Both the position numbers and the translations under genes were made by a program. Positions 1-64,000 of a stretch of DNA of 64,000 nucleotides are shown piece by piece (positions within the stretch are counted from its first letter, which is position 1; each line of letters begins with the position of its first letter). Origin of the DNA: Sneathiella sp. HT1-7 (GTDB taxonomy: Bacteria; Pseudomonadota; Alphaproteobacteria; Sneathiellales; Sneathiellaceae). The DNA lies in assembly GCF_020731145.1 (NCBI RefSeq), contig NZ_JAJFZN010000001.1, positions 372,001-436,000 on the forward strand. Direction: 5' to 3'. The notes beneath the pieces were generated by a model that ran no database searches, was not told the DNA's origin, and was given only the letters and a program-made list of their open reading frames with translations.

Positions 1-37
1 CAGCAAGCACTGTCGTCGCCGCTATTCTATATCGCAT
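1..37 (-). CDS. N-terminus of an exported protein, cut by the window edge
   Basis: Only the first 12 codons are present. The ATG (37-35) follows an AGGAG ribosome binding site (48-44) with a 6-base gap. The visible residues, MRYRIAATTVLA, look like the start of a signal peptide: a basic n-region then a hydrophobic stretch. The gene lies just downstream of a cobalamin riboswitch on the same strand. Such leaders usually precede a TonB-dependent cobalamin receptor (BtuB type), a corrinoid ABC binding protein or a cobalamin-biosynthesis gene. A secreted product favours a BtuB-like receptor, but that is inference from context; no receptor domain can be seen here. Confidence 0.7.
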   Translation of the reverse strand, partial: MRYRIAATTVLA

Positions 38-77
38 GTCATTCTCCTGTTTTCGTCTCACCCGACGAATTGTCTTT

Positions 78-275
78 ACGTCCTGTCAGCGGCAGGTCTC
101 CTGGCTTGCGCTATCACGGTGCTTTCTACCTTCCCAGAATGATCCAGTGGCATCTTTGAAAGCCCCTTCGCGCTAACAGTTGCGGGGGCAGCCATAGAAT
201 TGGACGCTAAACCGTCCTCACTATATTCCCTTTTAACTGACCGATAAAATCGATAGAACCGCCTTCGGCAAACTC
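78..275 (-). promoter_or_regulatory. cobalamin (AdoCbl) riboswitch
   Basis: Read on the minus strand, the conserved elements occur in the right order: GCCGAAGGCGGTT, AAAAGGGAATA, the core GCTGCCCCCGCAACTGT, then GCCACTG, GGGAAGG and finally AGCCAGGAGACCTGCC, the most diagnostic part. This element binds adenosylcobalamin and lowers expression of the downstream gene, here the leftward gene at the window start. There is no clear U-tract terminator between the riboswitch and the AGGAG at 44-48, so translational control looks more likely than attenuation; that is inferred. Exact ends are approximate. Confidence 0.95.
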
Positions 276-426
276 TATCAACTGCCATCGATGATGACCA
301 GCGGCAATTACTGCCAATTGAAATCTTTTGCAGGCAGAGAGCAGACTGAAATGATAGTTTCGACGAGATGTTATCGGGTATTTTTAGGTCTCACATCTCA
401 TATATTAAAATAATTCTAAAAACTAC

Positions 427-455
427 TTGCATAAATTTCTGAGCTGAATATATAT
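427..455 (+). promoter_or_regulatory. candidate promoter of the peroxiredoxin gene
   Basis: TTGCAT (427-432) and ATATAT (450-455) are 17 bases apart, 41 bases ahead of the chosen start at 496. The rest of the gap between the riboswitch and this point (276-426) shows no gene; it is AT-rich and holds a 7-bp inverted repeat (GAGATGT at 366-372, ACATCTC at 394-400) that could be a regulator site. A transcript from this promoter would exclude the upstream in-frame ATG at 454. Confidence 0.4.
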
Positions 456-495
456 GGCTCACGACAAGAATTTGCATACTGATGGAGTTAAAAAG

Positions 496-1242
496 ATGAA
501 AAATATGGAAGGACAGAAAGTCCCGAATGTCACCTTCAAGACACGTGACGGCGATAGCTGGTGCGATGTGACAACGGATGAGCTTTTCAAAGGCCAGAAA
601 GTTGTCCTGTTTGCTCTTCCCGGAGCCTTTACACCAACATGCTCTTCGTCGCATCTCCCCCGATACAACGAGCTTGTTCCGACTCTCGAGAAAGCTGGCG
701 TCGACAGAGTCATCTGTCTTTCGGTCAACGATACATTTGTCATGAACGAGTGGAAGAAAGACCAGAAAGCTGAGAACATTACCTTCCTCCCGGATGGGAC
801 AGGCGCTTTCTCCGAAGGCATGGGCATGCTTGTAAATAAGGATGATCTTGGCTTTGGTAACCGGAGCTGGCGCTATTCAATGCTGGTCAATGACGGCGTC
901 ATAGAAAAAATGTTCATTGAGCCTGATGTCGAAGGCGATCCGTTTGAAGTTTCAGATGCGGACACAATGCTCGAATATCTGAGCCCGAGCGCAGAGAAGC
1001 CAAAGGCGATTACGGTCTTTTCAAAGCCGGGCTGTGGCCATTGTACAAGGGCCAAAGCTGCATTGGAGAAAGCCGGTCTTGGATATGAGGAAATCATTCT
1101 CGGTAGCGATGCAACAATGCGCTCCCTGAGAGCCGTTTCTGGCGTCCTGACCACACCGCAGATTTTTATCGACGGCCAGAAAATCGGTGGTGCTGACGAG
1201 TTGGAAAACTATCTTGGCGCCGGCAAATCCGCCGCCGCATAA
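496..1242 (+). CDS. peroxiredoxin-glutaredoxin fusion (hybrid Prx5)
   Basis: A glutathione-dependent peroxidase joined to its own electron donor: it reduces hydrogen peroxide and alkyl hydroperoxides in the cytoplasm. Residues 1-160 are a Prx5-type peroxiredoxin domain with the peroxidatic Cys49 in [12 protein letters not shown]. Residues 170-248 are a glutaredoxin domain with the active site CGHC (Cys180/Cys183) and the TTPQIFI cis-proline segment. Length (248 aa) matches the Haemophilus-type hybrid. I place the start at 496 because GGAG lies 8 bases ahead; an in-frame ATG at 454 would add 14 poorly conserved residues and sits on the likely -10 box. The gene stands alone and ends at a strong terminator. 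Confidence 0.93.
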
Positions 1243-1286
1243 ATTTCCAAATACCGCGAAGAAGGTTTCGTCAATTTTCCTTCTTC

Positions 1287-1325
1287 AAAAAAACCCGCTG
1301 GTGAGAGCCAGCGGGTTTTTTTTAC
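1287..1325. terminator. bidirectional intrinsic terminator
   Basis: ACCCGCTGG, loop TGAGA, CCAGCGGGT, with an A-run before (1287-1293) and a T-run after (1315-1323). It serves both the peroxiredoxin gene from the left and the binding-protein gene that ends at 1350 from the right. Confidence 0.93.
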
Positions 1326-1349
1326 AGCGTTTGATAGACCTAAAGGACG

Positions 1350-2828
1350 TTAATCACTCCAGGACATCCGTGACGCATCGGTGACGAAGAATGGCAGATC
1401 GTTCCATACACCGTTCAGCCCATTGCGAACCACAACCACACGCGGCAACTGGAACATAAAGCCGTTTACGGCATCTTCAGCCAGAATCTTCTGCGCGGTC
1501 TGCAAAAGTTCTGTGCGTTCAGCTGGTGAAGCTGCAGATTCAGCTGCGGCAACCACTTCGTTGAACTTCGGATTATTATAATTGAAGTAGTAGTTTTCAC
1601 GAGCGTAAATGCCAATATCCATTGGTTCTACATGCGAGACAATTGACAGGTCATAGTTTTTCTTTTTGTAGACTTCATCAAGCCATTTCGGCCAGTCAAC
1701 ATTCTCAATTTTGATTTTGAAGCCGGCTTTTTCAAGCTGTGCTGCAACAATCTGTCCACCTTTACGGGCGTAGTCATCCACTGGCGGTAGCTTCAATGAA
1801 AGCTCCAATCCGTCCGGATATCCTGCCTCGGCAAGAAGCTGCTTGGATTTTTCAGGGTCAAATGGATAAGTTCCAGTCAGATCGAGATAATCCGGATGAT
1901 GTGGTGCGAAATGCGTTCCGATTGGCGTTCCAAAACCAAACATCGCACCATCAATCAGTTCCTGACGATTGATCGCATGTGCGATTGCCTGACGGACTTT
2001 CAACTTTGAAAGTGCTTCATCCGCATTGTTGGTGCTGAGAATGGTTTCACCGTTTGTGTTTCCGACCACAACATTGAAATCGTCCTTCAGGGCGTCACTG
2101 CCGATCAGCTCCTTCGGGATATCCGCAACATCCACATCGCCAGCGAGCAGCGCAGCAAGACGCGCCGGACCATCACTGATAAAGCGGATCGTGACATTCT
2201 TGATCGCAACGTCGTCTTTGGCACGATAGGTATCAGCCGCCGTCAGCTTCAGGCTATCGCCTTTCGTCCAACTTGCAACTTTATACGGACCCGTGCCAAC
2301 CGGATTGGTTGCGTTGGTCGCATCCGATGCCGGATCGACAATCACGGCTGTAGATTCGCTCAACTGCTCAAGTAGGGCCGGGCGGCGCTCTTTAAGCTTG
2401 ATAACCACAGTATTAGCATCTGGCGTCTCAATGCTTTCCATATTGGCAAAGCGATCTTTACGCTTATTTTGGCTGTCTTCAGCGGCGTTGGCCTCAAACG
2501 TGTATTTAACGTCGGAGCTGTCGAAATCCGCACCGTCGTGGAATTTCGCTCCCTCGACCAACTTAAAGGTATAGGTAAGGCCGTCATCACTGATGGTCCA
2601 ACTTTCCGCAAGAGCCGGATGGATCATGCTTTTTTCATCCATGCGGGTCAGGCCCTCATAGACATTATAAAGTGTGGTAAGCGAAATCGCTGCGGCTGCG
2701 CCAGTTCTCGGGTCAAGCCCAGGCGGCTCCAACCGCTGGGCGAAAGTAACAGTGTCATTCGCTGCCTGAGCCGATAGCGGCGCCAACACGGCACCAGCAA
2801 GGGCGGCGGCAATAAGTATTCTCTTCAT
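1350..2828 (-). CDS. ABC transporter substrate-binding protein, peptide/opine class (SBP_bac_5)
   Basis: A periplasmic binding protein of the DppA/OppA class, 492 aa. It opens with a Sec signal peptide (MKRILIAAALAGAVLAP, cleavage near SAQA-AND) and shows family landmarks such as TFAQRLEPPGLDPRTG, AESWTISDDGLTYTF, FHDGADFDSSDVKYTFE and VGTGPYKVASW. The start has a GGGAGAG site. No permease or ATPase genes sit beside it, so its transporter must be encoded elsewhere or shared. The next gene upstream on the same strand is a P1 aminopeptidase only 32 bp away, so the pair is probably one transcript for uptake and cleavage of small peptides or amides. The substrate cannot be read from sequence. Confidence 0.9.
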   Translation of the reverse strand: MKRILIAAALAGAVLAPLSAQAANDTVTFAQRLEPPGLDPRTGAAAAISLTTLYNVYEGLTRMDEKSMIHPALAESWTISDDGLTYTFKLVEGAKFHDGADFDSSDVKYTFEANAAEDSQNKRKDRFANMESIETPDANTVVIKLKERRPALLEQLSESTAVIVDPASDATNATNPVGTGPYKVASWTKGDSLKLTAADTYRAKDDVAIKNVTIRFISDGPARLAALLAGDVDVADIPKELIGSDALKDDFNVVVGNTNGETILSTNNADEALSKLKVRQAIAHAINRQELIDGAMFGFGTPIGTHFAPHHPDYLDLTGTYPFDPEKSKQLLAEAGYPDGLELSLKLPPVDDYARKGGQIVAAQLEKAGFKIKIENVDWPKWLDEVYKKKNYDLSIVSHVEPMDIGIYARENYYFNYNNPKFNEVVAAAESAASPAERTELLQTAQKILAEDAVNGFMFQLPRVVVVRNGLNGVWNDLPFFVTDASRMSWSD

Positions 2829-2860
2829 AGACTTCTCTCCCTTGTATAAAACCTCAATAT

Positions 2861-3847
2861 TTAGGACATATATCCCGGCAATCCGCCTAAACTTCTGGCG
2901 TTATAAACAGCCCGGGCAATGGATCTTGCGACACAATCGGCAGCCATTGTGCCGATCTTCGCCACACCGAATGGTCTTGGGCCTGATAACTCTTCTTTTT
3001 CCGTCGATATTGCAAAAATACTATCGCCGTCAAAGGGGGTATGTACAGGCCTAATTGCACGCGCAAGGCCATCATGGGCCATGATGGCGACTCGCTTGGC
3101 TTCTGATTTTGTTAGGGCAATATTCGTTGCGACAACACCAATAGTTGTATTTTCGGCAAGGCGCGACTCGGTCGGCATATCCAATGATATATCCCCGGCA
3201 AGATCGGGTGACCCCATGCCACCAAATTCCGATTTCTGCTCGAACGGCCAAGCCCAAAAATGACGCGTTCCGGGCATAACAACACTGCCGACCGGGTTTA
3301 CAGCGAAAATCGCCCCGACCTGCACACCGTCCTCACTGATCAGAGAGGCGCTCCCCAATCCGCCTTTCATCTTACCGGCGGCGGCGCCGTACCCTGCGCC
3401 AATATTGCCAAGAGGAAAATCATCCGTCACATTTTCCACGGCTTCCATTCCGAGTTGACGATAGGGAGGCATATCCCCCCAATCCTTACTACCGGCATTG
3501 GCCAGATCGAATAAAATAGCCGACGGAACAATCGGGACACGAATGCCTCTCACATCGAAGCCGCGCCCTTGTTTCGCGAGCGCCATAACGGCACCGGCCG
3601 CCGCCTCCAGTCCGAAGACAGATCCACCGCTTAGAACGATACCTTCCACCCGTTCCACCAGACAGTCAGGGTTAAGCGCCTCAGTTTCACGGGTCCCGGG
3701 GCCGCCGCCACGGACATCGACCCCGGCAACCGCAGGCGTATCAGGTATAATCGCCGTGACACCCGTCATTGCCCGTGCATCTTCGGCATTGCCAATTTTT
3801 ACGCCATCAACATCTGTTATAAGATTTTTGGTGCCAGGTTTGTTCAT
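2861..3847 (-). CDS. P1 family (S58, DmpA-like) aminopeptidase
   Basis: A self-processing N-terminal-nucleophile hydrolase that removes N-terminal residues from short peptides, amides or beta-peptides. Length 328 aa fits the short form of the family. Landmarks are ITDVDGVKIGN, the glycine-rich DVRGGGPGTRETE, the SGGSVFGLEAA segment and AHDGLARAIRPVHTPFDGD near the C-terminus. By analogy with ThnT, the autocleavage site is probably Asn233-Thr234 in ENTTIGVVATN, leaving Thr as nucleophile; this assignment is from family knowledge. No signal peptide is seen, so it is probably cytoplasmic. The ribosome binding site is weak. It precedes the peptide-binding protein on the same strand. Confidence 0.9.
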   Translation of the reverse strand: MNKPGTKNLITDVDGVKIGNAEDARAMTGVTAIIPDTPAVAGVDVRGGGPGTRETEALNPDCLVERVEGIVLSGGSVFGLEAAAGAVMALAKQGRGFDVRGIRVPIVPSAILFDLANAGSKDWGDMPPYRQLGMEAVENVTDDFPLGNIGAGYGAAAGKMKGGLGSASLISEDGVQVGAIFAVNPVGSVVMPGTRHFWAWPFEQKSEFGGMGSPDLAGDISLDMPTESRLAENTTIGVVATNIALTKSEAKRVAIMAHDGLARAIRPVHTPFDGDSIFAISTEKEELSGPRPFGVAKIGTMAADCVARSIARAVYNARSLGGLPGYMS

Positions 3848-3950
3848 GATATTTATCTTTTGCTTTTGTTTCCGTAACGTTAGCCTTGGCCAAACAATCG
3901 GTCAACTTATCTTCGCGGCCGCAAAAATTTCTAACAAGGAGTTCTTTTTC

Positions 3951-5675
3951 ATGACCGCCCTTTCCCTGTTCCAGATGTCTCCGTGTTGCCGAATGCTGAC
4001 GTTTGCGTTGTTTTGCGTGGTACTCTCCTCACCAACTCGGGCAGAAACCGGCAATAAATTCATGATAGCCGCTGCCAACCCGCTCGCAGCTGAAGCCGGA
4101 CGGGATATGCTCGCGCGCGGCGGTAGTGCGGTCGATGCGGCGATTGCCACTCAGATGGTGCTGACCCTAGTAGAGCCACAATCCTCCGGCATCGGCGGCG
4201 GCGCGTTTTTACTCCATTTCAATGGCGAAACAAAGGAGCTTGAAACTTATGACGGGCGGGAGACTGCGCCCGCCGCTGTGACAGAAACACATTTCCTGAA
4301 AACAGACGGTACCCGCAAGAAATTTTATGAGGCGGTCGTCGGAGGCGGATCAGTTGGCGTTCCCGGGGTTGTCGCCATGCTGGCAAAAGCACATAAGGAA
4401 TATGGGATCCTGCCCTGGAAGGACCTGTTCGACCCGGCGATCAAGCTGGCAGATGAAGGCTTTCTTATTTCCCCACGTCTTCATTACCTGCTCGACCGGG
4501 ATAAATACCTGAAAACCAAGGCTGCAGCTGCCACTTACTTCTATAACGCCGACGGGACTGCGAAACCCGAAGGCACCCGCCTCAAAAATCCCGCCCTTGC
4601 AGCAACTTTAAAAAAAATCGCCAGGGGCGGAGCGGAGGCATTTTATCGCGGTGATATAGCGAAAGCGATTGTCGAGACAGTCCGCAGCGATAACCAGAAT
4701 CCAGGTCTGCTCACACTCGACGATATGGCAAATTATCAGGCGATAAAAAGAAAGCCGGTTTGTGCGCCTTATCGCCTGCATCATGTATGTGGCATGGGGC
4801 CGCCAACGTCCGGCGGAATTACGCTGTTACAAGCTTTGCGCGTCCTTGAGACATGGGATATGCCCACAATCAGCCCGAGTAGCGCTGAGGCAATCGATCT
4901 TATCGCGCAAGCAAGCGCCCTTGCCTTCGCCGATCGCGGGAAATATCTTGGCGATGGAGACTTTATCGATATACCGATCAAGGGGTTACTGGGCGAGGAA
5001 TATGTTGAAAATAGGGTCAAGCTAGTCAAACCCGGCGAATCACCTTTGCCCTTTTCTGCGGGTAACCCGGTTGAGAAACAAGGCTCCCTCGGCTTGGATA
5101 ACGCGATCGAACTTCCCTCCACCAGCCATTTCAGCATTATGGATAGCGCGGGCAATGCCGTCTCCATGACCACATCCGTTGAGAATGTGTTCGGTTCCCG
5201 CCTCATGACCAACGGGTTCATTCTCAATAACCAGCTGACCGATTTTTCCTTCTACCCCGCCACGGAAGACGGACCCGTCGCCAACCGGATTGAGCCCAAC
5301 AAACGGCCGCGCAGTTCCATGTCCCCAACAATGGTGTTCGACAGGGACGGAAATCTGCAGATGGTTATTGGGTCTCCCGGCGGTAGCCGGATTATCGGCT
5401 ATGTCCTGAAAACAATTGTTGCCTCACTCGACTGGAATATGGACATGCAGTCGGCTATCGCGTTGCCTCATTTCATAAACCGGAATGGCTCTCTCGACAT
5501 TGAAGCAGACACGCCCCTTGAAGACCTCCAATCTGAGCTGGAAGCCATGGGCCACGACGTCAAAGTCCGCGCTCTCAACAGCGGGCTTCATGGCATCCGG
5601 ATTACGAATAGTGGTCTTGAAGGCGGCGCAGACCCGCGGCGCGAAGGCGTTGTGCTTACCGGTGATGCGCATTAA
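3951..5675 (+). CDS. ggt: gamma-glutamyltransferase (glutathione hydrolase)
   Basis: Cleaves the gamma-glutamyl bond of glutathione and related compounds in the periplasm, by hydrolysis or transfer. The 574-residue precursor has a signal peptide (about residues 1-31, ending SSPTRA), AANPLAAEAGRDMLARGGSA and IGGGAFLLHF at the N-terminal half. Autocleavage should occur before Thr391 (TSHFS), which becomes the nucleophile of the small subunit; GSPGGSRIIGYV is the conserved C-terminal glycine motif. I chose ATG 3951 because AAGGAG lies 9 bases ahead; the open frame runs much further upstream, but only as an antisense shadow of the P1 peptidase. It abuts the convergent tam gene with no gap. Confidence 0.96.
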   Translation: MTALSLFQMSPCCRMLTFALFCVVLSSPTRAETGNKFMIAAANPLAAEAGRDMLARGGSAVDAAIATQMVLTLVEPQSSGIGGGAFLLHFNGETKELETYDGRETAPAAVTETHFLKTDGTRKKFYEAVVGGGSVGVPGVVAMLAKAHKEYGILPWKDLFDPAIKLADEGFLISPRLHYLLDRDKYLKTKAAAATYFYNADGTAKPEGTRLKNPALAATLKKIARGGAEAFYRGDIAKAIVETVRSDNQNPGLLTLDDMANYQAIKRKPVCAPYRLHHVCGMGPPTSGGITLLQALRVLETWDMPTISPSSAEAIDLIAQASALAFADRGKYLGDGDFIDIPIKGLLGEEYVENRVKLVKPGESPLPFSAGNPVEKQGSLGLDNAIELPSTSHFSIMDSAGNAVSMTTSVENVFGSRLMTNGFILNNQLTDFSFYPATEDGPVANRIEPNKRPRSSMSPTMVFDRDGNLQMVIGSPGGSRIIGYVLKTIVASLDWNMDMQSAIALPHFINRNGSLDIEADTPLEDLQSELEAMGHDVKVRALNSGLHGIRITNSGLEGGADPRREGVVLTGDAH

Positions 5676-6449
5676 TTAGTCTTCGGGCAATTGTACGACA
5701 ATAAAGAGACGGGAAAATGGATACAGGGTCGAATCATCCTGACTGACAGGATAGGAATCCAGAAGCATTTCGGCATACTGGCTTTCGAACAACTCTGCTT
5801 CTTCTGTGCCCAGAGCCGCGAGGAATGGTCGAAGCGCGGTGCCCCTTGTCCATTCCAGAACGGCGTCCTTACCTTTCAGGACCTGAAAGTAGGTAGTCTC
5901 CCAGATATTGACTTTTTCTGCCAGTGGCGACAATAGATCGAAATACCAGTTGATGTTGTGTACCGGTGCGGGCCGAACCAGATGCCCCAGCCTGTCGATC
6001 CATTCCGGGGACTGGGCGAGATCATACAAATTCTGATGAGACGGGGCGGAAAAGTTATTCGGCATCTGCACGGCCAGCACACCACCTGGGCGCAGTTGCT
6101 TCAGAAGGTTGGGAAATAGATTTTCATGATCGTCCAGCCAGTGAAGTGCCGCATTGCTGAAGATCAGATTACCCTTGCTGGTCGGGGAAAATCGACCGAT
6201 GTCCGTGAGCTTCCATTCGATGGACGGGTGATCGCGACGTGCCTTGGCGAGCATTTCCTCGGAACTGTCGATGCCGGTAATAATCGACTCATTCCAATGT
6301 TGCGAGAGGAGCGCCGTGACATTTCCCGTACCACAACCAAGATCATAGATAACGGAAGGCGAAATAAGCGGCACCTGCGACAACAGATCCAGCGCTGGAC
6401 GCAGCCGATGATCGGAGAAAAGAGTATATTGTTCCGGGTTCCATGCCAT
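5676..6449 (-). CDS. tam: trans-aconitate 2-methyltransferase
   Basis: SAM-dependent enzyme that methylates trans-aconitate, a by-product that inhibits aconitase. The 257-residue protein starts MAWNPEQYTLFSDHRLRPA, typical of Tam, followed by the SAM-binding motif I (YDLGCGTGNVT) and FSNAALHWLDDH. AAGGAGG precedes the ATG by 10 bases. It is convergent with ggt: the two stop codons are adjacent, with no terminator between them. Cytoplasmic single-gene unit as far as can be seen. Confidence 0.92.
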   Translation of the reverse strand: MAWNPEQYTLFSDHRLRPALDLLSQVPLISPSVIYDLGCGTGNVTALLSQHWNESIITGIDSSEEMLAKARRDHPSIEWKLTDIGRFSPTSKGNLIFSNAALHWLDDHENLFPNLLKQLRPGGVLAVQMPNNFSAPSHQNLYDLAQSPEWIDRLGHLVRPAPVHNINWYFDLLSPLAEKVNIWETTYFQVLKGKDAVLEWTRGTALRPFLAALGTEEAELFESQYAEMLLDSYPVSQDDSTLYPFSRLFIVVQLPED

Positions 6450-6538
6450 CTCCGCGTTGCCTCCTTGTTGTCAATTATCTATAAGGTAGCAATTTTATGC
6501 GGCAAATACAGCGGCGTTTCGAGAAAAAATCAACGCGG

Positions 6539-6916
6539 CTAGTCAGCAGAGACCGTATCTGCCTTTGCGGCTTGCAAACGTTCGAATTCTTCAACGGAGA
6601 TATTTTCCACGCCACCGGACACCAGTGCCGGTACTTTACGCACCCTAAGCGACTTTTCCGTTACATAGGGGTTTTCTTCGCGGTAGCAATTAACACTGCC
6701 GAGCGTTTTATAACAGTAAAGTGGCGGCTGGACGAATGTCTCTTTCTTGCTTGGGCAGAAGTCATCCCCAGAAGAAAGATTGGTGAAAGAACAGGAATCG
6801 CCAAAGATGCCGGCGACATTTTTGTCGACCGTTTTGAAAATATCACTGGAACAACCGCTTATCGTGACGGCAGCCCCAATTAACCCCATTATTGTCATAG
6901 CCCGCATAGTCGTCAT
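6539..6916 (-). CDS. small Cys-rich lipoprotein of unknown function
   Basis: A 125-residue protein with a lipoprotein signal ending in ISGC (lipid-modified Cys22), so it is likely anchored in the outer or inner membrane. After the lipobox there are four further cysteines (GDSCSF, DDFC, YCYK, NCYRE), enough for two disulfides in the periplasm. The segment LYCYKTLGSVNCY looks like the conserved core. No known catalytic motif can be seen. The start is uncertain: ATG 6916 and an in-frame ATG at 6907 are both possible, neither with a strong ribosome binding site. It follows the orphan kinase gene on the same strand with a 74-bp gap. Confidence 0.7.
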   Translation of the reverse strand: MTTMRAMTIMGLIGAAVTISGCSSDIFKTVDKNVAGIFGDSCSFTNLSSGDDFCPSKKETFVQPPLYCYKTLGSVNCYREENPYVTEKSLRVRKVPALVSGGVENISVEEFERLQAAKADTVSAD

Positions 6917-6990
6917 GCAGAATACCTATCATCCGAACAAACTGGCCCAAGTTTACCCGGCCAGCCTATCGAAGGAGCGTTTACATTGCG

Positions 6991-8382
6991 TTAATCAGGT
7001 ATTTCGATGCAAAAAATTGTGCCCGAGCTACCGGTCCGCTCAAGCGTGACCTCTCCACCATGAGCAACAATTAGCTCGCGCGCGATGGAAAGGCCGAGCC
7101 CTGTGCCGCCTGCACGCGCGGAACCAGAGAAGGGTTCGAACAAATGCTCCCTCGCCTTTGCATGCAAGCCCGGTCCAGAATCGCATATTCGGATCAAGGT
7201 CCGCGAACCCGCGCGCAAGGCGTGGATATCAATGGTGCCATCCCCCTCCATCGCTTGCACCGCATTCCGGCAGAGATTGAGCAGGATCCGATAGAACTGG
7301 TCGCGATCAGCGTTCAACATTAACCCCGCCGGAATTTTATTCCGCCAAGTAATGCCATTATTTTCCCGCAGCCCCACAGATGTTTTTACCTCATTCACCA
7401 GTGGCTCCAAAAGGAACCGCTCTTTTTTTGGCTCCTGCTCATCGGCCCGGCCGTACTTTAAAGTCTGCGTACAAAGATCTATCGCCCGATCAATACTTGT
7501 CATCAACCGGGGAACCACCTTCTGCACTTTCGGGTCCTTCACCTCGGACAGACTGTCACTGACAATCTGGGAGGTGGAGAGGATGTTTCGAAGGTCATGG
7601 CTAATCTTGGTGACGGCTGTACCAAGCGCGACAAGATGTTGCTTCTGCTTCAGGGCCGCCCGAAGGCGCGTCTGCATGATTTCAAGTTCGTGCTCGGCAA
7701 CACCGATTTCATCGCGCCGACCGGAGGGGACAACGGCAGTACTGATATCTTCCGGTGCGCGGCGAAAGGCGATCATACTTTCGCTTAAACGTCGCATCGG
7801 TCGCACCATAAGCCAATGAAGCGTCAAATAGACAAGGATTGCCGTCAGGGTCGAGATAATCAGGGACAACCAGAAAATATTCCATGCATAATCATACATG
7901 GCATCTATCAGGGGAGCCTCGTCAATAACCACTTCTAGCATGGAATTTGGCTCGTTCTCGATCGGGCTGATAATCCGGATTATCCGCCCCGGCCCGACCA
8001 TCAGGCTCATAAACGCATGCTCGATCAGGGTAAATGGGCTTTGGTGGGCGAGATCGAATTCCGCATCGATGGCGGGCGGCATATTCTCACTCAGGATCAG
8101 GAGCCGCGAATTCGCGCCATGCAGCACAACACTTCGGGCGCCGACACGGAACAGTAATTCCTCCCGCAGTTCCTCAGACACCATATTATCTGGCGACGCC
8201 AGCAGTGAAAGGGTTGCGAGATGGGCAAAGTCTGTTTTCTTGACGAGGTAGTTCAGCCGAAAAAAGGCGATGGACGGCACGAAAATCAAAACTTCTGCCA
8301 GCATGACAAAAACAAGCGTCAAGATCAGCAGCCGCGCGGAGAGACTGCGGAAGGGCGCAACTATTTTTCGCAATAAAGCCAT
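6991..8382 (-). CDS. orphan HAMP-domain sensor histidine kinase
   Basis: A 463-residue inner-membrane kinase. Transmembrane helices at about 18-42 and 168-190 flank a periplasmic sensor of roughly 125 residues with no recognised fold. A HAMP linker (about 190-240) leads to the HisKA helix with the phospho-accepting His262 (KISHDLRN), and the ATPase domain has an intact N box (LLNLCRNAVQAM), G1 (DSGPGL) and G2 (GGTGLGLSIA). It should therefore be active. No response regulator gene is adjacent, so its partner is unknown. The gene starts 15 bases after the U-tract of an intrinsic terminator, so its own promoter is not obvious; an attenuated read-through transcript is possible. Confidence 0.92.
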   Translation of the reverse strand: MALLRKIVAPFRSLSARLLILTLVFVMLAEVLIFVPSIAFFRLNYLVKKTDFAHLATLSLLASPDNMVSEELREELLFRVGARSVVLHGANSRLLILSENMPPAIDAEFDLAHQSPFTLIEHAFMSLMVGPGRIIRIISPIENEPNSMLEVVIDEAPLIDAMYDYAWNIFWLSLIISTLTAILVYLTLHWLMVRPMRRLSESMIAFRRAPEDISTAVVPSGRRDEIGVAEHELEIMQTRLRAALKQKQHLVALGTAVTKISHDLRNILSTSQIVSDSLSEVKDPKVQKVVPRLMTSIDRAIDLCTQTLKYGRADEQEPKKERFLLEPLVNEVKTSVGLRENNGITWRNKIPAGLMLNADRDQFYRILLNLCRNAVQAMEGDGTIDIHALRAGSRTLIRICDSGPGLHAKAREHLFEPFSGSARAGGTGLGLSIARELIVAHGGEVTLERTGSSGTIFCIEIPD

Positions 8383-8394
8383 TCTTCAGAATAG

Positions 8395-8434
8395 ATCAAA
8401 AAAGTGGGCCGGTATCAACTTAATGATACCGGCC
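8395..8434 (-). terminator. intrinsic terminator of the Cys-rich gene, directly ahead of the kinase
   Basis: A perfect 11-bp stem (GGCCGGTATCA, 6-base loop, TGATACCGGCC, 8407-8434) is followed on the minus strand by CCCAC-free T-run TTTTTT (8403-8398). It closes the transcript of the Cys-rich gene but lies only 15 bases before the kinase ATG, so it may act as an attenuator for the kinase. Confidence 0.9.
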
Positions 8435-8482
8435 GATCCGATGCAAACGCTTAAATACTCGAAATACTTCTGTTCCTGCGCA

Positions 8483-8731
8483 TTAGCTCTTTTTGGCAGC
8501 GCATGGATTAGCCTTGCAGGGGTTACAAGGATTACAGGTCTTTTTCGCAGCGCAAGGGTTGCACGGGTTACAAGCTTTCTTTGCGGCGCAAGGGTTACAG
8601 GGATTGCAGGCCTTCTTAGCGGCGCAGGCGTTACACGCTTTTTTCGGTGCACAGCCGGCCATTGCAGTTGGCATTGCCGCAGTTGCAGCCATAGAGGCGA
8701 TCGCGGCGGCGGTTAATACTTCCTTGAACAT
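8483..8731 (-). CDS. small secreted cysteine-repeat protein (CNPCNPC type), possible metal binder
   Basis: An 82-residue protein with a clear signal peptide (MFKEVLTAAAIASM..., cleavage near TAMA-GC) and a mature part made almost wholly of Cys, Asn, Pro, Ala and Lys. It holds 13 cysteines, none in the signal peptide, mostly in repeats of AAKKACNPCNPC. There are no His, acidic or aromatic residues after cleavage. The composition suggests a periplasmic thiol-rich, metal-chelating or redox-buffering peptide, resembling metallothionein in principle only; no family function is known to me. AGGAGAG precedes the ATG. Upstream lies a mercuric-reductase-like gene, downstream a terminator and an orphan kinase, which is compatible with a metal or thiol stress role (inference). 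Distinct from the DUF2282 bufferins. Confidence 0.85.
   Translation of the reverse strand: MFKEVLTAAAIASMAATAAMPTAMAGCAPKKACNACAAKKACNPCNPCAAKKACNPCNPCAAKKTCNPCNPCKANPCAAKKS
8516..8623 (-). repeat. three tandem 36-bp units coding AAKK(A/T)CNPCNPC
   Basis: Residues 37-72 of the Cys-rich protein are three back-to-back 12-residue units, AAKKACNPCNPC, AAKKACNPCNPC and AAKKTCNPCNPC. Codons vary between units at third positions, so the repeats are kept at the protein level rather than being a fresh DNA duplication. Degenerate partial units flank the array on both sides. Confidence 0.9.
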
Positions 8732-8763
8732 AAGTCTCTCCTGTTAATTTCTGATATCCCGTC

Positions 8764-8841
8764 AAGCAATTATTGCTTAACGGAACAATGCCTCTTTTGA
8801 GGCTGGATTCCGAATCAACTGCGATAACGAACGCGTTATCG
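8764..8841. other. three short hairpins between the flavoprotein and the Cys-rich gene
   Basis: AAGCAAT/ATTGCTT (8764-8778), GCCTC-TTTT-GAGGC (8790-8803) and CGATAACG-AACG-CGTTATCG (8822-8841). The last begins 7 bases after the stop of the flavoprotein gene. None has a proper U-tract. They could weaken read-through from the flavoprotein gene, stabilise its 3' end, or act in the leader of the Cys-rich gene. Confidence 0.4.
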
Positions 8842-8847
8842 AAAAGG

Positions 8848-10278
8848 CTATCCAAAGAAAGAGAGAAACTTCACCACCGCGCGGGTGCGAGAACTGAAAA
8901 GGCTGGGTGTATAGTAGCTACCCGCTGCCCGTTTGCTGATTTCACCGAGTGTGGGATAAGGCGCTATATAGCTCGCCATTGTCCCAATTTTGAGCTTCCC
9001 GGTGATCGCGACGCCCCAGGGATGAATCAACTCGCCCGCATGTGGGCCAACGATACCTGCACCCAATATACGCCCTTTATCAGTGGTAATCGCCTTGATC
9101 ATACCGTCCGTTTGCCGTTCCGCCCTTGCCCGATCGATATCAGCAAAAGGAAAGGAGAGGACTTTTATCTTATCCCCGTATTGTTCGCGCGCAGCATCTT
9201 CACTCAGGCCGACATTGGCTAGCTCCGGATCGGTAAAGGTGACCCAGGGCACAGCACTGTAATCGACCTTTGCAGGAAGACGGAAGAGCGCGTTTCGAAT
9301 AAAGATTCCGGCGTGATACCCGGCTATGTGAGTGAACTGATAGCTACCGGCGGCATCGCCAATGGCATAGATCTTCTTATTTGTACTGCGCAGGCGAGAA
9401 TCAACAGTTACACCTTTGGGGGAGTATTCCACACCTGCTGCCTCAAGATTAAGGCCTTCAACATTTGCCTTGCGCCCGGCGGCGACAAGCAAATGCGATC
9501 CGACCAGCACTTCCGCCGATGAGTCTTCACCCAGTGAGACCTGATAGGCACCGCCCGCATCTTTTTTTACGTCGGATATTTTTACTCCTTCACGAATATC
9601 GACCCCTTCCTCCCGGAGGGTTTTAAGGACGACAGCGCTTAAACCAGGATCATCCCGGCCGAATGCCTTGAACGCCTCTAGCACTGTTACTTTCGACCCG
9701 AGCCGGGCGTGAGCCTGCGCCATTTCAAGGCCGATCGGCCCGCCACCAATAACGATCAGGTGATCAGGTTGCACACGATTTTCAAAAATCGTTTCATTAG
9801 TCAGATATCCGGCGTCTTCCAGGCCCGGGATGGGTGGGGCCGTCGCGCTCGATCCTGTTGCAATCACAAAACGGCGGGCAGTTACCCGCGTATCGCCAAC
9901 TTCGAGTTCATTTTCTGAAACAAAACGGCCATAGCCCTGAATCACCTCAACGCCCAGCTCTTCGAAACGCTCAACCGAATCATGGGGTGCGATAGACCCA
10001 ATAACCTCCTGTACATGATCCATGACTTTCGGAAAATCAACGCTTGGCGCCTGTCCTGTTATACCGAAGTCGCTGGCATTCTTCAGGCACGACGCCTTTT
10101 TTGCCGCAGCGATCAGCGCCTTTGACGGGACACAGCCGTAGTTCAGGCAATCGCCGCCCATCTTGCTCCCTTCGATAAGAACTGTTTTCGCCCCCATCTG
10201 GCTCGCGCCTGCTGCAACAGAAAGACCGCCAGAACCGCCGCCAATCACACAAATATCTGTCTTGACCTGGTTTGCCAT
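8848..10278 (-). CDS. FAD-dependent pyridine nucleotide-disulfide oxidoreductase (mercuric-reductase-like)
   Basis: A 476-residue flavoprotein of the lipoamide dehydrogenase/mercuric reductase family. FAD-binding GGGSGGLSVAAGA is at the N-terminus, the redox-active disulfide is Cys44/Cys49 in CLNYGCVPSK, the second Rossmann motif GGGPIGLEMAQAHARLG binds NAD(P)H, and the interface domain closes the protein. It lacks both the N-terminal heavy-metal domain and the C-terminal vicinal cysteines of true mercuric reductase, and no mer genes are near, so mercury reduction is doubtful. It is not beside a 2-oxoacid dehydrogenase complex either. AGGAG lies 7 bases before the ATG. It is 11 bp behind a TVP38-type membrane protein gene, a pairing seen in other bacteria. 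Confidence 0.9.
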   Translation of the reverse strand: MANQVKTDICVIGGGSGGLSVAAGASQMGAKTVLIEGSKMGGDCLNYGCVPSKALIAAAKKASCLKNASDFGITGQAPSVDFPKVMDHVQEVIGSIAPHDSVERFEELGVEVIQGYGRFVSENELEVGDTRVTARRFVIATGSSATAPPIPGLEDAGYLTNETIFENRVQPDHLIVIGGGPIGLEMAQAHARLGSKVTVLEAFKAFGRDDPGLSAVVLKTLREEGVDIREGVKISDVKKDAGGAYQVSLGEDSSAEVLVGSHLLVAAGRKANVEGLNLEAAGVEYSPKGVTVDSRLRSTNKKIYAIGDAAGSYQFTHIAGYHAGIFIRNALFRLPAKVDYSAVPWVTFTDPELANVGLSEDAAREQYGDKIKVLSFPFADIDRARAERQTDGMIKAITTDKGRILGAGIVGPHAGELIHPWGVAITGKLKIGTMASYIAPYPTLGEISKRAAGSYYTPSLFSSRTRAVVKFLSFFG

Positions 10279-10289
10279 AAGGAATGCTC

Positions 10290-11126
10290 CTACGCTTTAT
10301 TTCGGAATTTCTTCAGGACGATCGGCAAAAGAGCAATGACACCAAGCGCAAAGAATGAAAATAGTATCTCCGTCGTCACAAGGGACGTAATCTGGAAATC
10401 CAGCACGCAACCGCTCTGCCCACTATCCATGCAAGCCTGATACTTGGCTTGCTGTTCACGAATAATACTGTCGAGCCCCCCGCCAAGAAAGGCAAAGACA
10501 AAGGTTCCCGGAACGATGCCGATAAATGTCCCAATGATGTAGGTGCTGAGTTTCACCCCCAAAAACGCTGGCGCGATATTGACGAGCCAAAACGGAAATA
10601 ACGGAACCAAACGCAGGAACAACAAATAGCTGAGTGCGTTTTCTGCAAACCCGTCTTCGAGCTTTTTCAGTTTCGGACCCGCTTTCTTGCGAAGAGGTTC
10701 ACCAAGGGAAGTTGCCGCGATCAGGAACAGGAGTGTCGCACCGAAGGTCGCCGCAAAAACTGTCATGAATCCCGCAGCAACCCATCCGAAGAGAAACCCG
10801 CCGGTTACTGTCATCAGTAAGCCGCCCGGTAGCGAGAATGCAACAACGACAATGTAGAGCCCCATATAGAGAAGCGCAGCCAGCAGGAAATTTGCCGATA
10901 CAAAATCAATCAAGCGGTCGCGATTATCGCTGAGCGCCCGGAACGTCAGATAATCATCAAGGCCCAGAATAAAAAATGTACCAATGGCCACCGCAATGAG
11001 CAGCAACGGCAACATTTTCTTGAGAGAGAAGCCATTCCCGCCGTCACCGTTTTGATCCGTGGCCTTACCCATGGCTGATTCGCCCCCTGCCCGCGCTACC
11101 GGCATCTGTTTGTCGAAACCTAACAT
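10290..11126 (-). CDS. TVP38/TMEM64 family membrane protein (DedA/VTT domain)
   Basis: A 278-residue inner-membrane protein. After a hydrophilic leader of about 35 residues come several hydrophobic helices with VTT-family marks: FSLPGGLLMTVTGGFLFG, FLIAATSLGEPL and LFLRLVPLFPFWLVN followed by FIGIVPGTFVF. Proteins of this superfamily have been linked to lipid scrambling and membrane homeostasis; the role of this one is not known. AGGAGG sits 5 bases ahead of ATG 11126, which decides the start. It is the promoter-proximal gene of a unit with the mercuric-reductase-like flavoprotein. Three copies of a GAAACT-type sequence lie upstream at 11196-11231. Confidence 0.9.
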   Translation of the reverse strand: MLGFDKQMPVARAGGESAMGKATDQNGDGGNGFSLKKMLPLLLIAVAIGTFFILGLDDYLTFRALSDNRDRLIDFVSANFLLAALLYMGLYIVVVAFSLPGGLLMTVTGGFLFGWVAAGFMTVFAATFGATLLFLIAATSLGEPLRKKAGPKLKKLEDGFAENALSYLLFLRLVPLFPFWLVNIAPAFLGVKLSTYIIGTFIGIVPGTFVFAFLGGGLDSIIREQQAKYQACMDSGQSGCVLDFQITSLVTTEILFSFFALGVIALLPIVLKKFRNKA

Positions 11127-11195
11127 AAATCCCTCCTTCGGGACAAAATTTAGCGTACACCGGCAATTCCTTTAAAATAACAAACGGTCCGCCTT

Positions 11196-11231
11196 GAAAC
11201 TTATCGAAACTTATGGTTCCTCGATAGTTTC
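11196..11231. promoter_or_regulatory. possible operator: two direct and one inverted GAAACT repeats
   Basis: GAAACTTATC (11196-11205) is followed head-to-tail by GAAACTTATG (11206-11215), and a reversed GAAACTATCG lies at 11231-11222. The cluster sits 70 bp upstream of the TVP38 gene start and 76 bp from the rpmH promoter. Repeated half-sites in two orientations suggest a regulator binding site. No matching regulator is evident in the window. Confidence 0.35.
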
Positions 11232-11306
11232 GAAAGGCCCTTTCACCCAAAAGTGAGCCGAATTGAACCGCCCCGCCCTGCAAAGCTGCAAAATTTATCT
11301 CCCGCA

Positions 11307-11335
11307 TTGACTTAACCGGGGAGAAACCTTATACA
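11307..11335 (+). promoter_or_regulatory. sigma-70 type promoter for rpmH
   Basis: TTGACT (11307-11312) and TATACA (11330-11335) with a 17-base spacer, a near-consensus housekeeping promoter. It lies 56 bp before the rpmH start and probably drives rpmH through yidC or beyond. Confidence 0.75.
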
Positions 11336-11390
11336 GCGGGGCTTGTTTTCCCTTCGCGCAGATCGCGCGGATGATCGACGGAGAAGTCTC

Positions 11391-11525
11391 TTGAAACGTA
11401 CATATCAACCGAGCAAACTTGTGCGCGCTCGCCGCCATGGATTCCGTGCCCGCCGGGCAACGGTCGGCGGACGCCGCGTTCTTGCTAATCGCCGCACTAA
11501 AGGCCGTAAGAGCCTTTCAGCCTAA
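11391..11525 (+). CDS. rpmH: 50S ribosomal protein L34
   Basis: The standard 44-residue L34: [20 protein letters not shown], then a basic Gly/Arg/Lys tail ending KGRKSLSA. The start codon is TTG at 11391, fixed by alignment to all other L34 proteins (MKRTYQPS) and by GGAG at 11380-11383. A longer frame from 11343 is open only by chance. It heads the conserved rpmH-rnpA-yidD-yidC run. Confidence 0.97.
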
Positions 11526-11529
11526 TCCC

Positions 11530-11904
11530 ATGCCGATAGGCGTTGAACGGCTAAAAAAACGCGCGGAATTCCTCCGTGTTGCGTCCGTTCGCCGCAAATG
11601 GGCTGCACCGGGGATGGTGCTTCAGGCCGCCCGTGACCCAAGCCCCCAAAAGGCCGACGTCGCGCGCGTGGGCTTTACTGTGACCAAAAAAGTTGGCAAC
11701 GCGGTCGTCCGGAATCGTATTAAACGCCGCCTTCGCGCTGTCGCACGGGAGATTATTCCAAATCACGCTGAGGCGGGATGGGATTTTGTTCTGATTGGCC
11801 GGGCCAAAACAACAGATCGGCAGTTTGATGAACTGAAGTCAGACCTGCGCACAGCAATTGGCAAGGTCGGCGCGGACACATCACATCGGCGGAGCAAATC
11901 ATGA
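11530..11904 (+). CDS. rnpA: ribonuclease P protein component
   Basis: Protein subunit of RNase P, which trims the 5' leader of tRNA precursors. 124 residues from ATG 11530: starts [14 protein letters not shown], with [20 protein letters not shown] carrying the RNR signature, and ends with basic residues. It begins 4 bases after the rpmH stop, and its stop overlaps the yidD start by 4 bases (ATGA), which points to translational coupling. The longer open frame from 11419 overlaps rpmH and is not needed. Confidence 0.95.
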
Positions 11905-12185
11905 TCGGAAAGATTCTCTCCGTGGCTCTCATCCTGCCAATACGGTTTTACCGCTATTTCATTTCGCCTATGTTGCCAACAAGCTGCCGCTATTCTCCCA
12001 GTTGCTCTTCCTACGCGATGGAAGCGTTGTTAGTGCATGGCCCCTTGACGGGTGGCTGGCTGACCCTGCGGCGACTGGCGCGGTGCCATCCGTTCGGCGG
12101 AGAGGGATACGATCCGGTACCACATAAACATGGAAAATGTCATCATGGCGCAACGGACCTCTCGGGTCGCGCCCGCATTGAATAA
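11901..12185 (+). CDS. yidD: membrane protein insertion efficiency factor YidD
   Basis: 94 residues with an N-terminal amphipathic/hydrophobic helix ([19 protein letters not shown]), the conserved cysteine segment [15 protein letters not shown], and [16 protein letters not shown]. YidD assists membrane protein insertion and is almost always located between rnpA and yidC, as here. ATG overlaps the rnpA stop as ATGA. The C-terminal tail after DPVP is variable. Confidence 0.95.
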
Positions 12186-12206
12186 AACGTAAGGGCTGTA
12201 AAAATA

Positions 12207-13958
12207 ATGTCGGATCAGAAAAACCTGGTCATTGCGATCGTTCTTTGTTTCCTGATTATTTTCGGGTTCCAATATTTCGTTGAAGGCCCGCAGATGGAGC
12301 AGGCCGAGCAGCAGCAAACTGAAACCTCAACGGCCAACGGCGATACCCCGTCCCAAATTCCGTCTGCTGCGGTTGATGGCGCAAGTGCGCCAAGCATACA
12401 AGGGGCTTCAGGTCAGAGCGGCATGACTCGGGCGCAAAGCCTTCAAAAAGCTGACCGGATTAAAATCAATACGCCCGCGCTTCATGGCTCCGTTTCCCTG
12501 ACCGGTGCGCGCCTTGACGACCTTACTCTCATCGACTATCGCGAAACAGTTAGCCCGACGAGCCCTGAAATCAAGCTCTTGTCACCGGCCGGCAGCCCGC
12601 ATCCTTATTATGCGGAGTTTGGTTGGAGCCCCGCGCCTGGCGCGAATATCAAGCTTCCCGGCGCACAAACGGTTTGGACAACGGAAAACACAGAACTTAC
12701 CCCGGAAAGTCCATTAGCACTGACCTGGGATAATGGCGAAGGCATAGTATTTCACCGGACCATTTCGGTTGACAACAACTATATGTTCGCGATTGAACAG
12801 ATGGTTGAGAATAATACCGGTGCGCCCGTCACGCTCTATCCCTATGGCCTGATTTCCCGTCATGGCACGCCCGAGACAACCAACTTCTATATTCTCCACG
12901 AAGGTCCAATCGGCGTTCTTAATGAAACGCTGGAAGAAATCGACTATGACGACCTTCAAGAAGGAAATAACGAAAGCTTTTCCTCCGTTGGCGGCTGGCT
13001 CGGAATTACCGATAAGTTCTGGCTGACAGCACTGGTTCCCAATCAGGAAACCAATATCAAGGCCCGCTTTTCCTATGCCGCGCAGGGCCAGAGATACCAG
13101 ACGGACTTTCTAAATCAAGAAGGTATCAATGTCCCGAACGGCGAAACAGTCGGCCTGACCAATCATTTGTTCGCAGGTGCCAAGGTCGTTTCGGTTCTCG
13201 ATACCTATGAGGAAGAATATAAGATCGACCGCTTCGATCTTGCGATTGACTGGGGCTGGTTCTACTTCCTGACCAAGCCGATATATTTTGCGCTTGAATT
13301 CCTCAATGGCTGGATTGGTAACCTCGGCCTCGCCATTATGGCTTTGACGGTCATCATCAAAATCATCCTGCTGCCGCTTGCCCACAAATCATATGTATCA
13401 ATGAGCAAGATGAAACGCCTGCAGCCGGAGATGGTGAAGCTTCGCGAGAAATATGGCGAAGACAAACAAAAACTCAATCAGGAAATGATGGCGCTGTATA
13501 AGCGGGAAAAAGCAAACCCTGCCGCCGGGTGCTTGCCTATTGTGCTGCAGATCCCGATATTCTTTGCGCTCTATAAAGTGCTGTTCGTGACCCTGTTGAT
13601 GCGGCATCAGCCTTTTTACGGCTATATCAAGGATCTGGCGGCACCAGATCCTACGACCATCTTCAATCTCTTTGGGTTGATCCCTTGGGATCCGCCGCAG
13701 TTCCTGATGATTGGTTTTCTCCCGCTCCTGATGGGTCTCAGCATGTTCTTACAACAGAGGCTTAACCCGCAACCAGCTGATCCGGTGCAGGCGAAGATCT
13801 TCTTGTTCATGCCGATCTTCTTCACCTATCTGTTGGCAAGTTTCCCCGCTGGCCTGGTGATTTACTGGACATGGAACAACATTCTCAGCATGGCTCAGCA
13901 GTGGTTCATCATGAAGCGGATGGGGGTCTCCATTTCTGGCACAGGCGGAAAAAGCTGA
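12207..13958 (+). CDS. yidC: membrane protein insertase YidC
   Basis: 583 residues. One N-terminal helix (about 7-24) anchors a large periplasmic beta-domain (about 75-345). The insertase core follows: helices around 355-375, 425-450, 485-505 and 520-550, with the cytoplasmic hairpin KMKRLQPEMVKLREKYGEDK between the first two. It inserts inner-membrane proteins alone or with SecYEG. Gene order and length are typical of the gram-negative form. Starts 21 bp after yidD. Confidence 0.97.
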   Translation: MSDQKNLVIAIVLCFLIIFGFQYFVEGPQMEQAEQQQTETSTANGDTPSQIPSAAVDGASAPSIQGASGQSGMTRAQSLQKADRIKINTPALHGSVSLTGARLDDLTLIDYRETVSPTSPEIKLLSPAGSPHPYYAEFGWSPAPGANIKLPGAQTVWTTENTELTPESPLALTWDNGEGIVFHRTISVDNNYMFAIEQMVENNTGAPVTLYPYGLISRHGTPETTNFYILHEGPIGVLNETLEEIDYDDLQEGNNESFSSVGGWLGITDKFWLTALVPNQETNIKARFSYAAQGQRYQTDFLNQEGINVPNGETVGLTNHLFAGAKVVSVLDTYEEEYKIDRFDLAIDWGWFYFLTKPIYFALEFLNGWIGNLGLAIMALTVIIKIILLPLAHKSYVSMSKMKRLQPEMVKLREKYGEDKQKLNQEMMALYKREKANPAAGCLPIVLQIPIFFALYKVLFVTLLMRHQPFYGYIKDLAAPDPTTIFNLFGLIPWDPPQFLMIGFLPLLMGLSMFLQQRLNPQPADPVQAKIFLFMPIFFTYLLASFPAGLVIYWTWNNILSMAQQWFIMKRMGVSISGTGGKS

Positions 13959-13972
13959 CGAACGGAGATGTC

Positions 13973-14635
13973 ATGACCGATGCAACGGACCCCCGCGACG
14001 AGAATGAAGCAAGACGTATAGAAGCGGGGCGTTTGCTCTTTGCGAAGGAATGCCAGTTCGTCGCGGGCGCTGCGACGGAGGAAATGCTGCCGGAGCTGGA
14101 CCTGACAGAGGTCGCCTTCGCTGGTCGGTCAAATGTCGGAAAATCCAGCCTGATTAACGCGCTGACTAACCGCAACACGCTTGCCCGGACGTCCAACACA
14201 CCAGGGCGCACGCAGCAAATCAATTTCTTCAATTTAGGCGACCAGATTCATCTTGTCGATTTGCCGGGCCATGGTTATGCCAAGGCATCGAAACAAAAAA
14301 TCAGTATTTGGACGGACCTTGTAAACAGTTATCTCAAGGGGCGTTCCACCTTGCGGCGGGTTCTCTTGCTGATTGATGCGCGCCATGGGCTGAAGGTGAC
14401 CGATCGGGAGGTCATGGACATGCTAGACGTTGCCGCAGTCAGCTATCAGATCATTCTCACAAAGGTTGACAAGAGCAATCAAAGTGACGTGAAATCGATC
14501 ACAAAAAAAATTGAGGCAGAGCTTGCCAAGCGGCCAGCTGCCCATCCGGAGATCATGCTCACAAGTTCTGTCAAAGGAACCGGGATAGAGACCCTCCGGG
14601 CGGAAATTGCTTCATTGGCAGAAGAGGCTGGATGA
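13973..14635 (+). CDS. engB: ribosome biogenesis GTPase EngB/YsxC
   Basis: A 220-residue P-loop GTPase for large-subunit assembly. G1 is GRSNVGKSS, the switch region [12 protein letters not shown]3 [12 protein letters not shown]4 TKVDK and G5 TSSVKG. ATG 13973 is preceded by GGAG with a 5-base gap and lies 14 bp after yidC; the longer open frame from 13871 overlaps yidC and is rejected. The stop overlaps the argB start codon (ATGA). Order yidC-engB-argB is common in alphaproteobacteria. Confidence 0.96.
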
Positions 14636-15552
14636 TAGAAATGAGTGATAAACCCCTGTCAGTCGAGGAGCAACTTGCCAAGGCCCGGACACTGTCCGAA
14701 GCCCTGCCCTATATGCACCGGTTCAGCGGTCAGACTTTCGTTATCAAGTATGGTGGTCACGCCATGGGAGATGAGCAGCTTTCTCATTATTTTGCACGGG
14801 ATGTCGCCCTGATGAAGCAGGTCGGCATTAACCCGGTGATCGTCCATGGCGGCGGCCCGCAAATCGGGAGCATGCTGGAACGGCTGAAAATCCAGAGTTC
14901 TTTCATTGACGGTCTTAGGGTCACCGACAAAGAAACAGTGGAAATCGCTGAAATGGTCCTGTCCGGATCATTGAACAAAAAGATTGTTACCTCAATTAAC
15001 TCTGCTGGCGGTCTCGCTATCGGTCTTTCGGGCAAGGACGGTAACCTGATCGAGGCCCAGAAGCTGAACCGCACCAAGCGCGATCCGGACAGCAATATCG
15101 AACGGATACTTGATCTTGGTTTCGTCGGTGAGCCACGGCGTATAAACCCGGAAATTCTTGAAAGCTTTGAGGAAAACAACCTCATTCCAGTGATTGCCCC
15201 CATCGGGGTCGGATCAAACGGCCAGACCTATAATATCAATGCCGATACGGCCGCAGGCCATATCGCAGCCGCGATCGGTGCGACGAAGCTCATCATGATG
15301 ACTGATGTTGAGGGGGTTCTGGACAAGAACAAAAAGCTGATCAATCGGTTAAGTCCGGATGAAGTGCGGAAGTTGCAGAAAGATGGCACCATCGTTGGCG
15401 GCATGATCCCGAAACTAGAAACCTGTCTTTTCGCGCTTGAAGAAGGAGTGGAGGCCGCAACTATACTTGATGGCCGTATCCCGCATGTCCTGCTGTTGGA
15501 AACCTTCACCGAGCATGGCGTCGGGACAATGATTACCGAAGCAACCACTTGA
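14632..15552 (+). CDS. argB: acetylglutamate kinase
   Basis: Second step of arginine biosynthesis: phosphorylates N-acetyl-L-glutamate. 306 residues, with [12 protein letters not shown] (phosphate binding), [15 protein letters not shown], and the C-terminal nucleotide segment [18 protein letters not shown]. The N-terminal helix typical of arginine-sensitive hexameric enzymes seems present, so feedback control by arginine is likely (inference). ATG 14632 overlaps the engB stop; an in-frame ATG at 14641 is the alternative. Convergent with the DUF2336 gene 8 bp away. Confidence 0.96.
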
Positions 15553-15560
15553 GCTACGCG

Positions 15561-16802
15561 CTACCCCTCATAGAAGGATAGTTGCCATTCCATTTCCTTA
15601 TCCGTAAAGGGAAATTCAATTCCATTCCGGGCATTGACAATATCGCCGCGCGGTACATGCGCAATGGCCGTCTGGATTTTAAAGGCAAGGCGCATGGAAA
15701 GGCCCGCTTTCCAGCAAAGCGAGGTCACAACCTTGCCGTTGCGGGACGCCAGCATGGCGCTAACTTTCTTTGAACTATATTTACCAAGCAGGGAAAGAGA
15801 CGCCACAACGAACTCCTGATCTTTGAGATCAACTGCGTCAGCAATGGCCTCTTCATCAAGCCGACTTTCCGCAAACATCTTTTCTGCACGGGTCTTTCCC
15901 CCGCCTTCGCCTGTAGGCATAAATTCACGGGTTTGCTCAATACGGTCCCTGACGATGCTTTTAAGTTCTTTCTCCGTAGCGGGAGGAAGGTTGTTCCGGT
16001 GGACCAGTTTTTCAACGAGGGAGGAGGCGACAAAACCAGATATTCGACGCATCGCCCGGAGCGATAGGTTTAGCCGCATAACCAGATGCTCGTGAAGCGG
16101 CTCGACGCTCTCCGCCTGATCCATGATCTGATCGAGAGTGTCTTCACGTATTTTCGCTGACGGATTAGCGAGCAGCGAGGAGATTGCAGGCACCTCTAGT
16201 TGCGCGACAACGGCATCAGAAACATCTTCACTGAGATCTGGTCTGCGGGCAACGGCAGGAAGCGCGCCTGCAGCGATTCCGCTCGCCATAATTTCCAAAA
16301 GGTCATTGTCGGAGAGTAAAGGGGAATATTCTAGGATCGGGCTAGCGACGATTTCTTCAACGTCTTTCGCGAGGTTCAGTATAATATTCTTTGGCGCCTC
16401 GACACTTTCCTTCAAGGTTTCCGAAATAATCACCCGAACAGCTGTTACCTGATCTTTGGCGAGAATTTCCAGAACCTCGATCGTTTTTTCAAGAATGATT
16501 GCCGTTTGTTCGCCCGAGAGATCCGGCAGGAGACGGCAGATTTTTCGCGCCAGATCCATCCGTACTTCTTCATCCTCATCCTGCGCAAGAATGAGGTTGG
16601 CTTTGACCGGCGTACATGGATTAAGGGCAAGGTTCTTTCGAACTTTGCCAGACGAATCATCTGTAAGGTAATAGAGGATTTCCGGCTCAGCATCTTCATA
16701 TGCGGCAAGATCAGCCCGTACGGCAACATCCGTACTCAAGGCCCGGGCCTTATTGTCCTCATAGGAGGATCCGGTCTTTTTCAAATTCGATTGCCCACTC
16801 AC
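15561..16802 (-). CDS. DUF2336 domain protein
   Basis: A 413-residue, mostly helical, acidic cytoplasmic protein without signal or membrane segments. The repetitive helical pattern (for example RADLAAYEDAEPEILYYLTDD, VRKNLALNPCTPVKANLILA, VRMDLARKICRLLPDLS) resembles HEAT-like repeats, and the C-terminal half fits DUF2336, a family confined mainly to alphaproteobacteria. Function is unknown. The start is GTG 16802 with only a weak ribosome binding site. Monocistronic; convergent with argB and divergent from the HAD nucleotidase. Confidence 0.85.
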   Translation of the reverse strand: MSGQSNLKKTGSSYEDNKARALSTDVAVRADLAAYEDAEPEILYYLTDDSSGKVRKNLALNPCTPVKANLILAQDEDEEVRMDLARKICRLLPDLSGEQTAIILEKTIEVLEILAKDQVTAVRVIISETLKESVEAPKNIILNLAKDVEEIVASPILEYSPLLSDNDLLEIMASGIAAGALPAVARRPDLSEDVSDAVVAQLEVPAISSLLANPSAKIREDTLDQIMDQAESVEPLHEHLVMRLNLSLRAMRRISGFVASSLVEKLVHRNNLPPATEKELKSIVRDRIEQTREFMPTGEGGGKTRAEKMFAESRLDEEAIADAVDLKDQEFVVASLSLLGKYSSKKVSAMLASRNGKVVTSLCWKAGLSMRLAFKIQTAIAHVPRGDIVNARNGIEFPFTDKEMEWQLSFYEG

Positions 16803-16876
16803 ACCAGTACCACTCGCCGGTTTACCAATAGTCGCTTCATAGACGGATACAATAGGGTTTTAAGCTTAATAGGCTC

Positions 16877-16900
16877 TTAAAAAGGGACCCTTTTTTTAAA
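16877..16900. other. AT-rich near-palindrome between divergent genes
   Basis: TTAAAAAGGG-A-CCCTTTTTTTAAA lies between the divergent DUF2336 gene and the HAD nucleotidase. It has the look of a small terminator stem plus T-run, yet no gene ends here on the plus strand. More likely an operator or chance AT-rich symmetry. Confidence 0.3.
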
Positions 16901-16972
16901 AGCTACGCCTATTTTTCGCCCGCCTACAATTAGTTCTTGTCGTGACCAGGATGACGCGGCAAAGTCTGATCC

Positions 16973-17668
16973 ATGACAGAAAATCCTCGCTGGAAAAGTT
17001 TTGACCATATCGATTGCTGGATATTCGATCTGGATAACACGCTCTATCCATCAAAATCGAACCTGTTCGCGAAAATTGATAAGAAAATGGGAGAGTTTAT
17101 TTCAGATTTTCTTAAAGTGGATCTTATCGAGGCAAAGAATGTTCAGAAAAAGTATTTTCACGAACATGGGACAACCCTGAGTGGGCTGATGCAGAATTAT
17201 GATATAAATCCTGCCGATTTCCTCGATTATGTGCATGATATCGATGTCTCTGATCTTTTAGCAGCACCGGAATTGAGCGATGCTCTGGAACAATTACCGG
17301 GTCGCAAAATTATCTTCACCAACGGATCGCACTATCACGCAACCAACGTATCAACCCAACTCGGGATCGATCATCATTTTGATCATATCTTCGATATCGT
17401 TGCCGCTGATTTCAAACCCAAACCGCATAAGCCTGTGTATGAGAAACTGGTACGGGAATTTGATATTAATCCCGAAAAAGCTGTTCTTTTCGAGGATATG
17501 GCCGTCAATCTGGCGCCCGCGCATGAAATGGGAATGACGACCGTCTGGATTCCAAATGAAGAACATTGGTCGAGTCATGGTGCCGAAGGACCGCATATTC
17601 ATTATCAAACAGACGATCTCCCTCGATGGCTGAGCGACCTGCTAACGGATCGCCCACAAATTACATAA
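16973..17668 (+). CDS. HAD-family pyrimidine 5'-nucleotidase
   Basis: 231 residues of the HAD-IA/SDT1-like group that dephosphorylates UMP, CMP and related nucleotides. Motif I is CWIFDLDNTLYPS with nucleophile Asp and acid/base Asp two residues on; motif II is IFTNGSHYHA; motif III Lys lies in FKPKPHKPVYEKL; motif IV is VLFEDMAVNLAPAHEMG. Cytoplasmic. Placed 84 bp ahead of dapD on the same strand, an arrangement common in alphaproteobacteria. Ribosome binding site is weak. Confidence 0.9.
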   Translation: MTENPRWKSFDHIDCWIFDLDNTLYPSKSNLFAKIDKKMGEFISDFLKVDLIEAKNVQKKYFHEHGTTLSGLMQNYDINPADFLDYVHDIDVSDLLAAPELSDALEQLPGRKIIFTNGSHYHATNVSTQLGIDHHFDHIFDIVAADFKPKPHKPVYEKLVREFDINPEKAVLFEDMAVNLAPAHEMGMTTVWIPNEEHWSSHGAEGPHIHYQTDDLPRWLSDLLTDRPQIT

Positions 17669-17752
17669 AACCTGCCGCGCAGATTGACATCTGCCGGTGG
17701 CGGGGTATGTTCTCGCGAACATAGATTTACCAGACTTCAGGGACAAACCACT

Positions 17753-18598
17753 ATGACATTAGCCGAATTGCAGCCGGTTGTTGAGGCCGCTTGGGAAAGC
17801 CGGGACAATATTTCGACCACAACAACGGGCGAAGTCCGCGATGCCGTTGAGGCAACGTTGAATGCTCTCGACAGCGGAGAGCTCCGTGTCGCCGAAAAAG
17901 GAAGTGATGGCTGGGTTGTCAATCAATGGGCCAAGAAAGCGGTCCTGCTCTCCTTCCGCCTCAACGACATGGAAATGATTGCTGGTGGCCCAGGCAACAA
18001 TTCAAACTGGTGGGACAAGGTGCCGAGCAAGTTTGAAGGTTGGGGAGAAAACCGCTTTCGCGAAGCCGGTTTCCGTGCCGTACCAAACTGTATCGTTCGC
18101 AGAAGCGCCTATATTGCCCCCGGCGCCATCCTGATGCCGAGCTTTGTCAATCTTGGTGCCTATGTCGATAGCGGCACGATGGTAGATACTTGGGTGACGG
18201 TCGGTTCCTGCGCCCAGATCGGCAAGAATGTACATCTGTCTGGCGGCGTCGGAATTGGCGGCGTACTTGAACCTTTGCAGGCTGATCCGGTTATCATCGA
18301 AGATAACTGCTTCATCGGCGCCCGCTCCGAGATTGTGGAGGGTGTTATTGTTGAGGAAGGCTCAGTCCTTTCCATGGGCGTCTTTATCAGCGCCTCCACC
18401 AAGATCATCAACCGCGATACCGGCGAGATCCATATCGGTCGCGTACCTGCCTATTCCGTCGTTGTCCCGGGCAGCCTTCCCGGCAAACCGCTTCCGGATG
18501 GAACCCCGGGTCCGAGCCTCTATTGCGCCGTCATCGTCAAGACAGTGGACGCGCAGACCCGCTCCAAAACATCGATCAATGATTTGTTGAGAGACTGA
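17753..18598 (+). CDS. dapD: 2,3,4,5-tetrahydropyridine-2,6-dicarboxylate N-succinyltransferase
   Basis: Adds a succinyl group in the succinylase branch of lysine/diaminopimelate biosynthesis; dapE downstream removes it later. 281 residues: a helical N-terminal domain, then a left-handed beta-helix visible as hexapeptide repeats ([50 protein letters not shown]), and a C-terminal segment with [15 protein letters not shown]. Start at ATG 17753 gives the usual length; the open frame extends to 17684 without conserved sequence. Ends at a perfect-stem terminator. Confidence 0.96.
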
Positions 18599-18605
18599 TA
18601 AAACC

Positions 18606-18640
18606 AACCGGCGGAGATATATCTCCGCCGGTTCTCTTAT
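18606..18640. terminator. bidirectional intrinsic terminator
   Basis: A perfect palindrome, arms AACCGGCGGAGATA and TATCTCCGCCGGTT (18606-18633), lies between the convergent dapD and DMT-transporter genes. Reading leftward it is followed by GGTTTTA; reading rightward by TTCTCTTAT. Confidence 0.8.
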
Positions 18641-19515
18641 CGGCGCAAATTTTCGCGATAGATCATATAAAGTCCACTGCCGGCAATTATAACAACGCCG
18701 ATCCAAACGTTAAGCGCCGGAAAATCAGCAAAAACGAAATATCCCAGTAAAACCGCCCAAAGAAGCGCCGTATATTCAAATGGTGTAATCACGCCAACCT
18801 CACCAATGGCGAATGACCTTACAAGACAGATATTCCCCGCGAGCGACAACAACGCCATCAACACCACAAGGCCCAGATCGTCCATCGGCATAGGCTGCCA
18901 GGCGAAAATTGACGCAATTCCGGAAGCAACCAAAAGACCGAGATTGCTATAGAAAATAATCGTGAACGTCGTCTCGGTACGGCTCAAAACCCGCCCGGTC
19001 AGCATGACGCCGCAATAACAGAGACTCGCGGCGAGCACCATAAAGGCCTCCGGCTTCAGCAGACCGGACGTGGGTTGCAGGACGAACAAGACACCCGCGA
19101 AACCAACGAAGATCGCGCTCCAGCGGTGGATACCGACCTTTTCTTTGAACAGCGGCACCGAAAGCGCCGTCATTACAAATGGCGAAATAAAGAAGATGAC
19201 CGTCGCATCGGCAAGCGGAAGTTCTTTCAATGACTGAAAAAACAGAAGTGGCGCGAAGATGCCAAAAGCAATCCGAAGGGCATGGCCACGGATTTGCCGA
19301 GTTTTAATCATATGGGATTCCCCGCGCGCGGCTGCCCAAATCAGCAGAAGCGGCAAAAGAATAGCGCCGCGGATCGCCAGCATTTGAACGACTGAATAGT
19401 TCGCCTCAACCAAAAGCTTCGCGACCGCATCCATAGACGTCATAAAAAGCATACCAACGACGATGAATATAATTCCGCGGATATTTCCCGATTCTGTAAG
19501 TGAGGTGAGAGACAT
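18637..19515 (-). CDS. DMT superfamily (EamA) transporter
   Basis: A 292-residue inner-membrane protein with about ten hydrophobic helices arranged as two EamA repeats (residues about 10-145 and 155-288), and no other domain. Members export or import small metabolites, often amino acids or their analogues; the substrate here cannot be predicted. A marker is TPFEYTALLWAVLLGYFVFAD near the C-terminus, typical of this subgroup. Monocistronic: divergent from dapE, convergent with dapD. Confidence 0.9.
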   Translation of the reverse strand: MSLTSLTESGNIRGIIFIVVGMLFMTSMDAVAKLLVEANYSVVQMLAIRGAILLPLLLIWAAARGESHMIKTRQIRGHALRIAFGIFAPLLFFQSLKELPLADATVIFFISPFVMTALSVPLFKEKVGIHRWSAIFVGFAGVLFVLQPTSGLLKPEAFMVLAASLCYCGVMLTGRVLSRTETTFTIIFYSNLGLLVASGIASIFAWQPMPMDDLGLVVLMALLSLAGNICLVRSFAIGEVGVITPFEYTALLWAVLLGYFVFADFPALNVWIGVVIIAGSGLYMIYRENLRR

Positions 19516-19647
19516 AGTACGACTTTCTTATTTAAGCGGAGCAGTCTTATCCTGTGCCCGTAGAAACTGCAATGACAGTGATAGAATTATTTACTACATC
19601 CACCTTCCCCATTGACCGAACGGCCCACCGAACGGTAAAGGTCATTC

Positions 19648-20829
19648 ATGGATAAGAACTTGCAAATATCGGAAGTCATCGCCCTTACTCAGGCGTTGTT
19701 GCGATGCCCGAGTGTTACACCGGAAGATGCCGGCGCCCTTGACGTGCTTCAGAAGAGTCTGGAAGAAATTGGCTTTGTCTGCCACCGGCTCACCTTTGGC
19801 GAAGAGGGCACACCAGATGTGGAAAACCTTTACGCACGTTTTGGCACAGAAGCACCGAATTTGTGTTTTGCCGGTCATACGGACGTCGTGCCCATTGGCA
19901 ATGCAGAAGCCTGGAGTGTCGATCCCTTCAATGGCACTATTAAGGACGGAGTGATTATTGGCCGTGGCGCTGCCGACATGAAAGCAGCGGTTGCGGCCTT
20001 CGCCACAGCCTCAAACCGGCTAATCAATGAAACCGGTGGTAAGTTTGCAGGTTCCCTAAGCCTTTTGATTACCGGCGATGAAGAAGGCCCAGCCATCAAC
20101 GGCACCCGCAAAGTCCTCGACTGGATGGTTGAAAATGGCGAAAAGATAGACCATTGCATCGTTGGCGAACCAACAAATCCCCATGAGCTTGGGGATATGG
20201 TCAAGATCGGCAGGCGCGGCTCCTTCACCGGCTATCTCAATGTAATCGGAACGGAAGGGCATATTGCCTATCCTCACCTTGCCGATAATCCCGTGCCACA
20301 TCTCGCGGCAATGGTCGTGGCCCTAGACGAGTTGGTTCTTGATAACGGGACGGAGCATTTTCAGCCAAGCAATCTGGAATTCACAACGGTTGATGTCGGT
20401 AACCCGGCGACAAATGTCATCCCTAAGTCGGCACACGGTACGTTCAACATCCGGTTCAATACACATCATAGTCTCGACTCACTTGAACAAACAATTATTA
20501 AGGTGCTTGATCGCGTCGCCAAGGAGCGTCACTGCCAATATGAGCTCGATATCCGAAAAAACTCGTCACCCTTCCTCACACCGGAAGGGGAATTCAGTGC
20601 GCTTATTGTTGAGGCAATCGAAAAACGTCTAGGCCGAAAGCCCGAGCTTTCAACCACCGGCGGCACGTCAGATGCCCGCTTTATCAAGGATCACTGCCCT
20701 GTTGTGGAATTCGGCCTGATCAGCCAGACCATGCATAAAATAGACGAACGGGCCGATGTGGCAGATGTCGAGGCACTGACCGATATCTATGCGGATATTC
20801 TAAGAAGTTATTTTGCGAAAGACAGATGA
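19648..20829 (+). CDS. dapE: succinyl-diaminopimelate desuccinylase
   Basis: Zinc-dependent M20 hydrolase that releases succinate from N-succinyl-L,L-diaminopimelate. 393 residues. Metal-binding segments are [23 protein letters not shown] and [11 protein letters not shown], with the late histidine region [23 protein letters not shown] precedes the ATG. It pairs with dapD one gene away, though not in the same transcript. Its stop overlaps the next gene by 4 bases. Confidence 0.96.
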
Positions 20830-21404
20830 CCAGTATTCGGGAAATCGTCAATTCACTTTTTGGCGTCTATCTTCTCGCGCGGCGGGATCCCCACGCACTC
20901 GCCTATTTCAATATGTCGATGGAAGGATTTTATCGCTCATTCCTGGCGATGATCCTCGCGTTACCTCTGTTCGCAATTGAAAATTCGATCGACTACCGGA
21001 AAGTTCCAACAGATACGTCGATTGTTCCGTTCTTGCTCTACCTCTGCCTCGCCTTACTGATTAGTTGGGGCTCATATCTGGCAATTGTCGCCGTGCTCGC
21101 GCGCTATATGGGCTTCTCGGATCGCTATAGCATTTTTGTCGTCGTATACAATTGGATGCAATTCGGGATCATCCTTGTCTGGTTCCCAATCTCCATTATC
21201 GCAACGGGGATATTTCCAGAAAATATTGCCGCTACGATGACTCTGCTTTTCATTGCTGCGACATATGCCCTTCTCTGGTACATGTTGAAAGTTACACTCA
21301 ACCTGACAGGAATGACAGCGGTCGGCTTGGCTTTTTTAGAGTTTTTGATCGTGATATTGGTGCAGTCAATTTTTCTAGAGTGGATTTTTACCGTGCCGGC
21401 CTAA
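20826..21404 (+). CDS. multi-pass membrane protein of unknown function
   Basis: 192 residues, no signal peptide, five or six transmembrane helices (around 35-52, 65-90, 105-132, 137-160 and 165-190). No catalytic motif is seen; the two loops [20 protein letters not shown] and [19 protein letters not shown] look the most constrained, giving a shape reminiscent of Yip1-type proteins, though I cannot confirm this. Its ATG overlaps the dapE stop (ATGA), so it is translationally coupled to dapE. It overlaps convergent truA by 4 bp at the stop codons. Confidence 0.75.
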
Positions 21405-22141
21405 TCATAGTCTACCTGCGTCAAATATAGGCCGTAAGGCGGCGCATTTGGACCTGCGCGCTGACGGTCTTTTGCCTCCAGCGCATCCGTCAAATCTTCC
21501 TTTGTCCATTGATCTGTCCCAATAAGGGAGAGGCTACCGACCATTGATCGGACCTGATTATGCAGGAAGGAAATAGCCGAGGCCCGGATTTGTATTTCCT
21601 CTCCTTTACGACACACGGAAAGCTTTTCAAGTGTCCGGACTGGCGAACTCGCCTGACAGGCGGCGGCGCGAAAACTGGTAAAATCATGACGGCCGATCAA
21701 AATCTGTGCCGCTTCATTCATCGCATCTGCATCAAGCTCTCGTTTAACAAGCCACGCAAGACCAGCATCCACGGTCAAGGGGGCTCGACGATTGATGATC
21801 CTGTAAAGATAATGCCGCTTCTTCGCAGAAAAGCGCGCGCTGAAGTCTTCGTTTACTTCTTCGCAGTCGAGAACCGCAATCGGCGCCGGCTTCAGATGCT
21901 GGTTCAGCGCGTTCATGACGACCTGTGGTTCTCTGTTCCTGGCAAGTTCAAAATTCGCGACCTGCCCGAGAGCATGAACCCCGGCGTCCGTACGACCCGC
22001 GCCCTGAATACGCACATCTTCCCCGCAAAAATCGAATATGGCCTCCTCAATATGCTGCTGAACAGAGGGGCCATTATTCTGACGCTGCCAGCCCACGAGA
22101 TCGCGCCCATCATATTCAATTTTTATGCGATAACAGGGCAT
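21401..22141 (-). CDS. truA: tRNA pseudouridine(38-40) synthase
   Basis: Isomerises uridines 38-40 in tRNA anticodon arms. 246 residues with the catalytic aspartate in [26 protein letters not shown]-like substrate segment ([12 protein letters not shown]) and [11 protein letters not shown] near the C-terminus. The ATG shares one base with the fmt stop (TGATG), so fmt and truA, and probably def, form one leftward unit. Confidence 0.96.
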
Positions 22142-23064
22142 CAGCCCAACACCTCGCCTTTTGCGATAGGTCGACCATTGAGGAAGGCCGCGGCATTCAT
22201 TGCGCTTTTACCGGCGGGTTGCAGGGTGATGAGCCTCAATGCTCCCTCTCCGCAAGCAATTGTCAACTGATCATCCAGCGCTTCGCCGGGTGCGCCGTCT
22301 CCGTCTACCGGCATCGCTGACAACAGCTTGATCCGCTGCCCTTGATATTCAAAATACGCGCCCGGTGCCGGGTTCAGGCCGCGAATATGACGATCAAGTT
22401 CGATGGCGCTACGGCCCCAGTCGATCTCGGCCTCGGATTTTGAAATTTTCTCGGCGTAAGTAATGCCGTCGGCCGCCTGCGGCGTTGCAACAACATCCGG
22501 ACTTCCAAGCTTCCCCAAGGTCCCAAGCATCAAAGTCCCCCCAACATCGGCAAGCGCATCATGAAGAACGCCCGCCGTCGTCTCAGCTGTGATTGGCACC
22601 CGTGCTTCGCTCAAAACCGGGCCTGTGTCCAACCCTGCCTCCATTTGCATAACAGCAATACCGGTTTCTTCATCCCCCGCCATGATCGCCCGCTGGATCG
22701 GGGCGGCCCCGCGCCAGCGCGGAAGCAAAGACGCATGCAAATTAAGGCATCCGTACTTCGGTGCATCAAGAATTGCCTGAGGCAGAATGAGCCCATAGGC
22801 AACGACAATGGCAGCGTCGAGATTTAGCTCTGCAAACTCTGCCTGAACTTCCGGTGATTTTAGGGAGGCTGGCGTGCGGACCGGTAAACCCTCTGCCTCC
22901 GCCAGCTGATGGACGGCAGATGGCATCAGTTTCTTTCCCCGGCCCGCCCGGCGCGGGGGCTGAGAATAAACGCACACCACCTCATGCGGTGAGCCAATCA
23001 ACGCTCTCAGGATATGGGCGGAGAACTCCGGCGTTCCCATAAAGGCAAGTCGCAATCCCGCCAT
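22141..23064 (-). CDS. fmt: methionyl-tRNA formyltransferase
   Basis: Formylates initiator Met-tRNA using 10-formyl-THF. 307 residues: N-terminal Rossmann domain starting [18 protein letters not shown], catalytic region [29 protein letters not shown], and the C-terminal OB-fold domain from about residue 205. AGGAG precedes the ATG. It lies 10 bp downstream of def and overlaps truA, the usual def-fmt-truA arrangement in this class. Confidence 0.97.
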
Positions 23065-23074
23065 AATGGCTCCT

Positions 23075-23596
23075 TTAGCTCGCCAGTTTTTTCAGTTTAA
23101 GCAATTTTCTCAAGATCATGTTGCGTTTGAGGGCAGAAATATGATCGAGGAACAGGATTCCATCCAAATGATCCATTTCATGCTGAACACAGGTAGCCAG
23201 CAAACCTTCCGCCCGCAATGTCTGTTGCTTTCCATCTACATCCAGATAGCTGATCTCTACTTCGGCGGGGCGTACCACATCGGCATAGTGCTCCGGCACG
23301 GACAGGCAGCCTTCTTCGTAGGTGACATCATGATCCGAAACCCAGGTGATTTCCGGATTGATCAGCGCGATCGGTTGCGGGTCCTCATTCTCGTTTCCTT
23401 TGCCGACTACATCCATAACCAGCAGGCGCTTTTGCACACCAACCTGTATTGCCGCCAAGCCAATTCCGGGCGCGGCATACATGGTATCGAACATATCATC
23501 GACCAGCTTGCGAATTTCCGCATCCACCTTTTCCACTGGTTGGGAGATAGTTTTCAAAAGCGGGTCCGGCGCTGTATATATGGGCAAAAGGGCCAT
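23075..23596 (-). CDS. def: peptide deformylase
   Basis: Removes the N-terminal formyl group from nascent proteins. 173 residues with the three motifs GIGLAAIQVG, EGCLSVPEHYADVVRP (metal-binding Cys) and QHEMDHLDG (two metal-binding His and the catalytic Glu). First gene of the def-fmt-truA unit; GGAAC precedes the ATG. Divergent from rmuC. Confidence 0.97.
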   Translation of the reverse strand: MALLPIYTAPDPLLKTISQPVEKVDAEIRKLVDDMFDTMYAAPGIGLAAIQVGVQKRLLVMDVVGKGNENEDPQPIALINPEITWVSDHDVTYEEGCLSVPEHYADVVRPAEVEISYLDVDGKQQTLRAEGLLATCVQHEMDHLDGILFLDHISALKRNMILRKLLKLKKLAS

Positions 23597-23708
23597 GGTG
23601 TTCCGTTGTTGTTCGCGTTACGATATATCCAAAGTGTAGGTATTATGCCTGTTTGCGTTCGTCAAGGCCATTGACGGCCAGAATATAGTGCGTTTGGGAG
23701 AGTTATTA

Positions 23709-24839
23709 ATGGAAATTGCCCTGATTGCGGTCATTGCGTTTCTGGCGGTTATCACGCTGGTTCTGTTCTTCAAGATGTCGAAGGCGGCAAAACTTGCGGA
23801 AACAGCCTCCACAAATAGCGAGAATTTGACCCGCCTGACCGAGAGCCTGATTAACCAGCAGGCTCAGCTCGAAGGGCAACTCAAGCAAATTTCAACGGAC
23901 AGCGCCCAAAGTCGTCAGGAGATCAACCAAACCCTGAGCGAGCGCCTGGATACTGTTTCCAAACGTTTAGGAGACAGCCTTACCCAGTCAGCGGAGAAAA
24001 CCGGCCAAAGCCTGACCGAACTACAGACCCGGCTCGCAGTGATCGACAAGGCGCAGAACAACCTGACGGAGCTTTCCAACCAAGTTGTCGGGCTACAGGA
24101 TATTCTCGCGAATAAGCAGGCACGTGGCGCCTTCGGTGAAATTCAGCTTAATGATCTGGTGAAATCGGCTCTACCGCCGTCGGCCTATGAATTTCAGGTA
24201 ACGCTTAGCAATCAGAAGCGTGCGGACTGCCTGATCAAACTTCCCAACCCTCCTGGCTCAATCGTCGTGGACGCGAAATTCCCACTAGAGAGCTATCACA
24301 TGCTGAGGCAGGCCGAAACCGACAGTGATAAAGTTCTGGCATCGCGCGCCTTTACTGGCGCCATGCAGAAGCATATCGCAGATATCAGCGAGAAGTATAT
24401 TCTGGAAGGAGAGACCGCCGAATCGGCGCTTCTTTTCCTGCCGTCCGAAGCTGTCTATGCGGAGCTTCATGCCAATTTCCCTGCGATACTGGAAAGATCC
24501 TACAAAGCAAGGGTCTGGATTGTCTCCCCGACAACTCTGATGGCGACCCTCAATACCGTACGTGCGGTGCTGAAGGATAGCCAGATGCGGGCACAGGCGG
24601 GGGTGATCCAGAAGGAAGTCGGGGTTTTGTTAAAGGATGTTTTGCGGCTTGATGCCCGAGTTGAGAATCTCGGAAAACATTTTTTGCAGGCCAGTAAGGA
24701 TATTGAACTTATCGAAACTTCAAGCCGGAAAATCAGCAGCCGCGCGGAAAAAATTGAAGAGCTGCAACTGGGGGAGGAAGAAAGTGATCTTCTGGCCGGG
24801 CCGCCAGATCAGCCGCATCTGATGGAAGAGCGGGATTAA
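23709..24839 (+). CDS. rmuC: DNA recombination protein RmuC
   Basis: 376 residues. One N-terminal membrane helix ([18 protein letters not shown]), then a long coiled coil (about 28-130), then the RmuC nuclease-like domain with [30 protein letters not shown] and [17 protein letters not shown]. The family limits DNA inversions between short repeats. ATG 23709 has GGGAGAG ahead at good distance; the frame runs back to a GTG at 23688 without support. Convergent with recR, overlapping it by 4 bp. Confidence 0.93.
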
Positions 24840-25432
24840 CCCATCGAACGTCGAGATTTCAGCGCCGCCGACAAGGTTCCATCGTCAAGATAGTCAAGTT
24901 CCCCTCCAACGGGAACACCATGCGCAAGCCGCGTGACCTGAACGCCGAAATCGGAAAGACGGTCAGATAGATAGTGAGAAGTTGTCTGGCCATCGACTGT
25001 CGCGTTGAGGGCAAGAATAACCTCAGTGATTCCCCCTTCCCCGACGCGGTGGATCAGGGGCTCCATATTAAGTTCATCCGGGCCAATCCCGTCGAGAGCG
25101 GATAGCGTGCCACCCAACACATGATAGCGCCCGCGAAACGCCTCTGAACGTTCCAGCGCCCAAAGGTCAGACACATCTTCCACCACACAAAGAAGGCTTT
25201 GATCCCGCTTAACATCCCGGCAGATATCGCAAGGATCAGTCACATCCAGGTTCCAGCATTGACTGCAGACTTTTACATTATCTGCGGCGGCCTGCATGGC
25301 GGCGGATAATGGCGTCAATAAGCTCTCTCGCCGGCTAATAAGATAGAGCGTCGCCCGGCGCGCAGAGCGGGGACCCAGTCCCGGAAGCTTGGAGAGAAGC
25401 TGTATCAGATGTTCAATTTCGGACTGGCTCAT
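24836..25432 (-). CDS. recR: recombination mediator RecR
   Basis: 198 residues, acts with RecF and RecO to load RecA on gapped DNA. The N-terminal helix-hairpin-helix ([14 protein letters not shown]), zinc finger ([16 protein letters not shown]) and Toprim domain ([28 protein letters not shown]) are all present. It is the last gene of dnaX-ybaB-recR, a classical arrangement. Confidence 0.97.
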
Positions 25433-25452
25433 AAGCGTATTTTACCGCCGCC

Positions 25453-25776
25453 CTAAAAGGGCATCTGCATACCGGGTGGCAGTTCCAATCCGCCGGTCAT
25501 TTCCTTCATTTTCTCTGCAGAATAAGCCTCTACTTTGCCGCGCGCGTCCGCATGTGCGGCAATTATCAGATCTTCCATGACTTCCTTGTCTTCAGGATCG
25601 ACAAGAGAAGAATCTACCTCAAGCTTGCGCATCTCGCCCTTGCAATTAAGTGTCACCTTGACCATGCCAGCTCCAGACTGGCCCATAACCTCATGATGTT
25701 CCAGTTCAGCCTGCATTTCGGCCATTTTACTTTGCATCTCTTTGGCCTGTTTCATCAGGTTGCCAAGGTTCTTCAT
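25453..25776 (-). CDS. ybaB: nucleoid-associated protein, YbaB/EbfC family
   Basis: 107 residues: a coiled helical N-terminus (MKNLGNLMKQAKEMQSKMAE) and the conserved core VKVTLNCKGEMRKLEVD with MEDLIIAAHADA. Small homodimeric DNA-binding protein. Its ATG overlaps the dnaX stop by 4 bases, coupling their translation. Confidence 0.96.
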   Translation of the reverse strand: MKNLGNLMKQAKEMQSKMAEMQAELEHHEVMGQSGAGMVKVTLNCKGEMRKLEVDSSLVDPEDKEVMEDLIIAAHADARGKVEAYSAEKMKEMTGGLELPPGMQMPF

Positions 25777-27608
25777 TCGAATGTATCTCCGTCATCAATT
25801 TCGTCTTCACCGGATATGTCATCGGGAAGCATTATGTCAAGGGAGGGACCGAGGTGCCGGATCTCCCGGATTGTTGCATTGGGGAAAAGAGATTTGATAT
25901 TTTGCACCATGGGATGGGCCTCCATCGCTTCAATCTCGGCCGCTTTATCGCTTTGGCGTTTCTCTGCGACGGTTGCAGTCCCTTCCGCTTGGGCGGTCAT
26001 TCGCACGTCCCATTGATCGCCGGTAATTTCACGCAGACGCCTACCAAGCCGAGCGGCGAGGTCCGCTGCAGCGCCCGCTGCCGGGCTGAATTCTATCATT
26101 CCATGTTCAAACGCCACAGGTCGGACGAAGTTAAGAACCTCTCCTTTGAGCTTGATATCCTGACGATCGGTCAAGAGGTTGACCACATCCTCCATGGATT
26201 GAAGCGGTTGTTTTTCAGGCACCAACTCCACCTTAACCGGCTCACGTTCCGGCAGATCGTCATTGCGCGCAACCAGCGACAAATGCCCGCGTGGATCGGT
26301 TCCCTGCTGCGGGGCCGGAGAGGCTGAAATCGCGACTGCGGCAGCGCGCCCTCCTGAGTGACCCATCGCCGGGCCGCCTTGCGGCGCAGATACCGGGCGG
26401 CTTCCATCATTTGTTGCGGAGGCTACACTGCCTTCTTTTGGGTTATCCGCAATCTGCCGCGCAAGGTCGTTCGGTGTTGGCAATTCGCTTACATAGGCAA
26501 GTCGGACCAGAACCATCTCCGCTGCAGCGAGCGGCATCGGTGCATGGCTGACTTCGTCCAGACCTTTCAACAGCATTTGCCACGTGCGGGCGAGCACGGG
26601 CATTGAAAGCTTCTTTGCCAGTTCCTCGCCCCGCGTAATTTCGCCGCCTGCCATGGCAATATTATTGGCGGCCTCTGGCGTGACTTTAAGGGACGTCAAC
26701 CAATGCGTTAGTTCCAGCAAATCCTGAATAATAACCACTGGATCGGCGCCGCTGTCATATTGGTTTCGCAGGAGCGCGAGCGCGTCCTTGATATTCCCTT
26801 CCATCAAGAGACCTAGCAGATCAAGGATACGGGTCCGGTCCGCTAGGCCAAGCATATCACGTACTTGCAGCGCCGTTACTGTTCCGTCCCCATGCGCTAT
26901 CGCTTGGTCAAGTAGCGACAGGCCGTCGCGCACCGACCCTTCAGCCGCGCGAGCGATCAGAGCAAGGGCATCCCCCTCAATTTCGGCCTGTTCCTTTTGG
27001 GCGATCGTCGCAAAATAAGCGGCAAGCGCATCCCCGTCGACCCGCTTCAGATCGAACCGCTGGCAACGGGACAGGACGGTAACCGGGATTTTTCGAATCT
27101 CTGTTGTCGCGAAAATGAATTTTACATGCTCGGGCGGCTCCTCCAGCGTTTTCAGTAACGCATTGAAAGCGTTCTTGGAGAGCATATGCACTTCGTCGAT
27201 GATGTAGATCTTAAACCGCGCGGCAACAGGCAGATACCGCACACCGTCAATCAATTCGCGGATATCATCCACACCGGTTCGGCTTGCCGCGTCCATTTCC
27301 AGAACATCCTGATGGCGATCCTCGGCAATGGCAACGCAGTTCTGGCACACTCCACAAGGGGTGACAGTTGGCCCCCCGTTCCCGTCCGGCCCTGTACAGT
27401 TAAGGCCCCGGGCGATAATGCGCGCTGTTGTCGTCTTGCCTATCCCGCGTGTTCCCGTCAGAATAAATGCATGGGCAAGACGTCCCGCTTCCAACGCATT
27501 GGAGAGCGTTTTCACCATCGCCTCATGGCCGATCAGCTCGTCGAAGGTCGACGGTCGATATTTACGGGCCAGCACTCGATAGGGGCTATTGGATTGATCA
27601 CTTGTCAT
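25773..27608 (-). CDS. dnaX: DNA polymerase III subunit gamma/tau
   Basis: Clamp-loader ATPase, 611 residues from ATG 27608. Domain I holds Walker A (GTRGIGKTTTARI), the four-Cys zinc module (C..CGVCQNC) and Walker B (YIIDEVHMLS), with the SRC motif in LSRCQRFDLKR. A variable Pro/Gly/Ala-rich linker (about 385-450) leads to the C-terminal tau domain. I saw no A-rich slippery site like the one that yields gamma in E. coli. The frame opens further upstream to 27674, but the conserved N-terminus (YRVLARKYRPSTF) fits 27608. An SRP RNA gene lies just upstream on the same strand. Confidence 0.96.
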   Translation of the reverse strand: MTSDQSNSPYRVLARKYRPSTFDELIGHEAMVKTLSNALEAGRLAHAFILTGTRGIGKTTTARIIARGLNCTGPDGNGGPTVTPCGVCQNCVAIAEDRHQDVLEMDAASRTGVDDIRELIDGVRYLPVAARFKIYIIDEVHMLSKNAFNALLKTLEEPPEHVKFIFATTEIRKIPVTVLSRCQRFDLKRVDGDALAAYFATIAQKEQAEIEGDALALIARAAEGSVRDGLSLLDQAIAHGDGTVTALQVRDMLGLADRTRILDLLGLLMEGNIKDALALLRNQYDSGADPVVIIQDLLELTHWLTSLKVTPEAANNIAMAGGEITRGEELAKKLSMPVLARTWQMLLKGLDEVSHAPMPLAAAEMVLVRLAYVSELPTPNDLARQIADNPKEGSVASATNDGSRPVSAPQGGPAMGHSGGRAAAVAISASPAPQQGTDPRGHLSLVARNDDLPEREPVKVELVPEKQPLQSMEDVVNLLTDRQDIKLKGEVLNFVRPVAFEHGMIEFSPAAGAAADLAARLGRRLREITGDQWDVRMTAQAEGTATVAEKRQSDKAAEIEAMEAHPMVQNIKSLFPNATIREIRHLGPSLDIMLPDDISGEDEIDDGDTFE

Positions 27609-27699
27609 GGCGCAATCATAGCAGAGAACTTCAGCTAAATACCAGTCAAAGGAACAGGATTTGTTCGCTTGCATGCAACAATGACATGGGAAAGTAGAA

Positions 27700-27790
27700 G
27701 ACTGACAACGACCCGCACCGAAACTCGTTACGGCTGCTTCCTTCCGGATCTGACCGGGTTCGCGAGGAGCACGCCCATCGCCAGCCTTCC
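27700..27790 (-). ncRNA. ffs: signal recognition particle RNA, small bacterial type (4.5S)
   Basis: The minus strand carries GGTCAGATCCGGAAGGAAGC, the invariant apical loop of domain IV that binds Ffh, followed by AGCCGTAACGAG. The flanks GGCTGGCGATGGGCG and CGGGTCGTTGTCAGTC pair to close a long hairpin of about 90 bases. Position just upstream of dnaX-ybaB-recR is the common alphaproteobacterial location. Ends are approximate. Confidence 0.96.
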
Positions 27791-27796
27791 ACCGTC

Positions 27797-27825
27797 TATA
27801 TCATGCAGTTAACGAAGAGAAGCAA
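27797..27825 (-). promoter_or_regulatory. ffs: likely promoter of the SRP RNA gene
   Basis: On the minus strand TTGCTT (27825-27820) and GATATA (27802-27797) are 17 bases apart; TATAGA overlaps the second box. The SRP RNA would start about 7-10 bases downstream, near 27788. Confidence 0.45.
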
Positions 27826-27925
27826 GCCCTTTTTTCCTGTTTTTTGATCCCGATCTAGAACAATCATTCAAAATATAGCGTCTTGGCGATTGCAGGAACG
27901 GATAAGTTGTGACAATCTGCCGCCC

Positions 27926-28861
27926 ATGAAAAAACCGATTGTCTTTGCTGGCGGTGACTTCGACCGCGCGTCCCATCTGCGGACAGATCCAAATTGGATA
28001 GAACAAAAATTAAAAGATCCGAGTAGCCGGTTCCTTCCGATGCATCAGTTGAAGGCCTTGATCAGCCTGAAGGAAGGTGCGCGCATCGACTGGCGTGGAT
28101 ATCTGGAAGTACAGGAATTTGTTACCGCGGATGCCGCATTGATATTTTTAGGCACCGCGGAAGACATCTGTCATTTCGCAGTAGATGTGTCGGAAATTGA
28201 AAACCCCAAAAGACCGCCGAGCGAAGATTGGGGGAAATTTATTGATGTCCGTTCAGTCGCGCCGCAACTGAGTTCCGGTGAAGCCGGCGCACTGGCGCAG
28301 GCCCGCTCGATGATCGACTGGCATAATCGGCATGGTTTCTGCGCTGTTTGCGGTGCCCCCACTTATTCTCAGGAGGCCGGGTATTCGCGAAAATGTGAAG
28401 ATACCACCTGCAAAGCGACGCATTTTCCGCGCACTGACCCGGTCGCAATCATGATGGTGACCCGTGGTGATAAATGCCTTCTTGGTCAGGGCATAAACTT
28501 TCCGGGTGATTTCTATTCCTGCCTCGCGGGCTTTATCGAACCGGGCGAAACGATCGAACAAGGCGTTATGCGCGAGGTGATGGAAGAATCGGCCATTAAA
28601 GTCGACAACGTCCGTTATCACCAATCACAACCCTGGCCGTTCCCCTCTTCCCTCATGATCGGCTGCTTTGCCGAAGCACTCACTGAGGAAATCACCGTGG
28701 ACAAGACAGAACTCAACGACGCCAGATGGTTCAGCCGTGAAGAGGTTCGCATGATGCTGGAGCAGAGCACCAAACCGACTGGTTTACGGATAGGCGGGCC
28801 CATTGCCCTCGCCCATCAACTCGCGAAAGCCTGGATTGAGGGAAGCGAGCCCACAGCCTAA
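27926..28861 (+). CDS. nudC: NAD+ diphosphatase (NADH pyrophosphatase)
   Basis: Cleaves NAD(H) to NMN(H) and AMP, and in related species removes NAD caps from RNA. 311 residues: N-terminal domain, four-Cys zinc ribbon (CAVCGAP...CEDTTC), Nudix box GFIEPGETIEQGVMREVMEE and the NudC-specific SQPWPFPSSLMIG. The Nudix box ends EESAI where EExGI is usual, so a Gly is replaced by Ala. ATG 27926 is chosen over the open frame from 27890 because MKKPIVFAGG is the likely N-terminus. Overlaps convergent yhhQ by 4 bp. Confidence 0.93.
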   Translation: MKKPIVFAGGDFDRASHLRTDPNWIEQKLKDPSSRFLPMHQLKALISLKEGARIDWRGYLEVQEFVTADAALIFLGTAEDICHFAVDVSEIENPKRPPSEDWGKFIDVRSVAPQLSSGEAGALAQARSMIDWHNRHGFCAVCGAPTYSQEAGYSRKCEDTTCKATHFPRTDPVAIMMVTRGDKCLLGQGINFPGDFYSCLAGFIEPGETIEQGVMREVMEESAIKVDNVRYHQSQPWPFPSSLMIGCFAEALTEEITVDKTELNDARWFSREEVRMMLEQSTKPTGLRIGGPIALAHQLAKAWIEGSEPTA

Positions 28862-29436
28862 CGCGAGACCGGCGAGAGCGTGAGTGGGTCGGTAATTTTG
28901 ATCAGTCCTCGGAACGGCAAGATCAGCACCGCTACCATAATTAGCTTGGCCGCATAATCGCCCAGCGCCCAGGTATGCCAGGGAAGCCCTGTGCCTGCGA
29001 AGGCAAGCACGAAAAAGATCACTGTATCAACAAAAGACGCGATGACAGAAGATGCCACCGGCGCTTTCCACCAAGACTGACGCCGCAGCTTGTCAAAAAT
29101 GGTAACGTCCAGCATTTGAGCGATGAAAAACGCTGAGCCGGACGCGATTGCGATGCGCGGATTTGCCAGAAGCAGCGACATGACAACGGCCACAATAAAG
29201 CCGACGAAAACGACATCACGCGCAAGCCGCACACCAAGCGTCCGGTTAGTAATGTCTGTCACCAGAAATGCAATCGGGTAAGACAGCGCCCCCCAGGTAA
29301 ACCAATCATTCACCGGCATCTCAACGAGTATATTGGAGGCCGTGACAACGACAGCCATCGCGACAACACCAGCAAGCAGGAATAGTTTCTGCGCGCGACT
29401 GAGTTTTACCACGTCATGGATATAATCTTTGAGCAT
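28858..29436 (-). CDS. yhhQ: queuosine precursor transporter, VUT/YhhQ family
   Basis: 192 residues with about five or six membrane helices. Family marks are ASNILVEM, GALSYPIAFLVTDITNR and ASGSAFFIAQMLDVTIFDKL. YhhQ imports preQ0/preQ1 for queuosine in tRNA. ATG 29436 (MLKDYIHD) is preferred to TTG 29442. A short hairpin (ACAGGC-TTTCC-GCCTGT, 29459-29475) lies in the leader, but I could not match it to a preQ1 riboswitch. Overlaps nudC by 4 bp at the stops. Confidence 0.9.
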   Translation of the reverse strand: MLKDYIHDVVKLSRAQKLFLLAGVVAMAVVVTASNILVEMPVNDWFTWGALSYPIAFLVTDITNRTLGVRLARDVVFVGFIVAVVMSLLLANPRIAIASGSAFFIAQMLDVTIFDKLRRQSWWKAPVASSVIASFVDTVIFFVLAFAGTGLPWHTWALGDYAAKLIMVAVLILPFRGLIKITDPLTLSPVSR

Positions 29437-29531
29437 TTTCAATCTCGATTACAATGCACAGGCTTTCCGCCTGTAAGAGTATTAAATTTCCGACAGCTTA
29501 TATTCAATCGACCCCAATGAGGCAACCGGTT

Positions 29532-30392
29532 TTACGTCCCGTATTGCCGACGATAGGCATTCATTGGATAAACACCGAGAATCTTCAGTTTAGCAGAGAA
29601 GAACTGCAATTCCTCAATCGCCCGAGCAACCCGTGCTTCATCGGGGTGGCCTTCGATATCGATATAGAACTGCGCCGCCTCAAAACTTGCGTCCGTAATA
29701 TAGCTTTCAAGCTTTGTCACATTGATGCCGTTAGTCGCAAATCCACCCAGCGCCTTATAAAGTGCCGCCGGCTGGCTCCGTACTTGAAAGACGAAACTCA
29801 TCATACAACTGCCATCTTTCGGATCGGGGTCCTGCCGCTGTCGTGACATGATAATGAACCGCGTCGTATTACCAATACGATCCTCAACCCGGTCACGCAA
29901 AACGTCCAGGCCATAGATTTCTCCCGCAAGGCTGGAAGCAATGGACGCCTGGGTCTTGTCGCCAAGCTCAGCGATCATTTTCGCAGAGCCTGCTGTATCC
30001 GCATGAATAATGGGCTCAATTCCAAGATCGCGGGTCAAACCACGACATTGGGAGAGCGCCTGCTCATGACTATGAACGGCCTTAATATCTGATAAGGTCG
30101 ATCCCGGCACTCCGAGAAGCTGGTGCATAACCGGTTGGAAATGCTCCCCGATGATATAAAGCCCGGAATCGGGCAGTAGATGATGTATGTCCGCAACCCG
30201 ACCACCGAGCGAATTTTCAACTGGGATCATGGCGAGCGCCGCGTCCCCATTGCGCACCATTGCCAATGCATCGGCAAAGGTATCGCAGGCAATCGCTTCC
30301 ATATCCGGATAAACGGTGCTGCAGGATAAATGGCCATAAGCCCCCGGCACGCCCTGAAAGGCAATGCGGTTGTCGGGATCAATGTCTGACAT
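29532..30392 (-). CDS. pheA: prephenate dehydratase
   Basis: Converts prephenate to phenylpyruvate for phenylalanine synthesis. 286 residues: substrate domain starting IAFQGVPGAYGHLSC, with VENSLGG and the catalytic GNTTRF motif, then an ACT regulatory domain (SFVFQVRSQPAALYKALGGF, with GINVTKLESY) that gives phenylalanine feedback. There is no chorismate mutase domain, so it is the monofunctional form. Lies 18 bp behind kdsB on the same strand, as in many alphaproteobacteria. Confidence 0.96.
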   Translation of the reverse strand: MSDIDPDNRIAFQGVPGAYGHLSCSTVYPDMEAIACDTFADALAMVRNGDAALAMIPVENSLGGRVADIHHLLPDSGLYIIGEHFQPVMHQLLGVPGSTLSDIKAVHSHEQALSQCRGLTRDLGIEPIIHADTAGSAKMIAELGDKTQASIASSLAGEIYGLDVLRDRVEDRIGNTTRFIIMSRQRQDPDPKDGSCMMSFVFQVRSQPAALYKALGGFATNGINVTKLESYITDASFEAAQFYIDIEGHPDEARVARAIEELQFFSAKLKILGVYPMNAYRRQYGT

Positions 30393-30410
30393 TTCTAACT
30401 TCTCAATTTC

Positions 30411-31157
30411 TCAGGAACGAAACATGCGGCGGATACGCGCCAAATCCTCGGGAGTATCAACACCAAGCGGCACTGTGTCAACGACCGCCGCGTCGATACG
30501 CATCCCATTTTCAAGCGCTCGCAACTGCTCAAGCCGCTCTCGCTGTTCCAACGGGGCAGGCGAAAGCGTAACGAACCGCGCCAGCGCCCCCCGCCGGTAG
30601 GCATAGAGTCCGATATGATGATAATGCGGCCCGCTTCCCCAAGGTGATTTCAAACGACTGAACCAGAGGGCTCTGCCGACACTCTCTCCTTCTGCCAGCG
30701 AGACAACCGCCTTGACGGCATTTTCATCTTCCAGCTCTTCCTCATCCTTGATTTCGGCAACTAGCGTTGCGATATCGACTGCGACATTTTGTAGCGGTTG
30801 AAACACGGCAGCGATCGCTGAAGGCTCGAGAGCGGGCAAGTCACCTTGCAGATTGATAATCGCGTCATAGGCTCCGTCAGGATCGAACGCCTCCACCGCC
30901 TCAAACACCCGATCCGAGCCTGACGGGTGATCGGCCCGCGTCATCAAGGCGGTTCCGCCTGCCGTGCGAATGGCCTCTGCAATCTCCTCTTCTGCGCAGG
31001 CGACAAGGACAGGGCCGATATCTGCTTCTTCCGCCCGACGCATGACCTGGACTATCATCGGCATGCCGTCAATATCGGCAAGCGGTTTTCCCGGAAGCCT
31101 GCTTGATGCCATACGGGCCGGTATGACAATGAGGGGATTTTTGGGCAAAGAGTCCAT
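30411..31157 (-). CDS. kdsB: 3-deoxy-manno-octulosonate cytidylyltransferase
   Basis: Makes CMP-KDO for the lipopolysaccharide inner core. 248 residues, starting VIPARMASSRLPGKPLADI, then RRAEEADIGPVLVAC, MTRADHPSGSDRVFEA, INLQGDLPALEP and HIGLYAYRRGALARF, all family signatures. First gene of the kdsB-pheA pair; divergent from the cytochrome c gene. Confidence 0.96.
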   Translation of the reverse strand: MDSLPKNPLIVIPARMASSRLPGKPLADIDGMPMIVQVMRRAEEADIGPVLVACAEEEIAEAIRTAGGTALMTRADHPSGSDRVFEAVEAFDPDGAYDAIINLQGDLPALEPSAIAAVFQPLQNVAVDIATLVAEIKDEEELEDENAVKAVVSLAEGESVGRALWFSRLKSPWGSGPHYHHIGLYAYRRGALARFVTLSPAPLEQRERLEQLRALENGMRIDAAVVDTVPLGVDTPEDLARIRRMFRS

Positions 31158-31299
31158 GATTATGATCCAAAACGTCTATTTTAATTAACATTGGCATATA
31201 TACGTCTTGCACTCGGCATGAGAAAGCAGTTAATTTCCCCTCGCTTTTTTTTATCGCGGCTGGTAAATGTACCCGCAGGTTTGATAGCTGAGGTCAGCA

Positions 31300-31845
31300 A
31301 TGAATACTTTCGAGTTTAATAAAATTGCCGCTGCCGTTCTGGCTGGCGTATTAATAATAATGGTCATCAATGAAATTGCCACGCTCGCAATTCACCCGAC
31401 TTATCCGGAGGAACCTGCGTACGCAATTGATACAGGCGCGGTTGCATCCTCTGAAGTGGCCTCGAATGATGAAGTTGCTGGTCCGTCGCTCGGCGTACTG
31501 CTTGCCTCCGCAGATGTTGCCAAGGGCGAGAAAATATTCAAGAAATGCGGCGCATGCCACACGGTAGAAGAAGGCGGCCCAAACAAGATTGGTCCTAACC
31601 TCCACGGCATCCTTAACCGCGACAAAGGCACCCATAGCGGGTTCAGTTATTCCGGCGCCCTTATCGAAAAAGGCGGCGCGTGGGGATATGAAGATCTGGA
31701 CCTCTTCCTGACAAAACCAAGCACCTACATCAAAGGCACCAAGATGTCCTTTGCCGGTGTGAAAAAGCCTGAACAGCGAGCAGATCTTATCGCCTACCTC
31801 AGAACTCTTGGTAAGAGCGACGTTCCTCTTCCACCCGCTGAATAA
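31300..31845 (+). CDS. membrane-anchored cytochrome c (CycM type)
   Basis: 181 residues: an uncleaved N-terminal helix (about 9-31) anchors the protein, followed by a flexible acidic linker and a class I cytochrome c domain. Heme attaches at Cys83/Cys86 with His87 (CGACHTV); Met149 (GTKMSFAG) is the likely sixth ligand. Such c552/CycM proteins carry electrons from the bc1 complex to aa3 oxidase on the periplasmic side. GAGGT precedes the ATG. Divergent from kdsB; the hisN-like gene follows 17 bp later in the same direction. Confidence 0.93.
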   Translation: MNTFEFNKIAAAVLAGVLIIMVINEIATLAIHPTYPEEPAYAIDTGAVASSEVASNDEVAGPSLGVLLASADVAKGEKIFKKCGACHTVEEGGPNKIGPNLHGILNRDKGTHSGFSYSGALIEKGGAWGYEDLDLFLTKPSTYIKGTKMSFAGVKKPEQRADLIAYLRTLGKSDVPLPPAE

Positions 31846-31862
31846 TTGAGCTTGCGGGCGTC

Positions 31863-32636
31863 GTGAACAAAGAATGCCCGCAAGAGCTTATTACCCTCGC
31901 TCACCGGATGGCGGATGTCGCCGGTGAGGTTATCCGCAAATATTTCCGGCAAAAAATAGATATTATCGGCAAGGATGATAACAGTCCCGTCACCATTGCT
32001 GATCGTGATGCAGAGGCTGCCATGCGGACTCTTATTGACGCCGAATTCCCGTCACATGGTATCATCGGCGAAGAACATGGCAGTGTGCGGACAGATGCGG
32101 AATATATCTGGGTTCTCGACCCGATCGACGGCACGCTTTCCTTTATTTCCGGCAGCCCGACCTTCGGTAGCCTGATCGCGCTCACTCGCAACGGTGTGCC
32201 TATTATGGGCATTCTCGATCAACCCATATCTGGTGAAAGATGGGTTGGAGCGAATGACCGAACGACACTGAACGGCGCGATCATTACAACCCGCGCCTGC
32301 CCCGACCTCTCCAATGCGACCTTGTTCGCCTATGGTACCGAGTTGATGGAGGGGGAACACGGTCCCGCCTTTTGCCGTTTGCACGACGCGGTAAAACGTA
32401 AGCGATTTGGCTATGATTGCTACGCCTATGCTTTGCTGGCGCTTGGCTTCGTCGATATTGTCGCGGATTGCGACATGAAGCCCTATGACTATGCTGCCCT
32501 TGTCCCGATTGTCGAAAACGCTGGCGGGAAAATCACCGATTGGAAGGGCAACCCAATGACCCTCGCCAATCCGGGGTTCGTTTTGGCGGCTGGTGATCTC
32601 TCGTCACATCATCAAGCGCTTGAAATATTGGCGTAA
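31863..32636 (+). CDS. hisN: histidinol-phosphatase, inositol monophosphatase family
   Basis: 257 residues of the IMPase fold. Metal-binding motifs are GEEHG, VLDPIDGTLSF and the C-terminal CDMKPYDYAALVPIVENAGG. Similarity in length and motif spacing is to HisN-type enzymes that dephosphorylate histidinol phosphate in actinobacteria and alphaproteobacteria; general inositol-phosphatase activity cannot be excluded. The start is GTG 31863 with a poor ribosome binding site, probably reached from the cytochrome gene 17 bp upstream. A short terminator follows. Confidence 0.82.
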   Translation: MNKECPQELITLAHRMADVAGEVIRKYFRQKIDIIGKDDNSPVTIADRDAEAAMRTLIDAEFPSHGIIGEEHGSVRTDAEYIWVLDPIDGTLSFISGSPTFGSLIALTRNGVPIMGILDQPISGERWVGANDRTTLNGAIITTRACPDLSNATLFAYGTELMEGEHGPAFCRLHDAVKRKRFGYDCYAYALLALGFVDIVADCDMKPYDYAALVPIVENAGGKITDWKGNPMTLANPGFVLAAGDLSSHHQALEILA

Positions 32637-32638
32637 TT

Positions 32639-32664
32639 AAGGCGAGGCATCGGTCGCCTTTTCT
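32639..32664 (+). terminator. intrinsic terminator after the hisN-like gene
   Basis: AAGGCGA (32639-32645) pairs with TCGCCTT (32654-32660) across an 8-base loop and runs into TTTTCT. It separates the cytochrome/hisN unit from the yej operon. Confidence 0.65.
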
Positions 32665-32737
32665 ACTTGATGTTATGAGGCAAACTCCCCATCTTGAATT
32701 AAAAGTTTTAGACATGCGCCGTCAAGTGAGGATATTT

Positions 32738-34588
32738 ATGGGATTATTAAAATCAACCACCACCGCACTTCTCTTGCTGCTATTCGCCTTTCCGTCGGCC
32801 GCAGAAGACATTAAAACAATCAAAAGTCACGGGTTATCTCTGGCTGGTCCGTTAAAATACGGTCCCGATTTCAAGCATCTCGACTATGTCAACCCTGACG
32901 CCCCGAAAGGCGGCAACCTCAAACTCTCGGCGGTTGGTGGCTTCGATAATCTCAATCCGTTTATTTCCAAGGGACAGGCCGCAAACGGCCTGAACCTGAC
33001 GTTCGAGACTTTGCTGACACAATCCTATGACGATCCAAGTGCGGAATATGGCCTTGTCGCCGAAAGTGTGGAAGTCGCGGAAGATCTTTCTTTTGCAATT
33101 TTTAATATGCATCCGGAAGCAAGATTCCATGATGGTTCGCCAATGACGGCGGATGACGTGATCTTCAGCCTGCAAGCAGTCAAGGAAAAGGGAACGCCCC
33201 TGTTCCGCTATTATTATGCAGATGTCGAATCGGCTGAGAAACTGAGCGATCACCGCATCAAATTTCATTTCTCCGGCCCTCCCAACCGGGAACTACCGCA
33301 AATTGTTGGCCAACTCCTGCCAATTCTTCCTAAGAAATATTTCGAATCCCATAATTTTGATGAGACAACTCTCACGCCGATCCTCGGCTCCGGCCCTTAT
33401 CGCGTGAAGGATTTTGAAGCAAATCGCTTTATTACCTTTGAACGTGTGCCAGATTACTGGGGCGCAGATCTTCCGATTAATGTCGGGCGTAATAATTATG
33501 ATACGATCCGCTATGATTTCTACCGGGACACGGCTGTCCTGCTGGAAGCGTTCAAGGCCGGGGAATATGATTACCGGTCGGAAAACAGTGCGAAGAACTG
33601 GGCCACCGGTTATGATTTTCCAGCTGTAAAGGCGGGTCTTGTCATTCTGGAGGAAGTTCCGAACGAACGCTCCGCCGGAATGCAGGGATATGCGTTCAAC
33701 CTCCGGCGAGAGAAGTTCCAAGACCCGGCCTTGCGAGAGGCGCTTACTTATGCCTTCGATTTTGAATGGCTGAACAAGAATATCTTCTATGACCAATACA
33801 GCCGGACAAACAGCTTTTTCGAAAATTCCGTCATGGCCGCGACAGGCGAACCGACTAAAGAGGAACTCGCCATTCTGGAGCCCTATCGCGATCAATTGCC
33901 CCCTCGCGTATTTGGTCCCGCCTATAAAGCGCCGGTAACAGACGGTTCCGGGCAGGATCGGACCCCGCTTCGCACAGCAAAAAATATCCTGAAGGAAGCG
34001 GGTTACAAAGTTGAAGGCGGGAAGCTGATCGATCCAACAACAGGCAAGCCGTTGACCATCGAGTTTCTGATGTATGATCCCAACAGCCTCAGGATTACAG
34101 GCCCTCTGATCAAAAACCTGAAGAAGCTGGGCATCGATGCCTCTTCTCGCGTTGTTGACTCCGCGCAATTTACGGAACGGCTTCGCAACTACGAATTTGA
34201 TGTCACCACCGCAGGTTTCGGACAATCCATCAGCCCTGGTAATGAGCAGCGAGAGTTTTGGGGCAGCGCTGCAGGTAAGCGCCCGGGAAGCCGGAATGTC
34301 ATGGGAATTAACGATCCGGTAGTCGATGCGTTGATTGAAAACCTGATCGCGGCACCAACTTATGACGAATTGATCCCGGCCGTTCGCGCGCTTGATCGTG
34401 TTCTGACATGGAGTTTTTATGTTATCCCACAATTCCATGCCGCCTATGATCGCATCGCCTATTGGAACAAGTTCGGTCATACCGACATCAATCCGGGCCA
34501 AGGGCCGGATATACTGAGCTGGTGGATCGATCCGGAGAAAGAGCGGCAATTGGAAGAAGGGCTGAAGAACATACGTCAGAAACAATAA
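32738..34588 (+). CDS. yejA: first YejA-type ABC substrate-binding protein
   Basis: Periplasmic extracellular solute-binding protein family 5, YejA subgroup, 616 residues from ATG 32738 (GTGAGGA ahead). Signal peptide of about 24 residues ending PSAAE. YejA marks: LKYGPDFKHLDYVNPDAPKG, ARFHDGSPMTADDV, LGSGPYRVKDF, AFNLRREKFQDPALREAL and YDRIAYWNKFG. The Yej system imports microcin C and short peptides. It is followed by a second, paralogous binding protein and then yejB, yejE and yejF. The open frame runs back to 32675, with an in-frame ATG at 32714 as a lesser alternative. A 433-codon antisense frame over this gene is a coding shadow. Confidence 0.93.
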   Translation: MGLLKSTTTALLLLLFAFPSAAEDIKTIKSHGLSLAGPLKYGPDFKHLDYVNPDAPKGGNLKLSAVGGFDNLNPFISKGQAANGLNLTFETLLTQSYDDPSAEYGLVAESVEVAEDLSFAIFNMHPEARFHDGSPMTADDVIFSLQAVKEKGTPLFRYYYADVESAEKLSDHRIKFHFSGPPNRELPQIVGQLLPILPKKYFESHNFDETTLTPILGSGPYRVKDFEANRFITFERVPDYWGADLPINVGRNNYDTIRYDFYRDTAVLLEAFKAGEYDYRSENSAKNWATGYDFPAVKAGLVILEEVPNERSAGMQGYAFNLRREKFQDPALREALTYAFDFEWLNKNIFYDQYSRTNSFFENSVMAATGEPTKEELAILEPYRDQLPPRVFGPAYKAPVTDGSGQDRTPLRTAKNILKEAGYKVEGGKLIDPTTGKPLTIEFLMYDPNSLRITGPLIKNLKKLGIDASSRVVDSAQFTERLRNYEFDVTTAGFGQSISPGNEQREFWGSAAGKRPGSRNVMGINDPVVDALIENLIAAPTYDELIPAVRALDRVLTWSFYVIPQFHAAYDRIAYWNKFGHTDINPGQGPDILSWWIDPEKERQLEEGLKNIRQKQ

Positions 34589-34615
34589 TGCCATCCGCCA
34601 AACGGGAGACTTGAG

Positions 34616-36466
34616 ATTAAAAAGCCACTTATATTGCTTTTCGCTGTCCTTCTGGGCTTTGGCTCAAATGCTGCTGCCGAGTCCCGTACAAGCTACGGAT
34701 TTTCAACATTCGGCAATCTGAAATACGGTCCTGACTTTCCGCATTTTGATTATGTCAATCCTGAGGCTCCCAAGGGGGGCAGGATCAAGCTCCGTGATCT
34801 GGACAGCTTCGATACGGTCAACCCATTCCTTCTTAAAGGAAAACCCGCGCTGATCAATGGCGACAAGGGAGGCGACCTCTATTTCAACTTTACACAGTTG
34901 ATGACACCATCTTATGACGAGCCGGACGCGGTATACGGACTGTTGGCAAAAAGCATCGCGATGGATGAGACTCGTCAATGGGTAGAGTTCATCCTCCGCC
35001 CTGAGGCGCGCTTTCATAACGACACTCCCATCACTGCCGAAGATGTGGTGTTCACCTTCAATACTCTAAAAGAAAAAGGCCACCCAAGATACGGCATTCG
35101 TTACCGGGATATTGTCGCGGCAAAGGTTTTGGGTCCGCATAAAATCCGTTTTGAGTTTCAGAAAGGGGCGCTGACCAGGGACCTACCCTATCAGGTGGCA
35201 ACCATGCCGATCCTGTCCAAAGCATCATTTGAGAACCGTGATTTTGCCGTCACAACAATGACGCCCCTTTTGGGGTCCGGCCCCTATAAGCTGGCGAAGG
35301 TGAGTCCCGGCCGCACTCTTATCTATGAAAGGGTGAAGGATCATTGGGCTGAAAACCTCCCGGTTCATAAGGGGCGGTTCAATTTTGATGTAATCCAGGT
35401 CGATTATTACCGGGACCGGACCATCGCATTGGAAGCGTTTTTCGCAGGTGAGTATGATTTCCGCGAAGAATTTACTTCCCGCTCATGGGCGACCGAATAT
35501 GACACCAAACCAGCGGTCGAAAAGGGCTTTATCAAGCGCGACGTTTTGGAAGATGCCACGCTCACCGGGATGCAGGCGTTCTTCCTGAACAGCCGCCGTG
35601 CACCCTTCGATAATATCAAAGTGCGTGAGGCGTTCGGCCTGCTATTTGATTATGAATGGACTAATAAGAACCTTTTCTATGGCGCATATGATCGGCTAGG
35701 ATCGGTTTTTGAAAACTCCGACATGAAGGCGATGGGACTTCCCTCCCCGGCAGAGCTTGAACTCTTGACCCCCTATAAGGACATCCTGCCGGAGGAAGTC
35801 TTCACGAAAGAATTTAAACCGCCCATAACAGACGGCTCGGGCAACATCCGCAAACAGATTAGCGCCGCTATAATGCTTTTCAAATCGGCTGGATGGACCA
35901 TTCAAGACAAAAAGCTTGTGAATATAGCAGGGCAGCAAATGCAGGTCGGCTTCCTCCTTTATGAACAATCCTTCACCCGCATCATCAATCCCTATGTCGC
36001 CAATTTACGCCGTGTGGGGATTGACGCATCCGTCCGTGTGATCGACAGCGCCAGCTGGCAAAATCGGGTCCGGGAATTTGATTTCGATATCGTCGTCCGG
36101 CGTTTTCCGCAACCGCAAGTGCCGGGCGTGGAGCAGCGCGACTGGTGGGGATCGGCGTCCGCGGACGTCACCGGCGGGCTCAATATTGCAGGTGTTAAAA
36201 ATCCTGCCGTTGATGCGATTATTGAAAAAATCATCGAAGCACAAACCAGCGGTGAAGTGATCACAGCCACGCGGGCACTTGATCGGGTGCTGATGTGGAA
36301 TTATTATTTTATTCCGCAATGGCATAAGAACAGCTACTTTATCGCCTATTGGGACAAATTCGGCCGGCCAGAGTCGAAAAAGCCGGGTTTTGACCGTGCG
36401 GTTCTGCAAAGCTGGTGGTATGATCAGGCCAAAGCCGAAGAGCTTGCCGCCCGACAGGGTCAGTAA
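34616..36466 (+). CDS. second YejA-type ABC substrate-binding protein, apparent ATT start
   Basis: Paralogue of the gene before it (shared LKYGPDF.HFDYVNP.APKGG, EARFHNDTPITAEDVVF, LGSGPYKLAKV, PFDNIKVREAFGLLFDYEW). No ATG or GTG opens this frame. The only standard option, TTG 34634, is 25 bases from the good GGGAG site (34604-34608) and cuts the signal peptide. ATT 34616 has 7-base spacing, restores the leader (M)KKPLILLFAVLLGFGSNAAA, and makes the protein 616 residues, exactly the length of its paralogue. I therefore infer an AUU start; a sequencing or natural ATG-to-ATT change gives the same reading. It should be periplasmic and serve the same YejBEF transporter with a different substrate range. 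Confidence 0.88.
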   Translation: MKKPLILLFAVLLGFGSNAAAESRTSYGFSTFGNLKYGPDFPHFDYVNPEAPKGGRIKLRDLDSFDTVNPFLLKGKPALINGDKGGDLYFNFTQLMTPSYDEPDAVYGLLAKSIAMDETRQWVEFILRPEARFHNDTPITAEDVVFTFNTLKEKGHPRYGIRYRDIVAAKVLGPHKIRFEFQKGALTRDLPYQVATMPILSKASFENRDFAVTTMTPLLGSGPYKLAKVSPGRTLIYERVKDHWAENLPVHKGRFNFDVIQVDYYRDRTIALEAFFAGEYDFREEFTSRSWATEYDTKPAVEKGFIKRDVLEDATLTGMQAFFLNSRRAPFDNIKVREAFGLLFDYEWTNKNLFYGAYDRLGSVFENSDMKAMGLPSPAELELLTPYKDILPEEVFTKEFKPPITDGSGNIRKQISAAIMLFKSAGWTIQDKKLVNIAGQQMQVGFLLYEQSFTRIINPYVANLRRVGIDASVRVIDSASWQNRVREFDFDIVVRRFPQPQVPGVEQRDWWGSASADVTGGLNIAGVKNPAVDAIIEKIIEAQTSGEVITATRALDRVLMWNYYFIPQWHKNSYFIAYWDKFGRPESKKPGFDRAVLQSWWYDQAKAEELAARQGQ

Positions 36467-36495
36467 AGTTTAACCTGCGGACAGAGGAGTAGTCG

Positions 36496-37602
36496 TTGTT
36501 TGCCTATATTTTGAGACGTATCCTTCTCATGATACCGACATTATTTGGCATCATGGTTCTCAATTTTGTGGTTATCCAGTTCGCTCCCGGCGGGCCGATC
36601 GAACAAATCATCGCAGAAATTCAAGGAACGGCCGTTGGCGCCACGGCGCGCATCGGCGGCAGCGGCACAGGCGATACGGGCGGTGGCGGCAGTGCGTCCG
36701 CTGGCTTGGGATCAGAGAGCAGCTATCGCGGTGCGCAAGGGCTAGATCCGGAGTTTATCAAGGAGTTGGAGGTTCAGTTCGGCTTCGACAAACCCGCTTA
36801 TGAGCGGTTCTTCTTAATGATGAAGAATTACCTGATGTTCGATTTCGGCACGAGCTATTTCCGCGATGAAACTGTCGTTAATCTGGTGATTGAAAAACTC
36901 CCCGTATCCATCTCTATCGGACTCTGGACAACACTTCTGGTTTATCTGATCTCTATTCCGCTTGGAATTGCGAAAGCGGTCCGTGATGGCACAAAATTCG
37001 ACATCTGGACGAGCAGCCTGGTGATTGTCGGCAATGCGATCCCGAGTTTTCTGTTTGCCGTCGCGCTGATCGTCCTTTTCGCGGGTGGCTCCTATTTCAA
37101 CTGGTTCCCGTTACGAGGCCTAACATCTGATAATTGGGAACAGCTCAGTACATTCGGCAAGATAACGGACTATCTCTGGCATATCGCTCTGCCGGTGACG
37201 GCATTGGTGATCGGCGGTTTTGCAGCCCTGACCCAGCTTACCAAAAACTCATTTCTCGACCAGATCGGCCAGCAATATGTGCTTACTGCCCGTGCGAAGG
37301 GTTTGAGTGAACGTCGCGTGCTCTACGGGCATGTTTTCCGCAACGCCATGCTGATCGTGATTGCGGGGTTCCCAAGCGCCTTTATTGGCATCCTCTTTAC
37401 CGGATCTTTATTGATTGAGGTGATTTTCAGTCTCGACGGGCTTGGCCTACTCGGGTTCGAGGCGGCAATCAACCGCGACTATCCAGTGATATTTGCAACG
37501 GTCTATGTGTTCGCACTTCTCGGCCTGATCATGAATCTAGTGGGCGATTTGACCTACACCCTCGTCGACCCCCGAATTGATTTCGAAGCTAGGGAGGCAT
37601 AG
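36496..37602 (+). CDS. yejB: microcin C/peptide ABC transporter permease YejB
   Basis: 368-residue inner-membrane permease (BPD_transp_1) with N-terminal [19 protein letters not shown], a long periplasmic loop and five further helices. The EAA-type loop for the ATPase is [20 protein letters not shown]. Residues about 50-85 hold the Gly/Ser-rich insertion characteristic of YejB. TTG 36496 is the start, with AGAGGAG ahead. Spaced 29 bp from the binding protein and 3 bp from yejE. Confidence 0.94.
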
Positions 37603-37605
37603 ACC

Positions 37606-38631
37606 ATGACCCTCTCCGCCATCAATCGGCGCCGTCTGAATAACTTTAAGGCCAATCGTCGCGGCTATTGGTCGATGATCTTTTTCGTTTTGCTGTTTGT
37701 GATTTCTTTATTCGCGGAACTGATTGCAAATGACAAACCTCTCGTTGTTTCCTACCAAGACCAGCTATATTTCCCCTTTCTCATCGCCTATCCGGAAACA
37801 GCGTTTGGTGGCGACTTTGAAACAGAAGCGGATTATCGCGACCCTTTCGTCGCCGATCTCATCAATGAAGATGGATGGCAAATCTGGCCGTTGATCCGAT
37901 ATAGCTACACAACGATCAATTACGATCTAACGTCCCCTGCCCCCTCACCCCCGGATGCGGAGAACTGGCTCGGAACCGATGATCAGGGCCGCGATGTGCT
38001 TGCGCGGGTGATTTATGGCTATCGTATTTCTGTTGCCTTTGGCGTGATCCTCACGATTTTCAGTTCAATCATCGGCGTTACTGCCGGGGCCGTGCAGGGA
38101 TATTTCGGCGGATGGACGGACCTGATATTCCAGCGACTGCTGGAGATATGGGGTGGTATGCCGAGTCTCTATATCCTTATAATTCTCGCCGCTCTGATAG
38201 AACCAAGCTTCCTGATCCTGCTTGCGCTACTGCTTCTGTTCAGCTGGCCCAGCCTTGTTGGTGTGGTACGGGCGGAATTCCTGCGCTCTCGCAATTTCGA
38301 CTATGTCCGGGCGGCACGGGCGCTTGGCGTGCGTGACAGGGTGATCATGTTCAAACATCTGTTGCCGAACTCCATGGTATCGGCGCTCACCTTCCTGCCC
38401 TTCATCCTGACGGGTTCCATTGTCAGCCTGACCTCTCTCGATTTTCTTGGCCTAGGCCTGCCGCCGGGCTCCCCTTCCCTCGGTGAACTACTAGCTCAGG
38501 GCAAAGCCAATCTACAGGCACCCTGGCTCGGCATTACGGCATTCCTGACCCTGTCAATCATGTTGACCCTTGCCTTCTTTATGCAGGAAGGCATTCGCGA
38601 TGCCTTTGATCCAAGAAAGACGTTTCAGTAA
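37606..38631 (+). CDS. yejE: microcin C/peptide ABC transporter permease YejE
   Basis: 341-residue permease; N-terminal NRRRLNNFKANRRGYWSMIFF is the OppC_N-type segment, followed by a periplasmic stretch and five helices. The EAA loop is AARALGVRDRVIMFKHLLPNS. GTDDQGRDVLARVIYGYRIS is a strong family signature. Its last base is shared with the yejF start (TAATG). Confidence 0.95.
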   Translation: MTLSAINRRRLNNFKANRRGYWSMIFFVLLFVISLFAELIANDKPLVVSYQDQLYFPFLIAYPETAFGGDFETEADYRDPFVADLINEDGWQIWPLIRYSYTTINYDLTSPAPSPPDAENWLGTDDQGRDVLARVIYGYRISVAFGVILTIFSSIIGVTAGAVQGYFGGWTDLIFQRLLEIWGGMPSLYILIILAALIEPSFLILLALLLLFSWPSLVGVVRAEFLRSRNFDYVRAARALGVRDRVIMFKHLLPNSMVSALTFLPFILTGSIVSLTSLDFLGLGLPPGSPSLGELLAQGKANLQAPWLGITAFLTLSIMLTLAFFMQEGIRDAFDPRKTFQ

Positions 38632-40253
38632 TGGTACTTGTTGAAATTAACGATCTATGGGTCACTTTCAAATCTGACGGCAAGGATGTGCCGGCTGTAA
38701 AAGGCGTCTCCTTCAATATCGAAAAAGGGGAGACCCTCGCCCTTGTTGGAGAAAGCGGCTCGGGCAAGTCGGTCACCGCACTCAGCATCCTGCAACTTCT
38801 GCCCTATCCCCTCGCCAAGCACCCGAAGGGGTCCATCAAGATAAACGGGGAGGAAGTTGTCGGACGACCGCAGAAAGAGATGCGAAATTTCCGGGGAAAT
38901 CATGTTTCCATGATTTTTCAGGAGCCAATGACCTCCCTCAATCCGCTGCATACGATAGAAAAACAAATTAACGAGACCCTTCTCGTCCATAAGGGGATGA
39001 GCCAGAAGGAAGCCGCCGTGCGCGTGCGGGAACTTCTGGAGATGGTCGGATTGGACGCCATAGACGAACGGCTCAATGCTTATCCCCATCAGCTTTCTGG
39101 TGGTCAGCGCCAGCGCGTGATGATTGCCATGGCGCTCGCCAATGAGCCAGACTTGTTGATCGCAGACGAGCCGACCACCGCCCTCGACGTGACAATCCAA
39201 GCGCAAATACTTGAGCTCCTGATGGATTTGCAAAAAAGGCTTGGCATGGCGATTTTGCTGATCACCCATGATCTCGGCATTGTCCGGAAGATGGCAAAAG
39301 ACGTGTGTGTCATGACACAGGGCGAAATTGTCGAAGCCAATAACGCGAAGGAATTATTCTCCCGTCCGCGTCATGAATATACGCAAATGCTGCTGGAGGC
39401 GGAGCCCAAGGGCCTTCCCCTTCGCAAGAATGACGCTTTGCCCGACGTGATATCCTGCAAAAACCTAAAAGTCTATTTTCCGATCAAAAAAGGTCTGCTC
39501 AAGCGAGTTGCAGATTATGTCCGCGCAGTTGATAATATTTCTGTCAATGTAAAACAGGGACATACGGTTGGTATTGTCGGGGAAAGCGGTTCAGGCAAGT
39601 CGACATTGGGCCTTGCCATGCTTCGACTCATTTCTTCGGAAGGTGAAATTAAGTTCAATGGACAATCAATCGAGGACGCAAGCTGGAAGGATCTCCGACC
39701 GTTGCGTGCGGAAATGCAGATTGTTTTTCAGGATCCCTACTCAAGCCTTAGCCCTCGGCTTTCGGTCGGGCAGATAATTGAGGAGGGCGTGATTGTCCAT
39801 GAAGGGCATGGCAACCGGCTGGAACGGCGAGATAGAATATCCGAGGTTTTGAAAGAAGTCGGCATTCCGCCAGATGCGCAGGATCGCTACCCCCATGAAT
39901 TTTCGGGTGGACAGCGTCAACGGATCGCCATCGCCCGCGCGCTTATCCTCAAGCCAAAGTTTATCGTTCTGGACGAGCCGACCTCAGCGCTGGATATGTC
40001 CGTCCAGGCGCAAATTGTCGATCTGTTGCGGGACCTGCAGAATCGCCATAATCTGACCTATCTGTTCATCAGCCACGACCTTAAAGTCGTCCGCGCCATC
40101 GCCGATAGCGTCCTTGTGATGCGTGGTGGTAAAATTGTTGAACAGGGTCCTGCGGCACAAATCTTTGACAATCCTGAAACAGACTATACAAAGGCCTTGA
40201 TGAAGGCGGCGTTTGATTTGGAAACGGCCTCCGCCGGTGTAGTTAACAGTTAA
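38631..40253 (+). CDS. yejF: microcin C/peptide ABC transporter, fused double ATPase YejF
   Basis: 540 residues with two complete ATPase domains. Each has Walker A (GESGSGKS), signature (LSGGQRQRV and FSGGQRQRI) and Walker B ([12 protein letters not shown] and [12 protein letters not shown]). Such fusions power the heterodimeric YejBE permease. Ends the five-gene yej unit (32738-40253). The following dehydrogenase lies 30 bp on with its own GGAGAAG site. Confidence 0.96.
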
Positions 40254-40283
40254 GGTGTCGATACAAGATACCGGAGAAGAAAT

Positions 40284-41213
40284 ATGGCCCTATTGTTTAA
40301 AAGTAATATTGATCGTGCAGACTGGTGGCGGCGTGAACTCGGCAAATATATCCCGGATCTAGACGTTCGTATCTGGCCAGATATCGGCAATCCGGATGAA
40401 ATCAAATACGCACTTTGCTGGAAAATGCCGCACGGGGAATTGGCAAAATTGAAAAATTTACAAGCCGTGTATTCCCTTGGCGCCGGTGTCGATCATTTGC
40501 TGGCTGATCCTGATTTTCCGCGCCATCTGCCCTTTTCTCGGACTGTTGATCCAAACCTGACCGGCCGGATGACCGAGTATGTTGCCCAACATGTTCTTAA
40601 TCACCACCGCTTCTGCCACGCTTATGACGCGCAGCAGCGTGACCATGTCTGGAAAGAACATTTTGCACCGTTCGCCAGTGATCGGAAAGTTGGTATACTC
40701 GGGATGGGAGAGCTTGGTGGCGGCGCAGCAGAAGCGCTCAGCTTCCTAAAATTTGATGTCGCAGGCTGGAGTCGGTCAGAAAAGAAACTAGACGGAGTAG
40801 AGAGCTTCTTTGGTGACGACCAACTCGATGCCTTCCTTGCCCGTACAGAGATTCTGGTCTGTCTACTTCCTCTAACACCACAGACCAAAGACATCCTGAA
40901 TGCCGACCTGTTTGCTAAACTGCCGAAGGGTGCAGGCATTATCAATGCGGGGCGCGGCCCTCATCTCTTGGAAGAAGACCTGATTCCAGCACTCGATAGC
41001 GGTCAGCTCTCTGCCGCAACCCTTGATGTGTTTCACGTGGAACCTATGGCGGAGGATCACCCTTTCTGGGATCATCCGAAAATCCGCATCACGCCGCATG
41101 TCGCAAGCATTTCAGACCCGGCAAGCGTCGCGAAGCTGGTTGCCGAAAATATCATCCGCACGGATAAAGGCGAAGATCTGCTCCATGCCGTGGACGTTGA
41201 AAAAGGATACTAA
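40284..41213 (+). CDS. D-2-hydroxyacid dehydrogenase, GhrA-like (glyoxylate/hydroxypyruvate reductase A)
   Basis: 309 residues. The NAD(P)-binding fold carries VGILGMGELGGGAAEAL with W-S-R after the second strand (GWSRSEKK), favouring NADPH. Catalytic Arg, Glu and His are in GAGVDHLL, LDVFHVEPMAEDHPFW and ITPHVAS. GhrA-type enzymes reduce glyoxylate and hydroxypyruvate. It directly follows the yej operon and may be cotranscribed, though a functional link is not evident. Confidence 0.9.
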   Translation: MALLFKSNIDRADWWRRELGKYIPDLDVRIWPDIGNPDEIKYALCWKMPHGELAKLKNLQAVYSLGAGVDHLLADPDFPRHLPFSRTVDPNLTGRMTEYVAQHVLNHHRFCHAYDAQQRDHVWKEHFAPFASDRKVGILGMGELGGGAAEALSFLKFDVAGWSRSEKKLDGVESFFGDDQLDAFLARTEILVCLLPLTPQTKDILNADLFAKLPKGAGIINAGRGPHLLEEDLIPALDSGQLSAATLDVFHVEPMAEDHPFWDHPKIRITPHVASISDPASVAKLVAENIIRTDKGEDLLHAVDVEKGY

Positions 41214-41243
41214 GAAATGACTGATCAAGGTCGGAGATAAGGA

Positions 41244-41855
41244 ATGAGCATTGAATTTCTTCTCACGACCCTGATCGTTACCATCGCGCCAGGAACCGGC
41301 GTTCTTTACACCTTGGCAGTCGGCCTGACAGATGGCGCCAAGGCAGGCATCGCGGCAGCGTTTGGCTGCACCCTCGGTATTTTACCCAGTATCTTGGCCT
41401 GCATGTTTGGTGTTGCAGCACTCCTCCATACGAGTGCGCTGGCCTTTCAAATTCTGAAATACGCCGGTGTTGCATACCTGCTCTATCTCGCCTGGCAAAC
41501 CATAAAGAATTCCGAAAGTCTGGACGTGACGATTAAAGAGAAAAACGCCGATTATTGGCGGATTGCCCGCAAAGGCACACTGATTAATATCCTGAATCCA
41601 AAGCTGACGATTTTCTTTCTCGCCTTCCTGCCTCAGTTTATCCCGGCATCAGCCGGCAATCCAAGTTTGATCATCGCCGTGCATGGCGCAGTATTCATGG
41701 TCATTACTTTTTTAGTATTTGTGCTTTACGGCCTTTTCGCGTCGAAAATACGTCGCTATTTACAGAGTACGCCCAAGGTCGTTCGCGGGATACAGTACGG
41801 CATTGCAGCAACATTTGCGGGACTCGGGTTGAAGCTGGCACTTACCGATCGATAA
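41244..41855 (+). CDS. LysE/RhtB family amino-acid exporter
   Basis: 203-residue inner-membrane protein with six predicted helices; the N-terminal PGTGVLYTLAVGLTDGAKAG and INILNPKLTIFFLAFLPQF are family signatures. Exports amino acids or derivatives; the specific substrate is unknown. GGAG and AAGG precede the ATG. Ends 3 bp before the stop of the convergent M17 aminopeptidase. Confidence 0.92.
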   Translation: MSIEFLLTTLIVTIAPGTGVLYTLAVGLTDGAKAGIAAAFGCTLGILPSILACMFGVAALLHTSALAFQILKYAGVAYLLYLAWQTIKNSESLDVTIKEKNADYWRIARKGTLINILNPKLTIFFLAFLPQFIPASAGNPSLIIAVHGAVFMVITFLVFVLYGLFASKIRRYLQSTPKVVRGIQYGIAATFAGLGLKLALTDR

Positions 41856-41858
41856 AAC

Positions 41859-43241
41859 TCACGACTTACCGTAGCGTTCCTTGATCAGAGCGAACAGCGC
41901 GCGCATAGCAAAAGCCTCCCCGCCGACAGGGCGACCGGGACGGCTTCTTACATTATAAGCCATAACATCGAAATGAACCCAGCTCTTGGCTTTCTCAACA
42001 AACTCTTTGAGGAAAAGTCCTGCGGTAATCGCACCCCCGTACCCGCCAGCGCCTGCATTATTCATATCTGCAAACTTGCTGTCGATCAAATGCCGATAGT
42101 CATCCCATAGTGGCAACCGCCAGACCGGATCTTTTTCCTTTTCGCTATGGTTGGCTATATCCGCAAAAAGCGCATCGTCATCCGTGAAAGTCGCGGCAAT
42201 TTCAGTTCCAACTGCAACTCTTGCAGCCCCCGTCAGCGTCGCCATATCGATCAGGAGATCGGGTTCCTCTTCATCGGCGGCGGCAAGTGCATCGGCGAGT
42301 ATAAGCCGTCCTTCCGCATCCGTGTTACCAATTTCTACGGTTTTACCCTTTCGGCTGATCAGGATATCGCCGGGGTGGAAAGCATTTCCGGAAATGGAGT
42401 TTTCAACTGCCGGAATTATTACGCGCAACCGTATGGGCAGGTTTGCGTCCATAATCATATGCGCAAGACCCAGCACTGTTGCCGCGCCACCCATATCCTT
42501 CTTCATCATCAGCATACCGGCCGCTGATTTGATATCGAGACCGCCGGTGTCAAAACAAACACCCTTACCAACCAAGGTTACTTTCGGCGCATCTTTATCG
42601 CCCCAGTTTATGTCAATCAGGCGCGGTGCGTCCGCCGCCGCGCGCCCAACGGCATGAACCATGGGAAAATGATAGGTGAGCAAATCTTCACCGACGATAT
42701 TTTCTTGTTCAGCCTCAAACTCTCCGGCGACTTGTGATGCCGCGGCCTCAAGCGCGGAGGGACCGAGATCTCCGGCGGGTAGGTTGACCAGATCACGCAC
42801 CAGAGTAACGGCCTTGACCGTACGCGCGACCATGTCTTTATCCGCCCCATCCGGCAGCATCAGCGTCGCATATTTCTTATCGTCTTTTTTATACCGGTCG
42901 AACGAATAGGTGCCGAGAGACCAGCCGATGGCAACGTCCGTCGCTTCTTTGTCTGTAAATTCTGCTGTGACGGCATAGGTTCCCTTCGGGAGCGTTGACG
43001 GCAAATCCGCGAGTGACCAGATATTCCAGTCGCCATCTTTTACATAGATAACCGCCTCGATATCGCCTGCGGCCCCTGGCAACAGCAGCGTCTTACCTCC
43101 AACGGCCTCATAATCTTGAGAGTCAATCCAACCTTTATGAAAGTCAGATTGCGCCGTAAGCCATTCAGCGAAATTTTCTTTCTCGACAATGATTATCGGC
43201 TTGGGGTCGGAATTGGACGTTGCGGCGACAAATGGTATCAC
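41859..43241 (-). CDS. M17 leucyl aminopeptidase family protein
   Basis: 460 residues. The catalytic C-terminal domain has GKGVCFDTGGLDIKS (metal-binding Lys and Asp), MKKDMGGAA and the NTDAEGRLILADAL signature with the metal-binding Asp and Glu. The N-terminal domain is shorter and divergent, as in the PepB-like branch. Cytoplasmic hexamer that removes N-terminal residues from peptides. The start is GTG 43241 behind AGGAG. Fits with the nearby peptide transporters. Separate from the TAXI gene by 106 bp. Confidence 0.93.
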   Translation of the reverse strand: MIPFVAATSNSDPKPIIIVEKENFAEWLTAQSDFHKGWIDSQDYEAVGGKTLLLPGAAGDIEAVIYVKDGDWNIWSLADLPSTLPKGTYAVTAEFTDKEATDVAIGWSLGTYSFDRYKKDDKKYATLMLPDGADKDMVARTVKAVTLVRDLVNLPAGDLGPSALEAAASQVAGEFEAEQENIVGEDLLTYHFPMVHAVGRAAADAPRLIDINWGDKDAPKVTLVGKGVCFDTGGLDIKSAAGMLMMKKDMGGAATVLGLAHMIMDANLPIRLRVIIPAVENSISGNAFHPGDILISRKGKTVEIGNTDAEGRLILADALAAADEEEPDLLIDMATLTGAARVAVGTEIAATFTDDDALFADIANHSEKEKDPVWRLPLWDDYRHLIDSKFADMNNAGAGGYGGAITAGLFLKEFVEKAKSWVHFDVMAYNVRSRPGRPVGGEAFAMRALFALIKERYGKS

Positions 43242-43347
43242 AATGCTCTCCTGATGATTTTAGGCGACCTTATCAAAGCCGTATTCGGGCGACAACATCT
43301 ATCGCGTCGCGCCAGTCAAAGAGCATACAAAAGACCCCCGCGTCATC

Positions 43348-44403
43348 CTAGTCAGTAATAATACCTATTTCCTTATAATAGCGTTCTGCTCCGGGATGTA
43401 GCGGTGTTGAAACTCCCTTAAGGGCCGTATCGAGATGTATCAGCAAACCCTTCGCATGTCCGCGGTCAAGAAGATGTCGGTTTTTCGAATGCCAAAGTGC
43501 ACGAGAAATTTCATAGACCAGGTCTTCCGATACATTCTCATTCACGATCCATTGGGTGCTGACGGCAAGGGTTGGTACGCTCTCAATATCCCGATACGTA
43601 CCGGCTGGAATCTGGGAAACCGAGTAATAACCATGATCGGCGACAAACTTATCCGCAATTTCCCCATTGATGGGCAATAATTCAATTTTTTCAACATCGG
43701 CAAGCTCCGACACCGCCGTAACCGGATACCCGGCGACCAGAAAAAACGCGTCCAACTTATCCGTTTTCATCAGGGTGACGGATTTATCCGGATTGGCAGA
43801 AACAGCATCAATATCTTTTACCGAAAGACCATACGCCTTCAAAATTTCCTTGGCATTTTCACGGGTTCCCGAGCCCGGCACGTCAATCGACACACGTTTT
43901 CCTTTTAAGTCCTTCACGCTTTTTATGTCAGCGCCGCGGCGGACAACAAGGTGAACATCCTCGGGATACAGATTAGCAATCACCCGAAGAGAGGTGACAG
44001 GTTCTTTCTCACTATAAACACCAGTGCCATTATATGCGGCGGCAACTGTATCCGACTGGGCAAGTGCAGTATCAAAATAGCCTCTTGTGACACCATAAAT
44101 ATTGTCCACGGACCCATGAGTCGTCTGTGCCGTTGCAATCAGGCCCGGAACGCCACAGGAACCTCCGTCTTCACACCCCCGGCTTCCCGGCGGGTTGGAG
44201 ATAACTGAAGCCAGTAGTGTTCCAATGGGGTAATATGTTCCGGCAGTGGACCCCGTCCCAATGCGCAGGAAGTAGACATTCTGGGCAAGGGCACTTCCAA
44301 CATAAAGCATCATCAGCGTCAAACTGAACCCTATCACGGTCGCGCGTTTTATAGACTTTACGTTTATAATGATCCCATCCTCCTGACATTCCGATATCAC
44401 CAC
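43348..44403 (-). CDS. TAXI-family TRAP transporter solute-binding protein
   Basis: Periplasmic binding protein of the TAXI group: FLRIGTGSTAGTYYPIGTLLA, PGLIATAQTTHGSVDNI and KGKRVSIDVPGSGTRENA. Up to 351 residues. TAXI proteins normally work with a fused DctQM membrane subunit, which is absent here. The start is uncertain. GTG 44403 has no ribosome binding site and lies inside a 30-bp palindrome. A perfect AGGAGG (44384-44379) is followed in frame only by ATC 44373, ATT 44370 and ATA; ATT at 8-base spacing would give a normal signal peptide of about 28 residues ending VGSALA. The ATG touching that AGGAGG is out of frame. Confidence 0.88.
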   Translation of the reverse strand: MVISECQEDGIIINVKSIKRATVIGFSLTLMMLYVGSALAQNVYFLRIGTGSTAGTYYPIGTLLASVISNPPGSRGCEDGGSCGVPGLIATAQTTHGSVDNIYGVTRGYFDTALAQSDTVAAAYNGTGVYSEKEPVTSLRVIANLYPEDVHLVVRRGADIKSVKDLKGKRVSIDVPGSGTRENAKEILKAYGLSVKDIDAVSANPDKSVTLMKTDKLDAFFLVAGYPVTAVSELADVEKIELLPINGEIADKFVADHGYYSVSQIPAGTYRDIESVPTLAVSTQWIVNENVSEDLVYEISRALWHSKNRHLLDRGHAKGLLIHLDTALKGVSTPLHPGAERYYKEIGIITD

Positions 44404-44427
44404 CCTATTATTAATAATAGGGTGGTG
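44398..44427. promoter_or_regulatory. perfect 30-bp palindrome
   Basis: Arms CACCACCCTATTATT and AATAATAGGGTGGTG, with no mismatch and no spacer, fill the gap between the receiver-protein gene (stop at 44452) and the TAXI gene. No U-tract follows on either strand, so a simple terminator is unlikely. The symmetry suits a dimeric repressor operator or an RNA hairpin controlling the TAXI ribosome binding site, which starts 14 bases further on. Confidence 0.6.
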
Positions 44428-44451
44428 TCGGGCAGAACAAAGTAAGATTTA

Positions 44452-45441
44452 TCAAAATGTGTGACTAATTTCGCCGTGGGCCCGACAGGCATCGACTTCC
44501 GAACGTTTCCGGGTATCGCTCACCTTCGCGGACACCTCCCGTATATCAAAGGCCAGCCCCGCAGTTTGGTGAAGTTCCCCGCAGGCCTTGTGAATTGCAT
44601 AAGGAATTTGTGACAATAACTCACGGTCGTTGTCTTTAAGCAATGCATTCTCCTTAACGATAGAATTCATAATATCTCCCAATGCCTGACACAAAGAGAT
44701 GACATGCACATGATCAGTTCCCTCAACACTGTCGATCAGCGCACTATTTCTCTGCTGCATGACACTAATCACGTCCTTGCGGTCTCCAAAGCTATCGGAC
44801 GAACCGGAGAGCAAAATAACGGCGGAGGAAAGACGCATCAATTGTTCTGAATAAGTTGAAATCCTGCGTTCTCTCACGACCTTCATCGCGCGTTTAATCG
44901 CTTCCGGTGTAGCGGCAAGCTCGGGTCGGTTCTCAACTTTCGCCTGTAGCGAATTCGGGACAATCATTGTTGGAACGTTCGATCTGCTTCTCAAGACATT
45001 GCGCCGATCTGGACCGAAGTAATCCGCCGTCACAACAAAGGGTTTGCGCGTCTCAACCAACCGCTTTAATCGCGAGAATATCTGCGTGCGGGACATTGGC
45101 CGGGTTATCAGGTCATCCGCGCCAGCATTAATTATCTCGCCAACCATGTTGGATTCCGAATTCCACAAAAACAGAATGACATTGATAAAGGGATCAAGCC
45201 CCATTTTGTGATTACGGATTTCCCGAATGACTTGATGTATGCCCGCACCAGCATCGGCTGTGTCCGCGAGGATGAGGTCATATTCCTCACGTTCCGCCAG
45301 CGCTGTAAATTGATAAAGGTCGGAGCAGGCTATAACCTCACCAAATCCGAGGTTAAGAAGGGCGCTTCTTGTGTTTTGGCGCAATGATGGTTCCGGGTCG
45401 AAAAGAAGCGCTGTTGCCGCCTTAAAACGGGGATCCAACAT
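44452..45441 (-). CDS. response-regulator-like protein with atypical receiver domain
   Basis: 329 residues. Positions 10-130 resemble a receiver: acidic residue Asp15 (LFDPE), candidate phospho-acceptor Asp60 (DLILADTAD) and GADDLITRP. The usual Thr/Ser of strand 4 seems replaced (ILFLW) and the usual Lys-Pro is Arg113-Pro, so switching may be altered or lost. DYFGPDRRN follows, a motif common after alphaproteobacterial receivers, then a helical C-terminal region (about 175-310) with no DNA-binding or enzyme motif. Its ATG shares one base with the PilZ stop (TGATG), so the two are translated together. Confidence 0.82.
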   Translation of the reverse strand: MLDPRFKAATALLFDPEPSLRQNTRSALLNLGFGEVIACSDLYQFTALAEREEYDLILADTADAGAGIHQVIREIRNHKMGLDPFINVILFLWNSESNMVGEIINAGADDLITRPMSRTQIFSRLKRLVETRKPFVVTADYFGPDRRNVLRSRSNVPTMIVPNSLQAKVENRPELAATPEAIKRAMKVVRERRISTYSEQLMRLSSAVILLSGSSDSFGDRKDVISVMQQRNSALIDSVEGTDHVHVISLCQALGDIMNSIVKENALLKDNDRELLSQIPYAIHKACGELHQTAGLAFDIREVSAKVSDTRKRSEVDACRAHGEISHTF

Positions 45442-45842
45442 CAGGGAAGTATATCGTTAAACCCAGGAATAAGTTCCTGAAGTTTTTCCTGTATCTTTTT
45501 TGGGTCTTCAGAAAACTGCAACCCAATTTTATTGCCACGCCGCCACACCAAATCGCAGCGAATGGCCCCCAGTTGTGACGCCTGCAAAAGAAGGTTGTTC
45601 TTTTCGAAGAATAGACCGTCGACATCAATTCTCGCACCGTTAGCCGATATGTCCTTGATGATGCCGCTAACTTCGCGCTCTTCTTCATGAAGGCAAGCGT
45701 GCCCTCGCTCCGCGCGGATGGTCGCGGGCCATGTTACATCGGCACGCCGGTAGCGGCGATCCGCTGCAGTGCCCGATTTCTTATGATCACACTCCACCTC
45801 AAGAGATCTCAACATTTTCTTGATGTCTTTGGCAATGATCAT
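45441..45842 (-). CDS. PilZ domain protein (c-di-GMP binding)
   Basis: 133 residues. The c-di-GMP signature is present: RRYRR (RxxxR) at about residues 29-33 and DISANGARI (D/NxSxxG) about 35 residues on, then a short beta-barrel ending GLQFSED. It should bind cyclic di-GMP and pass the signal on, perhaps to the receiver-like protein coupled directly downstream. No enzymatic domain is attached. A 114-bp gap upstream may hold a promoter; I see no strong boxes in it. Confidence 0.88.
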   Translation of the reverse strand: MIIAKDIKKMLRSLEVECDHKKSGTAADRRYRRADVTWPATIRAERGHACLHEEEREVSGIIKDISANGARIDVDGLFFEKNNLLLQASQLGAIRCDLVWRRGNKIGLQFSEDPKKIQEKLQELIPGFNDILP

Positions 45843-45956
45843 CTTGCTTCTCTGTAACCTGCTGGCTGAATTCTGTGCTGGAACTACCCTGCTCCTTGAA
45901 CCAAGGTCCAGTTAATCAAGAAATTGTTAATACTTCGCAAACTATTAGATAGAATC

Positions 45957-46661
45957 TTACCAATCACTGCATTTGGCCTGAGTGGCCGCATATGATTCCT
46001 GCGTATCGATAACGTCGTTCGCCTCCATTCGTATTACATTGAATTCATCAATGAGAGGGTCCAACTCAAGCAGTAACCGGTTCGCAATCGATTTCCCGGC
46101 TGTTTTCGGGCTCTTTGTATAGAAGGGGCGGATGCTCGCCGCGCGCTCCGTCAGTTCACGTTTTATTTTCGGCACATAATCGGCAATGACCCGTTCGTTG
46201 ATACGGACGTGCTCAAGTTCATGCGCCATGATGGCCTTATAGGCACAGGTTCCCTTTTTATACTTTCGATCAATATAGATACTGGTTTTCTGAGCTCCGA
46301 ATTTAAGCGATACACGATCAAGGCGTAAACAATATTTACCGGATTTCACACGTTTGTACTTCGTCGCTGCACCGAGTCTGGGCGTGATAAAAGAGTAAGT
46401 CAGACCAAGTAAACTGGCATGGCGCGTGGACTTCGCATACCCGCTTTTCTTGGCTACCATCTCTATTTGATTAGAAGATTTTCCATGATCAAGAGCGGGC
46501 TTCGTATTAACAATCTCAATTGCTATCTGGGGCTCCTCCCAACTGGCGAGGCATTCTTTATCCGTGTTTGCCCAAGCTACATTGTTAACCGCGAGATTTA
46601 TCGGAATGGCGGTTAAGAGCAAGCATAAAGTTGAGCGGAAAAATCGGATTAGATTTTTCAA
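45957..46661 (-). CDS. secreted protein with HExxH zinc-protease-like motif
   Basis: 234 residues with a signal peptide (about 1-31, ending NVAWA). The motif AHELEHVRINE places His147, Glu148 and His151 as a possible zinc site, as in DUF922-like predicted metalloproteases. Upstream of it a beta-rich region (YCLRLDRVSLKFG, SIYIDRKYKKGTC) is reminiscent of the same group. Substrate unknown. The start is TTG 46661 with an excellent AAAGGAGGAGG site 6 bases ahead. Sits between the CheY-tail gene and PilZ on the same strand. Confidence 0.75.
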   Translation of the reverse strand: MKNLIRFFRSTLCLLLTAIPINLAVNNVAWANTDKECLASWEEPQIAIEIVNTKPALDHGKSSNQIEMVAKKSGYAKSTRHASLLGLTYSFITPRLGAATKYKRVKSGKYCLRLDRVSLKFGAQKTSIYIDRKYKKGTCAYKAIMAHELEHVRINERVIADYVPKIKRELTERAASIRPFYTKSPKTAGKSIANRLLLELDPLIDEFNVIRMEANDVIDTQESYAATQAKCSDW

Positions 46662-46685
46662 GCGTCCTCCTCCTTTAAAATGCCT

Positions 46686-47216
46686 CTAACCAAACATCGC
46701 ATTGATTTCGTCCTGATCCAGTGTGCCTTCATCCTCCATGCCGTCTTCGGATGGACCTTGCGTATTCACATTGCAAATATGACCGTTGATGATTGCGCCC
46801 GCCTGTTCGATAAGTTCTCGGATAACGGCGCACTGCCGCTCTGCCATCCCCCTCGTTGCAACGTCTTCCATATTGTCCACTAAACTTAAGTTAGTCTGCA
46901 TTTCCTGGATTTCTTCATCTAACCTCATTGTGATTGCTGCAAATGGTGCTTTATATTCCGTTGGGGAAAACGCATAAGCCTCGATCGCCAACTCTTTGTC
47001 AGCTATCCCGCTGAAACGAAAATGATCTTCATACGTAACGGGCAGCCAATCTATCAAGTCATCCAACATGTCCGGCATATCAATCACCAATTCGGCCAGC
47101 ATCAAGGCTTCATTAAAATGATTGAGATAATCCGTCGCCAATAAGGTGACATCATTTACGTTTGTATTGCGGGCGCGGGCGCGATACGCCGCCTGGGCGC
47201 TTGTCTCAATACTCAT
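46686..47216 (-). CDS. helical cytoplasmic protein with CheY-binding-like C-terminus
   Basis: 176 residues, acidic, predicted helical, no signal or membrane segment. The first 130 residues (NHFNEALMLAELVIDMPDML, YEDHFRFSGIADKELAIEAY) match no domain I can name. The C-terminus, TLDQDEINAMFG, closely resembles the peptide SQDEIDALL at the N-terminus of FliM that docks phosphorylated CheY, joined by a flexible acidic linker. That makes a receiver-binding function plausible (inference). GGAGAAGG lies 16 bases from the ATG, rather far. Next on this strand are the HExxH, PilZ and receiver genes. Confidence 0.75.
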   Translation of the reverse strand: MSIETSAQAAYRARARNTNVNDVTLLATDYLNHFNEALMLAELVIDMPDMLDDLIDWLPVTYEDHFRFSGIADKELAIEAYAFSPTEYKAPFAAITMRLDEEIQEMQTNLSLVDNMEDVATRGMAERQCAVIRELIEQAGAIINGHICNVNTQGPSEDGMEDEGTLDQDEINAMFG

Positions 47217-47349
47217 GCTAAGTCGCGTTTCACCTTCTCCATTGATACTAATGTCGGGGCCAAATGATGAACTAAACAGTAATATAATTAAGGAAGTGTT
47301 TGCATAAGCAAACCCGCAAGTTTCCGCATATCACGTTCAAATAGCGATA

Positions 47350-47532
47350 TTAATTGAGGAACGCGGTCTCTGCGGCGTGAGTCTCGCCTTGATCATCAGG
47401 TGGAAAATCATGGATAAACAGGGCAGCGGAAAGAAGCAGAATCAACATGAAGACAGCGGATGAGAGCAGAAAATTTGAATAACAGATCTTAACAGAAAGC
47501 GCCTTGTTCATATCCCTAAACATCATCCCCAT
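47350..47532 (-). CDS. small single-pass membrane protein, hypothetical
   Basis: 60 residues with one strong hydrophobic helix (about 22-42, FLLSSAVFMLILLLSAALFI) between a basic N-terminus and an acidic tail, so the C-terminus is probably periplasmic. A G-rich GGGGGG precedes ATG 47532. No homologue or function is recognised. It may be real given its ribosome site and amphipathic layout, but its size makes this uncertain. The gap to the next gene (47217-47349) holds a GTTTGC-ATAA-GCAAAC hairpin at 47298-47313. Confidence 0.45.
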   Translation of the reverse strand: MGMMFRDMNKALSVKICYSNFLLSSAVFMLILLLSAALFIHDFPPDDQGETHAAETAFLN

Positions 47533-47858
47533 GTCACCCCCCTTTTTGCCGCGTTCCGGAGGAACGCCCTGTTGAAGGAAAAGTATAAGGATTTGATCCG
47601 TCCATAACCAGCGCTTTAGTTGCTGTTAGTTTATTTTATGCACTTTTTAAGACGCATATTAATAAGTGTTCAACATTGTATTAATTCGACCACAAGATAT
47701 AGTCGATCCTCTACCGTTTAGACCCAATGCCGCTAAGCCTTTAAATTGCCGAAAGCACAAATCCCATCATTGCGGGGCGAATCGACGGGCAAGCGAACGC
47801 ACCAACTCAACAAAAAGAGCTGTATGAAGTCTTCCTAAGTAATTCTTGAAGTTTTCTG
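47533..47858. other. 326-bp intergenic stretch with no gene
   Basis: AT-rich in its middle part, with no supported open frame, tRNA or known RNA. It has one tight hairpin, GCGTTCC-GGA-GGAACGC (47551-47567), in what would be the leader of the small membrane protein gene; there is no U-tract. Promoters for the leftward genes probably lie here, but none is close to consensus. Confidence 0.5.
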
Positions 47859-48326
47859 CTAGATGATTTCGTGAAACCTTTTAAGCAGATCTATCAAAGT
47901 CTGATGATCTTTCGTCCCCAGACCAGAAATCACTTTTGCTTCAATTTCCCGCACTTTACTTTCGAGTTCAGCCAATTCCCGCTCCCCCTTCTTCGTCAGA
48001 CGAACAGCATAGGCCCTCTTGTCCCCCTTGACAGGCGCGCGCAGGATCAGCCCTTCGTCCTCGAATTTATTGAGAATGGGAACAAGAGACGAGCGATCAA
48101 GGCCCGCGGCTTCCGCGATTGCGCTCTGAGTGCGGCCGGGGTTTTCATTGATGATCGCCATGACAGAGTATTGTCCCGTCATTAACTTTTTACCGGCGAC
48201 CGTTGCGAACGTACTCTGTGCCCGCAAGATAGCCTTACGCATATGAAAGCCGACGACCTCATCGAGTGCCGTCGTACGAATTGCATCCAAAACTTTCTTG
48301 CTGTTTTTGGCTTTATCATGAGCCAT
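47859..48326 (-). CDS. MarR family transcriptional regulator
   Basis: 155 residues with the MarR winged helix: TGQYSVMAIINENPGRTQSAIAEAAGLDRSSLVPILNKFEDEGLI is the recognition region (helix at AIAEAAGLDRSSLVPIL), followed by the wing with KRAYAVRLTKKG and a C-terminal dimerisation helix. Probably a repressor responding to small aromatic or amphipathic ligands; the target is unknown. An inverted repeat at 48382-48402 upstream could be its own operator. The glcG-like gene upstream is 101 bp away on the same strand. Confidence 0.92.
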   Translation of the reverse strand: MAHDKAKNSKKVLDAIRTTALDEVVGFHMRKAILRAQSTFATVAGKKLMTGQYSVMAIINENPGRTQSAIAEAAGLDRSSLVPILNKFEDEGLILRAPVKGDKRAYAVRLTKKGERELAELESKVREIEAKVISGLGTKDHQTLIDLLKRFHEII

Positions 48327-48381
48327 TGCGCTGTCTCAGGCCCCTTCTACATACTTGAGCAAACAACCAGTCTGCCTAATA

Positions 48382-48402
48382 GCTTCTTATAGCCATAGAA
48401 GC
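48382..48402. promoter_or_regulatory. inverted repeat upstream of marR-type gene
   Basis: GCTTCT (48382-48387) and AGAAGC (48397-48402) flank a 9-base AT-rich centre, 56 bp before the MarR start. Size and place fit a MarR-type operator; a weak hairpin after the glcG-like gene is the alternative. Confidence 0.3.
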
Positions 48403-48427
48403 CCGTGTAGCACAAGAGAACGCGACG

Positions 48428-48853
48428 TTATTCCAGTGTCTGGTAGAAGTGGTTGAGTCCGGCTTCCGCGCATTCCATGTCCTGTGCAGGCGTTCCTGAA
48501 CTGAGGCCAATCCCACCGACTACTTCATCATTTACAAAAACCGGCAAGCCGCCACCAACAGAGGAAATACGCCCCCCTACTTCCGTATGAATGCCGAATG
48601 CCAGGCTGCCCGGCACGTTTACCGCGTTATAGTCGTGGGTTGCCTTGCGGGCAGCCGCCGCGGTAAAGGCTTTGTCGGCGGAGATCGTAATGCTTGTCAC
48701 CTTTCCTCCATCCATGCGTTCAAATGCGATCAAATTACCGCTTTCATCCACTATGGAAATACACATCGGCACACCAATCTCTGTGGCCTTTTCCCGCGCA
48801 CCCTGAATAAGGATAAGTGCTTCCGCGTGGGACAATCGCTTTACTGTGAGCAT
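48428..48853 (-). CDS. GlcG/HbpS family heme-binding-like protein
   Basis: 141 residues from ATG 48853, chosen because AGGAGG lies 5 bases ahead; the frame opens earlier at 48883 without such a site. Signatures are MCISIVDESGNLIAFERMDG, SADKAFTAAAARKAT and the glycine-rich VGGGLPVFVNDEVVGGIGLSSG. The family includes GlcG of the glycolate locus and the heme-binding HbpS. It directly follows malate synthase G (33 bp), which supports the GlcG-type association with glyoxylate use; its biochemical role is not settled. Confidence 0.9.
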   Translation of the reverse strand: MLTVKRLSHAEALILIQGAREKATEIGVPMCISIVDESGNLIAFERMDGGKVTSITISADKAFTAAAARKATHDYNAVNVPGSLAFGIHTEVGGRISSVGGGLPVFVNDEVVGGIGLSSGTPAQDMECAEAGLNHFYQTLE

Positions 48854-48886
48854 GCCGCCCTCCTGTTGATATTGTTTCGTCAATTA

Positions 48887-51064
48887 CTAGCGTGCCTTTG
48901 CCTCGATACGTCGGGCATGAAGAATCGGTTCGGTATAACCGCTCGGCTGCGTCCGGCCCTTAAAAACAAGGTCACAGGCCGCCTTGAACGCAATCGAAGT
49001 ATCAAAATTTCCTGCCATTAGTTTGTAAAGCGGATCGCCCGCGTTTTGTTCATCGACAATCGCCGCCATCCGCTTCAGGGTCTCGGTGACTTGGTCCTCA
49101 GAACAGATACCATGATGCAGCCAATTCGCAATATGTTGGCTGGAGATACGCAAAGTTGCCCGGTCTTCCATCAGACCAACATTATTAATATCCGGCACTT
49201 TCGAACAACCGACGCCCTGATCGATCCAGCGCACCACATAACCGAGAATTCCTTGCACATTGTTGTCCAGTTCCGCCTGAATTTCCTTTTCTGACAGGTT
49301 TTCGCCCTTTAACAACGGCGGCGTCAGAATACTGTTGAGGCTCGCCCGCCCGCGCGACGCTATATCTTTCTGGCGATCCTTCACCGATACTTCATGATAA
49401 TGCATCGCGTGCAAGGTTGCCGCCGTTGGAGAAGGGACCCAGGCACAATTGGCACCCGCCAAAGGATGGCCGATTTTTGCAGTCATCATCTTCGCCATTT
49501 CATCCGGCATTGCCCACATTCCCTTACCAATTTGGGCATGTCCGGGAAGGCCTGTTTCCAAGCCGATATCGACGTTCCAGTCTTCATAGGCCGCAATCCA
49601 GGGCTCGCCCTTCGCGGCGTCTTTCCGCATGAAGGGGCCAGCTTCCATGCTGGTATGGATTTCATCGCCCGTGCGATCAAGGAAGCCCGTATTGATGAAG
49701 AATATTCTTTCTGATACAGCCCGGATGCACTCTTTCAGATTGACGGTTGTGCGCCGCTCCTCATCCATGACTCCGACTTTCAAAGTGTTTCGGGGAAGGC
49801 CGAAGCCCTCTTCGATCGCCGAGAAGAGATCATTCGTGAAGGCCACTTCTTCCGGTCCGTGCATTTTCGGCTTCACAATATAAAGACTGCCCGCGCGACT
49901 GTTAGAATGTTTCCCTGTTTTTTTAAGATCATGAAGCGCCCCTGCTGTGGTCATAACCCCGTCGAGAATCCCCTCCGGAATTTCATTCCCGTCGGCGTCA
50001 AGTACTGCATTTATCGTCATCAAATGACCCACATTGCGGACCAACAGCAAGCTACGTCCATGCAGGGTTATTTCCGATCCTGTTGGGTCAAGATAAGTTC
50101 TGTCGGGATTCAGCGTCCGGGCCACTGTCTTTCCGCCTTTATCAAAACGATCCTCAAGATCACCTTTCATCAGGCCAAGCCAGTTTCGATAAACGAGGGC
50201 CTTATCTTCCGCATCCACCGCCGCGATTGAATCTTCGCAGTCCTGAATGGTGGAGAGAGCCGATTCCATTAAAATATCCTTCACACCTGCCGGATGGTCT
50301 TTCCCGACAGGATGCGATGGATCGATCTGCACATCCAGATGAAGGCCGTTTTTCATGAACAGAATAGATGATGGTGTAACTTCACCAATATAACCGACAA
50401 ACTGCCTAGGGTTAGAAAGAGCTGTGGATGAACCATCCGCAAGCTCCACCTCCAGCTTTTTGCGGCCACCGTCATCCTTCAGTAGATAGGCGCGTGCATC
50501 CTTATGGCTTCCCTTGGCAAGCGGTGCCGCGCGATCAAGAACGCCGAAGCCATATTCGATGACCCTCAAACCGCGGGTCGGGTTATACCCACTACCTTTC
50601 TCACAGCCATTCGTCTCGGGCAGTATATCTGTGCCATAAAGCGCGTCGTAAAGGCTTCCCCAGCGAGCATTCGCTGCGTTGAGGGCATAGCGGGCATTCA
50701 TGACCGGCACGACAAGCTGCGGACCGGCAACATCCGAAATTTCCGGATCAATGTTCGCAGTCGTCACCTTAAAATCAGGACCTTCGGGCACCAGATAACC
50801 GATTTCCTCAAGAAAGGATTTATACGCTGCGGCATCACGGGGGTTTCCCTTTGCGGCAAGATGCCAAGCATCAATTTTGGCTTGTAACTCTTCACGTTTT
50901 TCCAGCAACTGCTTGTTTCGAGGCCCAAAACTCGCAACAAGATTGGCAAGTAGGTTCCAAACTGTGTCTGCAGTTACATCAAGGCCCAGCAGAATCTCCT
51001 TCTCGACGAGATCCACAATTTCCGGTGCCACCTGAAGCCCTGCTTTTACTATATGCTTTGTCAT
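48887..51064 (-). CDS. glcB: malate synthase G
   Basis: Condenses glyoxylate with acetyl-CoA to malate; the monomeric G isoform used for glycolate/glyoxylate growth. 725 residues from ATG 51064 ([21 protein letters not shown]), the usual length. A longer frame (to 51136) and ATG 51088 are less likely. Landmarks include [31 protein letters not shown] split across the N-terminal part, the catalytic-barrel segment [10 protein letters not shown] and [15 protein letters not shown], and [16 protein letters not shown]. Divergent from an IclR-type regulator, which probably controls it; glcG-like gene follows. Confidence 0.96.
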
Positions 51065-51172
51065 CTGCTTATTCTCATCCTCATTCATAAGAGAAATCGA
51101 CGTCCGATAAAATCGGTCGCCAGCGAATTTCAGCATGACATTGACAGGTCCGACAAAGAGAATACACTAAAA

Positions 51173-51187
51173 TGGAACTATTTTCAC
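51173..51187. promoter_or_regulatory. candidate IclR-type operator
   Basis: TGGAACTATTTTCAC resembles the IclR box TGGAAATNATTTCCA at 10 of 14 defined positions and lies in the gap between glcB and the divergent IclR gene, just before the latter's start. It could mediate autoregulation and control of glcB. Confidence 0.35.
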
Positions 51188-51190
51188 ATT

Positions 51191-52009
51191 ATGGAATTCA
51201 CTGAAATGACGATGACGGATTCGATCAGCACAAAGCCCGTCCGAACAGGACAAGTACAATCGCTGACGCGTGCTCTTTCCATTCTGAATATAATCGCCAG
51301 GAATCCACCGGGCCTGTCACTCACCGGCATTGCCAAGTCCCTCTCCCTTGCCCCATCGACCACCCACCGCCTGCTCACCACCCTGCAGGAAGAACGCTAT
51401 GTACAATATGATCGGGATACGAGCCGATGGCAGATTGCCATGCAGGCTTTCGTCACGGGAAACGGCTTTCTCGTTTCTCGCGATCTCGCTACTGTCGCGC
51501 GACCCTATATGCGGCGCCTGATGGAACTCAGCGGTGAAACAGTAAATCTTGCGATCGCCGATAGCGACAAGGTCATCTATCTGGCGCAGGTCGAAAGCAG
51601 GGAAATGATGCGAGTCTTTTCCAAGCCCGGAAACAGCGTGCCCATGCATTGCTCTGGCGTTGGCAAAGCCATCCTGATGGCCATGAGCAAAAGGGATGTG
51701 ACGCGGATCATTGAAAATCAGGGCCTGGTTAAGCTGACGGACAGAACAATTACAGAACCGGCAAAGTTACATGAAGAGCTTGCTGCGTCGCGCGCCCGTG
51801 GCTTTGCCCTAGATGAAGAAGAACATGCCATAGGCCTTCGCTGCGCTGCTGCCCTCATTTATGATGAACATACGGAGCCGCTGGCTGGCCTTTCCATCTC
51901 CGGCCCGACGGCCCGCATATCGAAAGAACGGCTGCTGGAACTTGGTCAAGTAACCGTGGAGATAGCGAGCGAAGTAACCGCAGCGCTTGGCGGGCGGAAG
52001 CCCGATTAG
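51191..52009 (+). CDS. IclR family transcriptional regulator
   Basis: 272 residues: N-terminal winged helix (VQSLTRALSILNIIARNPPGLSLTGIAKSLSLAPSTTHRLLTTL region) and the IclR effector domain with MHCSGVGKAILMAM, ARGFALDEEEHAIGLRCAAA and LAGLSISGP. The effector is likely a small organic acid such as glyoxylate or pyruvate (family knowledge). Divergent arrangement with malate synthase G, across about 126 bp, suggests it controls glcB. The exact start is open: ATG 51191, 51206 and 51212 are all in frame. Overlaps convergent guaD by 4 bp. Confidence 0.92.
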   Translation: MEFTEMTMTDSISTKPVRTGQVQSLTRALSILNIIARNPPGLSLTGIAKSLSLAPSTTHRLLTTLQEERYVQYDRDTSRWQIAMQAFVTGNGFLVSRDLATVARPYMRRLMELSGETVNLAIADSDKVIYLAQVESREMMRVFSKPGNSVPMHCSGVGKAILMAMSKRDVTRIIENQGLVKLTDRTITEPAKLHEELAASRARGFALDEEEHAIGLRCAAALIYDEHTEPLAGLSISGPTARISKERLLELGQVTVEIASEVTAALGGRKPD

Positions 52010-53343
52010 ATACCGTAAAATTGCTCCTCATTCGTCTCGGAATCCCGGCTGTATATGAGGTTACCCGCGATATAAGTCGCCTTCGCGGCCCGATCATCCC
52101 CCACTGTCATCAGGGCAAATATCTGCTCTTCCAGACTGTCGGCATAAGCCAAACGATGAGCAATTAGAGGCGTCGCCTTTAAATCCAAAATGGTGAGGTC
52201 CGCTTCATATCCGGGTTCAATACTTCCAAGGGTTTCGTCCAGATAGAGGGAGGCAGCCGCCCCGCGCGTGGCAAGATAAAACGCCTTATGTGCATCAAGT
52301 GCAAAGCCATTCAACTGAGCAATCTTGTAGGCCTCATTCATACTGACGAGTTGCGAGAAATTCGTTCCCCCGCCCAGGTCTGTCGCAAGTCCGGTCCGCA
52401 CAGGGAAAGACCCTTGCATTGCCTGATCAAGGCTAAATAGGCCGCTTCCCAGAAAAAGATTTGATGTTGGGCAATGGGCTAATGCTGCTCCCGTCTCAGA
52501 AAAAGCACGGAAATCTTCTTTTGTAAAATGAACGCCATGGCCATATATGGCGCGCGGGCCAAGCTGACCATAATGCTGATAGACATCCACGTAGTTTTTC
52601 CGGTCGGGGAATAGCGTTTTCACCCACTCTATTTCCTTCCTGTTCTCTGAAATGTGCGATTGTAGATAGGTGCCGGGATGCTCCTTCCAGACGGCACCTG
52701 CCATCTCCATCTGCTCTTCAGTGCTTGTTGGCGCGAAACGCGGTGTTACGGCATAAAGCGCCCGGCCATTACCGTGCCATTTCTGGATGAGTCGCTTAGT
52801 TTCGTCATATCCGCTTTGCGCCGTATCGGTCAGCGCAGGGGGCGCATGACGATCCATCAGCACCTTGCCCGCGATATTGCGCATATTGATTCTCGCTGAT
52901 TGCTCGAAAAAGGCATCAACAGAGACGGGATGAACGGTGCAAAACACAGCGGCGGTTGTAGTTCCCGAGCGTAAAATTTCTTTTAGGAAAACGTCCGCCG
53001 CAGCGGATGCATACTCCTTATCAGCAAACTTCTGTTCCGCAACAAAGGTATAATTATTCAGCCAGTCAATAAGCTGCTTGCCAAAGGCACCTATTATTTC
53101 TGTTTGCGGATAATGGACATGGCAGTCAATAAAGCCGGGGCAGATCAGAGCGTCTTCATAGCGGGTGACCGGCACCGTTTTGTCAAGATGGGGCAGTAAC
53201 TCATGCGCAGACCCAAAGGCACCGATTTTTCCATCCTCAATGACAATAAGGCCATCATCCTCATAGCAGAGACATTCTTTGATTGGCTTTGTGAAGGGAT
53301 TATCCCGGTAGGATAGGCAGCGGCCCCGAATTGCTTTTTTCAT
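52006..53343 (-). CDS. guaD: guanine deaminase
   Basis: Converts guanine to xanthine. 445 residues of the amidohydrolase superfamily. Metal and active-site segments are PGFIDCHVHYPQTEIIGAFG, SHISENRKEIEWVK, YGHGVHFTKEDF and TDLGGGTNFSQL; the guanine-deaminase-specific QLIDWLNNYTFVAEQKF is present. Cytoplasmic, zinc dependent, part of purine salvage or nitrogen release. Its ATG overlaps the Lrp stop (ATGA), so the two are cotranscribed. Confidence 0.95.
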   Translation of the reverse strand: MKKAIRGRCLSYRDNPFTKPIKECLCYEDDGLIVIEDGKIGAFGSAHELLPHLDKTVPVTRYEDALICPGFIDCHVHYPQTEIIGAFGKQLIDWLNNYTFVAEQKFADKEYASAAADVFLKEILRSGTTTAAVFCTVHPVSVDAFFEQSARINMRNIAGKVLMDRHAPPALTDTAQSGYDETKRLIQKWHGNGRALYAVTPRFAPTSTEEQMEMAGAVWKEHPGTYLQSHISENRKEIEWVKTLFPDRKNYVDVYQHYGQLGPRAIYGHGVHFTKEDFRAFSETGAALAHCPTSNLFLGSGLFSLDQAMQGSFPVRTGLATDLGGGTNFSQLVSMNEAYKIAQLNGFALDAHKAFYLATRGAAASLYLDETLGSIEPGYEADLTILDLKATPLIAHRLAYADSLEEQIFALMTVGDDRAAKATYIAGNLIYSRDSETNEEQFYGI

Positions 53344-53834
53344 TTGCTGCGTTTTCCCGAAATGCTCGCCAATGGCAGCGTCACCTCATCCTTCACCACT
53401 TCCATCACCACATAGGTATGGGTTTGCATGACATGAGGGAGAAGCGATATAGCCGTTCCCAGCAATTTCCGATATGAAGCTATATCACGCGTCCGGATCT
53501 TCAAGAGGTAATCAAATCCGCCCGCCATCATCATGCAGGATTGAATTTCGGGGATGCGTTGGACGGCATCGTTAAACTCTCTCAGTTCTGTTTCAGTCGT
53601 CCGCGAAAGTTGCACCTGCACCATGACGACATGGGCAGCGGCGGCGGCCTCTGGATCAAGCGCCGCGAAATAGCCCTTGATCACACCCGCATTCTCCAGC
53701 CGCTTCACCCGCTCTGCACAGGGGGTTTTGGTCAAATTCACCCGGCGCGAAAGCTCGACCATAGAAATCCGGCCATTCGCCTGAATTTCCCGCAAGATAC
53801 GATAATCTATCCGGTCCAAAGGGGGACTCACCAT
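53340..53834 (-). CDS. Lrp/AsnC family transcriptional regulator
   Basis: 164 residues: helix-turn-helix DRIDYRILREIQANGRISMVELSRRVNLTKTPCAERV region at the N-terminus and a RAM effector domain (VVMVQVQLSRTTETEL, GGFDYLLKIRTRDIASY). The long N-terminal arm and the TKTPCAERVKRLE recognition helix resemble the PutR/BkdR-like Lrp group, whose members respond to amino acids. Translationally coupled to guaD and divergent from the ynj-type operon, so it may control either. Confidence 0.92.
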   Translation of the reverse strand: MVSPPLDRIDYRILREIQANGRISMVELSRRVNLTKTPCAERVKRLENAGVIKGYFAALDPEAAAAAHVVMVQVQLSRTTETELREFNDAVQRIPEIQSCMMMAGGFDYLLKIRTRDIASYRKLLGTAISLLPHVMQTHTYVVMEVVKDEVTLPLASISGKRSK

Positions 53835-54048
53835 ACGAAATGCCCATCAAACTTGTGCGAACAACATCTTACTGTATGCCAATTCACACTTCATCGCCTA
53901 GCATTTTTGCTATACCGCTCAATCGGGGAAAATCGAATGGTCTCGAAAAGTTGTAGTCATTTGACCAATCTTAGGCGGACGCGCAGGAAGCTTTTGGCTA
54001 AAATACGTGCCTATTTGGTCTTCACTTCACTCAACGGAACTAGAAAAT

Positions 54049-55296
54049 ATGCCACTTAACCTGTCATTAGAGATTTCTGTATGGAAAAACTTCCGTTTTT
54101 TGTGCATCTTTTTTGCGCTTGTCTTTCCCCTTTCCGCTGTTGCTGAGACCAAGGTTGACTACAAAAACTGGGAAGACGTCACTAGTGCCGCCAAGGGCGG
54201 TACAGTCAACTGGTTTATGTGGGGCGGGGCGGACAATATCAATCATTATGTCTCCGACTATATCGGCGGAGAACTCAAAAAGCGCTATGACATCACTTTA
54301 AAGCGGATCGGCATCAATGATACGGCGGAGGCCGTCAATATCGTCCTTGGCGAGAAACAGGCCGGAATCGACGACAAGGGTTCCGTCGACATGATCTGGA
54401 TTAATGGCGGTAACTTCCGAACGATGAAGCAAGGGGACCTGCTATTCTGCGGATATCATTCCCTACTCCCCAATAATAATCTCGTAAACTGGCAAAACCC
54501 GTCCATCGCGAATGATTTCGGCCTTGCAGTGGATGAATGTGAGGTACCCTGGAACCGAGCGCAGTTCGCCTTTGCCTATGACAGTGCACTTACAAAAAAC
54601 CCGCCGAAAAGTATTTCAGAACTTATTGACTGGGTGAAGAAAAATCCGGGCGAGTTTACCTATCCGGCGGCGACGGACTTCAATGGCAGCGTCTTCATAC
54701 GCCATGTTTTTTATCACGCCGCAGGGGGACCGGACGCTCTTCTGGGGGATTTTGATCAAGAGAAGTTTGACGTCATCGCACCAAAAGCCTGGGCCATTCT
54801 CAATGAAATGAAACCGTATCTCTGGCGGGAGGGGGAAACCTATCCCAATGCAATCGCAAATCTCGCGCAGCTTTTCGCAAATAGGGAGGTTGCGCTCTAT
54901 TTCGATTATGATCCGGCGATATTCGGAATTAATGTTGAAAACGGTATCTTCCCAGAGACAACCCGATCCTATGGCCTGGAAGACGGCACCATTGGCAATA
55001 CAAATTATGTTGCTATTCCTTATAATTCACCCAACAAGGCCGCTGCGATGGTCGCCGCCAATTTTATCCTGTCGGCGAATGCCCAATATGAAAAAGCAAA
55101 AGCAGATGTCTGGGGTACCGCGCCAGCAATCGATATAAGCCGCCTACCGGAAGAGGACAAACTGCGTTTTTTGAGCCTACCTCGCCACCCCGCCGTTATC
55201 GATCCGGCGGCACTTTCCAAAAAGGCGTTGCCGGAGCTGCATCCTGACTGGATCAGCGCCATTGAAAAGGGCTGGCAGGAAAATGTCGCCAAGTAA
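54049..55296 (+). CDS. YnjB-type ABC transporter substrate-binding protein
   Basis: 415 residues with an N-terminal hydrophobic signal (about residues 14-31, ending AVAET). The mature protein starts GTVNWFMWGGADNINHYVSDY after a short linker, characteristic of the E. coli YnjB family (extracellular solute-binding family 1). It also has GSVDMIWINGGNFRTMK and WNRAQFAFAYDS. Substrate is unknown; thiamine or metals have been suggested for relatives but not shown. ATG 54049 is preferred, since the frame to 54007 adds unconserved residues; the ribosome site (GGAAC) is weak. First gene of a four-gene ABC operon. Confidence 0.9.
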   Translation: MPLNLSLEISVWKNFRFLCIFFALVFPLSAVAETKVDYKNWEDVTSAAKGGTVNWFMWGGADNINHYVSDYIGGELKKRYDITLKRIGINDTAEAVNIVLGEKQAGIDDKGSVDMIWINGGNFRTMKQGDLLFCGYHSLLPNNNLVNWQNPSIANDFGLAVDECEVPWNRAQFAFAYDSALTKNPPKSISELIDWVKKNPGEFTYPAATDFNGSVFIRHVFYHAAGGPDALLGDFDQEKFDVIAPKAWAILNEMKPYLWREGETYPNAIANLAQLFANREVALYFDYDPAIFGINVENGIFPETTRSYGLEDGTIGNTNYVAIPYNSPNKAAAMVAANFILSANAQYEKAKADVWGTAPAIDISRLPEEDKLRFLSLPRHPAVIDPAALSKKALPELHPDWISAIEKGWQENVAK

Positions 55297-55340
55297 TGCG
55301 GAGGAATTTAGAGTAAGCTCAATCATAATTACCGCCATTC

Positions 55341-56210
55341 ATGAGGCTCCGCTTGGCTGATCGCTGGAAAGTTCTGATATTACTCTCCCCTGCTCTCCTC
55401 CTCATTGTGGGATTGTTTCTGGGCGGCCTTTTCCTTGGCTTGATCGGTAGCTTGGGGTATATGCCGCTACTCGGCCGGGAAGAGATAAGTCTCGACGCTT
55501 ATCGCAAAATACTGGCATCGGATCGATTTTATCACTCTTTTCTAATGACCTTCTATATCTCTTTCACCTCCACAATTATCGCCTCCATTCTGGCCGTCGG
55601 GGCGGCATTGATTTTACGTCGGCATTTTTTTGGCCGCTCCGTCATTAACTTCCTATTTCAAATTAACCTAACCGTGCCGCATCTGGTGGGCGCGGTCGGC
55701 ATTCTGTATCTATTCTCTCAGTCGGGCTTTTTCTCACGCCTCGCCTATGAGTTTGAGCTAATTGCGAGGCCTTCTGACTTTCCGGCGATGATTTACGATC
55801 CGCTTGCGATCGGAATTATCCTGCAATATGTCTGGAAAGAAGTTCCCTTCATCGGGATGATCCTTCTCGCCAATATGCAAACATTTGGGCAGGACTACGA
55901 AGCCGCAGCCCGCTCCCTCGGCGCAAACCGCTGGCAGGGTTTCCGCTACGTCCTGTTGCCGCTTCTCACCCCCGGTCTTCTTGCCGCTGCGCTGATAGTC
56001 TTTGCCTTCACCTTCGGCGCCTATGAGATTCCGGCCTTGCTTGGACAAAACTATCCGGCCTCCCTCCCCGTTCTGGCCTATCAGTCCTTCACCGATGTGG
56101 ACCTAAACGCCCGGCCAGAGGCGTTGGCCATGGGGATGATTATCGCAGTCTTAAGTGCGGTTATGATACTCGGGTACGCCCGCCTGACGCGCAGATATGT
56201 TCGCTCATGA
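55341..56210 (+). CDS. ABC transporter permease (YnjC N-half-like)
   Basis: 289-residue inner-membrane permease with six helices. The coupling-loop EAA motif is AAARSLGANRWQGFRYVLLP, followed by FTFGAYEIPALLG. E. coli YnjC is one long double permease; here the two halves are separate genes. Its stop overlaps the next start by 4 bases (ATGA). Confidence 0.92.
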   Translation: MRLRLADRWKVLILLSPALLLIVGLFLGGLFLGLIGSLGYMPLLGREEISLDAYRKILASDRFYHSFLMTFYISFTSTIIASILAVGAALILRRHFFGRSVINFLFQINLTVPHLVGAVGILYLFSQSGFFSRLAYEFELIARPSDFPAMIYDPLAIGIILQYVWKEVPFIGMILLANMQTFGQDYEAAARSLGANRWQGFRYVLLPLLTPGLLAAALIVFAFTFGAYEIPALLGQNYPASLPVLAYQSFTDVDLNARPEALAMGMIIAVLSAVMILGYARLTRRYVRS

Positions 56211-57055
56211 GTAATGGCACGGTAACAAGACAAGAAGACATTTCTCACGATGGATTGTCAGGGCCGGCCTGGTTTGCACTTATATTGCTGATTAGCTGGT
56301 TAGTCCTTCCACTAATACCCCTTGGCATTTGGTCCATCAGCCGAAGCTGGTTCTTCCCCGATATTACTCCGTCTGCTTACAGCCTACGCGCCTGGACCTA
56401 TGTTTTTTCAACCACATCCGAGGTTCTCCCCGCCCTTGGCATGACAACATTCATCGCACTTTGTGCGACACTTTTGTCCGCGATCATCGGCCTGCCAGCG
56501 GGCCGTGCGCTCGGGCTCTATCAGTTTCGAGGAAAGGCAGTAATAGAGCTTTTGATTCTCGCGCCCACAATTGTGCCTGGAATTGCGGTCGCGCTCGGCC
56601 TTCATGTCGTGTTTCTCAATCTTGGCCTTGCCGGTTCCTTTTCCGGTGTCCTGATTATTCATCTCATCCCCACATTGCCCTATATGGTGCTGGTCATGGC
56701 GGGGGTATTTGCAAACTATAACCCGGAAATAGAGGCACAGGCCCGTAGCCTCGGCGCCGGCCCGATCCAGACATTCTATTATGTAACCTTGCCTGCCATC
56801 CTGCCGGGCCTGTTGATCGGGTCGCTATTTACTTTTCTCGTTTCCTGGAGCCAGTATATCCTCACGCTCCTGATCGGCGGTGGGCGTGTAGTAACGCTGC
56901 CGCTTCTTCTCTTTAATTTTGCCAGCGCGGGACGAAACGACATTACAGGCGCCATCAGTATGATTTATATCCTGCCGGGTGTTGTTCTCCTTCTCCTTGG
57001 TGCGCGTCATCTAACGGGGCGAAACAGCGCGACAGAAAGTTTGCGCCAGATATGA
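56207..57055 (+). CDS. ABC transporter permease (YnjC C-half-like)
   Basis: 282 residues, six helices, EAA loop EAQARSLGAGPIQTFYYVTLP, and SWSQYILTLLIGGGRVVTLPLL near the end. Partner of the preceding permease; N-terminus hydrophilic for about 20 residues. Overlaps both neighbours by 4 bases, so the three membrane and ATPase genes are translationally coupled. Confidence 0.92.
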   Translation: MSNGTVTRQEDISHDGLSGPAWFALILLISWLVLPLIPLGIWSISRSWFFPDITPSAYSLRAWTYVFSTTSEVLPALGMTTFIALCATLLSAIIGLPAGRALGLYQFRGKAVIELLILAPTIVPGIAVALGLHVVFLNLGLAGSFSGVLIIHLIPTLPYMVLVMAGVFANYNPEIEAQARSLGAGPIQTFYYVTLPAILPGLLIGSLFTFLVSWSQYILTLLIGGGRVVTLPLLLFNFASAGRNDITGAISMIYILPGVVLLLLGARHLTGRNSATESLRQI

Positions 57056-58092
57056 CTGACGTTACTCTAGAAAATCTCACCAAAACCTATCCGGGCGAAA
57101 CCATTCCCGCTGTGAACGATGTTTCCATGCGCATTGAGGGAGGATCGCTTACAGCGCTTCTTGGCCCGTCAGCTTGCGGTAAATCAACAATCCTGAAAAT
57201 GATTGCCGGTCTTCTCGCGCCAACATCGGGCGATATCCGTTTTGCCGGACAATCCATTCTCCATTTACCGCCGAACCGGCGCGACGCCGTTATGGTGTTC
57301 CAGAACCATCTCCTCTTTCCATATATGACCGTTGGCGAGAACGTCGGCTTTGGCCTTAAGATGCGTCGCCTGCCGAAAAAAGAGATTGCCGACGCGGTTG
57401 GCAGAACATTGGAATTCGTGCAGCTGGATAGCATGGAAAAGCGCAAACCCAGCCAGCTTTCGGGTGGGCAACAGCAACGAGTCGCCCTCGCGCGTGCTTT
57501 GGTCCTTCGCCCTAAAATATTGCTACTGGATGAGCCTTTTTCCAATCTAGATGCTAATTTGCGCCTGGAAATGCAGCAACTACTTAATTCCCTCCATCAA
57601 GAGCTTAAGACGACGATGCTATTCGTTACCCATGATCAGGAAGAAGCGGTCGCTCTTTCTAGCAAAATTGCCCTTATCCTTGGCGGAACACTTCGGCAAT
57701 ATGCACCTGCCGTCTCCCTCTATCAGAAGCCGCAAAATCAGGAAGTAGCGAAATTCTTCGGTGCGAAAAATTTTATTCCGGGTGAATGTGCTTCTGGATA
57801 TTTCGATTGCTCTCTTGGTCGATTTGCTCTGCCAGATGGTGCTCCTGATACCGGCAACATACTAACTATTCGCCCGGAAAATTTCGTTATTGGAGCTGAC
57901 GGGAATACTGAAAACAGCGTTCAAGCAACAATCGTTTCAAAGCAATTTCTCGGTAACCAAACCCGCATAGAAATGCGCAAAGAAAGCATCTCCTTTGAGG
58001 CATTGCTGCCCCCCCATATTGCGGAACCGTTCGAGGAAGGAACAACAGTAGCTGTCCATTTTCCGCGTCGATCCCTTTGGGTGTTGAGCTAA
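57052..58092 (+). CDS. ABC transporter ATP-binding protein (YnjD/PotA-like)
   Basis: 346 residues: Walker A GPSACGKSTI, Q-loop VFQNHLLFP, signature LSGGQQQRVALARALV, Walker B LLLDEPFSNLDANLR, switch His FVTHDQEEAVAL, and a C-terminal TOBE-like regulatory domain (about 270-346). This MalK/PotA architecture is longer than E. coli YnjD. Overlaps the XRE regulator gene by 4 bp at the stops. Confidence 0.93.
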   Translation: MTDVTLENLTKTYPGETIPAVNDVSMRIEGGSLTALLGPSACGKSTILKMIAGLLAPTSGDIRFAGQSILHLPPNRRDAVMVFQNHLLFPYMTVGENVGFGLKMRRLPKKEIADAVGRTLEFVQLDSMEKRKPSQLSGGQQQRVALARALVLRPKILLLDEPFSNLDANLRLEMQQLLNSLHQELKTTMLFVTHDQEEAVALSSKIALILGGTLRQYAPAVSLYQKPQNQEVAKFFGAKNFIPGECASGYFDCSLGRFALPDGAPDTGNILTIRPENFVIGADGNTENSVQATIVSKQFLGNQTRIEMRKESISFEALLPPHIAEPFEEGTTVAVHFPRRSLWVLS

Positions 58093-58964
58093 CTCAACGC
58101 CTTTAGATATTCCGTGATTGTTTCCGGCGCCTTATCCGGCGCGACCTCTGCACTCCGGATAAGTCCGTCGAAATGCACCGTCAGCGCACGGATATGCTCG
58201 ACGGAATTTACAAGAAGATACATGTTTCCGATATAAATGGCAGCACGAAGCGGCCCGAAAAGGGTATAGGCTGCAGAGTAAATCTTCCGCGCATCAAACA
58301 GGAACAGCCGAAAGGTGGGGTAGAGTTCTTCAGTCAGCCGGATCATGTTTTTCATCTGATCACGACGGATGGAAATTGGAACCTGACGCCAAATTCCTTC
58401 CCCCTGTGCAAGCTGTTCAATTGCCTGAAGCGGCATGCATACCTCCATATCCGTTTCCGGGCGCCGGGAATAGCTTAGCTGATCCTGCATTTGCCGTTCT
58501 TTCGCTTCTCGCTCGACTGTCGTGAAATCACCAAATTCATATGCGCCAATTTCTTCAGTCCGGAGGAGATCCGGCAATGTACTTGGTACATAACGAATTT
58601 TATATCCCATTGCCTCCCGATGCCATTTCGCGAGCTTAACACTGGCTGAGGCTTCGGTGACTCGCTCAATCTCAATCATCGGCACAGCTTCGCTGGCGCT
58701 TTCATCATTTGCGATCAAGCCCATGAGCCAATCGACAGATACGCCATAAGTTCGGGAAATAGCGCACAAGGTTTCAGCGCGTGGCAACCGGGTGGATCCC
58801 GGCGCAAGAAACTGACTGAGAGCCGACCTGTCGATGCCGACGCTGTTCGCAAACTGGCTTAGATTAAATCCTTTTCGCGCCAGCAGCAGCGCCATTCGGT
58901 CGCGAAATATTTCGGCAACATCCCGCTTATCCGGATTTTCCTTATCTAAATGCAGTGATTTCAC
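58089..58964 (-). CDS. XRE-family transcriptional regulator with C-terminal sensor-like domain
   Basis: 291 residues. The Cro/C1-type helix-turn-helix is at about 26-82 (RKGFNLSQFANSVGIDRSAL, then LCAISRTYGVSVDWLMG). The rest (about 95-291) is a large domain with no DNA-binding signature; ECMP-like residues are not enough to assign a ligand. Start is GTG 58964 with AGGA 8 bases ahead; the ATG at 58969 is out of frame. It is convergent with the ynj-type operon and divergent from the desaturase gene, so either could be its target. Palindromic AT-rich sites lie just upstream. Confidence 0.88.
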   Translation of the reverse strand: MKSLHLDKENPDKRDVAEIFRDRMALLLARKGFNLSQFANSVGIDRSALSQFLAPGSTRLPRAETLCAISRTYGVSVDWLMGLIANDESASEAVPMIEIERVTEASASVKLAKWHREAMGYKIRYVPSTLPDLLRTEEIGAYEFGDFTTVEREAKERQMQDQLSYSRRPETDMEVCMPLQAIEQLAQGEGIWRQVPISIRRDQMKNMIRLTEELYPTFRLFLFDARKIYSAAYTLFGPLRAAIYIGNMYLLVNSVEHIRALTVHFDGLIRSAEVAPDKAPETITEYLKALS

Positions 58965-58977
58965 ACCATTTTCCTAT

Positions 58978-59003
58978 TTAAGTAACAATATTGAACTTAA
59001 GTT
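58978..59003. promoter_or_regulatory. overlapping palindromes upstream of the XRE regulator
   Basis: TTAAGT (58978-58983) and ACTTAA (58995-59000) form an inverted repeat that encloses CAATATTG (58986-58993), next to the perfect AACTTAAGTT (58994-59003). The cluster starts 14 bp from the regulator's start codon and lies in the shared 140-bp gap with the desaturase gene, as expected for an autoregulatory operator. Confidence 0.4.
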
Positions 59004-59104
59004 TTATATTAACATAAAAATTAGCGAAATATCGCATTGTATATTCCCTGTCTGGTAGCTCATAATTCTCTTCTTCTAATAATGACTTATGGAGTTGATG
59101 AACT

Positions 59105-59998
59105 GTGTTGTTGCGTGAACGGCTGGAAATCAGAACCCTTGCATTGATTATGCTGTGCTATGGGATTTGGGGGTTTATCCTTTTTGGACCGGTAGACTTC
59201 CCTCTTTGGCTTACAGTTTTGATGCTCGTCCCGGTGATTACTTTTCACTCCTCACTTCAACATGAATGCATCCATGGCCATCCCTTCGTTGATCGTCGCC
59301 TGAATGACCTGTTTATCTATTTGCCGATCGGCTTGTTCATGCCCTATCCACGATTTAAAGAAGTTCACCTGACCCACCATCAACGGGCGCGGATCACTGA
59401 TCCGACAGAAGATCCGGAAAGTTGGTATGTCACAGACGAGCAATGGGCGAAATTCAATCGCATACAGAAGCTGATATGGACTGCCAATAACTTTCTCATA
59501 GGGCGCATGCTTATTGGCCCCGCAATCGGGGTATCCAGTCTCCTTCGTGCAGATATTCAGAGAATTCGAAATGGGGACCGTCGATTGCTTGGCGACTGGG
59601 CGCTTCATTCTACGCTTTGTGGTTTGCTTTTTATCTTTATCGGTTATTTTTCTAACATTTCCATTCTTGGCTACTGTATTGCCGCCTATTTTGGCATGTC
59701 ACTTCTGATGATCCGCACCTTTCTTGAACATCAGGCGCACCCGGATCGTCGAGCGCGTTCTGTCCTGATCAATGACAAAGGGCCATTGCGGTTTTTGTTT
59801 CTGAACAATAATCTACATGCCGTTCATCATGCCTATCCGTCCGTCGCTTGGTACCGGTTGCCGGGCTTATTCCGCCTCCATCAGGAGCGCTTCGTCGAAA
59901 TGAACAAAGGTTATTTTTACAAAAGCTATACCGACGTCATTCGCGCGCATGCGTTTAAACGAAAAGAACCTGTCGCCTTTCCATTGGACCCGGTTTAA
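59105..59998 (+). CDS. membrane fatty-acid desaturase family protein
   Basis: 297 residues, with hydrophobic segments at about 12-50, 70-85 and 160-200. The three histidine boxes that bind the di-iron centre are present: HECIHGHP, HLTHHQR and HAVHHAYP. It could introduce double bonds into lipids or hydroxylate another hydrophobic substrate; the exact reaction is not predictable. Start is GTG 59105, with GGAG 10 bases ahead; TTG codons follow immediately as alternatives. The PhnD-like gene starts 9 bp downstream. Confidence 0.88.
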   Translation: MLLRERLEIRTLALIMLCYGIWGFILFGPVDFPLWLTVLMLVPVITFHSSLQHECIHGHPFVDRRLNDLFIYLPIGLFMPYPRFKEVHLTHHQRARITDPTEDPESWYVTDEQWAKFNRIQKLIWTANNFLIGRMLIGPAIGVSSLLRADIQRIRNGDRRLLGDWALHSTLCGLLFIFIGYFSNISILGYCIAAYFGMSLLMIRTFLEHQAHPDRRARSVLINDKGPLRFLFLNNNLHAVHHAYPSVAWYRLPGLFRLHQERFVEMNKGYFYKSYTDVIRAHAFKRKEPVAFPLDPV

Positions 59999-60007
59999 TT
60001 TTTGAAG

Positions 60008-60814
60008 ATGATATCCTCGATAGCACCCTCTGTGGCGCTTCTCCCTATGTATGACTGGCCTGAAATCCGCCGCGCGACGGATACCTATTGGGCGGCCCTT
60101 CAAGAGAGCCTTGGGGATGCCGGATTTAAACCACCAAAACTTCTTACCCGGACAGACGATCCGTTCGAATGCTGGATAGATCCGGCCCTTTTGCTTGGCC
60201 AGACTTGCGGCCTCCCCTTTGTCGAAAAGCTAGCAAGCGATGTCTCCCTCGTCGGAACACCCGCCTATGACATTGACTGTGGGGCCGGCAGCTATTTCAG
60301 TGTGATTGTTGTTCATAAAGAGAGTGATATTGAAAAGCTTTCGGACCTTAATGCCGCGACCCTCGGCTATAACGATCCGCTTTCACAGTCCGGCGTCTCG
60401 GCCTTTTTCTCCTATCTGGCGGAGGAAGGAATTTCCTTTCAGAAAATTCGCCGGTGTGAGCGGTTGATGTCTCATCGGAATGTCATACAGCACTTAGCGG
60501 AACGGCAAATTGACATAGCCTCAATCGACGCCGTGACATGGGAACTTGCAAAACGATTTGAGGTGGCAACGAATAATCTCTCCGTTATCGCGCGCACTCA
60601 CCCAACACCTGGACTTCCCATTATAACCGCGCGACGCCCCAAAAGTGAGATTGACCGGATCCATCACGCGGTTGTTGAAGCAATGGCATCTCTGTCTTGC
60701 GAGATACAGGATACACTTCTTTTGACGGGCTTCGCCGCAACAGAGGAGGCAGATTATCAAATTATCAAACGCAACTTTGAAAAAATCAGCCCTGATCTGG
60801 AAAATCTCTTATAG
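60008..60814 (+). CDS. PhnD/SsuA-type binding-domain protein without a signal peptide
   Basis: 268 residues of the type 2 periplasmic-binding fold seen in PhnD-like phosphate/phosphonate proteins: VALLPMYDWPEIRRATDTYW, LLGQTCGLPF, GSYFSVIVVHKES and NDPLSQSGVSAFFSYL. The N-terminus is MISSIAPSVALLPMYD with no signal peptide or lipobox, so the protein is likely cytoplasmic, a known but poorly understood variant of the family. TTG 60002 is a possible earlier start. No transporter genes adjoin; it is probably cotranscribed with the desaturase. Confidence 0.82.
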   Translation: MISSIAPSVALLPMYDWPEIRRATDTYWAALQESLGDAGFKPPKLLTRTDDPFECWIDPALLLGQTCGLPFVEKLASDVSLVGTPAYDIDCGAGSYFSVIVVHKESDIEKLSDLNAATLGYNDPLSQSGVSAFFSYLAEEGISFQKIRRCERLMSHRNVIQHLAERQIDIASIDAVTWELAKRFEVATNNLSVIARTHPTPGLPIITARRPKSEIDRIHHAVVEAMASLSCEIQDTLLLTGFAATEEADYQIIKRNFEKISPDLENLL

Positions 60815-60823
60815 AGAAACACA

Positions 60824-60854
60824 ATAAAAAAACCCGGAAGCCGAAACTTCCGGG
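60824..60854 (-). terminator. intrinsic terminator of the liv binding-protein gene
   Basis: CCCGGAAG-TTTCGG-CTTCCGGG on the minus strand, followed by TTTTTTTATT (60832-60824). It ends the leftward liv operon. The stem also lies 19 bp after the PhnD-like gene, but the plus-strand side has no T-run. Confidence 0.9.
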
Positions 60855-60878
60855 CTTAATATCAAACGTCAAGGTGAC

Positions 60879-61982
60879 TTATTTATAGTCGTATTTGCCG
60901 TCTTTCCATTCGTACCAGACATAACCCGGCAGGGTCACGTCGCCTTTATCATCGAAAGACAATGATCCGAGGACCGTTTCAAACGTACCCTCATTCAAGG
61001 CATCCATAACGGGCTCCAGATCAACGGACTTGGCAGCTTTAGCCGCGTCCGCCCAAGCCTGCACTGCAGCATAGGTGTAAAGAACGTAACCTTCTGGCTC
61101 AATGCCTTTGGCACGGAACTTTGCAACCAGTTCAGTAACGCCCGGGTTTTTACGTGGGTCCGGCGAGAAAGTCATCAGTGTGCCTTCACCAGCATCGCCC
61201 GTGATTGACCAATATTCGTCAGTCACCAGTGCGTCACCAGATACGAGCTGGGTTTTCATGCCCTGATCGCGCATCTGGCGAACAATCAGGCCAGCTTCTG
61301 TGTGATAACCGCCAACATACGCGATATCGATGCCTTCCTGTTTCATTTTGGAGACAAGTGCCGTGTAGTCTTTTTCACCAGCAGTATAGGCTTCATACAT
61401 GGTTGCCTTGCCACCAGCGGCTTCCATGGAAGCTTTGGTTTCATCAGCAAGACCTTTACCATAGGCAGTCTTGTCATGCAGGATGGCTACTTTCTTGCCT
61501 GCTTTGGTTTCATCAGCAAGATAAGCGCCAGCAACCTTGCCCTGCTGATCGTCACGGCCGCAGACGCGATATACGTTCGGGCCGCCTTCATCGGTCAGCT
61601 TCGGGTTGGTGGAAGCGGGTGAAATCTGAATGATCCCTTCTTCTTCATATACGGCGGATGCCGGAATGGAAGAACCGGAACAGAAATGGCCAGCCATAAA
61701 GACAACGCCTTTTGACACCATCTGGTTGGCAACAGCCACAGCCTGCTTCGGATCGCAAGCGTCATCACCAATCTCAAGTGTCAGCATTTCGCCATTCACA
61801 CCGCCAGCGGCATTAATGTCCGCGACAGCCTGCTCTGCACCAGCCTTCATCTGCTGACCAAAGCTCGCATACTGCCCCGTCATCGGGCCTGCCGTTGCAA
61901 TCGCAATATCCGCCCAGGCGGCGCCTGAGCTGATCATCACGCCCATCGACATAGCCGACACGGCAAGTAACATTTTTTTCAT
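60879..61982 (-). CDS. livK: branched-chain amino-acid ABC transporter substrate-binding protein
   Basis: 367 residues from ATG 61982, which GGGAG precedes by 7 bases; the frame opens further to 62015. Signal peptide of about 23 residues ending AAWAD. The mature LivJ/LivK fold shows IAIATAGPMTGQYASFGQQM, FMAGHFCSGSSIPAS, ISPASTNPKLT and VAILHDKTAYGKGLADE. Binds Leu, Ile, Val or a related amino acid in the periplasm. Last gene of the leftward liv operon; 105 bp from the preceding gene. Confidence 0.95.
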   Translation of the reverse strand: MKKMLLAVSAMSMGVMISSGAAWADIAIATAGPMTGQYASFGQQMKAGAEQAVADINAAGGVNGEMLTLEIGDDACDPKQAVAVANQMVSKGVVFMAGHFCSGSSIPASAVYEEEGIIQISPASTNPKLTDEGGPNVYRVCGRDDQQGKVAGAYLADETKAGKKVAILHDKTAYGKGLADETKASMEAAGGKATMYEAYTAGEKDYTALVSKMKQEGIDIAYVGGYHTEAGLIVRQMRDQGMKTQLVSGDALVTDEYWSITGDAGEGTLMTFSPDPRKNPGVTELVAKFRAKGIEPEGYVLYTYAAVQAWADAAKAAKSVDLEPVMDALNEGTFETVLGSLSFDDKGDVTLPGYVWYEWKDGKYDYK

Positions 61983-62087
61983 CTTCGTACTCCCAGTTGG
62001 TAAAATGTAACTCAAATAAATACGCTACTTTTTCGCAATTATATCAAACTTTTAAAGAAACTTGAAAGCGAAATCGAGTGGAGGGTC

Positions 62088-62441
62088 TCAGCCCGCCGCA
62101 CCTTTTTTCTCGCGCCAGGAAAAAGGGCCTGCCCGTTCATAAAGCCAGCGGTACTGTGTCACCATTTGCCGCACCCGGGTCAAACGGTAACCCAATAGAG
62201 AAATGCCGATCAATACCAAGGCATCAACGACATAATAATGGAGGGATAGCAACGTCCCCTCGAATAAAGCAAAATGGAAAAACCTCACAGCAAACGCCAA
62301 CAACATCATAAAGAAGATTAAATGCGAAATGGGGCGCCAATTTGACGCGAGCGACCGCCCGGAAAGATATCCCGCACCGCCCCCGATAATGACCGTGACA
62401 AACAGGAAGGTGACAAAACTGTTTTCCCAAATAATTCCCAT
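62088..62441 (-). CDS. small membrane protein of liv operons (DUF6867-like)
   Basis: 117 residues, three hydrophobic helices (about 9-28, 40-62, 67-90), and a basic C-terminus. Small proteins of this kind occur in alphaproteobacterial liv operons beside livF, and I believe they are grouped as DUF6867, though this cannot be confirmed here. The ATG shares one base with the livF stop, so it is expressed with the transporter. Role unknown; perhaps an accessory to the permease. Confidence 0.75.
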   Translation of the reverse strand: MGIIWENSFVTFLFVTVIIGGGAGYLSGRSLASNWRPISHLIFFMMLLAFAVRFFHFALFEGTLLSLHYYVVDALVLIGISLLGYRLTRVRQMVTQYRWLYERAGPFSWREKKGAAG

Positions 62442-63169
62442 CAGTGCGCCCCTCCTTCCAGATAAGCGGCACGAACCTCTTCGCTCGCCAGTAATTCCTT
62501 ACCGGTTCCACTCAGGGTAATATTGCCATTGACCATAACATAGCCGCGATGCGCCAGTTTAAGCGCATGATACGCGTTCTGCTCTACCAGAAAGACGGTC
62601 AGCCCATCCTTTTCATTGAGCTCCTTTATCGCTTCGAATATCTGTTTCACGACGAGCGGCGCCAAACCAAGTGACGGCTCATCAAGCAACAAAAGTCGAG
62701 GCCGAGCCATCAAAGCTCTGGCAATCGCAAGCATTTGCTGCTCCCCGCCCGAAAGAGTACCGCCGCGCTGATCTTTTCGCTCCTTCAGTCTTGGGAACAG
62801 AGAAAACGCGTGGGCTAGATCTTCCTCAAAATAGGCAGGATTGGAAGTCGTCGCCCCCATGATCAGATTTTCATAAACCGTCATGCGGGAAAATATCCGT
62901 CGCCCTTCTGGTGATTGGGCAATATTCATACGGGTGATTTCGTGGGTCGGCAGATTAGTAATATCCTGCCCGTCGAAAATTATCTGCCCTGCCGCCGCGC
63001 GAGGGTCCCCGCAAATAGTCATCATCAGGGTGGATTTTCCAGCTCCATTCGCGCCAATAAGGGTCACGATCTCGCCGGAGTTCACCTCCATTGTGACACC
63101 TTTTAGAGCCTGGATCTTCCCGTAATAGGTTTCAACGTCTTTCACTGCAAGAAGGTGTTGATCGCTCAT
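62441..63169 (-). CDS. livF: branched-chain amino-acid ABC transporter ATPase LivF
   Basis: 242 residues: Walker A GANGAGKSTLM, Q-loop IAQSPEGRRIF, signature LSGGEQQMLAIARALM, Walker B LLLLDEPSLGLAP and VFLVEQNAYHAL, the LivF-type switch region. Its ATG overlaps the livG stop (ATGA). Confidence 0.97.
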   Translation of the reverse strand: MSDQHLLAVKDVETYYGKIQALKGVTMEVNSGEIVTLIGANGAGKSTLMMTICGDPRAAAGQIIFDGQDITNLPTHEITRMNIAQSPEGRRIFSRMTVYENLIMGATTSNPAYFEEDLAHAFSLFPRLKERKDQRGGTLSGGEQQMLAIARALMARPRLLLLDEPSLGLAPLVVKQIFEAIKELNEKDGLTVFLVEQNAYHALKLAHRGYVMVNGNITLSGTGKELLASEEVRAAYLEGGAH

Positions 63170-64000
63170 GAGGATACTCCTTCCTCAATTTCATGCTCCA
63201 CTTCTTCCACCTCATCATCCGCCACTCCGAGATAGGCAGCAATGACGCTTGGATCATTGCGTATTTCCTCCGGCGTGCCGTCAGCGATTTTCTTGCCATA
63301 GTCGAGTACTATAATATGATCAGAAATTCCCATAACCACATTCATATCATGCTCGATCAAGAGAACCCCGGTATCGCGCTCCTTGCGGATAAAGAGAAGC
63401 AGTTTGTTCAGCTCTTCCGATTCTCGCGGGTTCAGGCCCGCTGCCGGTTCATCAAGGCATAGCAATTTCGGTTTCGTGCACATGGCGCGGGCAATCTCAA
63501 GCTTGCGTTGCTCTCCGTATGGCAGATCTCCCGCCGCATCATCTGCACGGGCCGTCAGACCTGTTTGCTCCATCCAGTATTTGGCCAACTCTACCGCTTC
63601 CTTTTCGGCTTTTTTATAACCGCTTAGTCCGAATATCCCGCCAAATGTATAACTGGAGGCAATCATCAGAGGGTTATGCTGACCCACCATCAAATTTTCG
63701 AGTACTGTCATCCCGCCGAACAGCCTGATATTCTGGAAAGTCCGCGCAACCTTCGCCACTTTCGGAATTTTAAAATCGTCCATTCGTTCAAGAAGGAATT
63801 TCGCTCCGTCTTCGTGCCGCGCTGTAATCCGTCCTTCTGTCGGCTTGTAAAAACCAGTAATGCAGTTGAACACCGTGGTCTTGCCCGCACCATTCGGACC
63901 GATCAGCGCAGTGATATCGCGCCGGTCAACATCGAAGGAAAGGTCATCAACGGCAAGCAAGCCGCCAAAGCGCATGTTCAGATGCTCAACAGTTAGTACG
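63166..64000 (-). CDS. livG: branched-chain amino-acid ABC transporter ATPase LivG, 5' end beyond the window
   Basis: At least 277 codons are present. Walker A GPNGAGKTTVFNCITGF, LivG-type long insert after the Q-loop, signature YGEQRKLEIARAM (an imperfect SGGQ, normal for LivG) and Walker B LLCLDEPAAGLNP. An internal ATG exists at 63975, but the frame stays open to the window edge with VLTVEHLNMRFGGLLAVDDL, which is the usual LivG N-terminus, so the true start lies outside. The permease genes livH and livM probably lie further right. Confidence 0.95.
   Translation of the reverse strand, partial: VLTVEHLNMRFGGLLAVDDLSFDVDRRDITALIGPNGAGKTTVFNCITGFYKPTEGRITARHEDGAKFLLERMDDFKIPKVAKVARTFQNIRLFGGMTVLENLMVGQHNPLMIASSYTFGGIFGLSGYKKAEKEAVELAKYWMEQTGLTARADDAAGDLPYGEQRKLEIARAMCTKPKLLCLDEPAAGLNPRESEELNKLLLFIRKERDTGVLLIEHDMNVVMGISDHIIVLDYGKKIADGTPEEIRNDPSVIAAYLGVADDEVEEVEHEIEEGVSS

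Follow-up and report, generated by a model that had tools for sequence, protein, structure and literature searches.

Metallothioneins and Csp-type Cu(I) storage proteins are small proteins with many closely spaced cysteines, and the Csp proteins are helical bundles. Cysteine-rich peptides that leave the cytosol are described, in the main text of a survey of MNIO enzymes, as bufferins or oxazolins: they are modified by MNIO enzymes, which act with DUF2063 partners, they are exported by Sec, and their cysteine-derived thiooxazoles hold copper (PMC12452194). The same text reports a few fusions of the order Buf1, Cytochrom_C, FGE-sulfatase and presents bona fide FGE relatives as copper enzymes; DUF6969 and P460 are mentioned nowhere in it (PMC12452194). 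Proteins of the cytochrome P460/cytochrome c'-beta superfamily (PF16694) are the subject of a review whose main text does not use the words "repeat" or "fusion" (PMC11928373).

The window analysed here, a stretch of 64,000 nucleotides from Sneathiella sp. HT1-7, harbors a gene with an ATG start codon for a small cysteine-repeat peptide (Table 1). A preliminary description had seen in it a tiny exported protein built of CNPCNPC repeats, and this was confirmed for the ORF of 82 aa, with the signal peptide judged by eye. The N-terminus was that of a typical signal peptide, clear by eye in all nine close sequences, with an AxA cleavage site before G26 and a lipobox-like MAGC as an alternative (also by eye). 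Within positions 8651-8731, the first cysteine after the signal peptide fits a lipobox-like MAGC, VAAC or LAAC across the close orthologues, as judged by eye, so that lipidation of the peptide is possible.

The mature peptide (residues 26-82, after AMA) has 57 residues (A14 C13 K11 P8 N8 G1 T1 S1). The 13 cysteines and the lack of His, acidic and aromatic residues agreed with the earlier count, and large hydrophobic residues are also missing. Three units of 12 residues, described before, begin at residues 41, 53 and 65 in the middle of the peptide. At the core of each unit is CNPCNPC, with the same residues throughout and only synonymous differences in the DNA. When the peptide was shuffled 100,000 times, one CNPCNPC appeared in 20 shuffles and two appeared in none. 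Compared to eight close orthologues, the mature part had 0.46-0.99 differences per synonymous site and 0.007-0.12 per non-synonymous site. The synonymous-only changes in the cores and the low non-synonymous divergence support the earlier view that selection acts on the peptide and, as judged from these sequence comparisons, the gene is under strong purifying selection. The nearest relatives were mostly from Sneathiella genomes, and a plasmid search gave no match.

The ribosome-binding site and a terminator of its own had been listed, together with the signal peptide, as marks of a gene, and both were conserved (Table 1). The alignment used for ribosome site, terminator and palindrome comprised eight loci including the window; a ninth locus, L021, was left out, and its ribosome site is CTGGAGG, unlike AGGAG. 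All eight close orthologues adjoin the same oxidoreductase and histidine kinase genes. Since the kinase gene lies past the terminator, it is probably transcribed separately from the peptide gene. The arms of the palindrome between oxidoreductase and peptide gene were conserved in all eight aligned loci, and the centre was changed in L013. With up to one mismatch allowed, the genome has no second copy of this palindrome, a possible operator or RNA hairpin. With up to two allowed, it was not found in L021, L025, L052 and L065, which have the gene order in common with the window. Its uniqueness ruled out an operator common to the four places in the genome where members of the system described below are found. 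In L025, the CNPC gene is directly followed by a cupredoxin gene, within the window-type TVP38-oxidoreductase gene order.

We also considered that the frame could be a low-complexity artefact, possibly a collagen-like gene read on the opposite strand. An antisense ORF of 84 aa (8493-8747, + strand) is indeed open across the same bases, and the DNA pattern does lie antisense to other genes in two further genomes, G132 and G344. However, selection acts on the CNPC frame of the window, ribosome site and terminator are conserved on that strand, the signal peptide is conserved, and the frame is fused in phase to a recognised domain in relatives. An artefact is thus extremely improbable.

Table 1. 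Features at the locus of the CNPC-repeat peptide (positions in the window).
Feature	Positions	Strand	Basis or remark
Sensor histidine kinase gene, recurrent neighbour	6991..8382	-	Downstream, past the terminator
Intrinsic terminator of the peptide gene	8407..8434	-	11-pair stem and T-run; kept in 8/8 aligned loci
Gene of the small, apparently exported CNPC-repeat peptide, 82 aa	8483..8731	-	ORF, relatives, purifying selection
Three 12-residue units with one CNPCNPC each, residues 41-76	8504..8611	-	Orthologue comparison
Signal peptide, residues 1-25 (MFKEVLTAAAIASMAATAAMPTAMA)	8657..8731	-	Judged by eye, including orthologues
Ribosome-binding site AGGAG	8738..8742	-	Kept in 8/8 aligned loci
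Palindrome CGATAACG-N4-CGTTATCG	8822..8841	.	Between oxidoreductase stop and peptide gene
Pyridine nucleotide-disulphide oxidoreductase gene, MerA/lipoamide dehydrogenase-like	8848..10278	-	Upstream, same strand; below the NCBIfam cut-offs shown
TVP38/VTT-domain membrane protein gene	10290..11126	-	PF09335; upstream, same strand

Searches with the peptide returned only zf-CXXC below the cut-off (E 1.6) from Pfam and nothing from NCBIfam, and no metallothionein family of either collection matched up to E 10. The peptide resembles metallothioneins and Csp-type proteins in its small size and its many closely spaced cysteines, but differs from them by its apparent export, by the CNPCNPC repeat and by the link to a haem c paralogue. 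It is not a metallothionein with a family model, and it may work like a metallothionein or a bufferin. With the bufferins, the CNPC peptides share that they are small, cysteine-rich and apparently exported, are sometimes fused to larger domains, and are linked to a conserved, presumably cytosolic protein. Unlike the bufferins, the CNPC peptide has no DUF2282 match, no EGKCG motif and no MNIO enzyme in its genome, and DUF6969 is found in place of MNIO and DUF2063. The earlier statements that the peptide is distinct from the DUF2282 bufferins and has no DUF692-type enzyme next to it could be extended: the MNIO family (PF05114) had no match throughout the 99.96% complete genome, with control searches positive in Caulobacter vibrioides and Deinobacterium chartae. 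On the basis of the MNIO and DUF2282 (Buf1) features alone, the window peptide is not classed as a bufferin.

A single scan, with one genome per species, gave 189 relatives of the window peptide, which ruled out a lone orphan gene. We analysed 77 loci from the best 80 of these 189 matches; the scan was seeded with CNPC motifs, and the counts for the 77 loci therefore favour such motifs. By their labels, 63 loci are from Alphaproteobacteria, 11 merely from Proteobacteria and three from Gammaproteobacteria (L026, L053 and L054). The search for homologues and gene neighbours that the preliminary description had suggested thus showed that the cysteine motif and its spacing are kept and that partner genes recur. 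ORFs were predicted with a script that takes the longest frame, so that starts are approximate and some ORFs are false; export was judged by eye throughout.

Two forms recur in the family: the peptide is either small and stands alone, or it is part of a long protein that has a haem c domain. This domain is of the cytochrome P460 type in alphaproteobacteria, whereas the gammaproteobacterial long forms match SoxA-TsdA_cyt-c (PF21342; L026 and L053) or CCP_MauG (L054). As in the P460/cytochrome c'-beta superfamily, the C-terminal domain of the long alphaproteobacterial forms has one CxxCH (49 of 49 P460-type tails, some of which score below the Pfam cut-off). Unlike cytochrome P460, these proteins have roughly 100-600 residues, mostly cysteine repeats, ahead of the domain. 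PF16694 was matched by the long paralogue of the window genome at 35.3 and 37 bits (cut-off 27) and by L095 at 35 bits; L090 and L093 scored just under the cut-off. Across 101 family ORFs, which were themselves chosen by such motifs, CNP-C accounted for 1430 of the 1615 CxxC steps; CGAC, CSPC and CGPC variants also occur. Haem binding by the repeats was ruled out, with a His after just three of the 1615 CxxC steps in the repeat regions. A segment shared ahead of the repeats was sought as well, and the loose motif NP...LA.C, present in 12 of 46 long proteins and 4 of 50 small ones, was too weak to count as a recognition sequence.

Among the long forms, the ORF at L071 has 59 cysteines. At L055 (3401-5725), a CNPC-type protein of 774 residues has 110 cysteines and a CxxCH tail that aligns with the P460 tails; a P460 match in Pfam was sought at E 0.001 and not found. 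At L095 (4308-5210), the CNPC repeats sit within the P460 domain and not ahead of it, and might be close to the haem there.

The neighbouring ORFs of the 77 loci were clustered, and one or more members per cluster were tested against known families. The most frequent partners were DUF6969 (PF22308) at 32 loci and an FGE-sulfatase-like protein (PF03781) at 26 loci, followed by a cupredoxin-fold protein at 11, a YeeE/YedE-type transporter (PF04143) at nine and DUF302 at seven. At 40 of the 77 loci, at least one of DUF6969, FGE-like protein and cupredoxin was present. Adjacent DUF6969 and FGE-like genes on the same strand were found at 14 loci and overlapped by 4 bases in five of them, and at 10 loci a CNPC gene stands immediately ahead of DUF6969, with both genes in one orientation. 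Within the window's genus, two further genomes (L089 and L090) have the genes for YeeE/YedE, cupredoxin, CNPC protein and DUF6969 in a one-strand row, and their YeeE/YedE proteins both belong to PF04143. The FGE-like protein and the cupredoxin look exported, whereas DUF6969 has no evident signal peptide (by eye). In species other than that of the window, the gene contexts hence indicate a link of the family to the FGE-sulfatase-like protein and the YeeE/YedE transporter.

Some further neighbours were observed. A cluster of SelR-domain (MsrB-type) genes occurs at five CNPC loci (the L044 member, 727-1125, was tested), and another SelR-domain gene (L120:4058-4456) lies near the cupredoxin gene of the window genome. 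An ORF of 398 codons is located between the FGE-like and CNPC genes at L017 (3997-5190) and L038 (3758-4951); the L017 protein is a PLP enzyme of the PALP family. A nuclease-like cluster is present at nine loci; its SNase label is weak, since two of 137 proteins reached E 1e-5 and the L017 member was unmatched. The tally of neighbour families covered 137 of the 184 listed neighbours, and among the 25 commonest of its 83 Pfam families no metal-resistance family was recognised beyond two plastocyanin/azurin-type proteins.

We then compared the presence of these genes across 387 alphaproteobacterial genomes. The CNPCNPC DNA pattern was present in 35 genomes, DUF6969 in 96 and both in 31 (p=6e-17). 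The pattern matches in G132 and G344 (L094 and L121-L123) were antisense readings of collagen-like or similar genes, which shows that searches for the DNA pattern can yield false matches. Once these matches were excluded from the family, 33 genomes with true CNPCNPC proteins were left, of which 31 have DUF6969. The two exceptions are G106 (93% complete) and G250 (91% complete), which have genuine CNPC proteins and no DUF6969 match. The distance from CNPC gene to DUF6969 was measured in 24 of the 31 genomes and was at most 6 kb in 20. The DNA motif of the FGE-like protein was found in 30 of the 387 genomes, all of them DUF6969-positive. It missed an FGE-like fragment in G106, where the ORF runs into the contig end, and G106 is therefore a real exception to the pairing of FGE-like protein and DUF6969. 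The cupredoxin was present in 28 of the 387 genomes, 26 of which have DUF6969.

Because the genomes are related and not independent, the co-occurrence p-values overstate the association. More solid evidence comes from the shared gene rows and from the window's genus, where CNPC protein, DUF6969 and cupredoxin were present in five of six genomes and all three were absent from the sixth (G033). The window genome has one of each at four separate places: the peptide, one CNPC-P460 protein of 357 aa on contig C4 (L086:6597-7670) whose C-terminal part is Cytochrome_P460 (PF16694), one cupredoxin at C1:100.6 kb and one DUF6969 on C7. An FGE-like protein was matched in this genome neither by the DNA motif nor by a protein search, the latter run without a positive control. 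The sequences thus show a selected cysteine-repeat polypeptide, its P460 paralogue in the same genome and a genomic link to DUF6969 and the cupredoxin.

The exact CNPCNPC pattern was absent from 65 DUF6969-positive genomes. We read 20 of them, hand-picked mostly from the top of the list, with a filter of at least 7 Cys and more than 6% Cys. Another cysteine-repeat protein was present at the locus in six: a CGAC type (L102), NPC types (L103, L104, L105 and L107) and an EGCC type (L112). At the other 14 loci, no repeat-like ORF within about 5 kb passed the filter. We concluded that DUF6969 is linked to cysteine-repeat proteins generally, but not in every genome. The L112 peptide (5679-5975) is of the type EGCCAAEGC, directly adjoins DUF6969 and has no CNPC motif and no match in Pfam or NCBIfam.

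These observations point to the peptide as part of an apparently undescribed multi-gene system for handling thiols or metals and not as a lone oddity, since partners recur and co-occur with the family and the window genome has four genes of the set. In the open-licence PMC literature, no relevant paper was found on a CNPCNPC-type motif or on DUF6969/PF22308. The general idea of the preliminary description, a real, selected and apparently exported cysteine-repeat peptide, was upheld; the haem c fusions and the partner genes had been missed.

The partner proteins were examined for conserved residues and fold, with broken or overlong ORFs left out of the alignments. In DUF6969, 40 columns were invariant in 30 aligned sequences (of 33). 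They are rich in His and acidic residues, include H74, D79, D82, H92, H94, E98, H101, H103, H136 and E161, and resemble, as we infer from the alignment, those of a metal-dependent enzyme. A search with the DUF6969 model (pLDDT 88.5) against solved structures gave nothing convincing (best Foldseek E 0.14, best Z 3.6), so that no chemistry can be read from the model. The model of the small partner (pLDDT 86.8) predicts a cupredoxin fold, like that of the N-terminal domain of EfeO (Z 10.6), nitrosocyanin (9.3) and FtrB (9.3). Unlike these proteins, it has no Pfam family above the cut-off. Cys 42, 62 and 149 were invariant in 12 aligned sequences (of 13).

The FGE-like partner matches the domain of the FGE/sulfatase-modifying factor superfamily (PF03781, E 3.1e-34 for the L019 protein). 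Its invariant GGSWDD-GCG-C segment, seen in 23 aligned sequences (of 26), lies near the C-terminal end. The catalytic, copper-binding Cys pair of FGE is wider-spaced than CxxC, and the partner differs from FGE in this invariant CxxC (C260, C263). Its profile is nearest to ToxD, CalU17, SUMF2 and OvsA, with ToxD and CalU17 as the nearest solved relatives, and true FGE ranks lower.

The layout of the loci, an apparently exported Cys peptide with a conserved, presumably cytosolic protein, is that of bufferins; MNIO is absent from the window genome, and DUF6969 can be read in its place. By this reading, DUF6969, with or without the FGE-like protein, would modify the side chains of the cysteines, either ahead of export or following it, in the way that MNIO and DUF2063 modify bufferins. 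It is consistent with the near-constant presence of DUF6969 in genomes with genuine CNPCNPC proteins, its adjacency and overlap with the FGE-like gene, its invariant core, its position next to the differently built repeats of L102 and L112, the invariant segment of the FGE-like protein, and the Buf1, Cytochrom_C, FGE-sulfatase fusions in the main text of the MNIO survey (PMC12452194). On the other side, no solved structure fits the DUF6969 model with confidence, the FGE-like profile is not nearest to true FGE, the FGE-like protein was found in the window genome neither by motif nor by protein search, only the FGE-like protein and not DUF6969 looks exported, and no CNPC protein was seen in many DUF6969 genomes. 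Such a maturation is possible but doubtful. The same degree of doubt applies to a broader proposal, in which the CNPC peptides and proteins would form a new class, matured by an enzyme and exported. The dedicated cytosolic enzyme, for maturation or metal loading, would be DUF6969, joined in many species by the exported FGE-like protein, and together with the cupredoxin and the haem protein of the P460 type the set would form an MNIO-independent counterpart of the bufferins across many families of Alphaproteobacteria.

The transporter genes at nine loci and in the two genomes of the window's genus raise a different function. The thiols of the peptide might take up sulfane or thiosulfate-derived sulfur in the periplasm and pass it to or from YeeE/YedE and a cytochrome of the SoxA/TsdA or P460 type. 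The PF21342 matches of L026 and L053 fit to this, but L054 matches CCP_MauG and the alphaproteobacterial long forms are of the P460 type. Moreover, the transporter is a minority partner that scores below the NCBIfam cut-offs for TsuA and YedE, and the many-Cys repeat is unlike SoxY, which carries a single swinging-arm Cys. We consider a sulfur carrier unlikely.

A buffer for oxidants was weighed as well, in which the CxxC pairs would scavenge hypohalous acids or peroxides by switching between the thiol and the disulphide state. The repeated CxPC pairs, the disulphide oxidoreductase gene that adjoins the peptide gene in the window, and the SelR-type methionine sulfoxide reductase genes mentioned above argue for it. 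But a signal peptide is evident in the peptide and not in the oxidoreductase, and TVP38 and oxidoreductase are found together in one branch only, at 10 of the 77 loci. This function appears improbable.

A thiol-rich periplasmic buffer for metal or oxidants is the simplest reading of the peptide. We favour, with a probability of roughly 40%, that it is the small stand-alone form of an exported CNPC-repeat family in a multi-gene periplasmic system that would hold a soft metal, e.g., Cu(I). After leaving the cytosol via Sec, the peptide would act as a polythiolate store or shuttle, with a soft metal ion, most likely Cu(I), held by its close-set CxxC thiols. In the long form, such a store would be placed beside the haem c, and the cupredoxin would exchange metal or electrons with it. 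Before export, loading, protection or maturation of the peptides would fall to DUF6969, assumed to be cytosolic. Cu(I) is suggested by the chemistry of the repeat, by the cupredoxin and by the FGE-like partner with its copper-enzyme relatives.

The metal-holding system is favoured because Cys motif and spacing are kept, partners recur, DUF6969 co-occurs and the genes stand in common rows. It is weakened by the neighbour tally, which shows no metal-resistance signal beyond the two plastocyanin/azurin-type proteins, and by the YeeE/YedE transporter and SoxA/TsdA-like domain, which indicate sulfur, and SelR (MsrB), which indicates oxidants, equally with metal. It is also weakened because the window peptide lies separate from its putative partners and adjoins a disulphide oxidoreductase, and because G106 and G250 have no DUF6969 match and many DUF6969 genomes show no CNPC repeat peptide.

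What appears to be new is a system around an apparently exported, Cys-rich peptide, which has a set of partners of its own. P460-type haem c proteins bear dozens of cysteines in this family, 59 in L071 and 110 in L055, where the tail aligns and has no Pfam match. If the link is functional, the uncharacterised DUF6969 would gain a partner and a testable job, and a second pathway tied to an enzyme, besides that of MNIO, would exist for exported Cys-rich peptides.
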